Assembly: GCA_021781815.1 (NCBI GenBank)
Contig: JAJXWB010000004.1
Coordinates: 124,001-188,000, forward strand
Direction: 5' to 3'
Source of the DNA: Pseudomonadota bacterium
GTDB taxonomy: Bacteria; Pseudomonadota; Alphaproteobacteria; Rhizobiales; Beijerinckiaceae
Length of the DNA stretch: 64,000 nt
Both the position numbers and the translations under genes were made by a program. Numbering within the stretch: position 1 is the first letter of the stretch; each line of letters starts with the position of its first letter. Under the pieces are notes generated by a model. That model saw only the letters and a list, made by a program, of their open reading frames with translations. It made no database searches and had not been told where the DNA came from. Below are positions 1 to 64,000 of the stretch, one piece after another.

Positions 1-1
1 C

Positions 2-496
2 GGCCAGAAGCAGAAGTTGCTGATCGCCATTGCGCTCGGCCGCGACGCGCGTCTGCTCATTCTGGACGAGCCCGCCGCCAATCTCGATCCGGCGGCGCGG
101 CGGGCGCTCTTCGACATGCTCGCGCAGAGAACGAACGACACCATGATCGTTTCGAGCCACCGCGTCGATGAAGTGGCGTCGCTCGTGACGCGCGTCGTCG
201 AAATGGAGCGGGGCAGGGTGGTGTTCGATGATCGTCTGGTCCAGGGACCGGCGATGGCGCCTTTGTCTGCGCAATTGCGCATCGCGAAAGCGGAGCCCGA
301 ATTTATGGCGGCGATGGAGGAATGGGGGCTCGCCGCGGAGGGAGGCGGTCTCGTCTGGCGCGGCGTCATCGCCGGTCCCGACAGACTGCGTTTCATGCAT
401 TTTCTGTCGCGCTACAGCGGGCTTCTGGCGAGCGCGGCGTTCGAAACCCGGATTGCGGAAGGGTGTCACAATGAAACGATCGACATTTGCGCTTAG
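2..496 (+). CDS. nosF: NosF, ABC-transporter ATPase of the nos maturation system (5' end missing)
   Basis: The reading frame is open from the first bases, so the gene begins left of the window and only about 164 residues are seen. The visible part starts inside the ABC signature region, then shows Walker B (LLILDEP), the D-loop (NLDP) and the switch histidine (SSH), followed by a C-terminal accessory region. It would be the cytoplasmic ATPase that drives the NosDFY complex, which helps build the copper centres of periplasmic nitrous oxide reductase. The family assignment to NosF and not another ABC ATPase rests on nosL and nosY directly downstream. The last 26 bases overlap nosL in another frame, which suggests translational coupling. 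Confidence 0.9.
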   Translation, partial: GQKQKLLIAIALGRDARLLILDEPAANLDPAARRALFDMLAQRTNDTMIVSSHRVDEVASLVTRVVEMERGRVVFDDRLVQGPAMAPLSAQLRIAKAEPEFMAAMEEWGLAAEGGGLVWRGVIAGPDRLRFMHFLSRYSGLLASAAFETRIAEGCHNETIDICA

Positions 497-962
497 CGCG
501 GGGCTCTTTGCAATGATGCTTCTGGCGGCTGGTTGCGACCGGGAGTCCGGGCCTGTGGAGATAAAATACGGACGCGATGTTTGCGAATTGTGCAGCATGA
601 TCATCTCGCAGTCGCGCCATGCGGCCGAGCTGCGCCTGGCCGCCGACGACAAGATTCACAAGTTCGACGACATTGGCGACGCGCTCAACTGGCTGTCGGT
701 CAATTGCAAGTCGGACGCAGACGTCAAGGAACTGTGGATTATGGACAGTTCCGACGGAAAGACATGGCTGGACGCGCGCAAGGCCTTTTATCGGCGCGGC
801 GACACGCCGATGCATTACGGGTTCGTCGCGGTCTCTGCATCAACGCCCGATAGCGTGGATTTTTCGGACATGCGCACGCGCGTCCTGCGCCCGAAATACA
901 CCTGCAAGAACGCTGCCGCGCTTCCCACGTCCGGGGCGCCGGGGCAACACGAGAATCATTGA
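471..962 (+). CDS. nosL: NosL, outer-membrane-directed copper chaperone lipoprotein
   Basis: This 163-residue protein has a lipoprotein signal peptide whose lipobox ends at Cys22 (LLAAGC). After it comes the conserved NosL copper motif CELCSM, with Cys38, Cys41 and Met43. NosL binds Cu(I) in the periplasm and supplies it through NosDFY to apo-nitrous oxide reductase. The ATG at 471 was chosen because only it gives a proper signal peptide; a longer frame upstream is an antisense-like shadow of nosF. It overlaps the nosF 3' end by 26 bases and is followed two bases later by nosY. The order F-L-Y differs from the usual D-F-Y-L order. Confidence 0.93.
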   Translation: MKRSTFALSAGLFAMMLLAAGCDRESGPVEIKYGRDVCELCSMIISQSRHAAELRLAADDKIHKFDDIGDALNWLSVNCKSDADVKELWIMDSSDGKTWLDARKAFYRRGDTPMHYGFVAVSASTPDSVDFSDMRTRVLRPKYTCKNAAALPTSGAPGQHENH

Positions 963-963
963 C

Positions 964-1791
964 ATGAACAAGTTGCCGCTCGCCGCGGGTCTCGATGTCG
1001 CCGAATCGCTGCGGTCGCGCTGGTTCCTGCTGTACGCTTCTGTATTTGGAGGGATCGTCGCGCTGCTGATGATTTTCGGCGTCACCGAAAGCCGTGTAAT
1101 GGGTTTCACGGGGCTTTCGCGGCTGCTGGTGACTTATATCCAGCTCTGCATGGCCATCTTGCCGATCTTCATCCTCATCAGCACGGTGCGTTCGGTCGCC
1201 AGCGACCGTGAAGCGGGCGTGTTCGAATACATGCTGTCGCTCCCGATCCCGCTTGGCGCATGGTATTGGGGACGGCTGCTGGGACGATTTGTCGTCGTTC
1301 TTCTTCCGGTCGTTTCAGCCATGGCGCTGGCCTTTGCATGGGGCGTCGCCCGTGGCGCCGAGCCACCCTGGCGGTTGTTTCTGATCTACTCCGGGCTCCT
1401 GTTTTCGCTGTCTGTGTGCTTTCTTGGACTGGGGTTTCTGATTTCGACGCTGGTGCGTTCGTCCGATGTCGCACAGAGCGCCGCTTTCCTGCTTTGGCTC
1501 GCGCTGCTGGTATTCATCGACCTTATCCTGCTCGGCGTGATGATGCGCGAACAGGTGTCGCCAGAGATCCTGATCGGGATCAGTCTGGCCAATCCGCTGC
1601 AGGTGTTCAGAACGGCCGCGATGGCCTTGTTCGATCCTCAACTGGTCCTGCTTGGACCAGCGGCCTTCGTGATTCTCGACCGGTTCGGCCAGGGCGGCTA
1701 TCTCGCGTGGGCGATGCTCTACCCGACGCTGATGGGCGTCGGGGCGGCCGCGTTGGGTTATTGGCGCTTCCGCAGCGGCGATCTGGTCTGA
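964..1791 (+). CDS. nosY: NosY, ABC-2 type membrane permease of the nos system
   Basis: The 275-residue product has about six strongly hydrophobic segments and the ABC-2 permease layout typical of NosY, including a first helix soon after the N-terminus and a long periplasmic loop. It forms the membrane part of the NosDFY transporter that works with NosL to mature the CuA and CuZ sites of nitrous oxide reductase. The ATG at 964 lies immediately after the nosL stop. The stop TGA shares its last base with the ATG of the next gene at 1791, so the following gene is in the same transcript. Confidence 0.92.
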   Translation: MNKLPLAAGLDVAESLRSRWFLLYASVFGGIVALLMIFGVTESRVMGFTGLSRLLVTYIQLCMAILPIFILISTVRSVASDREAGVFEYMLSLPIPLGAWYWGRLLGRFVVVLLPVVSAMALAFAWGVARGAEPPWRLFLIYSGLLFSLSVCFLGLGFLISTLVRSSDVAQSAAFLLWLALLVFIDLILLGVMMREQVSPEILIGISLANPLQVFRTAAMALFDPQLVLLGPAAFVILDRFGQGGYLAWAMLYPTLMGVGAAALGYWRFRSGDLV

Positions 1792-2231
1792 TGTCTGCGC
1801 AGATCGTTTCACGTCGATGGGATATATATTTTCCATGCAGCGTGGAGCGACTGTTTGCGACTGTCGCCGATATCGAACGGTATCCGGACTTCATGCCCGG
1901 CTGCATCGAGGCCCGCATCGTCCAGCGGGGCGAGCATGTCTGGCGCGTCGACAACCGCTTCGCCCTCGGGTTGGCGCGCGTCGGCTTTATCAGCACGGCG
2001 AAATTGTCGCCGCCGCACGCCCTCACGATCGCATCGGACAATGGTCCCTGGCGGCGTCTGCTCATCCAATGGAAATTCGTTCGGGAAGGCGAGGGCTCGC
2101 GTCTGTATTGCGATGCGCAGCTCGGGTTCCATTCGACCTTGCTGACCTCCATGGCGGCGCTGGCTGCTGGAACGGTCGAGCGGCGGGTGATTGCGGCGTT
2201 CCGGAGCCGCGCGCTTGCGCCCGATGGATAA
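1791..2231 (+). CDS. SRPBCC/START-fold protein of the COQ10 (RatA-like) family in the nos operon
   Basis: The 146-residue protein reads as a COQ10/START-type lipid-binding fold: an N-terminal strand, then a VADIERYPDFMPGC stretch typical of the family (residues about 25-38), and a C-terminal helix. Relatives bind ubiquinone or are the ribosome-association toxin RatA. No signal peptide is seen, so it should be cytoplasmic or membrane-peripheral. It starts on the last base of the nosY stop, so it is firmly part of the nos operon. COQ10-like genes are not among the classical nos genes. A role in quinone delivery to the NosR electron path is an inference. Confidence 0.85.
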   Translation: MSAQIVSRRWDIYFPCSVERLFATVADIERYPDFMPGCIEARIVQRGEHVWRVDNRFALGLARVGFISTAKLSPPHALTIASDNGPWRRLLIQWKFVREGEGSRLYCDAQLGFHSTLLTSMAALAAGTVERRVIAAFRSRALAPDG

Positions 2232-2237
2232 TGCCAG

Positions 2238-2459
2238 ATGGACGAGGGAATGGTGACAGCCGACAAGCCTGTTTGCGTCGCGCCATCGCAGCCGAAGCCA
2301 TCCTGGCTGGCGTCGCATTGCGCGGCGTCGGCTTCGCTGGCCTTGATCGTGCGTTTCCCGCATGCGCCGGTCGGGCGGACGCTCGACGTCAGTCCGCTGC
2401 AAACTGCGCGGATGCAGGGCCTGTTCGCTTTGCTGGCGTGTCTGGGCCTGGCTTTATGA
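2238..2459 (+). CDS. Small protein of unknown function in the nos operon
   Basis: A 73-codon frame fills the gap between the COQ10-like gene and the thioredoxin-like gene. Its stop TGA overlaps the ATG of the next gene in an ATGA arrangement, which is the main reason to accept it. The C-terminal 15 residues are hydrophobic (ending FALLACLGLAL) and could be a short membrane anchor; the rest has no motif that I recognise. There are two cysteines in the N-terminal half. No clear ribosome-binding site precedes the ATG, so translation may depend on coupling. It could also be a chance frame. Confidence 0.45.
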   Translation: MDEGMVTADKPVCVAPSQPKPSWLASHCAASASLALIVRFPHAPVGRTLDVSPLQTARMQGLFALLACLGLAL

Positions 2460-2986
2460 CTGCGCCGTCGAAAGCTGCTGCGATCGCGCTGCTCATGGTC
2501 GCGGCCGCGGCGGCGGCCATGTTCGGTTTTCAAAAAAAGACAGCCGGTCCCGGACGCAAAGCGGTCCCGTCCATCGTCTTTTCCGATGACCGGGGTCGAA
2601 AAGCCGGCCTGTCGGAGTTCCGTGGCAGAGTGGTGGTGCTTGATTTCTGGGCGAGCTGGTGTTTGCCCTGCCGAAAGGAGTTTCCGCAATTCGATCAATT
2701 GCAGGCGCAGCTCGGCGCGCGTGGGCTTGCGGTCGTTCCGGTTTCGATCGATGCGCAGGGTGTTTCCGCCGTCGAGGCCTTCTATGCCGAAAATGGCGTC
2801 GTCCATTTGCCGAAATATGTCGATGAGTCGCGCGACGGACCGCGTGCGCTGGGATTTCGCGGCATACCCTCAACGATCGTGATCGATCGCAAGGGACGGG
2901 AGGCCGTGCGGATCGAAGGGCCCGTGGACTGGATGAGCCCGGCTGTTAAGGCGATTTTGACGCGGCTGCTTGATGAACCGGAGTAG
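2456..2986 (+). CDS. TlpA/ResA-like membrane-anchored thioredoxin
   Basis: The 176-residue protein has an N-terminal signal anchor (residues about 7-25), then a thioredoxin fold with the active site WCLPC (Cys69, Cys72) and a cis-proline in GIPST. This is the layout of periplasmic thiol-disulfide reductases such as TlpA, ResA and CcmG. Such proteins keep cysteines of copper or heme targets reduced. Its position at the end of the nosF-L-Y operon suggests a role in copper-site assembly of nitrous oxide reductase or in reduction of NosL cysteines; this is inference. It overlaps the upstream small gene by ATGA. Confidence 0.9.
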   Translation: MTAPSKAAAIALLMVAAAAAAMFGFQKKTAGPGRKAVPSIVFSDDRGRKAGLSEFRGRVVVLDFWASWCLPCRKEFPQFDQLQAQLGARGLAVVPVSIDAQGVSAVEAFYAENGVVHLPKYVDESRDGPRALGFRGIPSTIVIDRKGREAVRIEGPVDWMSPAVKAILTRLLDEPE

Positions 2987-3041
2987 TCGAACGAGGACGG
3001 GGTCTCCGGGCGTCCGGCTCATTCAGCGCAGGGCAAGAGAG

Positions 3042-3057
3042 GCGCCCGGGCGGGCGC
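3042..3057. terminator. GC-rich hairpin between convergent genes
   Basis: GCGCCC, a four-base loop and GGGCGC form a 6-bp perfect stem that abuts the stop codon of the minus-strand regulator and lies 56 bases after the thioredoxin-like gene. There is no T run on either strand, so it is only a weak candidate for a shared terminator. Confidence 0.35.
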
Positions 3058-3750
3058 TCAGTTCACGTGCATGTAGTCGCGCAGGGCGCCGACATCGTCG
3101 ATCGTGATCACGTCGCGCGCGACCCTGACACCAAATTTCCTGAGGGCGGCGAGAGCTCGGGAAAAGCTCTCGGGGGTCATTCCGAGACGCGCGGCGATCA
3201 ACGCTTTCTCATACGGGAGGGGGATGCGCGCATCATTCCGCTCGAACGGACAGAGCGACAGGAGGAATTCAGCCACCCGCCTCGGCGCGTTGAGCATCTT
3301 CAGCATGCCAATCTGCTCCGTCAGCGCAGCGGCGCGCCATGCGATCGACGCCAGCATGGCGGTAGCAACGTCCCGCTCGCTTTCCAGGCAGCTCACAAAG
3401 GCGTCGTATTCCATGCGAAGAAGGCGACACGGCGTCGCTGCGCTGGCGTAGACCGGATATCGGCCGCCCAGGAACATGACGGGTTCCGCAAAGCTTTCAC
3501 CCCGGGCGACGACCGTGACGACAGCCTCGTCCCCATTGGCCGCCAGCCGGTACAACTTAACCCAGCCCTCCAGCACGATGAAAAATGCGTTGGCCGGATC
3601 CCCCTGGGCAAACACCAGTTGGCCCCGCGGATATTTTGCGACGCGCGCACGATGGACCACCCGATCGATCGTCTGATCGCTCAGATCGCGAAACAGCGGA
3701 CACCCCCGCAGACTGGCCCGGTCTTCCGCAGTTAAATGGGGCGCGCTCAT
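3058..3750 (-). CDS. Crp/Fnr-family regulator, Dnr/NnrR type (first copy)
   Basis: This 230-residue protein has an N-terminal cyclic-nucleotide-binding-like beta-barrel, a long dimer helix and a C-terminal winged helix. The recognition helix contains PESFSR, which carries the E-x-x-S-R signature used by FNR/Dnr proteins to read TTGAT half-sites. It lacks the N-terminal cysteine cluster of oxygen-sensing FNR, having only one cysteine in that part. That fits the heme- or NO-responsive Dnr/NnrR group. Its place between the nos and nir operons suggests it activates them in response to nitric oxide. A non-denitrification role cannot be excluded. Confidence 0.88.
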   Translation of the reverse strand: MSAPHLTAEDRASLRGCPLFRDLSDQTIDRVVHRARVAKYPRGQLVFAQGDPANAFFIVLEGWVKLYRLAANGDEAVVTVVARGESFAEPVMFLGGRYPVYASAATPCRLLRMEYDAFVSCLESERDVATAMLASIAWRAAALTEQIGMLKMLNAPRRVAEFLLSLCPFERNDARIPLPYEKALIAARLGMTPESFSRALAALRKFGVRVARDVITIDDVGALRDYMHVN

Positions 3751-3983
3751 TGGTTTCAGCTTGCAGGGTGCGAGGATGTAGTTCCCGTGTGGTCAGATGT
3801 AATGCTTTGTCGTTGCATGCCCCGTCAAGCGCGCCTCGTCCGGAAGGCCAGAACTGTCGACCAGCAGGGGCTTTCACGCATGAATCGCTGCGAATTCAAT
3901 AGCAGCGGGCAAGCTTGGCCTTGACATCAGGACGTCACATCGGCCGTGTCCACTCCCCGTCGCCGCGAGAGTTCCGGCCGTGT

Positions 3984-5543
3984 TCAGTGACTTGTTCCTT
4001 CGGAAAATGTGATCTTGTTATAGACATTGTACTTGCCGATCGGTTTAGACATCGGCAAACGCTTCACTTCCTCGAATGTTCGGGCATCGTAGACGATCAG
4101 CGCGCCATCCTTTTCCATGACGCTCACCAGCGCATGGCGGCCGCTGCGGTCGAACTCGACATGCGCAGTCGTCTTGCCCGGCGCAGGGCGCAGCGTGCGA
4201 ACGACGTCAAGAGTGTTCTTGTCGATGATCTGGATCGTGTCCCGGCTGGTCGGCGAGGCGGACGAATCGGCCCAGACATAGGGCGTATCCTCGTGGCTGC
4301 GCAAGAAATACCCAGGTCCTGCGGTGGCGATCGTGCGTACGACCTTCCAGTCGCCCGCATCGATCACGCTGATCTTGCCTTCCTTCAAATGCGGGATCGC
4401 CACGACCCGTCGTCCCTCGCGCTCCCACGATACGCCCGATCCCAGATGCGGCATGCCCTGCATCGGGATCGTCGCGATTTCACGACCGACGTTCAGATTG
4501 ATCACGATCGCGCGCCCTCCATCCCGGCTTGCGCCGATCAGGTGGCGATAGCCGGGGTCGAAGAAGAAATCGTCCAGCGGTTCGCTGATCTCAATGCGCC
4601 GCAAGGCGAACAGGCCCGAGGAAGATGGAAGGGCCTCGACCATCGCTTTCTCGTGACTGTGGACGAATCCTGCATATTGTGCACCGGCCAGAGGGCTGGT
4701 CGCGATCTCCCAAATCTCCGGCGAATCTTTTAGCGCGGCGATGAAGCTGTCGCGATCGGGCGCCTGATAGACCGCCGAGATGCGCGATGGCCTGCCAGAC
4801 CCGTCGACGGCATCCATAATTTTTTCCACCGACAGATCGTGAGCTGAAAGGATGACCAGCGTGTTGGGCAGGTAATTGGCGACGGCCAGATGCTTGCCAT
4901 CCCTGGACAGGGCGATGTTGCGCGCGTTGACGCCGGCGCGAATTTCCGCGACGACCTTGAGGGCGCGAAGATCGAATTTCGTGACCCAGCCATCGCGCGA
5001 ACCGAAAAACACGTAACGCGCGTCCGACGTGAACTTTGGGCCGCCGTGCAGCGCAAAGCGGCTCGCAAATCGGTAAATGGGCTCGAAGCGGTCGCCATCG
5101 AGGATCGTCACGTGATGATCGCCGCCCTCGACGACGACGAAAAGATTCAGAGGGTCGGCCGAATAGGCCGGCTTGTCCAGAGGCGGGGCCGGCGTCAGGA
5201 TCCTGCTTGCCGCGATCTGCGCCTCGCCCCATTTGGGCGTATCGTCGGGCGGCGAATAGACAAAAGCTGCAAGCGCCTTGATCTGTTCGTCGTCGAGGCG
5301 ATCCGCAAAACCCTGCATTTGGGTCGCGGCGCGGCCGCCGCGGATCACAGCCTCGGCGCCAGTCTTTCCAAGCCGACCAAGATTATCCGGCAGCAAGGCC
5401 GGGCCGATGGCGCCGAACCGGTCGCCGCCATGGCAAGAGGCGCAATGTTCCTGAAACAGGGCGTTTGCATCGGGCTGCGCATGCGCCGCGGCGACGTTTG
5501 CGAGCAGCCAGCCGCAGAGGACGAGTTCACGCCACTGTCTCAT
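3984..5543 (-). CDS. nirN: NirN, cytochrome c / d1-binding protein of heme d1 synthesis
   Basis: The 519-residue protein has a signal peptide (cleavage likely after AHAQ), a class I cytochrome c domain with CASCH (Cys34, Cys37, His38), and an eight-bladed d1-type propeller that resembles the C-terminal domain of NirS. NirN is the periplasmic dihydro-heme d1 dehydrogenase that carries out the last step of heme d1 formation and hands the cofactor to NirS. It is the last gene of the minus-strand nir operon and its start overlaps the end of nirJ by 17 bases. Length and domain order separate it from NirF, which lacks heme c. Confidence 0.94.
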   Translation of the reverse strand: MRQWRELVLCGWLLANVAAAHAQPDANALFQEHCASCHGGDRFGAIGPALLPDNLGRLGKTGAEAVIRGGRAATQMQGFADRLDDEQIKALAAFVYSPPDDTPKWGEAQIAASRILTPAPPLDKPAYSADPLNLFVVVEGGDHHVTILDGDRFEPIYRFASRFALHGGPKFTSDARYVFFGSRDGWVTKFDLRALKVVAEIRAGVNARNIALSRDGKHLAVANYLPNTLVILSAHDLSVEKIMDAVDGSGRPSRISAVYQAPDRDSFIAALKDSPEIWEIATSPLAGAQYAGFVHSHEKAMVEALPSSSGLFALRRIEISEPLDDFFFDPGYRHLIGASRDGGRAIVINLNVGREIATIPMQGMPHLGSGVSWEREGRRVVAIPHLKEGKISVIDAGDWKVVRTIATAGPGYFLRSHEDTPYVWADSSASPTSRDTIQIIDKNTLDVVRTLRPAPGKTTAHVEFDRSGRHALVSVMEKDGALIVYDARTFEEVKRLPMSKPIGKYNVYNKITFSEGTSH

Positions 5544-6726
5544 GCTTCATTCCTCTGAACGGCCGCAGTTGGACGCGAGGCGCCGGCGGCGCGCCGATTT
5601 CCGCGTCGTCGAGATAGCAGGCCGGATCCTCGGCGAAAGCGTCGCCCGTCAGCCGCCATGCCCGAACCCGCGTGTTGCCCCCGCAAATGTCGAAATGCGC
5701 GCAGGCGCCGCATCGTCCCGAAATGATGCGTGGCCTTGCGTTCAAACCCGCCATGATCGGGTCCGAGCGATCTTTCCAGATGTCGCCAAACGCTCGCTCC
5801 CTGACGTTGCCGATCGTATGGCTCTGCCACATCGTGTCGGGATGAACATCGCCGACGTTGTCGATGTTGGCGACATTGACGCCGGATGCATTGCCGCCCC
5901 ACCCGACGAGCTTGGCGCGCAGGTGCGCGGCCTGCTCCGGGAACCGGCGCTGCGTCCACATCAGCAGGAACACGGCGTCGGCGTCGTTGTTGCCGGTGAC
6001 GAACTCGCGGGTCTGACCGCGTTCGAGCGAATCCCACGCGTGATCGAACAGCAGGTTCATCGCATCGCGGGTAACGCCCCATCCGGCGTCGGTCCCGCGG
6101 TTCTTGTTTCCCCGGCCCGCATACACGAGGTGCGACAGATAAAATTTGTCGATACGTTCCACTTCCACGAGTTTGAGCAGCGCCGGCAACTCCAGATGGT
6201 TCTCCGAGGTCATGGTGAAGCGGACCCCGACCTTGACGCCACGGTCGCGACACGCGCGCAGCCCTGCGAGCGCATCTGCAAACGCGCCGCTGCGGCCGCG
6301 AAACCGGTCATGCACTGCGCCGACGCCATCGAGACTCACGCCGACGTAGTCGTAACCAGCCTCGGCGATTCGGTCCGCCATCGCATCGCCAATCAACGTG
6401 CCGTTGGTGGACAGCGACGTATAGAAGCCGAGCTTTTTCGCGCGCTGCGATATTTCGAATATGTCAGGCCGCAGGAGCGGTTCTCCGCCGGACAGAATGA
6501 GCGCAGGCGAGCCTGCCGCTCGAACGTCGTCCATCACGCGCAAGACCTGCGCGGTCGAAAGCTCGCCGGGAAAATCGACATCGGCCGACACTGCGTAGCA
6601 ATGCCGGCACTGCAGGTTGCAGCGCCGCACGAGGTTCCAGATGACCACCGGACCCGGCAGGTTTCGACGTGCGCGCGGCGGCGTCGGCCGCCCGATCTCC
6701 CGGAGAAACTCGCTTAGCCGGAACAT
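5527..6726 (-). CDS. nirJ: NirJ, radical SAM enzyme of heme d1 synthesis
   Basis: The product is 399 residues with the radical SAM motif CNLQCRHC (Cys36, Cys40, Cys43). Near the C-terminus are cysteines of a second cluster (RCGACAHFDICGG), as in SPASM/twitch proteins. NirJ removes two propionate groups from didecarboxysiroheme in the cytoplasm. The ATG at 6726 was preferred over a much longer upstream frame because the N-terminal MFRLSEFLRE is typical of NirJ and because it overlaps nirH by only 13 bases. It lies in the compact operon nirS-C-F-DL-G-H-J-N. Confidence 0.95.
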   Translation of the reverse strand: MFRLSEFLREIGRPTPPRARRNLPGPVVIWNLVRRCNLQCRHCYAVSADVDFPGELSTAQVLRVMDDVRAAGSPALILSGGEPLLRPDIFEISQRAKKLGFYTSLSTNGTLIGDAMADRIAEAGYDYVGVSLDGVGAVHDRFRGRSGAFADALAGLRACRDRGVKVGVRFTMTSENHLELPALLKLVEVERIDKFYLSHLVYAGRGNKNRGTDAGWGVTRDAMNLLFDHAWDSLERGQTREFVTGNNDADAVFLLMWTQRRFPEQAAHLRAKLVGWGGNASGVNVANIDNVGDVHPDTMWQSHTIGNVRERAFGDIWKDRSDPIMAGLNARPRIISGRCGACAHFDICGGNTRVRAWRLTGDAFAEDPACYLDDAEIGAPPAPRVQLRPFRGMKHETVA

Positions 6727-7238
6727 GCCTCGCCCCCATGTTGCGCACGCCGCAGGCGCAGACCGCTCTTCTTGAGGATTTCCGTTGAGAACAGGATGTC
6801 GGCGCCGCGACAGGCCGATGCGAGAAGTGCGCCGATGTGATCGCGCTTGCCGAGAACCTCGTCGCGAGTCGCCCCGTGAACCATCGCGAATAGATTGTAT
6901 GGCCATATGTCCGGATGGCGGGGCCGCAGATAGCAGTGCGAAACGAAATCCAGCGCCCCGACAATCCGGCCAAGCCGATCGACCTCCGCGTCGTCGACAT
7001 CCCACACGGTCATGCCGTTTGCGACCAGACCGAAGGCATAGTGGTTGAGCGCGGCGCCAATGCGGCGCACGCGTCCATCCGACATCATGGCCTGCAATCG
7101 ATCGACAACGACGTCCTCCGGAACGCCAACCTCGGCGGCGATCGCCGCGTAGGGGTGGTTGACAACGGGCAGGCCGGCCTGCGTCGCTTGCACGATGAGG
7201 CGGTCAATCGCGTCCTGCACCGCCGGCGCCGCATTCAT
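6714..7238 (-). CDS. nirH: NirH, Lrp/AsnC-like siroheme decarboxylase subunit
   Basis: This 174-residue protein is an AsnC/Lrp-like winged helix followed by a RAM-like domain with the WPYNLFAMVH motif common to NirL/NirH-type siroheme decarboxylase subunits. With NirD, NirL and NirG it removes two acetate carboxylates from siroheme. The ATG overlaps the nirG stop by four bases (ATGA). NirL and NirH are similar; the symbol follows its position after nirG and could be exchanged. Despite the helix-turn-helix fold, DNA binding is not its expected role. Confidence 0.88.
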   Translation of the reverse strand: MNAAPAVQDAIDRLIVQATQAGLPVVNHPYAAIAAEVGVPEDVVVDRLQAMMSDGRVRRIGAALNHYAFGLVANGMTVWDVDDAEVDRLGRIVGALDFVSHCYLRPRHPDIWPYNLFAMVHGATRDEVLGKRDHIGALLASACRGADILFSTEILKKSGLRLRRAQHGGEACSG

Positions 7239-7696
7239 GAAACCACCTTCAGCTCAAGAAAGAATTCCGAAATCTTCGGGAACAGGTGAACAGGCAGGCC
7301 CGTCTCGGCCTCGATCTCGCGAGCGACTCTCCCACTTTCGCTTGCCCGCTCCACGGCGAGCACGAACCACATGTTGAGCGCATGATCTCGCCGGTAATTG
7401 TGCGCCACTTCGATCCGCGCATTGACGAGTTCGACCGTCGAGCCCCAAAGCTCCTCAGGCACGCGCATCGCGCAAAGGCAGAAGTCGCCCCCCATGCGCT
7501 CGGCATTGTAAAATGGACCGAATCGCGTGACAGCGCCCGCCGCGAGCAGGCGACGCAAACGAGTCATGAGGTCGTGCTCCGTAATCCCAAACTCGCGCGC
7601 GCACTGGTCAAAGGGCGCGTGGACCAGCGGGAAGCCGTCCTGCAGAAGCAGCGCGATCCGCCGATCCGTCGCATCGATGTCGGGCATCTCAGCCAT
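7235..7696 (-). CDS. nirG: NirG, Lrp/AsnC-like siroheme decarboxylase subunit
   Basis: A 153-residue Lrp-like protein with the motif NYRRDHALNMWFVL, which is the NirD/NirG type of the catalytic-site region (N-Y/H-x-R-x-H). It is expected to pair with NirH in the same way as the D and L halves pair in the fused protein upstream. The start at 7696 lies three bases after the stop of nirDL. It acts in the cytoplasm in the conversion of siroheme to 12,18-didecarboxysiroheme. Confidence 0.88.
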   Translation of the reverse strand: MAEMPDIDATDRRIALLLQDGFPLVHAPFDQCAREFGITEHDLMTRLRRLLAAGAVTRFGPFYNAERMGGDFCLCAMRVPEELWGSTVELVNARIEVAHNYRRDHALNMWFVLAVERASESGRVAREIEAETGLPVHLFPKISEFFLELKVVS

Positions 7697-7699
7697 GGC

Positions 7700-8671
7700 T
7701 CACGCCGCCGAAAGTCGCGCGCCGCGCTGTCGGAAACAGCGGGTCGAGAAAAGTATGTCGTGCCCGACGCATTTAGGCGCCAGAAGCTTCAGGGCGGCGA
7801 CGGTTTGCAGAGCATGCGCGCGATCGCGCGCGTGGATCATCGTAAACAGATTATATGGCCAACCGATGCGGCGCGGCCGCTCGTAGCAGAGCGTGACGCT
7901 TTCCTGCTCGACAAAGCGGTGCGCCAACCGAACGAGGTCGTCATCCGGCAGATCCCAGACTACCATCGCATTATTGGTGTAGCCAAACGCGCGATGCCGC
8001 ACCACCAGTCCAAATCGAGAGATGATTCTGGCTTGGATCAATCGTTTGAGGCGTATAAGGACATCGTCCTCACTCCACCCGATCTGATTGGCGACGTCGG
8101 AAAACGGCGTCGATGTCAGAGGAAGGCCGCGCTCGATGGAGGACAGCAATACACGATCGCCCGGTTCGACCGATGCGCCCGTCGTTCCGGGCGTCGGCGC
8201 TCTCTCGCGCCGCGCGCCTCGCTCGAAAAGTGGAAACCCGAGATCGATGTGAAAGTCCCGCAGCATCGGCAGGACCAGCGCATGACGCCGCGTCCGCAGT
8301 TCAATACGCGCAATGGCGGCGTCGACGCCCGCACGATCGGCGGCGGTGACGACGAACCATAGATTGTATGCATGCTCGCGCTGATAGGCGTGGTTGACGC
8401 CGGCCTCCATGACCATGGCGCGGGCCGCCGCCTCTACCTCGGCCGGGGGTACGGCGAGAGCGGCGAGCGTCGAGGCGCCGATCGTGTTGGGTCGGACCAC
8501 CGCTCCGATGCGCGACAACGCATTGGCGGCCAGAAGCCTGCGCAAACGGGCGAGCGTGTCAGCCTCGCTCAGATCAACCGCCGCGCCAATCGCCGCAAAC
8601 GGTCGCGAAACGAGCGGAAATTCACGTTGCCAGCCATCCAGCAGATCTCGGTCGCGGTCGTCCAGCAGCAT
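7700..8671 (-). CDS. nirDL: NirDL, fused siroheme decarboxylase (NirD + NirL halves)
   Basis: The 323-residue protein contains two Lrp-like modules in one chain. The N-terminal half (about 1-150) has the NirD motif NHAYQREHAYNLWFVV; the C-terminal half (about 165-323) has the NirL motif IGWPYNLFTMIH. A linker rich in Arg, Pro and Thr joins them. This is a natural fusion of the catalytic heterodimer that decarboxylates siroheme for heme d1. It starts one base after the nirF stop and is followed closely by nirG. Fused NirDL proteins are known in other denitrifiers; here separate nirG and nirH are retained as well. Confidence 0.92.
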   Translation of the reverse strand: MLLDDRDRDLLDGWQREFPLVSRPFAAIGAAVDLSEADTLARLRRLLAANALSRIGAVVRPNTIGASTLAALAVPPAEVEAAARAMVMEAGVNHAYQREHAYNLWFVVTAADRAGVDAAIARIELRTRRHALVLPMLRDFHIDLGFPLFERGARRERAPTPGTTGASVEPGDRVLLSSIERGLPLTSTPFSDVANQIGWSEDDVLIRLKRLIQARIISRFGLVVRHRAFGYTNNAMVVWDLPDDDLVRLAHRFVEQESVTLCYERPRRIGWPYNLFTMIHARDRAHALQTVAALKLLAPKCVGHDILFSTRCFRQRGARLSAA

Positions 8672-8672
8672 G

Positions 8673-9863
8673 TCACGACCTCAAACGGTGCGCGCGCGCA
8701 GAGAACATGATTCCCGACGGACTTCGCGCCGGGATGTCGGCGATCTTCGTTCGACTTCGAACATCATAGATGTCGATGCGATTTGCATCACGGACGGAAA
8801 TCCAGATTTCGCCGCCCTTCGGCGTGAATTCGAGATGCAGGACCGCTGGACCGGGCGCAAACGTGTGGACGATCCGACCAAGATGGGTGTCGAGCACCTG
8901 CACGGTGTCGTTCAACGGATGCGCGAAATTGATCCATATTTCGCGCCCGTCCGGGCGCGCGACGCAGAACACGGGCTGGCCGTGAAGCTGTGTGCGGCCA
9001 ACTTCCTTCATCGTGTTGAGATCGAGCGTCAGCGCCTCATGCTGACCAGCGGCGGGCACAACGAGCGTGGCGCCGGTCTGGCCCCAGCCCTCAAGATGCG
9101 GCATCTTGTAAATGGCCTGCCGGTCCCGCCCGCTGTTGTATCCCTCGAACACGCGCGTTGCTGCCGGATGATCTTCCCACAGGTCGATATGCGCGAAGCC
9201 GTCCTCGCCGAACAGCCCTGCGAGGTAATGGCGCGCATCGCCCGTGACGTTGCCGTCGTAGGGCGACCTTCCGATATTGGTGAATTTCGTCAGTTCAGGC
9301 GTCATGGAACGTGAAAAGTCGGCAATCCAGATCTCGTCGCAATCATAAAGTGAGTAGACGAACCGGCGACCGGGGAGGTCGACGAGGCCGACGACCTTCG
9401 ACTCCCTGCCATTGGCGCCGATGGCCGGAATATTGGCGAGCTGGGTAAGGTTGCCCGCGTCGAGAACCCTGATGCCGCCCGGCGTGTAATTCGACGCAAC
9501 GATCAGGCGTCCATCGTCCGACAACGCGCCGCCGATCGAATTTCCGGCCTGGATGACGCGATTGACAATGCGCGCGTCGAGCAAGTCGACCTTCGTCAGG
9601 CCGCCGTCGCGCCCGAAGACATAGGCGTATCGTTCGCATGGAGAAAAAACCGCCGCGGCGTGGGAAAGATCGCCAAGCCCCTCGACGCGCGCAAGAACGC
9701 TTCGTCCGGTGGTCTCGACGATGAGGATCGATCCGGAGGCGCGTTCGATGACAATGCCGAGATCGCCGGAGCCGCGCTGGGTCTGCGCGCATTGTCCGGC
9801 CTGCGCCGCAGGGGGCGCAAGGCCGATCAGAGCCGCGCCGGCGAGCACCGAACGGCGGTTCAT
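8673..9863 (-). CDS. nirF: NirF, periplasmic d1-type propeller protein of heme d1 synthesis
   Basis: The chosen start at 9863 gives a 396-residue protein with a signal peptide (MNRRSVLAGAALIG...AQA) and an eight-bladed propeller similar to the d1 domain of NirS but without heme c. NirF binds a heme d1 precursor and is essential for a step between NirJ and NirN. An upstream ATG in the same frame would add 23 residues in front of the signal peptide and is less likely. The ATG overlaps the nirC stop by four bases (ATGA), which fixes the start. Confidence 0.93.
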   Translation of the reverse strand: MNRRSVLAGAALIGLAPPAAQAGQCAQTQRGSGDLGIVIERASGSILIVETTGRSVLARVEGLGDLSHAAAVFSPCERYAYVFGRDGGLTKVDLLDARIVNRVIQAGNSIGGALSDDGRLIVASNYTPGGIRVLDAGNLTQLANIPAIGANGRESKVVGLVDLPGRRFVYSLYDCDEIWIADFSRSMTPELTKFTNIGRSPYDGNVTGDARHYLAGLFGEDGFAHIDLWEDHPAATRVFEGYNSGRDRQAIYKMPHLEGWGQTGATLVVPAAGQHEALTLDLNTMKEVGRTQLHGQPVFCVARPDGREIWINFAHPLNDTVQVLDTHLGRIVHTFAPGPAVLHLEFTPKGGEIWISVRDANRIDIYDVRSRTKIADIPARSPSGIMFSARAHRLRS

Positions 9864-10171
9864 TGCGGAAACCCCGCCTTCAGTTGTTCGGCGATCCATC
9901 GCGCATCGGCTTCCGTGAGCAGGCCGCGCCATGGCGGCATGGGCGTGCCCGGAATTCCGTCGAGAATGATCGATGAGACGCTGTTGGCGTCCTTGCCTGC
10001 CAGCGCATCGGGAAGCAACGATGCGCCGAGGCCGCCTTTCAGGGTCATGCCATGGCAGGAGCCGCAGTCCTGTCTGACGAGCGAGATGAGCGCCGGACGG
10101 CTTTCGGCCACAGCGACCGTTGACGGCATGATGGTGAGCGCCGTCGCAACAGCTTTAGACAAGCGCGACAC
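9860..10171 (-). CDS. nirC: NirC, small periplasmic cytochrome c
   Basis: The 103-residue product has a signal peptide and one heme site CGSCH (Cys36, Cys39, His40), with a methionine (PMPPW) as probable axial ligand. NirC can pass electrons to NirS and takes part in its maturation. The start is GTG at 10171, seven bases after a good GAGGGAG ribosome-binding site. It is the second gene after nirS, with a 178-base gap in which I see no gene or clear terminator. Confidence 0.92.
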   Translation of the reverse strand: MSRLSKAVATALTIMPSTVAVAESRPALISLVRQDCGSCHGMTLKGGLGASLLPDALAGKDANSVSSIILDGIPGTPMPPWRGLLTEADARWIAEQLKAGFPQ

Positions 10172-10349
10172 AAGCCGGCTCCCTCGTGGCCGCGTTCGTC
10201 GCGCGCTTCAGTGACGATGAGGCGGTCTCATTGAAGGCGAGGCCGTCATCTCCCAGCACGCCCGCCGCTTCGCCAAGGTGGACAATGCAGATCATGCACA
10301 ACCCCATTGGATTGGAACGGCGACGCGCAGCGCCGCCGCCCGCGCAGCG

Positions 10350-14297
<3,948 letters not shown>

Positions 14298-14308
<11 letters not shown>

Positions 14309-15242
14309 CAATCCGAGTCGCCGGCGAATTCTCCGCATCTTCGCATCGGGCGTGGCGATCGCGGCCACCGGAAGGCCCCGCGACGACAGGGAGGAATGGC
14401 GCGGCGCGGCGCTCGGCGCTGAAGTTTCGGTCGTGTTCGAAGGCGAGGGGGGCGTCGACCGTCGTACGGCGATCGCGAGCATCCTCGCCGAAATCGAACG
14501 CCAGGAAGCGATCTTCAGCTTGCAGGATGCGCGCTCGGAATTGTCGCGGCTGAATGCGGAAGGACGACTTCTGCATCCGTCCGCCGATTTCGTGCATGTG
14601 CTTTCCGTTGGCCTGCGACTTCATGCCGCGACGCGCGGCAAGTTCGACCCGACGGTGCAGGGGCTGTGGCGCTATTACGTCGACTGGTACGCGCAGGATC
14701 GAGGCCGCGCGCGGCCTCCGGACGACGCGCTTTTGACGTTGGCGGGCGGCATCGGATTTGACGCGGTCCGCATCCTGCCGGACTCCATCGTCGCGCCGGC
14801 GGGCGTCGCCATGACGCTGAACGGGATCGCGCAGGGGCACATTACCGACCGCGGCGTGTCGATCCTGCGCGATCTCGGGTTTACGTCCGCTCTTGTCGAT
14901 CTGGGTGAGACGCGCGCGATCGGGTCGCGCCGCGACGGAGCGTTCTGGCGGGTGGCGTTGCCTGACTCGACGCCGCTTCGTGTGCGCGACGGGGCGGTGT
15001 CGACGTCCGCAGGCGTTGCAACATGTTTCGCGGACAACGGAGATCATCACATTTTCGATCCGCATACGCGACGGCCAGCGCGTATCTGGAACTGGCTGAC
15101 CGTCGCCCATCCGTCTGCGACGGTGGCGGACGGGCTTTCGACCGGCCTCTACTGCCTGCCGCAGGATCAATTCGCGCAGGCGCTGAAAGTCTTTCCTCAA
15201 GCGCGTGTATGGGCGCGCGCAAACCTCGCCTCGCCTTCCTGA
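14298..15242 (+). CDS. nosX: NosX, ApbE-type FAD:protein FMN transferase
   Basis: A 314-residue ApbE-family protein with an N-terminal twin-arginine-like signal (SRRRILRIFASG). Family sequences include GKFDPTVQGLW, the MTLNGIAQGHITD region, and the DLGE motif. NosX attaches FMN covalently to the threonine of NosR in the periplasm. Its coupling to nosR (11-base overlap) and the flavinylation motif in NosR support this role. General ApbE proteins do the same to other targets, but the context points to NosX. Confidence 0.93.
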
Positions 15243-15263
15243 ACAAGTGTGGCGGGGCGGCGG

Positions 15264-15277
15264 TTGTCATTCGTCAA
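15264..15277. promoter_or_regulatory. Candidate FNR/Dnr box before the cytochrome c gene
   Basis: TTGTC-ATTC-GTCAA has the full TTG-N8-CAA frame and matches 7 of 10 positions of the FNR consensus. It lies 52 bases before the cytochrome c ATG, leaving room for a start point about 41 bases downstream of its centre. No convincing -10 is visible in the GC-rich stretch. Confidence 0.3.
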
Positions 15278-15328
15278 GGCGAGGATGCGTGGAGGCGGGC
15301 ATGAGGGGACGGCAACCGAGAGGACGTC

Positions 15329-15709
15329 ATGCGCTCATCCTTCGTTTTCGTTCTGATCGCGCCCTTGTTCGTCGTCGCAGCGCATGCCGCGGACCTGGAG
15401 CATGGAGCGCAGGTGTTCAGGAAATGCGCGACCTGCCATATGGTCGGCCCGGACGCGAAGGCCAAGCTTGGCCCGCCTCTGAATGGCCTGATCGGACGTA
15501 AAACCGGATCGATCGAAGGCTACAACTACACCGATGCCAACAAGAATTCCGGCCTGACCTGGGACGACGAAACCTTCACCCGCTACATCAAGGATCCGAA
15601 GGGCGTGATTCCCGACACCAAGATGAGTTTCGCGGGCCTGAAGGACGATGACGACATCAAGGATCTTCTCGCCTTCCTGAAGCAGTTCAAAGCCGACGGA
15701 TCGAAATAG
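15329..15709 (+). CDS. Class I periplasmic cytochrome c (c2/c550-like)
   Basis: The 126-residue protein has a signal peptide ending AHAAD, a single heme site CATCH (Cys33, Cys36, His37), and a conserved methionine region (TKMSFAGLK) for the second axial ligand. This is the cytochrome c2 or c550 pattern. It probably carries electrons from the bc1 complex to NirS, NorCB or NosZ; no nirM-like gene is otherwise present here. The start follows GAGAGGA at a four-base distance. It sits between nosX and norE and may be transcribed with norEF. Confidence 0.92.
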   Translation: MRSSFVFVLIAPLFVVAAHAADLEHGAQVFRKCATCHMVGPDAKAKLGPPLNGLIGRKTGSIEGYNYTDANKNSGLTWDDETFTRYIKDPKGVIPDTKMSFAGLKDDDDIKDLLAFLKQFKADGSK

Positions 15710-15722
15710 CCGGTCGGGACGA

Positions 15723-16316
15723 ATGCGTCGGGAAGAAGTCGTAGACATATCGACGGCGGTCGTCGACGAGGACGGCTGGGGGCCGCTCTCGGGCCTGCCG
15801 GGCCATCCACTGATGTGGGTGCTGATCGCGTCCGAGCTCGCCGTGTTCGGCCTTGCGCTTCTCGGCTACGCGGGCGCGCGGCTGCATGATCCCATCGCCT
15901 TCGCAGCGGCGCAGGACCACCTCGATCGTCTGGCGGGCGTCATCAACACCGCGGTTCTCCTCACCAGCGGATTCTTCGCCGCGCTCGCCGTGGACGCGCG
16001 CGCCCGCGGACGGCGCGGCGCAGCCCGCCTGCGCCTGACGCTCGCGGCCGCGCTTGGGGTCGTCTTTCTGGTCGTCAAGTCCGTTGAATATTCCCGCGAT
16101 CTTGCGCAGGGGTTCGATATCGACAGCGGCGGCTTCTTCACCATCTACTTCCTGATCACCGGGTTCCACGCTCTGCACGTCGTACTCGGCATCATCATAC
16201 TGGCGATCGTCTTGCGGTTCGATTCTCCCGGAAATTACGAGACCGGAGCATCCTTCTGGCACATGGTCGATCTCGTGTGGATCGTCATTTTTCCGTGCCT
16301 CTACCTGCTTCGGTGA
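15723..16316 (+). CDS. norE: NorE, cytochrome c oxidase subunit III-like protein
   Basis: The 197-residue membrane protein has five likely helices and the subunit III signature region (SGGFFTIYFLITGFHALHV). Single-copy subunit III-like proteins next to norC/norB are NorE. NorE is not part of the purified nitric oxide reductase but supports full activity in several denitrifiers. It begins 14 bases after the cytochrome c stop and is followed by norF after five bases, so the three probably share a transcript. Confidence 0.88.
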   Translation: MRREEVVDISTAVVDEDGWGPLSGLPGHPLMWVLIASELAVFGLALLGYAGARLHDPIAFAAAQDHLDRLAGVINTAVLLTSGFFAALAVDARARGRRGAARLRLTLAAALGVVFLVVKSVEYSRDLAQGFDIDSGGFFTIYFLITGFHALHVVLGIIILAIVLRFDSPGNYETGASFWHMVDLVWIVIFPCLYLLR

Positions 16317-16321
16317 GACTG

Positions 16322-16606
16322 ATGGGCAATACCGGGCGTTTGTTGCGCACATGGGCGATGTTGATGTCGTTGTCGCTGGCCTTCGCGATCGTGGCCGACG
16401 CAACCCGGCCGACCCGCCTGTCGCATGTTGCGCTGTTGCTGGTCGGCGTCGTTGCGGTTTTGAAGGCGCGTCTTGTACTCGCCGACTATCTTGGATTACG
16501 CGCGACGCCGACGGCGCTTGCAGGTTTTTCAACTGCGGTCGTGGCGATTATTGCACTCGTGGTCTTGTCCTTCGAATTTCCGGTGAGTTTGTTCGCGCGC
16601 CAGTAA
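16322..16606 (+). CDS. norF: NorF, small membrane protein of the nor cluster
   Basis: A 94-residue protein with about three hydrophobic segments, including LSHVALLLVGVVAVLKARLV, which matches the short cytochrome c oxidase subunit IV-like NorF group. ATG at 16322 was chosen because it lies just after the norE stop; the frame is open further upstream inside norE. NorF acts with NorE in nitric oxide respiration, its exact job being unclear. A candidate regulatory box follows it and precedes norC. Confidence 0.82.
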   Translation: MGNTGRLLRTWAMLMSLSLAFAIVADATRPTRLSHVALLLVGVVAVLKARLVLADYLGLRATPTALAGFSTAVVAIIALVVLSFEFPVSLFARQ

Positions 16607-16615
16607 GGCGAACAG

Positions 16616-16629
16616 ATCATTCTTATCAA
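16616..16629 (+). promoter_or_regulatory. Candidate FNR/Dnr box before norCBQD
   Basis: ATCAT-TCTT-ATCAA matches 8 of 10 positions of TTGAT-N4-ATCAA. Its centre (16622.5) is about 42-44 bases before a start point implied by a TATTTA -10 at 16655-16660. That is the spacing expected of a class II FNR/Dnr promoter. norC starts at 16698. Confidence 0.45.
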
Positions 16630-16697
16630 TTGGCAAGGCGATCCCTGGCGCTCGTATTTAGTTTCCGCGGTCGCCGAGGCATCGCGGGAGCGGGAGA

Positions 16698-17150
16698 ATG
16701 AGTGAAATACTGACAAAATCCACGGCGCGAAATATCTTCTATGGAGGCTCCGCCTTCTTTTTCGCGATCTTTCTCGCGCTCACGGCGCACAGCTATCTCT
16801 ACATGGTCAACAAGAGCACGGATTCCGCGGGGCTGACCGACTCGGTCGAGCGCGGCAAACGCGTCTGGGAACGAAACGCATGCTTCGACTGCCACACGAT
16901 CTATGGCGAAGGCGCGCGTTTCGCGCCTGAAGTGGGAGATGTGTTCAAGCGCTGGAACGGCGAGACGGACCCGGCCGGGGCAAAGCAGATGATCAAGGAT
17001 TGGATGAAATCGCAACCCTCGGGGACGCCCGGCCGCAGGCAGATGCCGCACTTCGATCTCTCCGATCAGCAACTCGACGATCTCGCCGATTTTCTCGCTT
17101 GGGCCAGCCGCACCAACACCCAAGGCTGGCCGCCGCGCAAGTCCAAGTGA
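16698..17150 (+). CDS. norC: NorC, cytochrome c subunit of nitric oxide reductase
   Basis: The 150-residue protein has an N-terminal membrane anchor (residues about 12-36) and a periplasmic cytochrome c domain with CFDCH (Cys62, Cys65, His66) and the family's HTIYGEGA continuation. NorC takes electrons from soluble cytochrome c and passes them to NorB. It starts after GGGAGCGGGAG and is followed 18 bases later by norB. Length and motif fit cNor subunits exactly. Confidence 0.97.
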   Translation: MSEILTKSTARNIFYGGSAFFFAIFLALTAHSYLYMVNKSTDSAGLTDSVERGKRVWERNACFDCHTIYGEGARFAPEVGDVFKRWNGETDPAGAKQMIKDWMKSQPSGTPGRRQMPHFDLSDQQLDDLADFLAWASRTNTQGWPPRKSK

Positions 17151-17168
17151 GGGAACAGGAGAATTCAG

Positions 17169-18527
17169 ATGCGATATGAATCTCAGAACATCGCCAAAAT
17201 CTATTGGTACGGCGCATTGCTCATCTTCGCCGTCCAGGTCGTCTTTGGCTTGATCGGCGGAACGATCTACGTGCTGCCAAACCTCTTCCCGACCGACCTG
17301 CTGCCATTCAACGTCGTGCGCATGATTCACACGAACGCGCTTGTCGTCTGGCTTCTGCTTGGCTTCTTCGGCGCGGCCTACTTTCTGATCCCGGAGGAGG
17401 CGGAGCGGGAAATCCATTCGCCTTTCCTGGCCTATGTCCAGTTTGCAATCTTCTTCTTCGGCGCGCTGGCGGCGGTCGCCGGATACCTGTTCCATATCTA
17501 CGCAGACCAGGCTCGAAGCTATCTTGAGCAGCCGCTATGGGTGAAGCTCGGAATCATCGTGGCGGCGTTGATCTTCCTGTTCAACATTTCGATGACTGTG
17601 CTGCAGGGCCGCAAGACCGCCATCACAAACGTGCTCCTGCTCGGTCTGTGGGGCGTCGCGATCTTCTTCCTGTTCTCGCTCTACAACCCGGCCAACCTGT
17701 CGGTCGACAAGATGTTCTGGTGGTATGTCGTGCATCTGTGGGTCGAGGGCGTGTGGGAGCTGGTGATGGCGTCGATCCTCGCGTTCATCATGCTCAAAAT
17801 GACGGGCGTCGACCGCGAGGTGATCGAGAAATGGCTGTATGTGATTGTCGCCACCACGCTGTTTACCGGCGTGTTGGGAACCGGGCATCACTATTACTGG
17901 ATCGGCGCGCCTGGCTATTGGCAGTGGATCGGATCGGTGTTCTCCGCTCTGGAAGTCGTGCCGTTCTTCGGAATGGTCGTCTTCACCTTCGCCATGGTCT
18001 GGAAGGGTCGGCGCGACCATCCGAACAAGGCGGCGCTCCTGTGGTCGCTCGGGTGTTCGGTGCTTGCCTTCTTCGGCGCGGGCGTATGGGGATTCCTGCA
18101 TACGCTGTCGTCCGTGAATTTCTACACGCACGGCACACAGGTCACAGCGGCGCATGGTCACCTCGCCTTTTACGGCGCCTACGTCTGCGTCAACCTGGCG
18201 ATCATGTCCTACGCCTTCCCGCTCCTCAAGAACCGCGCGCCGTACAATCAGGTTCTGAACATGCTGAGCTTCTGGCTCATCACGAGCGGCGTCGTGTTCA
18301 TGACGGTGACGTTGACGTTCGCCGGCGTGCTGCAAACGCATCTGGAGAGGGTCAACGGGATCCCCTACATGGACGTTCAGGATCAACTCGGCTTCTTCTA
18401 CCTGCTGCGCCTTGGCGCAGGAGCAGTGACAGTCGTCGGCGTGCTCCTGTTCATCTACTCGATTCTGGTCCCGCGTGAGCAGGAAGCGATCGCGCCGACC
18501 AGCTTGACGACGGCTCCGGCCGAGTGA
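17169..18527 (+). CDS. norB: NorB, catalytic subunit of cytochrome c-dependent nitric oxide reductase
   Basis: The 452-residue heme-copper-oxidase-family protein has 12 predicted helices. Metal-binding histidines lie in MIHTNALVVW, in HLWVEGVWE, in GTGHHYYW and in AAHGHLAFYG. The glutamates characteristic of NorB are in EGVWE and SALEVVPF. It reduces two nitric oxide molecules to nitrous oxide in the membrane at a heme b3/FeB site. There is no quinol-oxidase N-terminal extension, so it is the NorC-dependent type. Its stop overlaps the region of possible norQ starts. Confidence 0.97.
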   Translation: MRYESQNIAKIYWYGALLIFAVQVVFGLIGGTIYVLPNLFPTDLLPFNVVRMIHTNALVVWLLLGFFGAAYFLIPEEAEREIHSPFLAYVQFAIFFFGALAAVAGYLFHIYADQARSYLEQPLWVKLGIIVAALIFLFNISMTVLQGRKTAITNVLLLGLWGVAIFFLFSLYNPANLSVDKMFWWYVVHLWVEGVWELVMASILAFIMLKMTGVDREVIEKWLYVIVATTLFTGVLGTGHHYYWIGAPGYWQWIGSVFSALEVVPFFGMVVFTFAMVWKGRRDHPNKAALLWSLGCSVLAFFGAGVWGFLHTLSSVNFYTHGTQVTAAHGHLAFYGAYVCVNLAIMSYAFPLLKNRAPYNQVLNMLSFWLITSGVVFMTVTLTFAGVLQTHLERVNGIPYMDVQDQLGFFYLLRLGAGAVTVVGVLLFIYSILVPREQEAIAPTSLTTAPAE

Positions 18528-18544
18528 CGCGAGGAGACGGATCG

Positions 18545-19360
18545 GTGGATATCGCGGCGCCGACCAGACACGGAATGGAATCCGCCGATCCGCCCTTCTA
18601 TCAGCCGCAGGGAAACGAATGCGAGGTGTTCGAGACGGCGTTCCGGCGCCGTCTCCCCCTGCTGCTCAAGGGTCCGACGGGGTGCGGCAAGACCCGATTC
18701 GTCGGGCACATGGCCGCGAAACTCGGACTGCCGATCGAGACCGTCTCCTGTCATGACGATCTGACGGCCTCGGATCTTACCGGGCGTTTCCTCATCAAGA
18801 ACGATGAGACGGTCTGGTCGGACGGCCCGCTCACGCGCGCCGTCCGTCGGGGCGGCGTCTGCTATCTCGACGAGGTTGTCGAGGCGCGCAAGGACGTGAC
18901 CGTCGTCCTGCATCCGTTGACGGACGACCGGCGCATCCTGCCGCTCGAGCGCACCGGCGAGACGCTGCATGCTCCCGAAGATTTCATGCTCGTGATCTCA
19001 TACAATCCTGGCTATCAATCGATCCTGAAATCGCTGAAGCCATCGACGCGCCAGCGGTTTCTGGCGATCGAATTCGACTATCCGCCGCCTGAGGCCGAAG
19101 CTGCGATCGTGTCGCGCGAGAGCGGCCTTGGGCTGGACATGTGCCGGGCGCTGCAACGCCTGGCGATGCGGTTCCGCAGCCTGAAAGGCCAGGATCTTGA
19201 GGAAGGCGCCTCGACCCGTCTGCTCGTCGCTTGCGCCAGCCTGATCGCCGAAGGCATGAAGCGCGACGAAGCGATTCGCGCCGCGCTGATCGAACCGCTG
19301 ACCGACGATCCGGAGGTCAAGCGCGGCCTGATCGATCTCGTCGCCGTAACGCTTGGCTGA
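18545..19360 (+). CDS. norQ: NorQ, MoxR-like AAA+ ATPase for nitric oxide reductase activation
   Basis: The protein is about 271 residues with Walker A GPTGCGKT (residues 43-50), Walker B (VCYLDEV) and the NorQ/CbbQ C-terminal domain. With NorD it inserts or activates the non-heme iron of NorB. The GTG at 18545 was chosen because GAGGAG lies eight bases upstream. Alternatives are GTG at 18524, overlapping the norB stop, and ATG at 18575, close to the usual NorQ N-terminus. norD follows after nine bases. Confidence 0.93.
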   Translation: MDIAAPTRHGMESADPPFYQPQGNECEVFETAFRRRLPLLLKGPTGCGKTRFVGHMAAKLGLPIETVSCHDDLTASDLTGRFLIKNDETVWSDGPLTRAVRRGGVCYLDEVVEARKDVTVVLHPLTDDRRILPLERTGETLHAPEDFMLVISYNPGYQSILKSLKPSTRQRFLAIEFDYPPPEAEAAIVSRESGLGLDMCRALQRLAMRFRSLKGQDLEEGASTRLLVACASLIAEGMKRDEAIRAALIEPLTDDPEVKRGLIDLVAVTLG

Positions 19361-19369
19361 GACGCGGCC

Positions 19370-21322
19370 ATGTCGCTGCTCCGGTCTCTTCTGCGATGGA
19401 AATTCTGGGAGCCTGAGGAGTCGGTTGGCCATGCGTGGGACGCGGTGTCCGCCCGCTGGCGCGATGCCGCGCGTTATCCGCAAGAGGGGGTCGCGCTCGT
19501 CTCGATGCAGGGCGCGCTTGGCACATTGTTTCGAGGTCTTGGCGGCGATCATGGGGTTGCGATCAAGATCGGCGGAGAGACCGCGAGCCGACATCGCCGC
19601 GCATTTTCCCGACGAATGGCTCGTGCGAGCGAACTCGTGCAGACCGCCCGCTTCGATGGCGGCGAGCTTCTCCTGCCCGAGACGATCGATGCGCTGCCGA
19701 CGCGCGCGCTGAACCGCGATCTGTATATCTGGCTTGCCGGGTGCGCGGCTGTCGCCGACCCGGTCGCGCCGCCGCCGCCGGACCGTCTGCAGGCCGATGT
19801 TTCGAGCCTCGTGCTTGGCCATGCGCTCGGCGAGGCCGCCGTCGAGCGCTTTCCTGGGCTGGCGGGGGTTCGCGACAGGGTCTATGCGGCGGCGCTTGCC
19901 GAGCGGCCGACGATTGCGGCGCCGCCGGTCGAAGCGGAAATCGAATCGTGGATCTGCGATCGATTGGCGGGCGCAGAATCTCGATCCGCCCGGGATGACC
20001 TGTCATGCGCCCTGCGGGGTGACGTCGCGGCTCTGGCAAGATTGCGGGCCCCGGCGAACTATCGGCCGTTTCGCCCGACGCCCATGTGGCTCGACCGCCG
20101 GGCGCCCGCTGCGCCGGGCCCCAGGCGCAAGGAGGACCGGGACGAGGCGCCGGGGTCGGGCGCAAGCGAGGGGGCGACGAAGAAACGCGCCGCCGAGCGC
20201 CGGCCCGGAGACCAGGCGGACCGGCGCGACAGTTTGATCCTTCACAGGTTCGAATCGATCCTGTCGATGGTCGATTTCCTGAATATCAATCGCGCGGTCG
20301 AAGATGACGACGACGCATCGGCGCGCAAGGCCGCCGACGACGCCGACACGCTCGGGATCGCCGACAATCGCAAGAAGCCGAAAACAAAGCTGAAGCTTGA
20401 TCTCGATCTCGCGCCGCAGGATGCGGAGCGCGAGACTCTCGATGGAACATTTCTCTATCCGGAGTGGAACTGGAAGACGAAACGGCTCGAGGCCGACCAG
20501 ACGCGCGTTCTGGAAAATTTTGCGACGCCCGCGCCGAACGGACTTGCGCTCGATCGCCGCGCCTGGCGGCGGATCGAGGCGGTTCGGCGGCGGTTCGAGG
20601 CGCTGCGGCCGCGCCGGCGTCTGCTTGCCCGCCAGGCGGAAGGCTCGGAACTCGATCTCGACGAAGTGGTGCGCGCGGTCGCCGACAGGCGCGCCAACGG
20701 CCTTGCTGCCGAAAGGCTTTACCGCGACGCGCGCAATGAGGAGCGTGATCTGGCCGTCGCAGTCCTGCTCGACGCCTCGCGGTCGACGGAAAGCTCCGTC
20801 CATGGCGCAAGTGTTATCGCGGTCGCGCGCGAGGCGTTGGTCGCCCTGGCGCGCGGCCTGAACGCATGTGGCGATCACGTCGCGATCTACGCCTTTTCGT
20901 CGTTGCGCAAGGACCGCATATTCGTCGATATCTGCAAGACATTCGACGAAATGCACGACGCGCGCGTCGATGCGCGGATCGCAGGTCTCAGGCCCGGTTT
21001 CTACACCCGGCTCGGCGCCGCGATCCGGCATGTATCGTCTCGGCTGTCCGAGCGGCCAAACGCACGCAAGCTGCTGCTCGTGATCACCGACGGCAAGCCG
21101 AATGACCTCGACCACTACGAGGGTCGTTTCGGGATCGAGGACACACGGCACGCGGTTCAGGAAGCGCGCCGCGCCGGCCATGCGGTATTCGCCATCACGG
21201 TCGATGCGGAAGCCCGGTCCTATTTGCCCTACCTGTTCGGCCGCGCCGGATACGCGCTGGCGCCGGCCTCGGACAGGTTGATCGACATATTGCCGGCGAT
21301 TTACCGCCACGTGGTTTCGTGA
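19370..21322 (+). CDS. norD: NorD, von Willebrand factor A-domain partner of NorQ
   Basis: The 650-residue protein has an acidic and charged central part and a C-terminal VWA domain with a MIDAS motif DASRS (Asp468, Ser470, Ser472). NorD and its relative CbbO act as adaptors that link the AAA+ partner NorQ to its metalloprotein target, here NorB. It closes the norCBQD operon. Length and domain order are as expected. After it come 228 bases without a gene, up to the convergent barrel gene. Confidence 0.95.
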   Translation: MSLLRSLLRWKFWEPEESVGHAWDAVSARWRDAARYPQEGVALVSMQGALGTLFRGLGGDHGVAIKIGGETASRHRRAFSRRMARASELVQTARFDGGELLLPETIDALPTRALNRDLYIWLAGCAAVADPVAPPPPDRLQADVSSLVLGHALGEAAVERFPGLAGVRDRVYAAALAERPTIAAPPVEAEIESWICDRLAGAESRSARDDLSCALRGDVAALARLRAPANYRPFRPTPMWLDRRAPAAPGPRRKEDRDEAPGSGASEGATKKRAAERRPGDQADRRDSLILHRFESILSMVDFLNINRAVEDDDDASARKAADDADTLGIADNRKKPKTKLKLDLDLAPQDAERETLDGTFLYPEWNWKTKRLEADQTRVLENFATPAPNGLALDRRAWRRIEAVRRRFEALRPRRRLLARQAEGSELDLDEVVRAVADRRANGLAAERLYRDARNEERDLAVAVLLDASRSTESSVHGASVIAVAREALVALARGLNACGDHVAIYAFSSLRKDRIFVDICKTFDEMHDARVDARIAGLRPGFYTRLGAAIRHVSSRLSERPNARKLLLVITDGKPNDLDHYEGRFGIEDTRHAVQEARRAGHAVFAITVDAEARSYLPYLFGRAGYALAPASDRLIDILPAIYRHVVS

Positions 21323-21366
21323 GCATGCGGCGCGCCGGACACATCATGAAGACCGCGCGCCCGAAG

Positions 21367-21400
21367 CAAGGCCGCTGCTTCGCCAAGGCCGCTGCTTCGC
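21367..21400. repeat. Two tandem copies of a 17-bp unit
   Basis: The unit CAAGGCCGCTGCTTCGC occurs twice without a gap at 21367-21383 and 21384-21400. GAAGC just before it can pair with GCTTC in the repeat, so a hairpin is possible. It lies in the convergent gap between norD and the barrel gene and may work as a terminator. Confidence 0.6.
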
Positions 21401-21550
21401 TAAGCAACCCGCGTCGCCTCGCCAGACCGCATGATCCGAATTGCGTTCATCCTCGACCGCAATCTGGCGCGATCGAGGATGGCTTGCATCTGCGTGAAGC
21501 CGGTCCTGCGTTTGAAAGAGCCTCGCTCGCTTGGCTCGCGCGCCCCGGCG

Positions 21551-22693
21551 TCAGATTTTGTAGCGCAGGGCCATTCCGATCTGCCAGTCGCGGGCGGCCT
21601 GTGGTCCGTTGAGGTTCTGGTAGAGCGGCAGGCCTGCCTCGATGGCGAGGGTCGCGGCGGGGAGGCCGAAGAATCGGCCGCTGATGTTTGCGCCGCCGAA
21701 TATGTCGACGTGCTCGCCGCCATAGAAATAGGGGTTGGCGCCCTGCGCATAACCCTTGATGAGGGGGTCGAGGCCGTGAATGGCGGTCTGGGTGGAGGCG
21801 TTGATCCGCAGGGTCGTCTCCAGCCCGGGCGTCCAGGTATAGCCGCCCCAGGCGTTGACCTCCTGATATTCGCCATAGCGCCAGCCCTGCGTGTTGTCGC
21901 CGAGCGCGAGCCGGGCGCGATAGGAGGCGCCCCAGGACCAGGCGTTCAGCACGCCGGAATAGGCGATGCCGGGCAGCGCGTCGACGGTGCCCGATCCCTC
22001 CTGCATCCCGTAGAAGGCGATGTTCGAGGGCGCCGTGCCGTTTGGCAGCAGCAGGGTCTGGACGTTGGTCGTGCTGCCGGTGGGCAGCGACAGGCCCAGA
22101 TTGACGTTCACCTGGTTCATCCCGTCCTGGTAGACGCGCCAGACGCCGGCCACCATGGTGTCGCCGAAGCCCTCGGTATGGCCTGTGCTGGTTCCCAGCG
22201 GCGTCAGTCCGACCAGGCCCTTGAACGTGAGCATGTTGACATTTTTTTCCAGGAACGAGCTCGCCGCGACCAGCGTGATGTTCGGCGTCAGGCCGTAGGC
22301 GATGCTGGCGCCCTGGCTGAAGAACTCGAAACTGGTGGGAACCATGCGCAGCAGATGCGCGCCGACCGGCGTCCGGCCCGAGACGACGTTGGAGATGACG
22401 TAGGGCGGCGAGACCTGGGTTCTGCCCATCTGGGGGCCGCCCAGCCGGACGAAGGACGGCATGAGCGAGACGCTGATCTTGCCTTCGCCGAGCATGTCGA
22501 CGCCAAACACGCCGAGCGGCGCGGGCGCCTGGGCCGCGACCGGGCTGTCGGCCGCCGCCGGCGCGGGGCGGGCGACCGCCAGATCGGCCGCTTGGGCGCC
22601 CGCCGCGTTCAACGCCAGCGCCACCGCCGCGCCGGTAAACGCCATCGCTCTCCCGCCGCAGCTCCCGAGCTGCGATTTCATCGTCGTGAACAC
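21551..22693 (-). CDS. Outer-membrane beta-barrel protein, MetA-pathway phenol-degradation/transporter type
   Basis: The 380-residue product starts with a signal peptide (ending AGAQAADL), has a Pro/Ala-rich spacer, then many alternating amphipathic strands and a C-terminal aromatic-containing strand (ALRYKI). Proteins of this look fall in the Phenol_MetA_deg family of outer-membrane channels. The start is GTG at 22693, six bases after AGGAGAG; ATG four codons later is possible. It lies between norD and the second Dnr-type regulator, with an FNR-like box about 200 bases upstream. A role in nitrate, nitrite or nitric oxide traffic is only suggested by position. Confidence 0.8.
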   Translation of the reverse strand: MFTTMKSQLGSCGGRAMAFTGAAVALALNAAGAQAADLAVARPAPAAADSPVAAQAPAPLGVFGVDMLGEGKISVSLMPSFVRLGGPQMGRTQVSPPYVISNVVSGRTPVGAHLLRMVPTSFEFFSQGASIAYGLTPNITLVAASSFLEKNVNMLTFKGLVGLTPLGTSTGHTEGFGDTMVAGVWRVYQDGMNQVNVNLGLSLPTGSTTNVQTLLLPNGTAPSNIAFYGMQEGSGTVDALPGIAYSGVLNAWSWGASYRARLALGDNTQGWRYGEYQEVNAWGGYTWTPGLETTLRINASTQTAIHGLDPLIKGYAQGANPYFYGGEHVDIFGGANISGRFFGLPAATLAIEAGLPLYQNLNGPQAARDWQIGMALRYKI

Positions 22694-22894
22694 GTCAATC
22701 TCTCCTGGGCTGCACGGGGACGTAAATCAAAATGAGCGATTCGAGCGGATCGCGATGGGTCTAACGCGCCGCGCCCGGGAGCGCTGATGGTCGCGGCTGA
22801 GTCATCTGGCGCCGGTTGAATCTTGCCTTTCTTTTTTATGTCCGTATTCGAAATCGGATTGCGCGCGAACTTAGACGCCTTCGTTCCGCGCGAG

Positions 22895-22908
22895 TTGACG
22901 AACCTCAA
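22895..22908. promoter_or_regulatory. Candidate FNR/Dnr box upstream of the barrel gene
   Basis: TTGAC-GAAC-CTCAA matches 8 of 10 positions of the FNR consensus and is almost self-complementary. It lies in the 271-base space between the barrel gene (start 22693, minus strand) and the end of the second regulator. A promoter here would leave a leader of about 165 bases. Confidence 0.38.
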
Positions 22909-22964
22909 GCGGAGCACGGAAAAAGCAAGCGGATTGCGCTGATGTCGGGCTATAGCCGGTCCAG

Positions 22965-23660
22965 CTAGGCCTCGTCGCGGGATACGATCCGTCGCAACAG
23001 CGCCGTATCCGCGACCTCGACGTGGTTCTTCGTGACCGTCACGCCGCAGGATCGCAATTGGCCCAGCGTTCTCGAAAAGCTTTCCGGCGTGATTCCGAGT
23101 TGAGCCGCGATCATCTGCTTTTCATAAGGCAGGGTCGCAATCCTGGCCCCGGCGCCCGGCCCCACGAGATTCAGGATGAAATCGGCAAGCCGGGCCGACG
23201 CGGTCATTGTCTTCAATTTCTCGACTTGCCCCAGCAATATTCTGAGGTGGACGGACGCCGAGCCGAGCATCGCCAGCGCGATCGACGGCTGCTGGCCGAT
23301 CAGCAGCCGCCATTTCGATGCGTCGAATCGGGCGATGCGGCAATTCGTGATGGCCTCGGCGGTGGTGGAATAGGAGCCGCCACTGAAGGAATCACCCTCC
23401 ATGAAACTCTGCGTCGGCCCGTGGATCGAAATGACGGCGGCCGAGTCCGGCCCGGCGTTGCGGGACAGCTTGACGGTCCCGTTCAGCACCAGGTGGCAGA
23501 ATTCAGCGGGCTCGCCCTGGCGGCAGATCAAATCGCCCCTCGAATAATCCGCCGGCGCGCCCTCCGCCAGAATCGAATCGAGCGAGTCCTCGTCGAGATT
23601 CGTGAACAGGACCGACCTTGCGATCTGATCGACATCCCGCCTGGTCCACTCGAACGCCAC
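22965..23660 (-). CDS. Crp/Fnr-family regulator, Dnr/NnrR type (second copy)
   Basis: The product is about 231 residues when read from GTG at 23660, where family similarity begins (VAFEWTRRDVDQIARS). The frame is open about 98 codons further upstream, but that part reads as non-family, Ser/Arg-rich sequence. It has the sensory barrel, the dimer helix, and a winged helix with PESFSR, so it should also read TTGAT-type half-sites. No FNR cysteine cluster is present. It and the first regulator bracket the nir-nor block. The exact start is uncertain because a weak GGAG lies ten bases upstream. Confidence 0.85.
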   Translation of the reverse strand: MAFEWTRRDVDQIARSVLFTNLDEDSLDSILAEGAPADYSRGDLICRQGEPAEFCHLVLNGTVKLSRNAGPDSAAVISIHGPTQSFMEGDSFSGGSYSTTAEAITNCRIARFDASKWRLLIGQQPSIALAMLGSASVHLRILLGQVEKLKTMTASARLADFILNLVGPGAGARIATLPYEKQMIAAQLGITPESFSRTLGQLRSCGVTVTKNHVEVADTALLRRIVSRDEA

Positions 23661-23687
23661 GCCTCGCGCACTCCGACGCCATGATGA

Positions 23688-23701
23688 TTGGCGCGGATCA
23701 A
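23688..23701. promoter_or_regulatory. Candidate FNR/Dnr box just upstream of the second regulator
   Basis: TTGGC-GCGG-ATCAA (minus strand TTGAT-CCGC-GCCAA) matches 8 of 10 consensus positions. It lies only 28 bases before the GTG at 23660, which is too close for class II activation but suits autorepression. Confidence 0.33.
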
Positions 23702-23895
23702 TGCACCGAACGGCGCCGTCGTCAATGCAAGGATATTCGTGGCCGTTTCCCGGCAGACCGCCCAAGCATGACCTGTCCGCATGGACGGTCGCTGACGACT
23801 GGCCTGATCCCGTTCCGGTCACGGAAGCCGAGATCGAGGTGTTCGAGCGGTGGTTCGGCGATCTGTTCGATGAACTGTTCGGCCCCGGCGGCTGA
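23701..23895 (+). CDS. Small acidic protein, unknown function, conserved-looking
   Basis: A 64-codon frame. The C-terminal 40 residues are strongly acidic and protein-like (VTEAEIEVFERWFGDLFDEL) with a possible amphipathic helix, whereas the first 20 residues are less convincing, so the true start may be internal (for example ATG at 23725). I recall similar small proteins next to recombinase genes in Rhizobiales, but cannot confirm this here. It lies directly upstream of the toxin-antitoxin pair and may be a piece of the same mobile element. Confidence 0.45.
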   Translation: MHRTAPSSMQGYSWPFPGRPPKHDLSAWTVADDWPDPVPVTEAEIEVFERWFGDLFDELFGPGG

Positions 23896-23944
23896 TGCTT
23901 CAGGCGTCGAAATCGACGTTGAAATCCGCCCTCCAATAGATTAC

Positions 23945-23966
23945 ATGTAGTCACATATGGCTACAT
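23945..23966 (+). promoter_or_regulatory. Inverted-repeat operator before the toxin-antitoxin pair
   Basis: ATGTAG, a ten-base spacer and CTACAT form an exact inverted repeat ending 13 bases before the antitoxin ATG. Phd/VapB-type antitoxins repress their own operons through such dyads placed over the promoter. Confidence 0.5.
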
Positions 23967-23979
23967 ATAGAGGCGCAAC

Positions 23980-24228
23980 ATGCTGACCGTCAACCTCAGA
24001 GACGCCAAGGCTGGATTTTCCAGCCTGGTCGATGAAGCCGTCAAAGGAGAGATCGTGACCATCACCCGTCATGGCAAGCCCGTTGCGGCCCTGGTTTCGG
24101 TCGAGGCGGCGGAGATCGCGCGCAAGGCGCTGACGCGCAAACGGGCGGGCCTTGTCAGCTATCTCAGGACGTTCCCAGGCGGAGAGTTCCCGCGCAACCG
24201 CAAACCGTCGCGGGATGTCGAGCTTTGA
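23980..24228 (+). CDS. Phd/YefM-family antitoxin
   Basis: The 82-residue protein begins with the typical antitoxin N-terminus (MLTVNLRDAKAGFSSLVDEA). It then has the ITRHGKPVAALVS strand, which in this family forms the DNA-binding dimer, and a basic C-terminal tail that would wrap the toxin. It should neutralise the PIN-domain toxin encoded next and repress the operon. The ATG follows AGAGGCG by four bases, and the stop overlaps the TTG start of the toxin gene. Confidence 0.9.
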   Translation: MLTVNLRDAKAGFSSLVDEAVKGEIVTITRHGKPVAALVSVEAAEIARKALTRKRAGLVSYLRTFPGGEFPRNRKPSRDVEL

Positions 24229-24686
24229 GCGGCTTCCTTCTCGACACCAACGTCGTTTCCATGCTTGCGCCGTCGAAGGCGGAAGCATCCGCAGGCTTCC
24301 TCACCTGGCTGGACCGCATGGACACCGATGGACGGCTATTTCTGTCGGGTGTCTCCATCCATGAGATCGAGAAGGGAATCGCGCTCCTCGACCACAAGGG
24401 GGCGACGACGAAAGCCGCGAGCCTGAAAGCATGGCTCAGTGGTCTCGTCTCCACATACGATGACAAGATCATTGGCCTCGACGCACAGGCCGCCGCACTC
24501 GGCGGGCGATTGGAAGCGAAAGCGCTCGCCGCCGGTCTTGATCCCGGCATGGCCGATGCCGTGATCGCCGGTATCGCCGCCGCGCATGAACTCATCGTTG
24601 TCACCCGCAACACGAAGCATTTCCTGCCGTTCGGCATCGCCGTGTTGTCGCCTGACGAGGCGGCTGCCCAAGGAGACCGGGCATGA
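24225..24686 (+). CDS. vapC: VapC-like PIN-domain toxin (RNase)
   Basis: The 153-residue PIN-domain protein keeps the acidic residues that bind magnesium: Asp7 (LLDTNV), Glu47 (HEIEKG) and Asp111 (DAVIAG), with a C-terminal TRNTKHF motif. It is expected to be an RNA-cleaving toxin, possibly acting on a tRNA. The start is TTG at 24225, overlapping the antitoxin stop (TTGA), which ensures that antitoxin is made first. Its stop overlaps the ATG of the recombinase fragment. All catalytic residues are present, so the pair may be active. Confidence 0.9.
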   Translation: MSGFLLDTNVVSMLAPSKAEASAGFLTWLDRMDTDGRLFLSGVSIHEIEKGIALLDHKGATTKAASLKAWLSGLVSTYDDKIIGLDAQAAALGGRLEAKALAAGLDPGMADAVIAGIAAAHELIVVTRNTKHFLPFGIAVLSPDEAAAQGDRA

Positions 24687-24916
24687 CCGCTTCCACGGTC
24701 CCTCTGCGCGCCGCCCTTTATCTGCGGGTTTCGACGGCGCGGCAGGGCGCCCGCCCAAAATCCGCACATAAATAGGCGCGTCGAAGGGTGGCGGCTACCG
24801 TCGAGGCTCTCATGGCGCCTCACGCCGTCTCACCAAATCTCAAGCTGGAAGTGGGGCCTAAAGTGGGGCCGCAAAACCAGCGCAGTATATTAATCAATAA
24901 ATACAGTATGTTATGA
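24683..24916 (+). pseudogene. Remnant of a serine recombinase/integrase gene
   Basis: The first 30 codons read as a serine recombinase N-terminus, with ALYLRVSTARQ holding the catalytic serine of the RVST motif. They then end at TAG (24773-24775) after unrelated residues. In the same frame after this stop, an open stretch runs to TGA at 24914-24916 and contains KLEVGPKVGPQ. I take that to be a possible recombinase tail left by an internal deletion. The start overlaps the vapC stop (ATGA). The tail ends eight bases before the tRNA 3' end. Only the N-terminal match is firm; the tail is inference. Confidence 0.6.
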
Positions 24917-24923
24917 TAAAATT

Positions 24924-25013
24924 TGGCGGAGGGAGCGGGATTCGAACCCGCGATACGGTTTCCCGTATACACACTTTCCAGGCGTGCGCCTTCAACCACT
25001 CGGCCACCCCTCC
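24924..25013 (-). tRNA. tRNA-Ser (anticodon GGA)
   Basis: A 90-base class II tRNA read on the minus strand: acceptor stem GGAGGGG paired with the 3' TCCCTCC, discriminator G and an encoded CCA end. The anticodon loop is CTGGAAA, giving GGA for UCC/UCU codons. There is a long variable arm (TATACGGGAAACCGTA) and the T-loop GGTTCGAATCC. The downstream side of the gene is very AT-rich. tRNA 3' ends are common integration sites, and here that end faces the mobile-element remnants and the denitrification block. Confidence 0.97.
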
Positions 25014-25176
25014 ACAGCAGCCCGGCGATATAGCAGGACGTGCGGTCGCGCAAGGCCGGCTGACGAATTCAGCGCGCGGCCGTTGGCGCGCCGCGCCGCG
25101 CGCATCTAATTTGACGAAGCGCGCGCCAGAATGGCCGAAGTTCACACCAGGCGCCGGACGTGGAAATGGAGTTGGC

Positions 25177-26286
25177 ATGGAGCGCGTCGAGGCGGTCGTG
25201 ATCGGGGCGGGCGTGGTCGGACTGGCGGCGGCCCGGGCGCTTGCGGTCGAGGGTCGGGAGGTCGTGATTCTGGAGGCCGGCGGCGCCATCGGGACCGAGA
25301 CCAGTTCCCGCAATTCAGAGGTCATGCACGCCGGGCTCTATTACCCGCCGGGCAGTCTGAAGGCGCGGCTGTGCGTCGAAGGGCGACGGCGGCTCCAGCG
25401 CTTCTGCGACGAGCGCGGCGTTCCCCACAAGAAACTCGGCAAACTGATCGTGGCGACCGAAGCCGGCCAGGACGGCAAGCTCGCGGTGATCGAGGCCGGC
25501 GCGCGCGCCTGCGGGGTCGACGATTTGCGCCGGCTGTCAGCGGCGGAAGCGCAGGCGATGGAGCCGCAGCTCGCCTGCGTCGGCGCCCTGCTCTCGCCAT
25601 CGACCGGGATCGTCGACAGTCATGCCTTCATGCTGGACTTGCTGGGCGACGCCGAGGCGCATGGCGCGCAGATAGCGTTTCGCACGCAGGCGGCCTCCGG
25701 CGCCCTCCGGGACGACGGAATCGAGATACAGACCTCGGGCGAGGGCGGGGTGCGTCTCAACCTTCTTGCCCAGGTCGTCGTCAACGCCGCCGGACACGGC
25801 GCGCAGCAGTTCGCGCGCTCGCTCGCGGGCTTGCCTGCGGCGTGGATCCCGCCGCAATTTTTCGCGCGCGGCTGCTATTTTTCGCTGGCCGGCAAGTCTC
25901 CATTCGGGCGGCTGATCTATCCGGTTCCGGTCGAGGGCGGGCTCGGCGTGCATCTCACGCTCGATATGGGCGGCGGCGCGCGGTTCGGCCCGGATGTCGA
26001 GTGGATAGAGAGCGTGGATTATACGGTCGACCCGCGCCGCGCGGATGCGTTTTATGCGGAAATCCGCCGCTACTGGCCAGACCTCGACGACGACGCCTTG
26101 CTGCCGTCCTATGCGGGCGTTCGGCCTAAATTGTCCGGTCCTGGCGCTGCCGCGGCCGATTTTCGCATCGATGGGCCGCAGGCGCATGGCGTCCCGGGGC
26201 TGGTCAATCTGTTCGGGATCGAAAGCCCCGGCCTTACGGCGTGCCTCGCCATCGCCGATCACGTCTGCAATCTGCTCCGCGCATGA
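25177..26286 (+). CDS. FAD-dependent oxidoreductase, L-2-hydroxyglutarate oxidase-like
   Basis: The 369-residue protein opens with the dinucleotide motif [13 protein letters not shown] and has the DAO-family features of LhgO-type enzymes: [17 protein letters not shown] near the flavin, the [13 protein letters not shown] segment and a C-terminal GIESPGLT loop. The family oxidises L-2-hydroxyglutarate or similar 2-hydroxy acids, passing electrons to quinone. The ATG at 25177 was chosen although the frame is open back to the tRNA, because the FAD motif begins six residues later. A strong hairpin follows the stop. Confidence 0.88.
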
Positions 26287-26288
26287 AA

Positions 26289-26315
26289 AAAGCCGCGCGA
26301 GTTTCGCGCGGCTTT
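26289..26315. terminator. Bidirectional rho-independent terminator
   Basis: AAAGCCGCGCGA, a GTT loop and TCGCGCGGCTTT form a 12-bp perfect stem, with an A run on the left and T residues on the right. It sits between the oxidoreductase and the convergent thiolase and can end transcription from both sides. Confidence 0.88.
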
Positions 26316-26332
26316 CATGAGGGCGGGGACGA

Positions 26333-27511
<1,179 letters not shown>

Positions 27512-27693
27512 GGGTCGCCTTTCTTCAAGCAGAGCTTGGACAATCGCGTCGCGCACGCCAGTTGGCGCGCGCCGTTTCGCAAACGAGTGTTCGGTTGCCT
27601 CCCGCGCGTTCTCGCGCTTGCAGCCTCGCGCTGCAATTGTCCGACAATTTACGCAGCCGCGCGCGCGCGCGCAATGGCGCCGCGGCAAAAATC

Positions 27694-27706
27694 TTTACAT
27701 CGTAAA
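27694..27706. promoter_or_regulatory. Candidate TetR operator TTTAC-ATC-GTAAA
   Basis: A perfect 5-bp inverted repeat with three-base spacer in an AT-rich patch between the thiolase gene and the divergent TetR gene, 43 bases before the TetR start. This is the usual place for a TetR autoregulatory site. Confidence 0.42.
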
Positions 27707-27749
27707 ATTAATCCGCCAGACTGGACCCTGGCAGCAGAGGCAGGGCCGC

Positions 27750-28382
27750 ATGCGTCCATCGTTGACGGAAGCAGAAATCGCTGATTTCCGCCGTCGCCTG
27801 TGCGCGGCGGCGGAGCGGCTGTTTGTCGAGCGCGGCGTCGAGGGCGTCACGATGCGCCATATTGCGGAGCGCCTCGAATGCAGCGCGATGACGCCGTACC
27901 GCTATTTCCGCAACAAGGACGAGATTTTAGCCTCGGTGCGGGCTGCCGCGCTCGATCGCTTCTCGGACCGCCTGGAAGCGGCGCGGCGCACCTTCGGGAC
28001 GCCGGCGCGGCGAGGTCGCGCGGTCGGCGACGCTTATCTGCGCTTCGCGCTCGACGAGCCCGACGCCTATCGTCTGATTTTCGATCTCTCGCAGCCCGAC
28101 GAAGGGGATTATCCCGATCTTGCGCGCGCCGGCGCGCGCGCTGGACGCACGATGAGCGACTACATGGAAGATCTGGTCGCCGCTGGCGTGATGGAGGGCG
28201 ATCCGCAGATGCTTGGGCTGGTCTATTGGGCGGCGACGCATGGTCTCGTCAATCTGTTCATGGCCGGCAAGATCGGCGGCGAGGCCGAGTTGCGCGCGCT
28301 GCACAAGACCATGACGCGCACCCTGTCGCGCGGCGCGCGAGGCGGCGCGGAACGAACGCAGCGCAAGGCGCGGGCGTCCTGA
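27750..28382 (+). CDS. TetR/AcrR-family transcriptional regulator
   Basis: The 210-residue protein has an N-terminal helix-turn-helix (GVEGVTMRHIAERL...MTPYRYFRNKDEIL, about residues 28-60) and a helical ligand domain with the TetR_C-type GLVYWAATHGLVNLF segment. It lies divergent to the thiolase gene, with a palindrome between them, and 40 bases before a nitronate monooxygenase gene. It probably senses an acyl-CoA or another small molecule and represses both sides; the ligand is unknown. ATG at 27750 is supported by the family N-terminus. Confidence 0.9.
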   Translation: MRPSLTEAEIADFRRRLCAAAERLFVERGVEGVTMRHIAERLECSAMTPYRYFRNKDEILASVRAAALDRFSDRLEAARRTFGTPARRGRAVGDAYLRFALDEPDAYRLIFDLSQPDEGDYPDLARAGARAGRTMSDYMEDLVAAGVMEGDPQMLGLVYWAATHGLVNLFMAGKIGGEAELRALHKTMTRTLSRGARGGAERTQRKARAS

Positions 28383-28422
28383 CATTCACATAACCGGACC
28401 AGAACAATCGAAAGGAAACGCC

Positions 28423-29385
28423 ATGACTCTCCCCCTCTCGCTGCGTGGAAAACTGCGCCTCCCGGTGATTGCCTCGCCGCTGTTCATCATCTCGAATCCG
28501 GATCTCGTCATCGCGCAGTGCAAGGCCGGCGTCGTCGGTTCGTTTCCTGCGCTCAACGCGCGGCCCGGCCCCGTGCTCGAAGAATGGCTTCAGCGCATAA
28601 CCAGCGAACTCGCCGCATATGACAAGGCCCATCCGGACCGGCCGTCCGCGCCGTTCGCGGTCAACCAGATCGTGCACAAGTCGAATGATCGCCTGCAGCA
28701 CGACATAGATCTATGCGTGAAATACAAGGTTCCGATCATCATCACGTCGCTTGGCGCGCAGGAGAGCCTGAACGCGGCGATCCATTCCTACGGCGGCCTC
28801 GTGCTGCACGACGTGATCAACCAGAAGTTTGCGCGCAAGGCGATCGAGAAGGGCGCGGATGGGCTGATCCTCGTCGCTTCCGGCGCCGGCGGTCACGCGG
28901 GCGTGCAATCTCCCTTCGCGCTGGTGCAGGAAACGCGCGAATGGTTCGATGGCCCGATAGCGCTGTCTGGCTCGATCGCGACCGGCGACGCCGTTCTGGC
29001 GGCGCAGGCGATGGGGGCGGATTTCGGCTATATTGGCTCCGCCTTCATCGCCACGACGGAGGCGAACGCGGCGGAGGCCTACAAACAGGCGATCGTGAAC
29101 GGCGCGGCTCAGGACATCGTCTATACGAATCTGTTTACCGGCGTGCACGGGAATTACCTCCGGCCGTCAATCGTCAACGCCGGCCTCGACCCGGACGATC
29201 TGCCCGAATCCGATCCCTCGAAGATGAATTTCGGGTCCGGCAGCCCGGGCAAGGCCAAAGCGTGGCGCGATATCTGGGGGTCCGGCCAGGGCATCGGCGC
29301 CATCAAGGCCATCCTGCCGGCGGCGGAACTCGTTGACCGATTGGCGCGCGAATACGAAGCTGCGCGCAAACGCATCGCGGCATGA
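28423..29385 (+). CDS. Nitronate monooxygenase family protein (2-nitropropane dioxygenase-like)
   Basis: The 320-residue FMN-dependent TIM-barrel protein has the family signatures PVIASPLFIISNP at the N-terminus, the ASGAGGHAG phosphate-binding region, and ADFGYIGSAFIAT. Members oxidise alkyl nitronates, but many homologues next to fatty-acid genes have other or unknown substrates. It is 40 bases after tetR, preceded by AAAGGAAA. It is probably co-transcribed with or controlled by that regulator. Confidence 0.9.
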   Translation: MTLPLSLRGKLRLPVIASPLFIISNPDLVIAQCKAGVVGSFPALNARPGPVLEEWLQRITSELAAYDKAHPDRPSAPFAVNQIVHKSNDRLQHDIDLCVKYKVPIIITSLGAQESLNAAIHSYGGLVLHDVINQKFARKAIEKGADGLILVASGAGGHAGVQSPFALVQETREWFDGPIALSGSIATGDAVLAAQAMGADFGYIGSAFIATTEANAAEAYKQAIVNGAAQDIVYTNLFTGVHGNYLRPSIVNAGLDPDDLPESDPSKMNFGSGSPGKAKAWRDIWGSGQGIGAIKAILPAAELVDRLAREYEAARKRIAA

Positions 29386-29446
29386 TCGCGACAGGCGCTT
29401 TTATGGCGCCTGCAGCGCTCCAGCTTTATAGAGGCGGGCATAATCA

Positions 29447-29938
29447 ATGGGCGTCGATCTCACCCTCAACGGGGCTGCAGCCACGCTGTCCAGCCCACCC
29501 GACAGTCCGTTGCTGTGGGCTCTGCGCGACGAGAGGCGTCTCGTCGGCGTAAAATTCGGTTGCGGCGCCGGCCTGTGCGGAGCCTGCACCGTGATCATCG
29601 ACGGGCGGCAGGCGCGCTCGTGTCAGACCCAGGTGAAGGACGTGGCCGGCAAGACGGTCGTCACGATCGAGGGCCTGTCAGGCGACATCGCGCAGGCGGT
29701 GACAGACGGCTGGATCGCGGCTCAGGCGCCTCAATGCGGTTATTGCCAGCCGGGCTTCGTCATGGCGGCGACCGCCGTGATCGCCGCCGATCCGAAACAG
29801 ACGCGCGAACAGGCGTTGTCGCAACTCACCAACATCTGCCGCTGCGGGACTTATGACGCCATTCGCGCCGCCATCGACCATGCGCTCGGGGCGCTGAACG
29901 CCGCCCCCTCGCCACAGAAGCAGGGGAGTGCGCAATGA
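29447..29938 (+). CDS. 2Fe-2S subunit of a molybdenum hydroxylase (IorA-like)
   Basis: The 163-residue protein has the plant-type ferredoxin cluster C39-x4-C44-x2-C47-x11-C59 and the second cluster C97-x2-C100, C131-x-C133. This is the two-cluster small subunit of xanthine-oxidase-family enzymes of the isoquinoline 1-oxidoreductase type. It passes electrons from the molybdenum site to an acceptor, usually a cytochrome. The stop overlaps the ATG of the large subunit. There is no FAD subunit next to it, as expected for this type. Confidence 0.93.
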   Translation: MGVDLTLNGAAATLSSPPDSPLLWALRDERRLVGVKFGCGAGLCGACTVIIDGRQARSCQTQVKDVAGKTVVTIEGLSGDIAQAVTDGWIAAQAPQCGYCQPGFVMAATAVIAADPKQTREQALSQLTNICRCGTYDAIRAAIDHALGALNAAPSPQKQGSAQ

Positions 29939-32229
29939 GCGACGAGCGCAAGCCCTCCCGCGGTGTAAAGATCGCGCGCCGCACGTTTCTTGCGATCGCT
30001 GGCGTCGTCGGCGGCGGTCTGCTCGTCGGCGCGGGCGCGGTCGCCTGGCGCCTCCGCCAGATCGACAACTACAAGCTCCCCGCCGGCGACGGCGAGGCGA
30101 GTTTTGGCGCGTGGCTCAAGTTCACGCGCGATGGCATGATCGAAGTCGTCGTGCCACATCAGGACATGGGTCAGGGCATTTACGCGCTCGCTGTCCTTCT
30201 CGCGGCGGAGGGGCTGAAGGCGCCGCCCGAAGCCGTCCGCGCCGCGCCCGCTCCGATCGAGGCGCGCTACGCCAATCCCGTCATGCTGCTCGACGGCCTG
30301 CCGATGGACGAGGCCGCGCTGACCGCGCCGCAGCGCGCGACGCTCTGGACGTTCGACAAGATCCTTCGCACGCTCGGCCTGCAGGGGACGGGCGGTTCGA
30401 CATCGACGCGCAACATCGCGGAGCCGATCCGTCTGGCCGCCGCCTCGGCGCTCGACATGCTCGCGCGCGCAGCGTCAGCGCGCTTCGATGCGCCAGTCGA
30501 TCAGTTGAAGATCGTCGGCGGGGCGATCCTCGCGCCGGACGGCAAGAGCGCGACCTATGGCGAACTGGCCGAAGCCGCGGCGAAACTCGCCCCACGCGCG
30601 ATCGCTGTTCCGCCGCTCGCGATCGGCGATTATGTCGGCAAGGGCGCGCCGCGTTTCGATGTGCCGCCGAAAGTCTATGGCCGCGCGAAATACGGGATCG
30701 ACACGCGCGAGCCCGGTCAGCTCTATGCGGCGATCCGGCATTCGCCACGTCTTGGCGGACGGCTTTCGCGCGCTTCCATTCCTGCTGATGCCGCGGGCGT
30801 GCGCGGCATCGTCGAAGGCAAGGATTACGTGGCCGTCGTCGGAGAGACCTATGCCGCCGCGATGGCCGGGCTCGACAAGGCGGATGTCGTCTGGGACGAG
30901 TCGAACGCACTGAAGGTCTCGACCGGGGACGTGTTCGCCGCCTATCGCGCCGCGCTCGACAGGGGCGCGGACTACAAGCCGCGCTGGGTGATCGACGCCG
31001 TGGGCGATCCGTCCGGGGCCACAGGCAAGGCCGTGAAAGCGACCTACGACGCCCCCTTCCTCGCGCATGTGACGATGGAGCCGATCAACGCCACCGCGCT
31101 GGTGACGGAAACAGGCGCCAAGGTGTGGGCCGGACATCAATCCGCCTCGCTCGTGCAATTGCTGGCGGCTGGCGCGGCGGGGCTGAAGAGCGAGCAGGTC
31201 GAGGTCTTCACGCCGTTCCTCGGCGGCGGCTTCGGTCGGCGCGCCGATCTCGGCTATGTCGTTACGGCTGTCGAGATCGCACGAAAATTCATGGGCGTTC
31301 CTGTGCAGACGATCTGGTCGCGCGCGGAAGACATCCGCGATGACGTGTATCGCCCTGCAGCCATGGCCGATGTGTCGGCGACGCTCGGCGATGATGGAAT
31401 GCCGACGGGCTTCACCTATCGTATCGCTGTCCCCTCCATTACTGACCAGTTCGTCGCGCGCGCCATGCCCTCGGCCAAGGGCGGGCTGATGGCCGACCGC
31501 ACGACCGTCGACGGCGCGCTGTTTCCGTTCTACGGCCTGCCCAACAGGAGCATCGAAAACCTGACCGTTGATTCGGGCGTCCCGGTCGGCTTCTGGCGGT
31601 CGGTCGGCTATAGTCTCAATTGCTTCTTCTTCGAGAGCTTCATCGATGAACTGGCCGCCGCCGCTGGCGCGAAGCCGCTCGACTATCGCTCGCGCCTGCT
31701 CGCGGCGGCCGGCGCCTATGAGCCGGCGCGTCGCGCTCATGCATTGCTTCATCGCATGGGGCGCTACGATCAGGCGAGGCCGCTCGCGCCGGGCGCCGAC
31801 GGCGCGAAGTCCGGCCGCGGATTTGCCCTGACGGAATGTTTCCATTCCTTTGTCGGGCAGGTCGCCGACGTCGAAATTGTCGACAAGACGCTTCGTGTCC
31901 GGCGCGTTCACGCCGTCGTCGACTGTGGCTTTGCGATTGATCCGCCAAATGTCGCGGCGCAAGTCCGGGGCGCAATCAATTACGGCCTGTCGGCGGTCCT
32001 GTTCGGAAAGATCGATTTTGATCAGGGGCGGGTGGCGCAGACCAATTTCGATTCCTATCCCGTCCTGACATTGGAAACGGCGCCGGAGATTACAGTCGAG
32101 ATCGTGAATTCCGGCGCCGCGATCGGCGGAGTCGGGGAAATTGGCGTGCCTGCGCTGGCGCCGGCGGTCGCAAACGCGGTGTTTGCCGCGACTGGCCGAA
32201 GGCTGCGCTCGTTGCCGCTGACGCTATGA
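29935..32229 (+). CDS. Molybdopterin-binding large subunit, aldehyde/isoquinoline oxidoreductase type (IorB-like)
   Basis: The 764-residue protein has a twin-arginine signal ([10 protein letters not shown], Arg15-Arg16) and so should be exported folded together with its 2Fe-2S partner. Family segments include [29 protein letters not shown] and the C-terminal GGVGEIGVP glutamate loop that is the catalytic base in this family. The substrate could be an aldehyde or N-heterocycle. No dedicated MCD-insertion chaperone (XdhC-like) is nearby. The enzyme is followed after 100 bases by malate synthase. Confidence 0.92.
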
Positions 32230-32329
32230 ATTCGTGCGCCGCACTTGTCCGCCGCCCGGCCTGCCGCTAGTAACTGGCATGTCAGTCGGCCGGCGCGCGG
32301 GTGCGTCCGGCCCCAACCGCGGCGGCCCC

Positions 32330-34489
32330 ATGACCCGTTCCATACGCCACGGCGCGCTCGAGATCGCGCCTGTCCTGCATGATTTCATCGAGCGCGAGGC
32401 GCTCCCCGGAACCGGCGTCGCCGCGAAAGCCTTCTGGGACGGGCTTGAGCAAATCCTGACCGATCTCGCGCCGAAGAACCGCGCGCTGCTCGAAAGGCGC
32501 GACGCGCTTCAGGCGATGATCGACGCCTGGCACAGTGAGCGCAGGGGCCGCATCTTCGACGCCGCGCAGTACAAAGCCTTTCTGACGGAGATCGGCTACC
32601 TGGCGCCGGTGGGGCTGGATTTCACCATCGACACCGCGAATGTCGACGATGAGATCGCGCGGCTCGCGGGACCGCAGCTCGTCGTTCCCGTCACCAATGC
32701 GCGCTATGCGCTCAACGCGGCCAACGCGCGCTGGGGCAGCCTCTACGACGCTCTCTACGGCACGGACGCTATCCCCGGCCGCGAGAGCGCCGGGCCAGGG
32801 TACGATCCGGCGCGCGGGGCGCAGGTGATCGCCTGGGCGCGCAGATTTCTCGACGACAGCGCACCGCTCGCCGAAGGCTCGCACGCCGACGCCACGGCCT
32901 ATTCTGTCGAGGGAGGGCGCCTCGTCGTGGCGCGCAAGGACGGCAAAACGACCGCGCTTGCAAATCCCGCCGCCTTCGCGGGCTTTGCGGGCGAGGCAGC
33001 GACGCCGACGTCGATCCTGCTCGTCAATCATGGTCTGCACATCGAGATCGTCGTCAACCGGGCGCATCCCATTGGCAAGGCCGACGCCGCTGGAATAGCC
33101 GACGTGGTGCTCGAAGCCGCGCTCACCACGATCCAGGATTTCGAGGATTCGGTCGCTTGCGTCGACGCCGAGGACAAGGTCGCCGCCTATCGCAACTGGC
33201 TTGGTCTGATGAAGGGCGACCTTGCCGACACCTTCGACAAGGGCGGCAGGCAGATGACTCGCCGGCTCAACGCCGACCGCGTGTTCACCGCGCCGGACGG
33301 ATCGCAGGTCAAGCTGCACGGGCGTTCGCTGCTGCTGGTCCGCAACGTCGGCCATCTCATGACGATCGATGCGGTCAAGCTGAACGGCGCCGACGTTCCC
33401 GAGGGTATTCTCGACGCCATGATCACGAGCGCGATCGCGCTGCACGATATCAGGGGCGCAGGCGCGCTCAGGAACAGCCGCACCGGCTCTGTCTACATCG
33501 TGAAGCCGAAGATGCACGGGCCGGAGGAAGTCGCCTTCGCCAATGAATTGTTCGATCGTGTGGAAGACGCGCTGGGGCTGGCGCGCAACGCGGTCAAGAT
33601 GGGTATAATGGACGAGGAGCGTCGCACCTCCGTCAATCTCAAGGAATGCATTCGCGCAGCGAAGAATCGCGTCGTGTTCATCAACACGGGCTTTCTCGAC
33701 CGCACCGGCGATGAAATGCATACCTCGATGGAAGCGGGTCCGATGGTGCGCAAGGCCGACATGAAGAGCCAGACCTGGATTCTGGCCTACGAGGATTCCA
33801 ACGTCGATATAGGGATTCGCGCCGGACTGCGCGGCAAGGCGCAGATCGGCAAGGGCATGTGGGCCATGCCCGATCTGATGGCGGATATGTTGCGCGTGAA
33901 GATCGGCCATCCCCGCGCCGGCGCCAATACCGCGTGGGTGCCGTCGCCGACGGCGGCGACGCTTCACGCCACGCATTATCACGCGGTCGATGTGGCGAAG
34001 GCGCAGGTGGAGATCGCGAAGCGCCGCCCGGCGTCGGTTGACGACATTCTGACCATCCCGGTCGCCGATCGCCCGAACTGGTCGCCGGCCGACGTTCAAG
34101 CGGAACTCGACAACAACGCGCAGGGCATTCTCGGCTATGTCGTGCGCTGGATCGATCAGGGCGTCGGCTGCTCCAAGGTGCCGGACATTCACGACGTCGG
34201 CCTGATGGAGGATCGCGCCACGCTGCGCATCTCCTCCCAGCACATCGCCAACTGGCTGCGCCACGGAATCTGCACGCCCGAGCAGACGATGGAGACGATG
34301 AAGAGGATGGCCGCCGTGGTGGATCGCCAGAACGCCGGCGATCCGGGTTATACGCCGATGGCGCCGGCTTTCGACGGAGTCGCGTTCAGGGCGGCTTGCG
34401 ACCTGGTGTTCAAGGGACGCGAGCAACCGGCTGGTTACACCGAGCCGATACTGCATGCGCGCCGGCGCGAGAAGAAGGCGCAAAATTAG
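32330..34489 (+). CDS. glcB: Malate synthase G
   Basis: The 719-residue enzyme has the full isoform G length and family segments: the N-terminal [48 protein letters not shown] and [12 protein letters not shown]. It condenses glyoxylate with acetyl-CoA to malate, closing the glyoxylate bypass or using glycolate. The ATG at 32330 matches the usual start; an earlier in-frame ATG at 32279 adds 17 non-family residues. No isocitrate lyase gene is in the window. Confidence 0.96.
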
Positions 34490-34525
34490 CGGTCCGTTAA
34501 CCGTGCCTAAGGCATTGAAAGACCA

Positions 34526-35218
34526 ATGCCGCACCTGTTCCATCACCCGCTCTGCCCCCATTCGCGTTTCGTGCGGCTGGCCCTTGCCGAATACGGCCTC
34601 GAGGTCGACCTGATCGAGGAGCGCGTTCACGACCGGCGGGAAGAATTCCTGCTGATCGATCCGGCAGGCCGAACACCGGTGCTGGTGGCCGAAGGAGGCC
34701 TCGTCGCTCCGGGCGCGAACGTGATCGCCGAATGGCTCGACGAGGCCTACGGACCATCGACGCCAGGAGCGCGCCTGCTGCCGGCCGATCTCGCAGGCCG
34801 CGTGGAAACGCGGCGGCTGATGGACTGGTTCAACCAGAAGATGTTCGCCGAAGTGACGGACTGGCTGGTGACAGAGAAGGTCTACCGGCGATTCATGACA
34901 TCGGCGCAGGGCGGCGGCGGCCCGGATATGGCCGCCGTGCGCGCCGCGCGGACCAATATCCGCCATCACCTTTCCTATATCGGTTATCTCGTCTCGGAAC
35001 GGAACTGGCTCGCCGGGTCGCGCATGACATTCGCCGATCTGGCGGCGGCGGCCCACATCTCCGCCGCCGATTATCTCGGCGACGTGCCGTGGGACGAAAA
35101 CGAACTCGCCAAGGCCTGGTACCAGAAGATCAAGTCGCGACCCTCGTTCCGTGCGCTGCTCGCCGACCGGGTGCTTGGGATGGCGCCGGGCGCGGCGTAC
35201 GCAGACCTGGATTTCTGA
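34526..35218 (+). CDS. Glutathione S-transferase-family protein, FzlA-like
   Basis: The 230-residue GST-fold protein has the thioredoxin-like N-terminal domain starting MPHLFHHPLCPHSRFVRLAL and an all-helical C-terminal domain. Alphaproteobacterial proteins with this start are related to FzlA, a GST-like FtsZ-binding factor of cell division that does not act as a normal transferase. It lies 49 bases before queG, a pairing I recall from other Alphaproteobacteria. A conventional detoxifying GST cannot be excluded. Confidence 0.85.
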   Translation: MPHLFHHPLCPHSRFVRLALAEYGLEVDLIEERVHDRREEFLLIDPAGRTPVLVAEGGLVAPGANVIAEWLDEAYGPSTPGARLLPADLAGRVETRRLMDWFNQKMFAEVTDWLVTEKVYRRFMTSAQGGGGPDMAAVRAARTNIRHHLSYIGYLVSERNWLAGSRMTFADLAAAAHISAADYLGDVPWDENELAKAWYQKIKSRPSFRALLADRVLGMAPGAAYADLDF

Positions 35219-35267
35219 CCGATCGTAACGACTTGCGCTTGCGGCCGGGCGGCTCCATCGTTCCAGC

Positions 35268-36404
35268 ATGGATATGAAGATCGCATTGCGCGCTGACGCG
35301 CTGGCGCTCGGTTTCGACGCCTGCCGTGTGCTGCGCGCCGCGGACGCGCCCGATCTCGGGCCGCGCCTTGCAGCCTGGCTTGCCGATGGCGGCGACGGCG
35401 ACATGGGCTGGATGCGTGAAACCGCCGCGCGTCGCGCCCATCCGAACGCGCTCTGGCCGGACGTGCGTTCGCTCGTCATGCTCGGCATGAATTATGGGCC
35501 GCCCAGCGACCCGCGCGAAGGGCTCGAACGTCGGGATTGCGCCAACATCTCGGTCTACGCCCGCAATCGCGACTACCATGATCTGATCAAGGGCCGCCTG
35601 AAACTGCTCGCCTCGAAACTCGTCTCGCGGGCGGGCGGCGACGTCAAGGTCTTCGTCGACACGGCGCCGGTCATGGAAAAGCCATTGGCGGCGCAGGCCG
35701 GGATAGGCTGGCAGGGCAAGCACACCAATCTCGTGTCGCGCGAATTCGGCTCCTGGCTTTTTCTCGGGTCCATCTTCACGACGATCGACCTGACCCCGGA
35801 CGCAGCCGAGGTCGATCATTGCGGCCGGTGCCGCGCATGCATCGACGTCTGCCCGACGCAGGCGATCGTCGCGCCCTACAGGCTCGACGCGCGGCGCTGC
35901 ATCTCGTACCTGACGATCGAGCACAAGGGGCCGATCCCGGCCGAATATCGCGACAGCATCGGCAATCGCGTCTACGGTTGCGACGATTGTCTTGCGGTCT
36001 GCCCCTGGAACAAGTTTGCGCAAGCGGCGCGCGAAGCCCGCCTCGTCGCCCGCGACGATCTGCGGGCGCCCGCTCTGGACGATCTCGCCGCCATGGACGA
36101 GAACGCCTTCCGTGGGTTCTTTTCCGGAAGTCCGGTCAAGCGAATCGGCCACGCGCGGTTTCTCAGGAACGTTTTGATCGCCATCGGCGCCAGCGCCGAC
36201 CGGTCGCTTGCGCGGTGTGCGGAAACGCGGCTCGCGCATGATTCGCCGCTCGTGCGCGGCGCCGCGATCTGGGCCTTGTCGCGGCTGCTCGACCGGGATC
36301 GATTCGATGCGCTCGCTGCCCGGAACAAGGCGCTCGAGCAGGATGTGCAGGTGCGCGCGGAATGGGAGCCGGCTGAAAGCCGAACGGGCGGGGCGATCGG
36401 ATGA
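35268..36404 (+). CDS. queG: Epoxyqueuosine reductase QueG
   Basis: The 378-residue protein has the cobalamin-binding N-terminal domain with VMEKPLAAQAGIGWQGKHTN. Two 4Fe-4S ferredoxin motifs follow (CGRCRACIDVCP and CDDCLAVCP), and then a C-terminal HEAT-like region. QueG reduces epoxyqueuosine to queuosine in the wobble base of tRNAs. Length is as usual for the family. Its stop overlaps the next gene by four bases (ATGA). Confidence 0.95.
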   Translation: MDMKIALRADALALGFDACRVLRAADAPDLGPRLAAWLADGGDGDMGWMRETAARRAHPNALWPDVRSLVMLGMNYGPPSDPREGLERRDCANISVYARNRDYHDLIKGRLKLLASKLVSRAGGDVKVFVDTAPVMEKPLAAQAGIGWQGKHTNLVSREFGSWLFLGSIFTTIDLTPDAAEVDHCGRCRACIDVCPTQAIVAPYRLDARRCISYLTIEHKGPIPAEYRDSIGNRVYGCDDCLAVCPWNKFAQAAREARLVARDDLRAPALDDLAAMDENAFRGFFSGSPVKRIGHARFLRNVLIAIGASADRSLARCAETRLAHDSPLVRGAAIWALSRLLDRDRFDALAARNKALEQDVQVRAEWEPAESRTGGAIG

Positions 36405-37267
36405 ACCTATTTGTATTTGGGCTCGGGTATAGCGCCGAGCGATTCTTGCGCATGTACGGGGCCGACATCACGGCCGTCGCATGCACGGTGCGCAGCGCCG
36501 AGAAAGCGCGTCGCCTGGTGGCCGAATTCCCCGACCTTGAGACGTTCGACTGGGACGGGTCGAGCCATGATCCGCGGATAGGATCGAGACTTGGCGACGC
36601 CGACGCGCTGATCGTTTCCATTGCGCCGGATGACCGCGACCCGGCGCTGGCTCATTACGAAGCCGACATCGCCGCATCGAATGTCCGGCGGATCGTCTAC
36701 CTCTCGACCATCGGGGTCTATGGCGGCGGCGGCGGCGAATGGGTCGATGAAAGCAGCGCGCCGCGATCGGCGTCGCCGCGTTCGCGCGCGCGCGTCGACG
36801 CCGAAACCGGATGGCTGCGACTGGGCGAGCGCACGGGCAAGGACGTCTTCATTCTGCGCCTTGCCGGAATTTACGGGCCGGACCGCAACGCGATCGCCAG
36901 TCTGCGCGCGGGAACCGCGAAGCGGATCGTGCGTCCGGGCCAGGTCTTCAATCGCATTCATGTCGACGATATCGCGCGATCGATCATGGCTTGCCTTTCC
37001 GGCTCCGCCTCTGGCGGCGTTTTCAATGTCTGCGACGACGAGCCGGCGCCGCCGCAGGACGTCGTCGCCTGGGCCGCCGGACTGATCGGCGCGCAGCCTC
37101 CGCCCGAAATCCCGTTCGAGGAGGCCGGCCTCTCGCCAATGGCGGCGAGCTTCTGGAAGAACAATCAGCGTGTCGCCAATCGCCGATTGAAGGAGCAGCT
37201 CAATGTCGAACTGCTCTATCCTACCTATCGCGAAGGGCTCGCAGCGCTGACGCGCGATGAGCGGTAG
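36401..37267 (+). CDS. NAD-dependent epimerase/dehydratase-like SDR
   Basis: The 288-residue protein has an N-terminal Rossmann motif (FVFGLGYSAERFLR), the STIGVYGG strand and RLAGIYGP as in extended SDR proteins of the YeeZ type. The canonical Y-x-x-x-K pair is not evident (Arg residues follow the tyrosine), so activity is uncertain. It is translationally coupled to queG. Its stop at 37267 is only four bases from the convergent malic enzyme stop. Confidence 0.85.
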   Translation: MNLFVFGLGYSAERFLRMYGADITAVACTVRSAEKARRLVAEFPDLETFDWDGSSHDPRIGSRLGDADALIVSIAPDDRDPALAHYEADIAASNVRRIVYLSTIGVYGGGGGEWVDESSAPRSASPRSRARVDAETGWLRLGERTGKDVFILRLAGIYGPDRNAIASLRAGTAKRIVRPGQVFNRIHVDDIARSIMACLSGSASGGVFNVCDDEPAPPQDVVAWAAGLIGAQPPPEIPFEEAGLSPMAASFWKNNQRVANRRLKEQLNVELLYPTYREGLAALTRDER

Positions 37268-37271
37268 CCCG

Positions 37272-39572
37272 TCACGAGGCCGCGCCGGCAGCTTCCGCCG
37301 CCTGCGCTTCCGCGACCGCGATTGCGGTCATGTTGACGATGCCGCGCGCGGTGACTGTGGGCGTCAGCACATGCGCCGGCTGCGCCGCGCCGATCAGGAT
37401 CGGCCCGATCGGCAGCGCATCGGCGGCGATCTTCACAAGCTGGAAGGCGATGTTGGCTGAATCGAGATTTGGCATGATCAGCACGTTGGCTTGGCCTTTC
37501 AGCCGGGAATGCGGCATGACGAGATTGCGGATCGTCTGCGAGAGGGCAGTGTCGGCCTGCATCTCGCCGTCGACTTCGAGCGTCGGCGCGCGCTCCTGAA
37601 TGAGGCCGAGCGCGGCGCGCATCTTGACTGCCGACGGCGAATCCGCGCCGCCGAAATCCGAATCGCAGACAAGCGCGATCTTCGGCGCCATGCCAAATCT
37701 CTGGACGTGTTCGGCGCAGAGAATCGCCATATCGGCGATTTCTTCCGCTGACGGATTGAGACGCACGTGCGTGTCGGCGATGAAGAACGCGCCGCGCGGG
37801 GAGATCAGCAGGCTGAGCGCCGAAAGATCGCGCACGCCCGGCGCGAGTCCGACGATATCCTTGATGTAGCGAAGGCGCGATGGGAAACGGCCTTCGAGGC
37901 CGCAGATCATTGCGTCCACGTCGCCGCGCCGCAGGGCGAGCGCCGCCATGACGGTCGTATTGGTGCGGGCGAGCACGCGCGCGGCGTCCGGCGTGATTCC
38001 CTTGCGCCCGGCGACGTCCACATAGGTCGTCACATATTCCTTGTAGCGCGGGTCGTCCTGCGCGTTGACCAGCTCGAAGTCGACGCCGGGCTGCAGGGCC
38101 AGTCCGAACTTTTCGATGGCGTGCGCGACTGCGGCGGGCCGTCCAATCAGGATCGGCGTCGCAATGTTCTCCTCCAGGATGACTTGCGTGGCGCGCAGCA
38201 CGCGCTCGTCCTCGCCGTCGGCGAAGACGACCCGCTTCGGATTCGTGCGCGCCTTTTCGATGATCGGCTTCATGATCAGGCCGGAGCGGAATACGAAACG
38301 CGACAACGTCTCCTCGTAGGCGCGGAAATCGACGATCGGTTTCCGGGCGACGCCGGTCGCCATCGCGGCGCGCGCCACCTCCGGCGCGATGCGCAGGATG
38401 AGCCGCGGATCGAACGGCGATGGGATCAGCGACGACGTTCCGAACGTTGGCGCTTCCTGTCCGTAGGCGCGCGACACCACTTCCGAAGGCGCCTCGCGCG
38501 CCAGCGCCGCTATTGCGCGGACCGCGGCGAGTTTCATCTCTTCATTGATGGCTGTCGCGCCGACATCGAGCGCGCCTCTGAAAATGTAGGGGAAGCACAG
38601 GACATTGTTGACCTGGTTCGGATAGTCCGAACGCCCCGTGCAAATCATCGCGTCCGGCCGCGCCGCAAGCGCGTCCTCCGGCATGATCTCCGGATGAGGG
38701 TTGGCCAACGCGAGAATGATCGGGTGGTCGGCCATCTTGGCGACCATCTCCGGCTTCAGGACGCCTCCGGCGGAAAGGCCGAGAAAGACGTCGGCGCCGC
38801 CCATCACGTCGTCGAGCTTGCGCGCGTCGGTCTTCTGCGCATAGACCTGCTTCCAGCGATCCATCAGGGTGGCCCGCCCCTCGTAGACGACGCCGTCGAT
38901 GTCCGAGACAAAGATATTCTCACGCCGCGCGCCGAGCGATACGAGCAGGTTGAGGCAGGCGAGCGCCGCCGCGCCCGCGCCCGAGGCGACGATCTTGATC
39001 TCATCGAACTTCTTGCCCGCGATCTCCAGCGCATTTGTCACCGCCGCGCCGACGATGATCGCCGTGCCGTGCTGGTCGTCGTGGAAAACCGGGATATTCA
39101 TGCGCTCACGCAGGCGCTGCTCGATCTCGAAACAGTCCGGCCCCTTGATGTCCTCCAGATTGATGCCGCCGAACGTCGGCTCCAGCGCGGCCACGACCTC
39201 AACGCAACGATCGATGTCGCGGGCGTTGATCTCGATGTCGAACACGTCGATGCCCGCGAATTTCTTGAACAGGACCGCCTTGCCCTCCATCACGGGCTTG
39301 GACGCAAGCGGTCCGATGTCGCCCAGACCAAGGACGGCTGTGCCGTTGGTGACGACTCCGACCAGATTCTGCCGCGTCGTCAGCTCCGCCGCCTGCCCGG
39401 GATCCTCGACGATCGCCTCGCACGCCACCGCGACGCCGGGCGAATAGGCGAGCGCCAGATCGCGCTGATTGCCGAGCGGCTTCGTCGCCTGAATTTCGAG
39501 CTTTCCCGGCTTGGGCAGCCGGTGATAGACCAGCGCGCCGCTGCGAAGATCCTCTGACATCTTCGTTTTCAC
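37272..39572 (-). CDS. maeB: NADP-type malic enzyme with C-terminal phosphotransacetylase-like domain
   Basis: The 766-residue protein is in two parts. The malic enzyme half (about 1-430) includes [25 protein letters not shown] and HDDQHGTAI. The second half resembles phosphate acetyltransferase and is usually regulatory. It converts malate to pyruvate, giving NADPH. The start is GTG at 39572 because AAGGAG lies eight bases upstream; the ATG at 39560 is an alternative. An open frame extends much further upstream but crosses the PfkB gene and is not part of it. Confidence 0.94.
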
Positions 39573-39634
39573 GCTGTTTTCTCCTTCGTGTCCGACCGCT
39601 GCGCCTGTGTCTGACATACACGAGGCGGACGGCG

Positions 39635-40564
39635 CTACAATGAATTTCGAAAGGCCTCGATGCGCGCGCGCGACGCGGGATCGGCGCCATGGCGCGTGCA
39701 GCACAACGCTGCAGCCGAGTTGGCGAAATCGAGCGCGATTGCGAGCGCCGCCTCGTCCGCCGCCGCGGCGCGCAGGCCGCTCGCGGCGAGCGCGCTGGTC
39801 AGAAACGCCGCGATGAAGGCGTCGCCGGCGCCGACGGTGTCCGCGACCTGAACTCGGAACGCCGCGCGGTGAATTTTCTTCGCGCCTCGAAACAGGGTTG
39901 CGCCGCGCGCGCCCAGCGTCAGCGCGACTGTGCATGAATAACGCTCCGACCATGCGCGCGCCGTCTCTTCCGGCGCGCGCTCCGGACAGAGCCAGACAAG
40001 ATCCTCGTCGCTCGCTTTCACCAGATCGACCAGCGCCAGACGGCGCTCGATCAGCGCCAGCGCCTCCGGCGCGGGCGGGAGCAGATCCGGCCGGACGTTC
40101 ACGTCGAAACTCGTTGAAATGCGCCTGCGCGCCGCAGCCAGCGCCGCAGCCGTCGCCTCGCCCCACTCCCCGGCGACGGCCGAAAACGACGAGACATGCA
40201 GATGGGCCGCCTGGTCCAGCCAGCCAGCAGGCAGATCGGGCGGCGCATGAGCGGTCCCTTCGAGATAGATCGCGTAGCGGGCGCTGGTTGTTTCGGTTCC
40301 CGAGGAAACCAGCGACAGGGGACTTGGGCGCTCGTCGCGTGCGCAAAGCGAGATATCGACGCCCTCGCGCTTCAGAGCCTCGACCATCCTTTCGCCCTGC
40401 GCATCCCGCGACACGCGGCCGATGAAGCCGGCGCTGGCGCCGAGCCGGCCAAGCGCGAGCGCGACATTGTAGGACGAGCCTCCGGCGACCGGCCGCCACA
40501 GGGCAGGGCCAGCCGGCAGAACGTCGACGACGGCCTCGCCCATGGACAGGATTCGCGCGCGCAT
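39635..40564 (-). CDS. PfkB-family carbohydrate kinase
   Basis: The 309-residue kinase has the N-terminal GGSSYNVALALGRLG signature and the C-terminal DTVGAGDAFIAAF motif with the catalytic aspartate. Ribokinase-like enzymes of this group phosphorylate sugars such as fructose or nucleosides; the substrate cannot be read from the sequence. It lies 62 bases upstream of maeB on the same strand and is divergent from recF with a 76-base gap. Confidence 0.9.
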   Translation of the reverse strand: MRARILSMGEAVVDVLPAGPALWRPVAGGSSYNVALALGRLGASAGFIGRVSRDAQGERMVEALKREGVDISLCARDERPSPLSLVSSGTETTSARYAIYLEGTAHAPPDLPAGWLDQAAHLHVSSFSAVAGEWGEATAAALAAARRRISTSFDVNVRPDLLPPAPEALALIERRLALVDLVKASDEDLVWLCPERAPEETARAWSERYSCTVALTLGARGATLFRGAKKIHRAAFRVQVADTVGAGDAFIAAFLTSALAASGLRAAAADEAALAIALDFANSAAALCCTRHGADPASRARIEAFRNSL

Positions 40565-40640
40565 GCCCCTTCATAGCGGCGAAAGCGTCGCACGCCGAGC
40601 GCGCTCTCGCGGCGAGCGACGATCCGTGGCATGAGGCGGC

Positions 40641-41810
40641 ATGTCGGTCCCCGAACCCGCGATTCCCGCCCACCGCGCCCGCTGTCCGCGGGTCCGCCGG
40701 CTCGTACTCGCCGACTACCGGTCCTATCCTGCGCTCGATCTCGACATCGATTCGGCGATCGTCGCTCTCACGGGCGAGAACGGAGCGGGCAAGACCAACA
40801 TTCTTGAAGCCCTGTCCCTGTTCACGCCCGGTCGGGGCCTGCGCCGGGTCGAATTCGCCGATTGCGCGCGGGCCGATGGCGGCGGCGGGTTCGCGGCCTC
40901 GATCGCCCTGCACGACGGGGATGGCGAAACCCGCCTCGGCACGGGGTATGATCGGGATGGCGAGGGCTCCGGCGGCCGCAGATGCCGGATCGACGGCGTT
41001 CCCGTCGCCTCGCCGCGTGATTTCGCCGAACATGTGCGGATCGTCTGGATGACCCCCGCCATGGACGGACTGTTCGCCGGTTCGGCCGGGGAGCGCAGGC
41101 GTTTCCTCGATCGACTCGTACTCACCGTGGATCCTGGGCATGGCGCGCGGGTCGCCGCGCTCGAACGCGCGCTGCGCAACCGCAACAGGCTGCTGGAGAC
41201 AGGCGGCGACGCCGCGTGGCTCGACGCGACCGAGCGCGAGACGGCGGAACTGGGAGTCGCGGTCACTGCCGCGCGCCTGGAGACGGTGTCGCGGCTGGCC
41301 GCGCTCGTCGCCGCCGAGCGCAGGGACGATTCGCCATTTCCCTGGGCCGATTTCGCGCTGGCCGGTCAACTTGAGGCGCACGTCGCCGCATCCAGCGCGC
41401 TCGACGCCGAAAATCACTATCGGGAGGCTCTGGCGGCCAGCCGCGGGCGCGACGCCGCGGCCGGCCGCACGTTGATTGGCCCCCATGCGAGCGATCTCGT
41501 CGTCCTCCACGGGCCGAAGCGGATCGAGGCGCGCGCCTGTTCCACCGGCGAACAGAAGGCGCTGCTGACCGGCCTCGTGCTTGCGCATGCGCGCCTGGTG
41601 GCGGCGATTTCCGGCATGGCGCCGCTCGTTCTGCTCGATGAGATCGCGGCCCATTTCGATCCGCTGCGCCGCCGCGCCCTGTTCGATGAACTGGCCCGCC
41701 TCGGCGGTCAGGCCTGGCTCACCGGCGCCGACCCGGCGGCGTTCGTCGATCTCGCCGGCCGCGCGCAGATGCTGCGGGTGACGCCGGGCAAGGTCGAGGT
41801 CGCAAAATGA
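40641..41810 (+). CDS. recF: RecF recombination mediator
   Basis: The 389-residue SMC-like ATPase has Walker A GENGAGKT (residues 45-52), the RecF segment ERRRFLDRLVLTVDPGH, and the C-terminal signature and Walker B (TGEQKALL, LVLLDEIAAHFD). It loads RecA at single-strand gaps. Here it is followed by recQ with a four-base overlap, both in the same repair pathway, and then gyrB. dnaN is not next to it. Confidence 0.95.
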   Translation: MSVPEPAIPAHRARCPRVRRLVLADYRSYPALDLDIDSAIVALTGENGAGKTNILEALSLFTPGRGLRRVEFADCARADGGGGFAASIALHDGDGETRLGTGYDRDGEGSGGRRCRIDGVPVASPRDFAEHVRIVWMTPAMDGLFAGSAGERRRFLDRLVLTVDPGHGARVAALERALRNRNRLLETGGDAAWLDATERETAELGVAVTAARLETVSRLAALVAAERRDDSPFPWADFALAGQLEAHVAASSALDAENHYREALAASRGRDAAAGRTLIGPHASDLVVLHGPKRIEARACSTGEQKALLTGLVLAHARLVAAISGMAPLVLLDEIAAHFDPLRRRALFDELARLGGQAWLTGADPAAFVDLAGRAQMLRVTPGKVEVAK

Positions 41811-43618
41811 CCGGCCTGCCGCCGCGCGCCCGCGCCCTGCTCAAATCCGTTTTCGGTTATGACGATTTTCGTCCCGGACAGGCGGAAATCATCGCTGCCG
41901 TGCTGGCGGGCGGGCCGGTGCTCGCGGTCATGCCGACCGGCAGCGGCAAGTCCATGTGTTACCAGTTGCCGGCGCTGATCGAGAATGATCTGACCGTCGT
42001 CGTCTCGCCGCTCATTGCGTTGATGCGCGACCAGGTGCAGCAGATGCGCGCGCTCGGCGTCGCCGCAGCGACCCTCAATTCCATGAACGCGGCTGGCGAG
42101 AATGACGAGGCGCGCAACGCTCTGCGCGAGGGTAATCTGCGGCTGCTGTTTCTCTCGCCCGAACGCCTTGCGATGGACAGCCTGATTTCCGAACTGCGCC
42201 GCGCCCGGCCGCGTCGGCTGGCGATCGACGAGGCGCATTGCGTTTCGGAATGGGGTCATGACTTCCGCCCGGAATATCGGGAGATCGGCCGCGCATCGCA
42301 GGCGCTCGGAGGCGTGCAGGTCATCGGCCTGACGGCGACCGCCGACAGGGCGACGCGCGCCGACATCGCCCAGCGTCTGTTCCCGTCGCCGCCGCGGATA
42401 TTCCTGCATTCGTTCGACCGGCCGAACATCGAACTCAATTTCGCGCCGAAGGACCAGCCGCGTCGCCAGATCTCCCGCTTTCTCGAAAAACATCGCGGCG
42501 CCAGCGGCATCGTCTATTGCTCCTCGCGCAAAAACACGGAGGCGCTGGCCGCCCATTTCTGCGAGCAGGGTCACGCCGCCGTCCCCTATCACGCCGGCCT
42601 TGACCAGTCGCTCCGCAACCGCAATGGCGACCGCTTTCTGCGGGACGATGGTGTGGTCGCGGTCGCCACCATCGCCTTCGGCATGGGCGTCAACAAGCCG
42701 GACGTGCGGTTCGTCGCGCATGCCGACATGCCTTCGTCGGTCGAATCCTACTACCAGGAGATCGGCCGCGCCGGCCGCGACGGTCTGCCCGCCGACACGC
42801 TGACGCTGTACGGGCTCGACGACATGGCCTTCCGCCGCAGGCAGATCGACCAGAAGGATGTTCCCGAAGAGCGCCGGCGCATCGAGCACGCCCGCTTTTC
42901 GGCGCTCGCCAGCCTGTGTGAGACGCCGTCCTGTCGCAGGCAGACCCTGCTCGCCTATTTCGACGAACAGATCGCGCCCTGCGGCCGCTGCGACGTCTGT
43001 CAGGGCAAGGTCGCGGTCTATGATGGAGCGATCGCCGCGCAAAAGGCGCTGTCGGCGGTCTGGCGCACCGGCCAGCGTTTTGGCGCTGCCTATCTGGCCG
43101 ACGTGCTGACGGGGACGCCGACCGACGTCATCCGGCGCAACGGCCACGATTCCATCAAGACGTTCGGTGTGGGCGCAGACCAGTCGAAGCAGCAATGGAC
43201 CTCGGTCATTCGCCAGTTGTTCGCCGCCGGCGCGCTGCAGACGGCCAGCGACGAACATGGCGGCTTTGCGCTGACGGAGGCAGGCGAGAACCTCCTGAGA
43301 GGCCGCGCGAAAATCCTGCTGCGGAGCGACCCGCTGGCCGCGCGCGGCGCGCGCCGGACGCGTCGGACGGAGGCGACCGCCGGCCTCGGCGCCGACGAGG
43401 GGCGTATTCTGGCCGCGCTCAAGGCGAAACGGCGCGATCTGGCGCGGGAGGAAGGCGTTCCCGCCTATGTGGTCTTCCCCGACCGGACCCTGATCGACAT
43501 GGCCGAAAAGCGCCCGGCCACGCTCGACGACATGCTCGCTGTCTACGGCGTCGGCGAGCGCAAGCTCGCCCGCTATGGCGACGCCTTTCTGGAGGCGCTG
43601 GAGGAGGCGGCGCGCTGA
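41807..43618 (+). CDS. recQ: RecQ DNA helicase
   Basis: The 603-residue helicase has Walker A MPTGSGKSMCYQ, the DEAH box (IDEAHCVSEWGHDFRPEY), motif VI QEIGRAGRDG, and the zinc-binding cysteines of the RQC domain (CETPSC and CGRCDVC). A C-terminal HRDC domain (about 530-603) completes it. RecQ unwinds DNA with RecJ to open gaps for RecF. The ATG overlaps the recF stop (ATGA), so the two are co-translated. Confidence 0.96.
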   Translation: MTGLPPRARALLKSVFGYDDFRPGQAEIIAAVLAGGPVLAVMPTGSGKSMCYQLPALIENDLTVVVSPLIALMRDQVQQMRALGVAAATLNSMNAAGENDEARNALREGNLRLLFLSPERLAMDSLISELRRARPRRLAIDEAHCVSEWGHDFRPEYREIGRASQALGGVQVIGLTATADRATRADIAQRLFPSPPRIFLHSFDRPNIELNFAPKDQPRRQISRFLEKHRGASGIVYCSSRKNTEALAAHFCEQGHAAVPYHAGLDQSLRNRNGDRFLRDDGVVAVATIAFGMGVNKPDVRFVAHADMPSSVESYYQEIGRAGRDGLPADTLTLYGLDDMAFRRRQIDQKDVPEERRRIEHARFSALASLCETPSCRRQTLLAYFDEQIAPCGRCDVCQGKVAVYDGAIAAQKALSAVWRTGQRFGAAYLADVLTGTPTDVIRRNGHDSIKTFGVGADQSKQQWTSVIRQLFAAGALQTASDEHGGFALTEAGENLLRGRAKILLRSDPLAARGARRTRRTEATAGLGADEGRILAALKAKRRDLAREEGVPAYVVFPDRTLIDMAEKRPATLDDMLAVYGVGERKLARYGDAFLEALEEAAR

Positions 43619-46171
<2,553 letters not shown>

Positions 46172-46222
46172 GACGAACTCGCGTGAGTTGCAAGATTCCG
46201 GAAGCACGCGAGAGGTGAACGG

Positions 46223-46243
46223 GCGACGCATCCGAGGCGTCGC
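46223..46243. terminator. Hairpin after gyrB
   Basis: GCGACGC, a seven-base loop and GCGTCGC form a perfect 7-bp stem between gyrB and the convergent enoyl-CoA hydratase gene. There is no clear T run, so it is only a weak terminator candidate. Confidence 0.4.
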
Positions 46244-46273
46244 CGCCGTCACGCCGGATTGCTGTTTATCGCT

Positions 46274-47077
46274 TTAATTCTTTCCAGTTCTTGCCTTCCG
46301 CTCCGCCTGTTCCTTCAGAAAATGCGCCATCATCCGGCCAGGTTCCTTGCTCTCATACGCCCGCGCGAACGTGTCGATGCCGGTGGCGACCGCCTGCGGC
46401 AGGGGCTGCGTCTCCCAGCGCGTGATCAATTCCTTCTGCAGGCGGATGGCGTTCGGGCCGCAGGCGAGCAGCGACGCCAGAACCTTGTCGATCTCGGCGT
46501 CGAGCGCCTCGTCGGCGACCACACGCTCGACAAACCCCCAGTCCGCGCATTCGCCGGCCGGATAGGTCTCGCCGAGCAGCAGCAATTCACGTGTGCGACC
46601 CCAACCCACCAGTTGCGGCAGCACCGCCGCTTCCACGACGCTGGGAATGCCGAGTTTCACCTCGGGCATGCCAAAGCGTGCGCTCATGCCGGCTATGCGC
46701 ATATCGCAGGCCGCCGCCAGCTCCATGCCCGCGCCATAGCAATGGCCGTTGACGCGCGCGATCACTGGAATTGGGCATCGCCGCACGGCCGCGCAGCAGC
46801 CATGCACGCGCGTGATGAACGCCCGGGCTTTCGCAGGATCGAGACCGGCCATTTCCGCAATGTCCGCGCCGCCGATGAAGGCCCGAGATCCCGCGCCTGT
46901 CACGACCATCGCGCGCATGTCCGGGTCGGCGCCGCAGGCATCCACCTTCGCAACGAAATCCAGCATGACAGGCGACGACAGCGCATTCAGTTTCGCAGAA
47001 TTGTCGATCGTCACGAAGCCGACCTTTCCGCCCGCGCGCTCCTCGATTCGCAGTCCGACCGACGCCTGCCCGCTCAA
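46274..47077 (-). CDS. Enoyl-CoA hydratase/isomerase family protein
   Basis: The 267-residue crotonase-fold protein has the oxyanion-hole segments SRAFIGGADI and NGHCYGAGMELAAACD. The usual catalytic acid region reads MPEVKLGIPSVVEA. It hydrates or isomerises an acyl-CoA double bond; the substrate is unknown. The start is TTG at 47077, five bases after GGAGG, which is a strong signal. It lies divergent to an SDR gene with a 164-base gap. Confidence 0.9.
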   Translation of the reverse strand: MSGQASVGLRIEERAGGKVGFVTIDNSAKLNALSSPVMLDFVAKVDACGADPDMRAMVVTGAGSRAFIGGADIAEMAGLDPAKARAFITRVHGCCAAVRRCPIPVIARVNGHCYGAGMELAAACDMRIAGMSARFGMPEVKLGIPSVVEAAVLPQLVGWGRTRELLLLGETYPAGECADWGFVERVVADEALDAEIDKVLASLLACGPNAIRLQKELITRWETQPLPQAVATGIDTFARAYESKEPGRMMAHFLKEQAERKARTGKN

Positions 47078-47241
47078 TCCCGCCTCCCTCTGATTGCCGG
47101 TGCATATGATGAAGACAACCGCCTGCCGCGTCGAGATGCGGAAAACGCATGGGGCGCTTGAGCTATTCCGCTGAATACGGATACGTTTCGGCAGACAGAA
47201 TGGATGTCGGTCGTGCGGCGCGTCGCCGCGAGGGAGGAATC

Positions 47242-48030
47242 ATGAAGATCAAGGGCAAGGTCGTCGTCGTGACTGGCGGCGCGGACGGCATCGGCAAGGG
47301 CCTGTGCGAGCGATTCGCGAAGGAAGGCGCGGCGAAGGTGGTCGTGCTTGACCGCAACGGCGAGGGCGCGAAGAGGACGGCCGAAGCGATCGGCGGCGTC
47401 GCCTATACCTGCGATGTCTCGAAGGAGCCGGAAATCCAGCGCATCGTCGAGGACGTCGAGAAGAACATCGGCCCGATCGCGCTGTTCTGTTCCAACGCCG
47501 GCATCGGCGATTTCGGCGGCAGGCCGGACGATGCGACGTCGCAGCCCAACGATCAGTGGCAGCGCGGCTGGGAGGTGAACGTGATGGCGCACGTGTACGC
47601 CGCCCGCGCCTGCCTGCCGCACATGATCGCGCGCGGCGAGGGTTATTTCATGAACACGGCGTCGGCGGCGGGGCTGCTCAACCAGATCGGCAACGCCGTC
47701 TATGGCGTGACCAAGCACGCCGCCGTCGGCTTCGCCGAAATCCTCGCCATCACGCATCGCGACCAGGGGATTCGCGTATCCGTACTCTGCCCGCAGGCGG
47801 TCGACACGCCGCTGCTGCGACGGGCGGGCGAGGGGTCGCAGAATGTCGATGGCGTGCTGACGCCCGCGCAGGTCGCCGAGGTCGTGGTCGAGGCGATCGA
47901 GCAGGAGCGCTTCGAAATTCTGCCGCATCCGCAGGTGCTCGGCTACATGCGCAAGAAGACCGAGGATTATTCACGCTGGATCGGCGGCATGGCGAAACTG
48001 CAGCGCACGCTCAACCCGAGCGCGCATTGA
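47242..48030 (+). CDS. Short-chain dehydrogenase/reductase
   Basis: The 262-residue classical SDR has the cofactor motif TGGADGIGKG, the NAG motif (SNAGIGDFG), the catalytic serine segment (TASAAGLL) and the Y-x-x-x-K of YGVTKHA. It oxidises or reduces an alcohol or ketone with NAD(P). The ATG at 47242 follows AGGGAGGA and is preferred to an earlier frame start. It is followed with a four-base overlap by a transporter gene. Confidence 0.92.
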   Translation: MKIKGKVVVVTGGADGIGKGLCERFAKEGAAKVVVLDRNGEGAKRTAEAIGGVAYTCDVSKEPEIQRIVEDVEKNIGPIALFCSNAGIGDFGGRPDDATSQPNDQWQRGWEVNVMAHVYAARACLPHMIARGEGYFMNTASAAGLLNQIGNAVYGVTKHAAVGFAEILAITHRDQGIRVSVLCPQAVDTPLLRRAGEGSQNVDGVLTPAQVAEVVVEAIEQERFEILPHPQVLGYMRKKTEDYSRWIGGMAKLQRTLNPSAH

Positions 48031-49250
48031 AGGGCGACAGGCGTCCGCGCTGGGCAGTTCTTGACGAGGGCCGCACCTCCTTCATCAGCGCTCTGATGAT
48101 CGCGCTGGGCCCGCTCAGCCTTGCGCTATACACGCCCGCATTGCCGACGCTGGTCGCGACTTTCGCGACCACGCCGGCGGCTGTGAAGTTCAGCCTCACA
48201 GTCTATTTCCTCGGCTTCTGCCTCGCGCAATTGCTGTGCGGCCCGCTGTCGGACGCCCATGGCCGCAGGCCGGTCGCGCTGGTCTTCTTCTCGATCTACT
48301 TCGTCGGCAGCCTCGTCGCGCTGCTGGCGCCGACGATCCACATTCTTCAGGCGGGGCGCGCGTTGCAGGGCGTCGGCGCGGCGGCCGGCGTTTCGACCTC
48401 GCGCGCCATCGTCCGCGATCTCTTCGTCGGTCAGACCTCCGCGCGCATCATGAACCGCATCGGCCTGCTGGTCGGGCTCGTGCCCGCGTTTTCGCCGGCG
48501 ATTGGCAGCGTGCTGCTGACCTTCGCCGACTGGCGGTCCATTTTCGTGCTGATGTTCGCCTATGCGGTGGCCGTGGTCGGCGGCGTCTATTTCCTGATGC
48601 CGGAAACCAACAAGGCGATCGACTCCACGCTCATCCGGCCGTCGCGGATCCTCGGAGCCTACGTCATGCTGCTGACCGACCGGCGTTTCGTCGCGCCGGC
48701 GACGCTGATGGGACTTGTGCTCGGCGGCCTGTACACGCTTCCCTCCCTTCTGCCGTTCGTCCTGATCGAGCGGCTCGGACTGACGCCAATTCAATATGCG
48801 CTGGCGATGGTCCTGCAGACCGGCGCGCTGCTGTGTGGCAATCTGCTGGTCGGCCGTTTGTTGCGCCGCATCAATGCACGCCGTCTCGTGCCGATCGGAA
48901 TCGTGCTGATCCTTGTCGCTGGCATGGGGTTCGCCGCCGAGCGTCTGTCGGCGACGCCCCATATCCTGTCCTTCGTCATTCCTGGCGCGGTCTGGGCGTT
49001 CGGGTTGCCGTTCGTCACCCCGGGCACGATGACTTCGGCGTTATCGGACTTTCCGAAGATCGCCGGCGCGGCGTCGGCGCTCGTCGGCTTCATGCAAATG
49101 GGCGGCGGCTTTCTGGGATCAGCGCTCGCGGCGTCGGCCTTCCCCGATCCGATCGCTGCGGTGAGTACATTGCTGCCGATCATTTCGTTTCTGGCGGGCC
49201 TGTCCTATTTTTTGCTCGCCCCCTCGGGCGGAGTCGAAGGGAGCGGCTGA
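48027..49250 (+). CDS. Bcr/CflA-type MFS transporter
   Basis: The 407-residue product has 12 hydrophobic segments and the MFS motif [11 protein letters not shown] between helices 2 and 3, as in Bcr/CflA drug exporters. The TTG at 48027 overlaps the SDR stop (TTGA) and is the only reasonable start before the first helix; the next ATG lies inside it. It probably exports a drug or a metabolite, and its coupling to the SDR suggests a related substrate. Confidence 0.88.
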
Positions 49251-49375
49251 TCGGGTTCAAAAGGGCTTCTCTCCCGCCATCGATCCTGCTACCATTTTGT
49301 CCGACAATACGTGCGCCCCCTTGGCCGCCGTCTTGCGCCCGTTCTTGGCTCAACCAGAAACCAAAGAGGAAGCCC

Positions 49376-50623
49376 GTGGATTTCTCAATGTCCGAACGCC
49401 AGCAGCACTGGCGCGATCGCGTGACCGCTTTCATGAACAAGCACGTCCATCCCGCCGTGCCTGTCTACGAATCACAGATGGAAGGCTTCGGCGCCAATCG
49501 CTGGCAGATCGCGCCGGCGCTGGAGGAACTGAAGGCGAAGGCCAGGGCGGAAGGCCTGTGGAATCTGTTCCTTGCGCCGAATGCTGATCACGATGAGGGC
49601 GAATACCAGGGCGCGGGCCTCACCAATCTCGAATACGCCTTGTGCGCGGAAGAGATGGGCAAGGTGCAGTTCGGCTCGGAAGTGTTCAATTGCTCGGCGC
49701 CCGACACCGGCAATATGGAAGTGCTGCATCGTTACGGCACGAAGAAGCAGAAGGACGCCTGGCTCCGTCCGTTGATGAACGGCGAGATCCGCTCGGCCTT
49801 TCTCATGACCGAACCGGCGGTGGCCTCGTCCGACGCGACGAATATCGAGACATCGATCAGGCGCGACGGCGATCATTACGTCATCAATGGCCGCAAATGG
49901 TGGTCGTCCGGCGTCGGCGATCCGCGCTGCAAGATTGCGATCGTCATGGGCAAGACGGACACGTCGAAGCCCCGGCACGAACAGCAGTCGCAGATTCTTG
50001 TTCCGCTCGACACGCCCGGCGTCAAGGTTGTGCGCATGCTTCCGGTTTTCGGCTTCGACGACGCGCCGCACGGCCACGCCGAGGTGATCCTCGACAACGT
50101 GCGCGTGCCCGTCGACAACCTGCTGCTCGGCGAGGGCCGTGGTTTCGAGATCGCGCAGGGCCGGCTTGGCCCGGGCCGCATCCATCACTGCATGCGCACC
50201 GTCGGCGTCGCGGAAGCCGCGCTCGAAAAGATGGTGAAGCGTCTGCAGTCGCGCACCGCCTTCGGCAAGAAGGTGTCCGAGCAATCCGTGTGGGAGCAGC
50301 GCATCGCCGAGGCGCGCATCGACATCGAAATGACGCGCCTGCTCTGCCTGAAGGCGGCCGACATGATGGACAAGGTCGGCAACAAGGCGGCCAAACTCGA
50401 AATCGCCATGATCAAGGTGGCTGCGCCGCGCATTGCGCTGAAGATCATCGACGACGCGATCCAGGCCCATGGCGGTGGCGGCGTGACGACGGACTACGGG
50501 CTTGCGAAACATTATGCCGGCATCCGCACGCTGCGTCTGGCCGATGGCCCCGACGAAGTGCATAATCGTCAGATCGCGTTGATGGAAATGCGCAAGTACA
50601 CCAACCGGGAGCACAAGGCCTGA
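49376..50623 (+). CDS. Acyl-CoA dehydrogenase, ACAD10/11-like
   Basis: The 415-residue flavoenzyme has the family segments [28 protein letters not shown] and the C-terminal [15 protein letters not shown]. Near its end LADGPDEVH stands where the usual catalytic-glutamate loop occurs, as in ACAD10/11-type enzymes. These act on 4-phosphoacyl-CoA made by the adjacent kinase. The start is GTG at 49376, five bases after GAGGA; the ATG four codons later is possible. It shares one base with the next gene. Confidence 0.9.
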
Positions 50624-51699
50624 TGGCGGGCGACAGCGGTTCGACCGACGACGTTTATGGTGGAACCATGCCGGTCGAGGAGCGCCATCGTTTCGACGAG
50701 GCGCGCCTCGCAAGCTGGATGAAGGACAATGTCAGTGGCTTTTCGGGGCCGCTGACCGTGTCGCAATTCAAGGGTGGCCAGTCCAATCCGAGCTTCAGGC
50801 TCGATACGCCCGGCCATTCCTACGTCCTGCGCCGCAAGCCGCTCGGCAAGCTTTTGCCGTCCGCGCATGCGGTCGATCGTGAGTTCAGGGTGATCTCGGG
50901 TCTCTATCCGACAGGTTTTCCTGTCGCCAGGCCCTGGGCGCTCTGCACCGACGATTCCGTGCTCGGCTCGTTCTTCTACATCATGGACAATGTGGACGGC
51001 CGCATCTTCTGGAACGGGACGCTGCCGAACTCCAGCCCGGCGGAACGGCGCGCGATTTACGAAGCCGAAATCTCGACGCTGGCGCGCCTGCATCAATTGG
51101 ATCCTGCCGCGATCGGCCTCGCCGATTTCGGTCGACCCGGCAATTATTTCTCGCGCCAGATCGACCGCTGGACGAAACAGTACAAGGCCTCCGAGACGCG
51201 CAGCATCGACGTCGTCGAGAAGCTGATCGAATGGCTGCCGCGCACCGTGCCGACACAGGAGCGCGTCTCGGTCGTTCACGGCGACTATCGCATCGACAAC
51301 ATGATTTTCATGTCGAGCGAACCGCGTGTCGCCGCCGTACTCGACTGGGAGTTGTCGACGCTCGGCGATCCGCTCGCGGACTTCACGTATTTCCTCTCGC
51401 ATTGGGTCATGCCGCCCGAGGGTCGCAGCGGGTTGGCGGGTCTCGATCTCGCCGGCATGGGCATTCCCGGCATGGAGGAGGCGGTGGCGCTCTATTGCCG
51501 GCTGACGGACAGGCCTGGCCTGCCGGATCTCAACTGGTATTTCGCTTACAACATGTTCCGCCTCGCCTGCATCACGCAGGGCATAGCCGGCCGTGTCCGC
51601 GACGGTACCGCGGCGAGCGCGCGCGCGATGGAGGCTGGCTCGCGCACCGAGCCGCTCGCGACGGCCGCGTGGAGTTTCGCGCAGAAGGCGGGCGCCTGA
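50623..51699 (+). CDS. APH-type phosphotransferase (ACAD10/11 kinase-like)
   Basis: The 358-residue kinase-like protein has the catalytic loop VHGDYRIDN and the metal-binding DWE in AVLDWELSTLGDPLAD. In the human ACAD10/11 enzymes and in bacterial LvaA this fold phosphorylates the 4-hydroxyl of a hydroxyacyl-CoA. Its ATG overlaps the dehydrogenase stop (TGATG), which supports joint function. It is not an antibiotic-resistance enzyme by context. Confidence 0.9.
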   Translation: MAGDSGSTDDVYGGTMPVEERHRFDEARLASWMKDNVSGFSGPLTVSQFKGGQSNPSFRLDTPGHSYVLRRKPLGKLLPSAHAVDREFRVISGLYPTGFPVARPWALCTDDSVLGSFFYIMDNVDGRIFWNGTLPNSSPAERRAIYEAEISTLARLHQLDPAAIGLADFGRPGNYFSRQIDRWTKQYKASETRSIDVVEKLIEWLPRTVPTQERVSVVHGDYRIDNMIFMSSEPRVAAVLDWELSTLGDPLADFTYFLSHWVMPPEGRSGLAGLDLAGMGIPGMEEAVALYCRLTDRPGLPDLNWYFAYNMFRLACITQGIAGRVRDGTAASARAMEAGSRTEPLATAAWSFAQKAGA

Positions 51700-51750
51700 C
51701 GGCGGGCGCCGCGCCATCCGCCGTCACAGAAAAATCAAAGGGAGAAATAC

Positions 51751-52515
51751 GTGGAACTGTTCGATCTCACGGGCAAGACCGCCATCGTCACCGGTTCGTC
51801 GCGCGGCATCGGCCGGGCCATTGCCGAACGCATGGCCGAGCATGGCGCGCGCGTCGTCATTTCGTCGCGCAAGGCCGCGCCGTGCAACGAGGTCGCCGAA
51901 GCGATCAACGCGAAATACGGCGTCGGCCGCGCGATAGCAATTCCCGCCAACATCTCCTCGAAGGAGGAATTGCAGCGGCTTGTCGACGAAACGCGCAAGG
52001 CGTTTGGCGGGATCGACATCCTCGTGTGTAACGCCGCCGCCAACCCCTACTACGGTCCGCTCGCCGACATCAGCGACGACGCCTTCCGCAAGATTCTCGA
52101 AAACAACATCATCGCCAACAACTGGCTGATCTCGATGGTCGTGCCTGAAATGCGCGCGCGCAAGGACGGTTCGGTCATGATCGTCTCGTCGATCGGCGGT
52201 CTGCGCGGTTCGGCGGTCATAGGCGCCTACTGCATTTCCAAAGCGGCGGACATGCAGCTCGCCCGCAACCTCGCCGTCGAGTATGGCGCCGACAATGTGC
52301 GCGTGAACTGCATCGCGCCGGGTCTGATAAGGACGGATTTCGCCAAGGCGTTGTGGGACGATCCGGAGACGCTGAAAAGATCCACCGCTGGCGCGGCGTT
52401 GAAGCGCATTGGCGAGCCGGACGAGATTGCGGGTTGCGCTGTGTTTCTCGCGTCGAAGGCCGGCAGCTTCGTCACCGGGCAGAATTTCGTGGTCGATGGC
52501 GGCGCAACGATCTGA
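51751..52515 (+). CDS. Short-chain dehydrogenase/reductase in the acyl-CoA cluster
   Basis: The 254-residue SDR has TGSSRGIGRA, the CNAAANPYYG motif, a catalytic serine in SSIGG and YCISKAA with the tyrosine and lysine. The C-terminal segment GQNFVVDGGATI is typical of FabG-like enzymes. It starts with GTG after AGGGAGAA. In an lva-like pathway the SDR isomerises 3-hydroxy- and 4-hydroxyacyl-CoA forms or oxidises the product. Confidence 0.92.
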   Translation: MELFDLTGKTAIVTGSSRGIGRAIAERMAEHGARVVISSRKAAPCNEVAEAINAKYGVGRAIAIPANISSKEELQRLVDETRKAFGGIDILVCNAAANPYYGPLADISDDAFRKILENNIIANNWLISMVVPEMRARKDGSVMIVSSIGGLRGSAVIGAYCISKAADMQLARNLAVEYGADNVRVNCIAPGLIRTDFAKALWDDPETLKRSTAGAALKRIGEPDEIAGCAVFLASKAGSFVTGQNFVVDGGATI

Positions 52516-52524
52516 GGCGGGATC

Positions 52525-54243
52525 ATGACGGACGCGAAGTCGGCCTGGCCGGCTGTCACCCTGGCTCAAGCGCATGCGATTCTGACGGCGCCCGGCGCGC
52601 CGTTCGAGATGATCGATGCGACCGTTCGCGGGCGGCCGATGCGGGTCTGGAAGAACGCGCCGCCGACATTGCGCGAGGTGTTCATGGTCGGCCGCGCGCA
52701 CGGCGACAAGACCTTCCTCGTCAATGAGGATGAGCGCGTCTCGTTCGAAGCCTTCGCGCGCGCCTCGATTGCGCTTGCGCGCTGGATGCAGGCGCAGGGC
52801 GTGCGGAAGGGCGATCGCGTCGCGATCGTGATGCGCAATCTGCCGGAATGGCCGGTCTCTTTTTTCGCCACGATTCTGCTCGGCGCCATCGCCACGCCGC
52901 TCAACGGTTGGTGGTCGGGCGAGGAATTGCTGTATGGACTAAGGGATTCCGGCGCGCGCCTACTGATTGCCGACGGCGAGCGGTTTGCGCGCATCGCTGA
53001 CTTTATCGCGGAATGTCCGGCGCTCGAACGCATCCTCGTCACGCGCGCCGCGCCTCCGGCGAACGGCGTTTCGTTCGACGCCGTCATCGGCGCTCCGAAC
53101 GCCTGGAAAGATCTGGCCGATGCGCCATTGCCGGAGGTCGCGCTTGACCCGGATGACGACGCCTCGATTCTTTATACGTCGGGCACGACCGGCAATTCGA
53201 AGGGCGCGATCCAGTCGCACCGCAATTCGACCTGCGCGCTGCTCGCTGCGCAATTCGCAGCGGCGCGCGCGTTCGTCCGTCGAGGAGAGCCGATCCCCGC
53301 GCCGGACCCGAATGTCCAGCGCGCGGTGCTGATCTCGGTTCCGTTCTTCCACACGACCGGCACGCACGCCATCCTCTGCCCGGCGCTGGCGAGCGGCTCC
53401 AAGATCGTGATGATGCGCCGGTTCGAGCCCGTACGCGCGATGCAACTGATCGAGCGCGAGCGGGTGACGTCGGCGGGCGGCGTGCCCACCATCGCCTGGC
53501 AGATCATTGAACATCCGGACCGTCCAAAATACGATCTGTCCTCGCTTGAATCCATCTCCTATGGCGGAGCGCCCGCCTCTTCCGAACTGGTGCGCCGGAT
53601 CACAGAGGTCTTTCCGAAATCCGCCCCCGGCATTGGGTGGGGGATGACGGAAACGACGTCGACCTTCACCAGCCATGGCGGCGAGGACTATCAGAACCGC
53701 CCGGAGAGCGCCGGTCCGTGCATTCCTGTCTGCGACATGAAGGTCGTCGACGAGATGGGGCGCGCCCTGTCGCCCGGCGCAGTCGGCGAGTTGCTGGTGC
53801 GCGGGCCGGATATCGTGCGCGGCTATTGGAACAAGCCCGAGGCTACAGCGAACGCCTTCGACGGAGACTGGCTGCGCACCGGCGATCTCGCGAAGCTCGA
53901 CGAGGAAGGCTTCCTCTACATCGTCGATCGGAAGAAGGACATGCTGATCCGCGGCGGCGAAAACATCTATTGCATCGAAGTCGAGGAAGTCCTGTACCGC
54001 CATCCCGCCGTGATGGACGCCGCGGTCCTCGGCCTGCCGCACCGGATCCTCGGCGAGGAGCCGGCCGCCGTTGTCACGCTGAAGCCCGGAATGGACGTGA
54101 ACGAGGCGGACTTGCGGGCCTTCGTCGGCGAGCATCTCGCCGCCTTCAAGACGCCGGTTCGCATCGCCTTCGCCGCCGAACCGCTGCCGCGCAACGCCCC
54201 TGGCAAGATCATGAAGTCGCAGTTGCGAGCCTATTTCCAATAG
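52525..54243 (+). CDS. Acyl-CoA synthetase (adenylate-forming)
   Basis: The 572-residue enzyme has the AMP-binding motifs LYTSGTTGNSKGA, GWGMTET, DWLRTGDL and the C-terminal lysine in PGKIMKSQ. It activates a carboxylic acid to its CoA thioester with ATP. It lies nine bases after the SDR and completes a run of acyl-CoA dehydrogenase, kinase, SDR and ligase. The acid is unknown, with 4-hydroxy or medium-chain acids plausible by gene content. Confidence 0.93.
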   Translation: MTDAKSAWPAVTLAQAHAILTAPGAPFEMIDATVRGRPMRVWKNAPPTLREVFMVGRAHGDKTFLVNEDERVSFEAFARASIALARWMQAQGVRKGDRVAIVMRNLPEWPVSFFATILLGAIATPLNGWWSGEELLYGLRDSGARLLIADGERFARIADFIAECPALERILVTRAAPPANGVSFDAVIGAPNAWKDLADAPLPEVALDPDDDASILYTSGTTGNSKGAIQSHRNSTCALLAAQFAAARAFVRRGEPIPAPDPNVQRAVLISVPFFHTTGTHAILCPALASGSKIVMMRRFEPVRAMQLIERERVTSAGGVPTIAWQIIEHPDRPKYDLSSLESISYGGAPASSELVRRITEVFPKSAPGIGWGMTETTSTFTSHGGEDYQNRPESAGPCIPVCDMKVVDEMGRALSPGAVGELLVRGPDIVRGYWNKPEATANAFDGDWLRTGDLAKLDEEGFLYIVDRKKDMLIRGGENIYCIEVEEVLYRHPAVMDAAVLGLPHRILGEEPAAVVTLKPGMDVNEADLRAFVGEHLAAFKTPVRIAFAAEPLPRNAPGKIMKSQLRAYFQ

Positions 54244-54293
54244 GCCGATTGCAGGAACTCCCAAGCCAAAGACCTGACGTCGGCTCCTGAGCT

Positions 54294-54311
54294 TGCAATT
54301 TCAAAATTGCA
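54294..54311. promoter_or_regulatory. Operator-like palindrome TGCAATTT-CA-AAATTGCA
   Basis: A perfect 8-bp inverted repeat with a two-base spacer. It covers the -35 position of a promoter whose -10 could be TATATG (54325-54330), leaving a leader of about 40 bases before the small XRE gene. This is the expected position of an autorepressor site. Confidence 0.55.
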
Positions 54312-54376
54312 GGTCTAGCCTTCATATATGCTGTTTTTTGACGCATAAGTGATGGCTCAGACATGAAATCTGCCTT

Positions 54377-54643
54377 ATGATCACTGCCGCCCAGCTTCGC
54401 GCCGCTCGCGCGCTCGCGGGCCTGGACCAGCGGCGGCTGGCCGAATTGTCCGGCCTGTCCTTGCCGACCATCCAGCGCATGGAGGCCAGCGACGGCGTCA
54501 TTCGCGGCAATGTCGATTCGCTTACCAAACTTGTGCGCGCGCTCGACGAGGCGGGGATCGAACTGATCGACGAGGGCGCAGCCAGCCAGGGGGTCGGCCG
54601 CGGCGTGCGATTGCGGCGGCGTCCGGCGTCGGTGGCGGGCTGA
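54377..54643 (+). CDS. Small XRE-family DNA-binding regulator
   Basis: The 88-residue protein has a helix-turn-helix (QRRLAELSGLSLPTIQRME, about residues 18-36) and a short C-terminal strand region that ends basic. Such small regulators are common in Rhizobiales. It lies four bases before hyfB and 66 bases after a strong palindrome, so it probably represses itself and the hyf operon. Its inducer is unknown. Confidence 0.9.
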   Translation: MITAAQLRAARALAGLDQRRLAELSGLSLPTIQRMEASDGVIRGNVDSLTKLVRALDEAGIELIDEGAASQGVGRGVRLRRRPASVAG

Positions 54644-54647
54644 CGTC

Positions 54648-56660
54648 ATGCCGCTTGCGCTCGCACTCTGGTATGTCGCCGGTTTGCTGGTCCTCAGCGT
54701 CGCTGCGATCGCCATGCGCGGACTGCCGAGGGCCAGCGCGATCGTCTATGCTGCATGCGGCGCGATCGCATTCGCGCTGCTGTTCGGAGCGGCGCAGCGC
54801 CTGATCGCTTTTCCCGACGCCACCGCACGGCTGACGCTGCCGTTGGGTCTGCCCTGGATCGGCGCGCGTTTCAGGCTCGACGCGCTGTCGTGCTTCTTCC
54901 TCGTCGTGATCAATCTCGGCGCTGTCGGAGCCTGCCTCTATGCGATCGGCTATGGCGCGCACGAGAAGGAGCCAGGCCGCATCCTGCCATTCTTCCCGGC
55001 CTTCGTCGCCGGCATGAATTGCGTTGTCGTGGCCGACGACGCCTTCACCTTTCTCGTCTCCTGGGAGTTCATGTCGCTGGCGTCCTGGGCGCTCGTGCTC
55101 GCGCATCATGACGAAGCGGAGAACCGGCGGGCGGGATTCGTCTACATCGTCATGGCGAGCCTGGGCGCGACCGCATTGCTGCTCGCCTTCGGCCTGCTCG
55201 CCGGTCCATCCGGCGGATATGATTTTGCGACGATCGCTGCGACGCCGCGGCCCGAATGGCTCGCGGGACTGGTCGTCGTCCTTGCGCTCGTCGGCGCGGG
55301 GTCGAAAGCCGGGCTGGCGCCGTTGCACGTCTGGCTGCCGTTGGCGCATCCGGCGGCGCCGAGCCACGTTTCGGCGCTGATGAGCGGCGCGATGACCAAG
55401 GTCGCCGTCTACGGCTTCATCCGGATCGTTTTCGATCTGGTCGGGCCGGTCCAGCTTTGGTGGAGCGTCGTCATGATGCTGCTGGGCGCGGGCTCGGCGG
55501 TTCTCGGCGTCATGTTTGCGGCGATCGAACGCGATCTGAAACGTCTGCTCGCCTACAGCACGATTGAAAACATCGGCGTCGTGTTCACGGGACTCGGACT
55601 GGCGATGGCGTTCAAGGCGAACAACATCGAATGGGCTGCGGCGCTCGCCTTCTCCGCCGCCCTGCTGCACGTGCTCAATCATTCCCTGTTCAAGAGTCTG
55701 TTGTTCTTCGGCGCCGGCGCGGTGCTGGGCGCAACGGGCCTTCGCGACATCGAGAAACTCGGTGGCCTGATCCATCGCATGCCCCGATCGAGCTTCGCCA
55801 TGCTCGGCGCCGCCATGGCGATTTCGGCCTTGCCGCCGCTCAACGGCTTCGTTTCGGAATGGCTGCTGTTTCAAGCCGTCCTTGTCAGCCCAGCCTTGCC
55901 GCAATGGGGCTTGAAACTGATGACGCCGGCGGTCGGCGCGGCGCTCGCGCTGGCTGCGGCGCTCGGCGCCGCCGCCTTCGTGCGGATGTTCGGCATTGTC
56001 TATCTCGGCCGACCGCGGTCGCCGGCGGCGATCAAGGCGACGGAGACAGACCCCTGGTCGCTTGCCGCCATGTTTCTCGTCCTGGCCCTGTGCCTGTCGC
56101 TGGGTGTCGCGCCGGGCCTCGTGCTCGATGCGATCGCGCCGGTCGCCCATGCGCTGATTGGCGCGCGCCTGCCCGAACAGTCGACGATGGCCTGGCTGAC
56201 GGTCGCCCCGATCGCGGAGGCGCGGAGTTCCTACAATGGGCTGCTCGTCTTCGCCTTCATCGCGATATCGACTCTGACGGCCATCGAGGTCATCCACCGC
56301 TTTGGTTCGCGCGCCATTCGTCGCGCATCGGCCTGGGACTGCGGTTTTCCCAACGACGATCCGGCGACGCAATATACGGCGTCGAGCTTTGCCCAGCCGA
56401 TCCGCCGCGTGTTCGGCAACATCGTCTTTTCGGCGCGCGAGAACGTCGACATGCCCGCCCCCGGCGATTCGCGTGCGGCGCATCTGACTGTCGAAACCAC
56501 CGACAGGATCTGGTCCTGGATCTATGAGCCCCTCACAGGCGCGATCAATCGGATCGCCACCTCGATCAATCGTCTGCAATTCCTGACGATCCGGGGCTAT
56601 CTCAGCCTCGTGTTCGCTGCGCTGGTCGCTCTCCTGCTAACGGTGGCGACATGGCGCTGA
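54648..56660 (+). CDS. hyfB: HyfB-like proton-pumping antiporter subunit
   Basis: The 670-residue membrane protein belongs to the Mrp/NuoL antiporter family, with about 16 helices and family regions FLVSWEFMSLASWALV, KAGLAPLHVWLPLAHPAAP, and lysines within the helices. It forms the membrane arm of a complex I-like or hydrogenase-4-like assembly. The start lies four bases after the XRE stop, and its end overlaps hyfC by ten bases. Confidence 0.92.
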   Translation: MPLALALWYVAGLLVLSVAAIAMRGLPRASAIVYAACGAIAFALLFGAAQRLIAFPDATARLTLPLGLPWIGARFRLDALSCFFLVVINLGAVGACLYAIGYGAHEKEPGRILPFFPAFVAGMNCVVVADDAFTFLVSWEFMSLASWALVLAHHDEAENRRAGFVYIVMASLGATALLLAFGLLAGPSGGYDFATIAATPRPEWLAGLVVVLALVGAGSKAGLAPLHVWLPLAHPAAPSHVSALMSGAMTKVAVYGFIRIVFDLVGPVQLWWSVVMMLLGAGSAVLGVMFAAIERDLKRLLAYSTIENIGVVFTGLGLAMAFKANNIEWAAALAFSAALLHVLNHSLFKSLLFFGAGAVLGATGLRDIEKLGGLIHRMPRSSFAMLGAAMAISALPPLNGFVSEWLLFQAVLVSPALPQWGLKLMTPAVGAALALAAALGAAAFVRMFGIVYLGRPRSPAAIKATETDPWSLAAMFLVLALCLSLGVAPGLVLDAIAPVAHALIGARLPEQSTMAWLTVAPIAEARSSYNGLLVFAFIAISTLTAIEVIHRFGSRAIRRASAWDCGFPNDDPATQYTASSFAQPIRRVFGNIVFSARENVDMPAPGDSRAAHLTVETTDRIWSWIYEPLTGAINRIATSINRLQFLTIRGYLSLVFAALVALLLTVATWR

Positions 56661-57604
56661 TGCTCGATCTCGCGGCGCAGGGAGCGCAGATGTCGTTGGT
56701 TCTGGCGCTTGCGCCCGGCCTGCTCGGTCTTACGCGGAAGATCAAGGCGCGGTTGCTGCGGCGAAGAGGCCCGCCCATCGTCCAGCCCTACCGCGACCTT
56801 GCCAAGCTCCTGCGCAAGGAAGCGGTCGTCGCCGAGAACGCCTCGTGGCTGTTCCGCAGCGCGCCCTACATGATCTTTGTCGCGACCTGGGTCGCCGCCT
56901 CCCTGATTCCGACCTTCGCGACCGGTCTTATCTTCAGTTGGACCGCCGATCTTATCGCGATCACCGCTCTTCTGGGCAGCGCGCGGTTCTTCCTCGCCCT
57001 CGTCGGCATGGATGTCGGCACGAGCTTCGGCGGCATTGGATCGAGCCGCGAAGCCATGTTCGCGACGCTGGCCGAGCCGGCGATGATCATGATCTCGTTC
57101 ACCGTCGCACTCATCGCCGGATCGACGCAATTGTCCTCGGTCGCCGAGCATATGCTCTCGCATCTCGAATTGCGTGTTTCGCTCGGGCTGGCGCTGTTTG
57201 GACTCATCATCGTGGCGCTGGCCGAGAATGCGCGCATTCCCGTCGACAATCCGGCGACCCACCTTGAACTGACGATGGTGCACGAGGCGATGATCCTGGA
57301 ATATTCCGGCCGCCATCTCGCCGTCATAGAAATGGCCGCAGCTCTCAAGCTGCTTCTCTATGTTTCGCTCGCCGCCTGCATTTTCGCTCCCTGGGGGCTG
57401 GCCCCGCCCGGCGCGGGGCCGCTGTTCTGGGCGATCGGCGTCGTCGCCTATCTCTTCAAACTGCTCGCTGGCGGGTGCATGCTGGCCGTGTTCGAGACAT
57501 CGATCGCCAAGATGCGCGTATTCCGCGTTCCAGAACTGCTCGGCGCGGCGCTGATGCTCGGCTTCCTCGGCGTACTGCTTCTGTTCGTGTCGCGGAGTCT
57601 GTGA
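56651..57604 (+). CDS. hyfC: HyfC-like NuoH-type membrane subunit
   Basis: The 317-residue protein has eight helices and the NuoH/HyfC signature PVDNPATHLELTMVHEAM and the QPYRDLAKLLRKE loop, which contacts the soluble arm. It links electron transfer to proton movement. It overlaps hyfB by ten bases and hyfE by one. Confidence 0.93.
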   Translation: MALMLDLAAQGAQMSLVLALAPGLLGLTRKIKARLLRRRGPPIVQPYRDLAKLLRKEAVVAENASWLFRSAPYMIFVATWVAASLIPTFATGLIFSWTADLIAITALLGSARFFLALVGMDVGTSFGGIGSSREAMFATLAEPAMIMISFTVALIAGSTQLSSVAEHMLSHLELRVSLGLALFGLIIVALAENARIPVDNPATHLELTMVHEAMILEYSGRHLAVIEMAAALKLLLYVSLAACIFAPWGLAPPGAGPLFWAIGVVAYLFKLLAGGCMLAVFETSIAKMRVFRVPELLGAALMLGFLGVLLLFVSRSL

Positions 57605-58266
57605 TGGGGCGCCTTGCCTTTGATCTCGCCCATCTGCTGGCCGGCAGCCTCGTGCTTCTCAGCTTGCTGATGCTCTATCAGGACCGGATGTTCTCGCTCA
57701 TCCGCATCTTCGCATTCCATGCGATCGTCCTGTCGATGTCGGTGGCGTGGCAAGCCTTTACACAAGGCGCCCCCCATCTCTACATCACAGCCGCGATCGC
57801 GCTGCTGTTCAAGGCGTTCATCATCCCGGTCAGCCTGCATCGCATCGTCGTGCGGCTCGAAGTCCATCGCGAGATCGAGGTCGTCGGCGGGGTCGGAATC
57901 ACCATGCTCATCGGCATCGGGCTGATTGCGCTGTCGTTGGCGGTCATGCTGCCGGCGACCGCAAGCGCCGATCCGCTCGCGCGCGAAGATCTGGCGTTCG
58001 CGCTCTCGGTCGTTCTGCTCGGTCTTCTGATGATGGTCACGCGCCGTAACGCCGTGACTCAGATCATTGGCTTCATGTCGCTCGAAAACGGGCTGATCCT
58101 CGCGGCCGCCGGCGCCAAGGGCATGCCGCTGGTGGTCGAGATCAGCGTCGCGTTTTCCGTGCTGATCGCCTTCATCGTCATCGGTGTCTTCCTGTTCCGG
58201 ATCCGCGAACGGTTCGATTCGGTCGACGTCGGCGTTCTCGAGTTCAGCCGGGGAGAGCGTCAATGA
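57604..58266 (+). CDS. hyfE: HyfE-like NuoK-type membrane subunit
   Basis: The 220-residue protein has six helices and contains the NuoK-like glutamate helix GFMSLENGLILA. HyfE is the usual NuoK-like part of hydrogenase-4-type complexes. The ATG at 57604 shares the A of the hyfC stop; the frame is open further upstream inside hyfC but without family similarity. The stop overlaps hyfF (ATGA). Confidence 0.91.
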   Translation: MGRLAFDLAHLLAGSLVLLSLLMLYQDRMFSLIRIFAFHAIVLSMSVAWQAFTQGAPHLYITAAIALLFKAFIIPVSLHRIVVRLEVHREIEVVGGVGITMLIGIGLIALSLAVMLPATASADPLAREDLAFALSVVLLGLLMMVTRRNAVTQIIGFMSLENGLILAAAGAKGMPLVVEISVAFSVLIAFIVIGVFLFRIRERFDSVDVGVLEFSRGERQ

Positions 58267-59711
58267 TCATATCGCCGCATCAGGCGATCGCCGCCGTCCT
58301 CGAAATCCCTGCGGCGTCGGCGATTGGACTGTCCTTGCTGCCCGGCTATGTTTGGCCGGCCCGCATCAACGTTCTGTCCTGCGCGGCGACGTTTCTCTGC
58401 GCGACCACGCTGCTGTTCGGCGGCGGGCATATCGAGCATTATCTGTTCGTCGACGATCTGAATGTCGTTTTCATTGTCCTGTCGACCTTCGTCGGCCTCA
58501 CCACCAGCGCCTATAGCGCGAGCTACCTGCGGCACGAGATCGAGGAAGGCAAGCTGAAGCCAGCTTACGTCCGTTTCTATCACGCCATGTATCAGGCGCT
58601 GATGTTTGCGATGAACCTTGCTCTGCTTTCCGACAACATCGGACTGATGTGGGTCGCGATCGAACTGGCGACGCTGACGACCGTGCTCATGGTCGGCGTC
58701 TACCGCACGAACGCGGCGCTGGAGGCGGCCTGGAAATATTTCATTCTCGGCAGCGTCGGCATCGCGCTCGCGCTGTTTGGCACCATTCTCGTCTATCTCT
58801 CGGCGCAGCCGGTTTTGGGCGAGGGGCCGAACGCCATGGTCTGGACCATCCTCGTCCAGCACGCTGTTCAATTCAGCCCCGGCTTGCTCAACGTCGCTTT
58901 CGTCTTCCTCATCCTCGGCTATGGCACCAAGGTCGGCCTCGCGCCGATGCACGCCTGGCTGCCGGACGCCCACGCCGAGGGCCCGACGCCCATTTCCGCA
59001 GTGCTGTCGGGGCTGCTGCTCAACGTGGCGCTATACGCCGTGCTGCGTTTCAAGATGCTGCTCGCCGCCAATGCGGGCGCGATCCGGCCGGGACCGCTGC
59101 TGGCGACGCTTGGACTCGTTTCGCTCCTGTTCGCCGGGTTCATGCTGTATCGCCGCAACGACATCAAACGGCTGTTCGCCTATTCCTCGATCGAGCACAT
59201 GGGCATCGTCGCCTTCGCCTTCGGCATGGGCGGGCCGCTCGCCAATTTCGCCGGTCTGCTGCACATGACGATGCACAGCCTCACCAAATCGGCGATCTTT
59301 TTCGCCGTCGGCCATGTCGCTCAGGCGAGAGGAACGCAGAAGATTTCCGAAATCCGGGGACTCACGGCGTCACATCCGGTTCTTGGCTGGGGATTGATCG
59401 CGGGCGTCGTGGCGATCGCAGGTCTGCCGCCGTTCGGCGTATTCATGAGCGAATTCCTGATCGTCAGTTCGACCTTCGCGCGTGAGCCGCTGCTCGCCAT
59501 CCCCCTTGTCGTCGGGCTTCTCGTCGCGTTCGGCGCCTTGATTCTGCGCGTCAGCAATTTAGCCTTCGGCGAGCCGGTTGGCCCGCAGCGGGCGGTCTCG
59601 GCGTCCATCGCGCCGCTCTACGCGCATCTTGCGCTGGTTCTCGTCGCCGGCGTCTACCTGCCCTCGCAGCTCGTCGCCTGGTTCCGGGCCGTCGCGGAAA
59701 TGCTGGGCTGA
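58263..59711 (+). CDS. hyfF: HyfF-like antiporter subunit
   Basis: The 482-residue membrane protein is a second antiporter-type subunit, with AWKYFILGSVGIALA, KVGLAPMHAWLPDAHAEGPTPI and FAYSSIEHMGIV. Proton translocation is expected. It overlaps hyfE by four bases and precedes the large soluble subunit. Two antiporter-like subunits per cluster are normal for the Hyf/Ehr type. Confidence 0.93.
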   Translation: MIISPHQAIAAVLEIPAASAIGLSLLPGYVWPARINVLSCAATFLCATTLLFGGGHIEHYLFVDDLNVVFIVLSTFVGLTTSAYSASYLRHEIEEGKLKPAYVRFYHAMYQALMFAMNLALLSDNIGLMWVAIELATLTTVLMVGVYRTNAALEAAWKYFILGSVGIALALFGTILVYLSAQPVLGEGPNAMVWTILVQHAVQFSPGLLNVAFVFLILGYGTKVGLAPMHAWLPDAHAEGPTPISAVLSGLLLNVALYAVLRFKMLLAANAGAIRPGPLLATLGLVSLLFAGFMLYRRNDIKRLFAYSSIEHMGIVAFAFGMGGPLANFAGLLHMTMHSLTKSAIFFAVGHVAQARGTQKISEIRGLTASHPVLGWGLIAGVVAIAGLPPFGVFMSEFLIVSSTFAREPLLAIPLVVGLLVAFGALILRVSNLAFGEPVGPQRAVSASIAPLYAHLALVLVAGVYLPSQLVAWFRAVAEMLG

Positions 59712-59724
59712 GGGAGCGGATCGG

Positions 59725-61239
59725 ATGGCCTCTCTTCGGGAAGCGATCGCCAGGGGCGCAAGGCTTGACGCGATGCGCCCCTTTCCGCGCATCGAGGTCG
59801 ACGCATCGATCTGGCTGCGCGTCACGCGCGAGATCAGCAAGGGCGAGGGTGATCTCGTCGCCCTGTGGAGTGACGGCGCCGCGGCGCACATGATGGCGTG
59901 GCCGCATGGCGACGCTACGCCCTGTGTGCTTTCGATCGCCTGCCTGGAAGCGCGCTTTCCCTCGGTCGGCCATCTGCATCCGCCTGCCCAAAGGCTCGAG
60001 CGGGCGATCCACGACATTTACGGCCTGACGCCCAGCGGCGCCGCCGACGATCGTCCCTGGCTCGATCACGGCGTCTGGGGCGTGCTCCACCCCGGCGGCA
60101 ACGCGCAGCCTGCTCCCGCGGACCCCGCGCCCTACCGGTTTCTCGCGGCGGAAGGCGAACCGCTGCATCAGATCGCGGTCGGTCCGATTCATGCCGGCAT
60201 CATCGAGCCGGGCCATTTCCGGTTTTCAGCGAACGGCGAGACGGTCGTCCGCCTCGAACAGCGGTTCGGCTACGCCCACAAGGGCGTCGAAACGCTGATG
60301 CGCGGCGCGGACGTTGATCGCGCGCTCCGGCTGGCCGGCCGCGTCTCCGGCGACAGCACGGTCGCCTATGCATGGGCGGCCTCTGGCGCGCTGGAGGCGG
60401 CGCTGGACATCGTTCCGCCGCCGCGCGCGACCGCGCTGCGCGCCGTCATGGCGGAGATCGAACGCATCGCCAACCATCTCGGCGACATCGGCGCGGTCTG
60501 CAACGATGCCGCCTTCAGCCTGATGCTGGCGCATTGCGGCGTGTTGCGCGAGCGCGTGCTGCGCGCCGCGAAAGCGGCGTTCGGCCATCGCCTCATGATG
60601 GATTGCCTCGCGCCCGGCGGGCTCGCTCGGGATATGACGCCGGGTGGCGCGCGCGCGATCGAGGACGCGTTGCTGGCGATCGACGCCAGTCTGCCGGGGC
60701 TGCTGCGCGTTTACGATTCGACGGCCTCCCTGCAGGATCGAACGGTTGGAACCGGAAAGACGGACGCTGCGCTCGTGGCGCAGTTTGCGTGCGGCGGCTT
60801 CGTCGGGCGCGCGGCGGGCCGCGGGTTCGACGCGCGACGTGCGCTGCGCTATGCGCCCTACGGCGACCTCGATTTCGACGTGCCTGTCCGACAGGAAGGC
60901 GACGTCGACGCGCGTGTGCGCCTGCGGTTCGACGAGATCGGCCAGTCCATGGCGATCGTGCGCCGCCTGCTCGTGAAATTGCCCGCCGGACCCATCCGCG
61001 CCGAATGGCCCACAGATGCGGGCGCTTGCGAAGGCGTGGCCATGATCGAGGGGTTCCGGGGCGATATTGTCGCGTGCGTGCGCCTGGACGCCGCTGGACG
61101 CATCGCGCACTGCCACCTGCGCGATCCCTCGTGGTTTCAATGGCCGCTGCTGGAAGCTGCGATCGAGGGCAATATCGTCGCTGACTTTCCGCTCTGCAAC
61201 AAGTCGTTCAACTGCGCCTATTCGGGCCACGATCTCTGA
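59725..61239 (+). CDS. hyfG: HyfG-like large subunit without the nickel ligands (Ehr type)
   Basis: The 504-residue protein has a NuoC-like N-terminal part and a NuoD/hydrogenase-large-like part (about 150-504) with GYAHKGVETL and IERIANHLGDIG. At the first NiFe motif, R-x-C-G-x-C, it reads R206-V-S-G-D-S, and at the second, D-P-C-x-x-C, it reads D467-P-S-W-F-Q. All four nickel cysteines are thus absent, so it cannot carry a NiFe site. Such proteins form energy-converting hydrogenase-related (Ehr) complexes. Start ATG 59725 follows AGGGAGCGG. Confidence 0.9.
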   Translation: MASLREAIARGARLDAMRPFPRIEVDASIWLRVTREISKGEGDLVALWSDGAAAHMMAWPHGDATPCVLSIACLEARFPSVGHLHPPAQRLERAIHDIYGLTPSGAADDRPWLDHGVWGVLHPGGNAQPAPADPAPYRFLAAEGEPLHQIAVGPIHAGIIEPGHFRFSANGETVVRLEQRFGYAHKGVETLMRGADVDRALRLAGRVSGDSTVAYAWAASGALEAALDIVPPPRATALRAVMAEIERIANHLGDIGAVCNDAAFSLMLAHCGVLRERVLRAAKAAFGHRLMMDCLAPGGLARDMTPGGARAIEDALLAIDASLPGLLRVYDSTASLQDRTVGTGKTDAALVAQFACGGFVGRAAGRGFDARRALRYAPYGDLDFDVPVRQEGDVDARVRLRFDEIGQSMAIVRRLLVKLPAGPIRAEWPTDAGACEGVAMIEGFRGDIVACVRLDAAGRIAHCHLRDPSWFQWPLLEAAIEGNIVADFPLCNKSFNCAYSGHDL

Positions 61240-61254
61240 GAAGCGACGCCAGCC

Positions 61255-61767
61255 ATGCGCAATCTGATCCTCCAGGGTATACTGCAATCGCCGCTGTCCG
61301 AGCCGCCGCCCCGGCCGGACGATTGCGAACTTGCGCAGCTCACGCATGCGTTCGAGGAGGCGTCACAACGCAGGCTCGGACGCTCGCTGTCCATTCGCGC
61401 GGTGGACGCCGGCTCGTGCAACGGTTGCGAACTCGAGATGCACGCGCTCGGCAACGCCTATTATGATCTCGAACGCTTCGGTCTGCGCTTCGTCGCCTCG
61501 CCGCGCCATGCCGACGTGCTGATGGTGACGGGGCCAGTCACGAAGAACATGCGTTTGGCGCTCGAACGCGCCCATACCGCCATGCCCTCGCCGAAATGGG
61601 TGATCGCCGTTGGCGATTGCGCATGTGATGGCGGCGTTTTCGCCGGCGGGTACGCCTGCGTCGGCGCGGTGTCGCACGTCGTTCCCGTCGACCTTCGACT
61701 TCCGGGCTGCCCGCCCGAACCGATCGTGCTGCTCAAGGGGTTGATCGCCTTGATCGAAGCGGACTGA
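61255..61767 (+). CDS. hyfI: HyfI-like small subunit with one 4Fe-4S cluster
   Basis: The 170-residue NuoB/HyfI-like protein keeps the four ligands of the proximal cluster: Cys55 and Cys58 (SCNGCE), Cys122 (GDCACDGG) and Cys152 (PGCPPEP). It docks on HyfG and the membrane arm. The operon ends here. hyfA, hyfD and hyfH are not in the run, so the electron-input module is unknown. Confidence 0.92.
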   Translation: MRNLILQGILQSPLSEPPPRPDDCELAQLTHAFEEASQRRLGRSLSIRAVDAGSCNGCELEMHALGNAYYDLERFGLRFVASPRHADVLMVTGPVTKNMRLALERAHTAMPSPKWVIAVGDCACDGGVFAGGYACVGAVSHVVPVDLRLPGCPPEPIVLLKGLIALIEAD

Positions 61768-61829
61768 TCCCGATTTTGAATCAATTGCTCGTCCGGCCGC
61801 CTGGCCCGGATCGGCGGCGCCTGTAACGA

Positions 61830-61849
61830 AGCGGGCGCATGCGCCCGCT
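61830..61849. terminator. 20-bp perfect palindrome between convergent genes
   Basis: AGCGGGCGCATGCGCCCGCT is a perfect palindrome lying between hyfI and the convergent LTXXQ gene. It can form a stable hairpin on either strand, probably a shared terminator, though no T run follows. Confidence 0.6.
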
Positions 61850-61878
61850 CGTCGCAGGGATGGATTGAAAATGTGCGC

Positions 61879-62553
61879 TCAGTCGTTGCGAGGCTTCGAG
61901 GCCGGTTCGCCATCGCCCTGGCGCCAGCCCGGGCCGTCCCCGCGCCCCCAGCGCATGCCATGCTCGCGCATCCACATGCCTGCACGGGCGAACATCCCGG
62001 GGTGGACGAGTTTCGGTAGACGTTCCTTCTGCTCCGCCGTCAACGTGGCATAGAGCGGCGCGGCGGCGTCAGCCACCTTCTTCAGGCCTTCGCCGCGCAA
62101 TGTAGCGGCCTGCGCCATCCGCTGCATGCCTTCGATCGGATCCTTCGGCCGGCCCGCGGCTTCCGCCTTGTCGCGTATGGCGGACATGGCCTTGGCCATA
62201 TCGCGCACCGCGCTTTCGACCGGCGGCCAGAGCTTTTCCTGATCCGCCGTCAGGTGGAGACCGGCATGCACGCCGGCGATGCGCGCATCCAGAAACGCGA
62301 TGCGATCTTCTTTGGACATATGCGGGGCGTGGCGGCCCCATCCCATACCCATACCGCCGCCCATACCCATGCCGCCGCCCATGCGGTCGCACATATCATT
62401 GCCCGGTCCGGCGCCGTCGGACGTCTTGGGGCTGGCGTCGTTTGTGGTCTGCGGCGCGGGCGCGGCCGGCGTCTGGGCATTGGCGAAAGCGACGGCGCCG
62501 GCGAAACCAAGGGCTGCGACGGCGGCTATTGCGACAGTCTTGCGGGATTTCAT
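61879..62553 (-). CDS. Periplasmic LTXXQ-motif (Spy/CpxP-like) protein
   Basis: The 224-residue product has a signal peptide ending near FANAQT, then a Gly/Met-rich stretch (GGGMGMGGGMGMGWG) and a helical domain with two LTxxQ motifs (LTADQEKLW and LTAEQKERLPKL). Proteins of this family act as periplasmic chaperones or metal-stress sensors. The Met-rich part suggests copper or other soft-metal binding; this is inference. It is convergent to hyfI and lies downstream of fabI. Confidence 0.88.
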   Translation of the reverse strand: MKSRKTVAIAAVAALGFAGAVAFANAQTPAAPAPQTTNDASPKTSDGAGPGNDMCDRMGGGMGMGGGMGMGWGRHAPHMSKEDRIAFLDARIAGVHAGLHLTADQEKLWPPVESAVRDMAKAMSAIRDKAEAAGRPKDPIEGMQRMAQAATLRGEGLKKVADAAAPLYATLTAEQKERLPKLVHPGMFARAGMWMREHGMRWGRGDGPGWRQGDGEPASKPRND

Positions 62554-62678
62554 GTGCCTCTCCTCAGGCAGGATGCATTGCGGGAAATAAGGCGCGCGCG
62601 GCGCAATGCAATCAACTTAAGGTTTGGCAATGTATCGCTGAAGCCGTGGAGGGCGTCGCGACGCGACCTGACCCCATG

Positions 62679-63515
62679 CTAGTCCGCGGTCTCGACTTCC
62701 TCGCCGCCATCGCGCATGTCTTCTGGACGCGGCATCGAGATGATGTTGTAGCCTGCGTCGATGTGATGCACCTCGCCCGTCACGCCGGCCGAGAGATCAG
62801 ACAGGAAGTAGAGCGCCGAACCGCCGACGTTTTCGATGGTGACCGAAGTCCGCAACGGCGAGTGGGCGCGCTGGAATGAATACATGGCGCGCGCATCGGA
62901 GATGCCCGCGCCGGCAAGCGTGCGCACGGGCCCTGGCGACAGCGCGTTGACGCGGATGCCGAGCGGACCGAAGTCAGCGGCGAGATAGCGCATGGACGCT
63001 TCGAGCGCGGCCTTCGCCACTCCCATGACATTGTAGTTCGGCATCACGCGGGTCGAGCCGCCGTAGGTCAGCGTGATCATCGAGCCGCCTTCCGGCATCA
63101 GATCCGCAGCGCGCTTGGCGACCTCGGTGAAGGAGAAGCAGGAAATCACCATCGTGCGCGAAAAATTCTCGCGCGTGGTGTCGGCGTAACGCCCCTTCAG
63201 TTCGCGTTTGTCGGAAAAGCCGATGGCGTGGACGAGGAAGTCGATCGATCCCCAGCGCTCGGCAAGTCCAGCGAAGACGGCGTCGACGGACGCGATGTCC
63301 TCCACGTCGCAGGGCAGGACCAGATCGGACCCGAGCTGCGCGGCGAGCGGCGCAACCCGCTTGCCAAGCGCATCGCCCTGATAGGTGAAGGCGAGTTCCG
63401 CTCCGTGTTCAGAAAGCGTCTTCGCGATGCCCCAGGCGATGGAATGCGAATTGGCGACGCCCATGATCAGGCCGCGACGGCCCTGCATGAGGCTATGAGT
63501 GAGTTCCGCGTTCAT
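62679..63515 (-). CDS. fabI: Enoyl-ACP reductase FabI
   Basis: The 278-residue SDR-type enzyme has MGVANSHSIAWGIAK at the cofactor site and the Tyr-x6-Lys pair of YNVMGVAK. It reduces the enoyl-ACP with NADH in fatty acid synthesis. Start ATG 63515 follows GGGGGC; an earlier in-frame start is unlikely. It lies 13 bases downstream of fabB, the usual rhizobial fabA-fabB-fabI order. Confidence 0.95.
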   Translation of the reverse strand: MNAELTHSLMQGRRGLIMGVANSHSIAWGIAKTLSEHGAELAFTYQGDALGKRVAPLAAQLGSDLVLPCDVEDIASVDAVFAGLAERWGSIDFLVHAIGFSDKRELKGRYADTTRENFSRTMVISCFSFTEVAKRAADLMPEGGSMITLTYGGSTRVMPNYNVMGVAKAALEASMRYLAADFGPLGIRVNALSPGPVRTLAGAGISDARAMYSFQRAHSPLRTSVTIENVGGSALYFLSDLSAGVTGEVHHIDAGYNIISMPRPEDMRDGGEEVETAD

Positions 63516-63528
63516 GATCGCCCCCGGC

Positions 63529-64000
63529 TCACGCGTCCATGTGTTTGAATACGAGCGTCGCGTTGGCGCCGCCGAATCCAAACGAATTCGAGAGCACGGT
63601 TCCGAGTTTTGCGTTGTCCCGGCGCTGCCGCAGGATAGGCATGTCCGCGAAAGCCGGATCGAGTTCCTCGATATTCGCGCTTTCGCAGATGAAACCGTTC
63701 TTCAGCATCAGCAGCGAATAGATGGCCTCGTGCGCTCCCGTTGCGCCTTGCGAATGGCCGGTGAGGGATTTCGTCGCCGAGATCGGCGGACATTTGTCGC
63801 CGACGCCGAACACTTCGCGAAGCGCCTCGATTTCCTTCAGGTCGCCGACGGGCGTCGATGTCGCGTGCGGATTGATATAGTCGACCGGCGTCTTCACGTT
63901 GGCCAGCGCCATACGCATGCAGCGCGCCGCGCCTTCGCCGGAGGGCGCGACCATGTCGGCGCCGTCGGAACTGGCGCCATAGCCAATCAGTTCGGCGTAG
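63529..64000 (-). CDS. fabB: Beta-ketoacyl-ACP synthase I, FabB (5' end outside window)
   Basis: The frame runs off the right end; 157 C-terminal residues are seen. They contain the catalytic histidines in [11 protein letters not shown] and [12 protein letters not shown] and the C-terminal [13 protein letters not shown] loop. FabB extends unsaturated acyl chains and works with FabA and FabI. The FabI neighbour supports FabB over FabF, which is otherwise similar here. Confidence 0.9.

Follow-up and report, generated by a model that had tools for sequence, protein, structure and literature searches.

A complete nickel-free hydrogenase-related (Ehr) complex encoded behind an XRE regulator and operator that also precede SulP transporter genes

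The window, by which we mean the whole 64 kb stretch of DNA that was analysed, carries six open genes, hyfB-C-E-F-G-I, lying on the + strand at 54648-61767 and overlapping or closely spaced. Four of them encode membrane subunits: hyfB (54648-56660) an antiporter-like protein of 670 aa with 841.7 bits to NF005086, hydrogenase 4 subunit B (cut-off 667); hyfC (56651-57604) a NuoH-like protein of 317 aa (PF00146, 6e-38); hyfE (57604-58266) a small protein of 220 aa with a weak Oxidored_q2 match and 81.9 bits to NF008556, below the cut-off of 136; and hyfF (58263-59711) an antiporter-like protein of 482 aa with 837.8 bits to NF005043, hydrogenase 4 subunit F (cut-off 533). The earlier note had taken these membrane subunits to be intact, and indeed each of them aligns along its length with its E. 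coli Hyf counterpart, the identical residues being 241/658 for HyfB, 96/308 for HyfC, 57/213 for HyfE and 170/469 for HyfF. The other two genes encode the large subunit, hyfG (59725-61239, 504 aa; PF00346, 2.9e-38), which is a fused 30 kDa/49 kDa-type protein without nickel ligands, and the small subunit, hyfI (61255-61767, 170 aa; PF01058, 3.6e-33). The start of hyfG was inferred from relatives, a longer TTG-started frame being also present. HyfI has one intact 4Fe-4S site, as had been proposed: its CNGC, GDCACDGG and PGCPP motifs are kept, and their cysteines line up with the cluster ligands in E. coli HyfI and HycG.

As the same note had also reported, no HyfA, HyfH or formate dehydrogenase gene is found within or adjoining the operon, and the same holds for HyfD and HyfJ. 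The operon encodes neither a NuoI-like (ferredoxin-like HyfH/NuoI) subunit nor NADH-oxidising ones, and no CupA- or DabA-like family is present among the six proteins, the regulator described below or the downstream gene. Directly 5' of hyfB, on the + strand, lies a gene for an XRE-type helix-turn-helix regulator of 88 aa (54377-54643; Pfam HTH_31/HTH_3). It is preceded, 10 nt 5' of its start, by a candidate XRE operator, TGATGGCTCAGACATGA (54350-54366, + strand), which has 2/12 mismatches to TGATGT-N5-ACATCA and is the sole site with at most two mismatches within the 64 kb window. The locus thus carries the genes of a complete six-subunit nickel-free Ehr complex, HyfBCEFGI, with an XRE regulator and an operator of their own in front, and of this operon anatomy we are practically certain.

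None of the four nickel-ligand cysteines is in place in HyfG. The RVCGIC of E. coli HyfG and HycE has become RVSGDS, with Ser208 (60346) and Ser211 (60355) at the former ligand positions of the N-terminal motif Ser208-Gly-Asp210-Ser211 (60346-60357), as given by alignment with the two E. coli proteins. The C-terminal pair falls in SFNCAYSGHDL (61204-61236), where DPCYSC aligns with NCAYSG and the former ligands are Ala498 (61216) and Gly501 (61225); the remodelled C-terminal motif, CNKSFNCAYSGHDL (61195-61236), includes an Ehr-only Asn492-Lys493. HyfG ends at this motif and therefore has no cleavable C-terminal tail. Ser, Asp, Ser and Gln had earlier been named as the replacements and the C-terminal motif had been placed at 61123: the loss of the nickel cysteines stands, while two of the residues have to be corrected and the position as well, DPSWFQ at 61123 aligning with AATYAN of HycE. 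A misread frame at 60340 or 61123 does not restore the cysteines, as both the residues and the reading frame are shared with relatives.

Indeed, 81 HyfG sequences were aligned, namely that of the window and 80 relatives, the best of at least 585. Ser occupies position 208 in 80 of them (Cys in one) and position 211 in 79 (Ala in two); position 498 is Ser in 80 and Ala in the window only, and position 501 is Gly in 81/81. Since these residues recur across the 81 sequences, the ligand loss is more than chance or a reading error. Furthermore, 128 of the 504 columns are identical in at least 80 sequences, and residues 469-504 display a mean column identity of 0.97, the highest among 14 blocks. Judged from this alignment, the former nickel pocket is conserved and not decayed. 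Cys491 and Cys497 are conserved in 79 and 80 of the 81 sequences and are limited to the proteobacterial main group; a zinc site formed by the two was considered and rejected, given that they are missing in the Cupriavidus, Paraburkholderia, Rhodococcus and Allomeiothermus relatives and are therefore not essential to the family. The best solved relative of HyfG, by sequence and by fold, is HycE (7z0s_E). The predicted HyfG structure has a mean pLDDT of 78.8, with values below 50 at residues 136-184 and 482-504 (the pocket itself), and was for this reason used for the overall fold only.

A large subunit homologous to group 4 hydrogenases in which Ser208, Ser211, Ala498 and Gly501 stand for the four nickel cysteines, a small subunit with its cluster cysteines, and NuoH-like and antiporter-like membrane subunits are together what is termed Ehr in print, which supports the assignment of the complex to this group. 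The defining Ehr paper is reportedly Marreiros 2013. Grouping of HyfG with active hydrogenases was not observed: in a tree built without sequences published as Ehr, the 18 Ehr rows fall into a single clade, separated from Hyf/Hyc, from another group-4 hydrogenase and from NuoD with a support of 100/99. Given the intact antiporter-like subunits, proton pumping by the complex is plausible. The hyfBCEFGI genes are also present in a laboratory strain, Rhizobium johnstonii 3841, on its plasmid pRL11 (RL_RS31230 to RL_RS31255).

The XRE gene is a recurrent partner of the operon. Of 98 loci examined, 91 were testable; in 69 of these it lies immediately 5' of hyfB and is read in the same direction, whereas it was not found upstream in the other 22, among them those of Cupriavidus, Paraburkholderia, Rhodococcus and Allomeiothermus. 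An XRE orthologue is present in 21/26 Ehr genomes vs 26/213 others (Fisher p 6e-13), and among the Ehr-less genomes that have it, a SulP anion transporter gene stands directly behind it in 25/26. Both the Ehr and the SulP versions carry TGATGT-N5-ACATCA. With at most two mismatches, the operator is found 5' of XRE in 40/69 Ehr-linked stretches vs 0.75 expected from shuffles and in 24/26 SulP-linked stretches vs 0.25 expected, the motif itself having been picked out visually in a subset of these sequences. The controls gave 0/40 for SulP genes without XRE, 2/21 for Ehr operons without XRE directly upstream and 0.41% for 1220 random stretches. Hence the XRE/operator module is very probably common to Ehr and SulP. 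The XRE tree is poorly resolved, and the Ehr and SulP labels need 5 changes on it. Further XRE copies occur elsewhere, as in Bradyrhizobium, where one is convergent to a methyltransferase-like gene. Besides XRE, the neighbour map, which is built on codon-scored frames, shows a methyltransferase-like gene (12/80 loci), an uncharacterised gene (6) and a small membrane protein (5) recurring in some groups only.

The two versions tend to avoid each other. In 239 genomes, SulP is present in 2/26 Ehr genomes vs 95/213 others (p 1.9e-4), and stratification by family (72 genomes) gives p 1.1e-4; because the genomes are related, both p values, the stratified one included, overstate the significance. 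A class-wide sample shows the same direction without significance (SulP in 1/16 Ehr genomes vs 24/137 others, p 0.47). Exactly one of the two is found in 45/47 XRE genomes, a pattern that choosing genomes by XRE forces, so that its small hypergeometric p is left aside here. Furthermore, where SulP used to stand, three Ehr genomes (G229, G121 and G198) still have XRE and the flanking genes but no SulP, and a fourth (G112) has a broken SulP there. The exceptions are two genomes with both Ehr and SulP (G027 and G238) and one with a broken SulP and no Ehr (G080). The XRE-linked SulP consists of PF00916 and STAS, its nearest solved structure being 6ki1. No functional clues were found other than the XRE gene, its operator and the SulP alternative, all three of which the earlier note had missed; from these we infer that Ehr and the XRE-linked SulP fulfil one and the same physiological job under a common switch.

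This job may be the supply of inorganic carbon, as bicarbonate, to carboxylating enzymes, a reading that we put forward as tentative. That Ehr would serve bicarbonate/CO2 uptake by proton-coupled CO2 hydration is possible but somewhat doubtful, and is proposed because SulP transporters and complex-I-like machines both serve such uptake elsewhere. Indeed, passages of two papers (PMC13144422; PMC6689103) describe BicA as a SulP bicarbonate transporter, NDH-1MS as coupling ferredoxin oxidation to CO2 hydration, and DAB2/MpsAB as pairing a NuoL-like subunit with a CO2 or bicarbonate function; part of another (PMC6981117) presents NDH-1MS as a complex-I relative with a carbonic-anhydrase module. 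In this scheme SulP would import bicarbonate, and Ehr would hydrate CO2 inside the cell against its equilibrium. The reaction would take place in the former nickel pocket, at the HyfG/HyfI interface, which is now lined by the Ehr-only Asp210, Asn492, Lys493 and others, and proton movement via HyfC, HyfF and HyfB would make hydration one-way, driven either by the proton gradient or by electrons of a soluble carrier passing via the single HyfI cluster. Taken to its full extent, Ehr would be a vectorial carbonic anhydrase whose dead nickel pocket was rebuilt as a proton-coupled CO2-hydrating site, supplying bicarbonate in mostly heterotrophic soil bacteria and interchangeable with a SulP bicarbonate importer behind one XRE switch, which we consider doubtful. 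Several observations speak against the carbon reading. SulP is a putative bicarbonate carrier: among curated models it scores best with DauA, a C4-dicarboxylate transporter (455 bits, cut-off 614), ahead of BicA (298 bits, cut-off 880). A PF00484 carbonic anhydrase is present in 26/26 Ehr genomes, and bicarbonate could therefore leak back to CO2. The CupA- or DabA-like subunit is absent, the possible zinc cysteines are missing in the four genera named above, and the class-wide p is 0.47. With two beta-type queries, a carbonic anhydrase gene was found near SulP in 2/68 loci (p about 0.06, a rough estimate) and near none of the loci holding HyfG.

Other readings were weighed against these data. 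Ehr may be a proton-pumping oxidoreductase acting between a soluble low-potential carrier (ferredoxin/flavodoxin) and quinone, as a cut-down complex I, with SulP linked only via the same stress. This fits the fold and the subunits, which are as in complex I and formate hydrogenlyase, as well as the one intact 4Fe-4S site in HyfI, but it is unlikely: the ferredoxin-like HyfH/NuoI subunit is absent from the operon, Gly209 aligns with the Tyr of the RLDY motif of NuoD, which presumably has a role in quinone binding, and the loss of SulP where Ehr is present is left unexplained. On its side, passages of PMC6349859 report that the related Mbx has been assigned ferredoxin:NADP oxidoreductase activity and that quinone has been suggested as acceptor for other Ehr. 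In the same source, a formate dehydrogenase coupled to Ehr is proposed for Margulisbacteria and Saganbacteria. Docking on HyfI of a formate or other dehydrogenase encoded elsewhere is very improbable here, although the window's genome has one TIGR01591 match above the cut-off on another contig, since the neighbour maps show no formate dehydrogenase recurring beside Ehr and the HyfA/HyfH bridge subunit is absent. A further reading is pH homeostasis: under a common regulator, internal pH would be corrected either by SulP, exchanging anions/bicarbonate, or by Ehr, pumping protons. The shared regulator and operator and the mutual avoidance agree with it, and part of PMC7384014 describes a role in pH homeostasis for the related formate hydrogenlyase; it is rather improbable, given that the neighbour maps hold no acid- or alkali-response genes recurring beside Ehr or SulP.

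XRE and its operator could also be a mobile regulatory module set before unrelated genes, with Ehr and SulP sharing no function. The two elements do travel together and further XRE copies exist elsewhere, e.g. in Bradyrhizobium, but this is improbable in view of the avoidance seen genome-wide and within families, and of the Ehr genomes in which SulP has gone from its old place. Electron supply to nitrogenase, through proton-driven reduction of ferredoxin by quinol, is highly improbable: nifH above the cut-off is enriched (11/26 Ehr genomes vs 25/213 others, p 3e-4), but the link is weak within families (p 0.087) and nifH above the cut-off is absent from 15/26 Ehr genomes, that of the window among them. 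Finally, a decaying hydrogenase without function would agree with the loss of all four nickel ligands, but is scarcely credible given the six open frames, the 128 almost invariant HyfG columns and the pocket being the most conserved part. Two further associations were tried and dropped, namely hydrogenase maturation (hypD in 13/26 Ehr genomes vs 50/213 others, p 0.008, but p 0.59 within families) and CO dehydrogenase (6/26 vs 33/213, p 0.40).

Ehr is described in several phyla, and the parts of the literature consulted call its function unknown or only hypothesised. One regulator and operator before either Ehr or SulP, together with SulP loss where Ehr is present, would give a first testable hint at its job, perhaps bicarbonate supply, and would reduce the question to a small set of genetic tests, namely a CO2 or pH phenotype and Ehr/SulP cross-complementation. 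If the inorganic-carbon reading is true, the complex I family gains one more machine that handles CO2, in this case derived from a hydrogenase site.

Among known systems, E. coli hydrogenase-4/formate hydrogenlyase (Hyf, Hyc) is homologous end to end for HyfB, C, E, F, G and I, whereas Ehr is without the nickel cysteines, the C-terminal tail, HyfA, HyfD, HyfH and HyfJ. Assembly genes are likewise absent from the Ehr operon; the operons of E. coli and Azospirillum have them, together with HyfA, HyfD, HyfH and a nearby formate dehydrogenase. Respiratory complex I (Nuo) has the same large-subunit fold and membrane arm, but the Ehr operon is without the NADH module and a NuoI-like subunit, and the window's genome has a separate nuoD. 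NDH-1MS (CupA) and DAB/MpsAB resemble Ehr as a working model only, in that, according to excerpts of their descriptions, NuoL-like proton channels are coupled to CO2/bicarbonate and used elsewhere beside SulP-type BicA; the Ehr operon lacks their CupA-/DabA-like CO2-hydrating subunit and is not classed with them. In Mycobacterium tuberculosis, rv0082-rv0087, described in part of PMC6901956 as a putative [NiFe] hydrogenase or formate hydrogenlyase, form the same hydrogenase-like set, as judged by gene names, beside the regulator Rv0081, which differs from XRE and is DosR-linked. Published Ehr share the group-4-like large subunit without CxxC nickel motifs and membrane subunits like NuoH, NuoL and HyfB/HyfE; the reports concern Sulfobacillus, comammox Nitrospira, ammonia-oxidising archaea and Margulisbacteria, and their excerpts mention no XRE regulator, operator or SulP. 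Nickel-free complexes of the Ehr kind are thus already known, and what is new is their link to the XRE regulator, its operator and SulP.

The genes hyfB, hyfC, hyfE, hyfF, hyfG and hyfI (54648-61767, forward strand) and the XRE-type regulator gene before them (54377-54643, forward strand) have unbroken frames and lie between a 5' acyl-CoA ligase-like gene and a 3' LTXXQ-family gene on the opposite strand. HyfB and HyfF pass the curated cut-offs set for hydrogenase-4 subunits B and F, HyfE falls short of the cut-off of its own model, and HyfG is a fusion of the 30 kDa/49 kDa type. The top solved relative of HyfG by sequence is E. coli HycE (4.4e-47), which is also the top one by fold for the predicted HyfG model, with complex I next. 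The window's genome (G000) encodes, on contigs C54 and C6, two full-length [NiFe] large subunits, a weaker third match and hyp genes; hypD and a separate nuoD are present too, so that real hydrogenases coexist with the Ehr complex.

When HyfG is aligned to E. coli HyfG and HycE, its nickel-ligand positions are Ser208, Ser211, Ala498 and Gly501. The lack of ligand cysteines read in the earlier note is confirmed, but two of the four residues given there are wrong; DPSWFQ at 61123, taken for the second motif, is a separate conserved segment and not the C-terminal ligand motif. HyfG stops where a mature hydrogenase stops, so the cleavable tail is absent. The collection holds at least 585 relatives, and the top 80 of them were aligned together with the window; in these 81 sequences position 208 is Ser in 80 and Cys in one, position 211 is Ser in 79, position 498 is Ser in 80 with Ala in the window only, and position 501 is always Gly. 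Nickel-ligand cysteines are likewise absent from the relatives in Cupriavidus, Paraburkholderia, Rhodococcus and Allomeiothermus. Furthermore, 13 positions are identical across 18/18 Ehr rows and differ in 5/5 rows used for comparison (Hyf/Hyc in three, a further group-4 hydrogenase and NuoD); Asn492, Lys493 and Gly501 of the former active site are among them, and the final 36 residues form the most conserved block of HyfG. The former nickel pocket is rebuilt rather than decayed. In a tree of 23 rows, with long branches flagged and published Ehr sequences left out, all 18 Ehr rows form a single clade (support 100/99), and the grouping of HyfG with active hydrogenases, which would have refuted the earlier note's reading, is not seen.

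At a HyfG threshold of E 1e-60 or better, and with the window's own genome included, HyfG is present in 26/239 genomes of the order and 16/153 of the class. The gene order B-C-E-F-G-I is kept in 89 of the 98 loci examined; a Rhodococcus locus shows I-B-C-E-F-G, and the other eight are partial, short contigs holding several of these. No HyfA, HyfD, HyfH or HyfJ was seen in the Ehr gene-neighbourhood maps. A tandem pair of hyfB-like genes lies behind XRE and upstream of hyfC in a Hyphomicrobium genome (L021), and two genomes of one genus have a gene for a TusA-family sulfurtransferase that adjoins or overlaps the hyfI end (L093:13709-13942, L094:14110-14343). In three genomes of a single genus (G203, G223 and G180; L087, L088 and L089) a hyp operon (hypC-D-E and more) is immediately 5' of Ehr on the same strand, despite Ehr having no nickel site. 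On Azospirillum lipoferum 4B plasmid AZO_p2 (L121), the operon of a group-4 [NiFe] hydrogenase also encodes an aldehyde ferredoxin oxidoreductase and a ubiquitin-like modifier.

A same-strand XRE gene immediately precedes hyfB in 69 of the 91 loci, out of 98, where this could be judged. It was found in 63 of the 80 loci of those best relatives, where its conservation matches that of HyfF (median identity to the window 73%, compared to 58% for HyfG). Nine Bradyrhizobium loci (L009, L015, L029, L032, L033, L037, L046, L072 and L078) have a second, opposite-strand XRE copy just before the methyltransferase-like gene that follows hyfI downstream. Across the 239 genomes the XRE hits form two sets, with 47 genomes at or above 90 bits and the remainder at or below 58 bits, and an orthologue is present in 21/26 Ehr genomes vs 26/213 others (p 6e-13). 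The surroundings of XRE were retrieved for all 26 Ehr-less XRE genomes and five additional copies. In 25 of these 26 genomes a same-strand gene for a SulP-family transporter of ~570 aa comes next after XRE, as it does after the second XRE copy of G092, and the remaining genome, G080, has SulP fragments behind XRE. In L140 (G004) the upstream neighbour of XRE-SulP is a carbonic anhydrase whose N-terminus is signal-like.

A candidate operator, TGATGT-N5-ACATCA, was first read by eye from the stretches before XRE and then scored with up to two mismatches. It occurs in 40/69 Ehr-linked stretches vs 0.75 expected from shuffles and in 24/26 SulP-linked stretches vs 0.25 expected. Among the controls, it is found in 0/40 SulP genes without XRE, 2/21 Ehr operons without XRE directly upstream and 0.41% of 1220 random stretches. 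The candidate operator tracks XRE regardless of the target gene behind it. In the window it lies at 54350-54366, ten bases before XRE, and is the sole site with at most two mismatches in 64 kb; two- and three-mismatch sites together number 20 vs 12.0 expected, the three-mismatch matches being near chance.

Ehr and SulP avoid each other within the order. A SulP orthologue (at least 350 bits) is present in 97/239 genomes, that is, in 2/26 Ehr genomes (G027 and G238) vs 95/213 Ehr-less ones (p 1.9e-4), and at the stricter 480-bit cut in 2/26 vs 74/213 (p 0.004); a test stratified by family over 72 genomes of the ten Ehr-containing families gives p 1.1e-4. In example families, Ehr vs Ehr-less, SulP occurs in 0/3 vs 4/4 (f11), 0/4 vs 3/4 (f36) and 1/2 vs 6/6 (f28), and it is absent altogether from f31. 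In three Ehr genomes (G229, G121 and G198) XRE and the flanks at the former SulP site match those of Ehr-less relatives and SulP is gone; in a fourth (G112) SulP at that site is divided over two frames, for which faulty assembly is another possible cause. Against the avoidance, the class-wide repeat on 153 genomes is not significant (1/16 vs 24/137, p 0.47), although its direction is the same. Relatedness of the genomes makes all of these p values too small. Single genomes hold doubled copies of one system (two XRE-SulP in G092, two HyfG in G294 and in G324), so there is no trivial bar to Ehr and SulP together.

The common switch and the mutual replacement suggest that Ehr and SulP serve one job. 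Among the readings of that job we rank inorganic-carbon supply first, albeit as a tentative and rather doubtful one, in which the HyfG/HyfI pocket would be the reaction site, because the SulP family includes the bicarbonate transporter BicA (passages of PMC13144422, PMC6689103) and complex-I-like machines work in CO2 uptake, as described for NDH-1MS (PMC13144422, PMC6689103, PMC6981117) and for the NuoL-like subunits of DAB2 and MpsAB (PMC13144422, PMC6689103). Against inorganic-carbon supply, SulP scores highest with the dicarboxylate transporter DauA (under cut-off) and lower with BicA. Moreover, with two queries a carbonic anhydrase gene was near SulP in just 2/68 loci and near Ehr in none, and a PF00484 carbonic anhydrase is encoded by 26/26 Ehr genomes and by 202/239 overall.

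A literature search, partly judged by title or abstract and with subscription journals mostly outside its reach, found no paper linking Ehr or hydrogenase-4 to SulP or XRE. The function of Ehr is called unknown in passages of PMC4378227, PMC10284858 and PMC10432482, and part of PMC6349859 proposes a formate dehydrogenase partner. Among known systems, Mycobacterium tuberculosis rv0082-rv0087, as it appears in a portion of PMC6901956, is a gene set likened to Ehr by its gene names alone.
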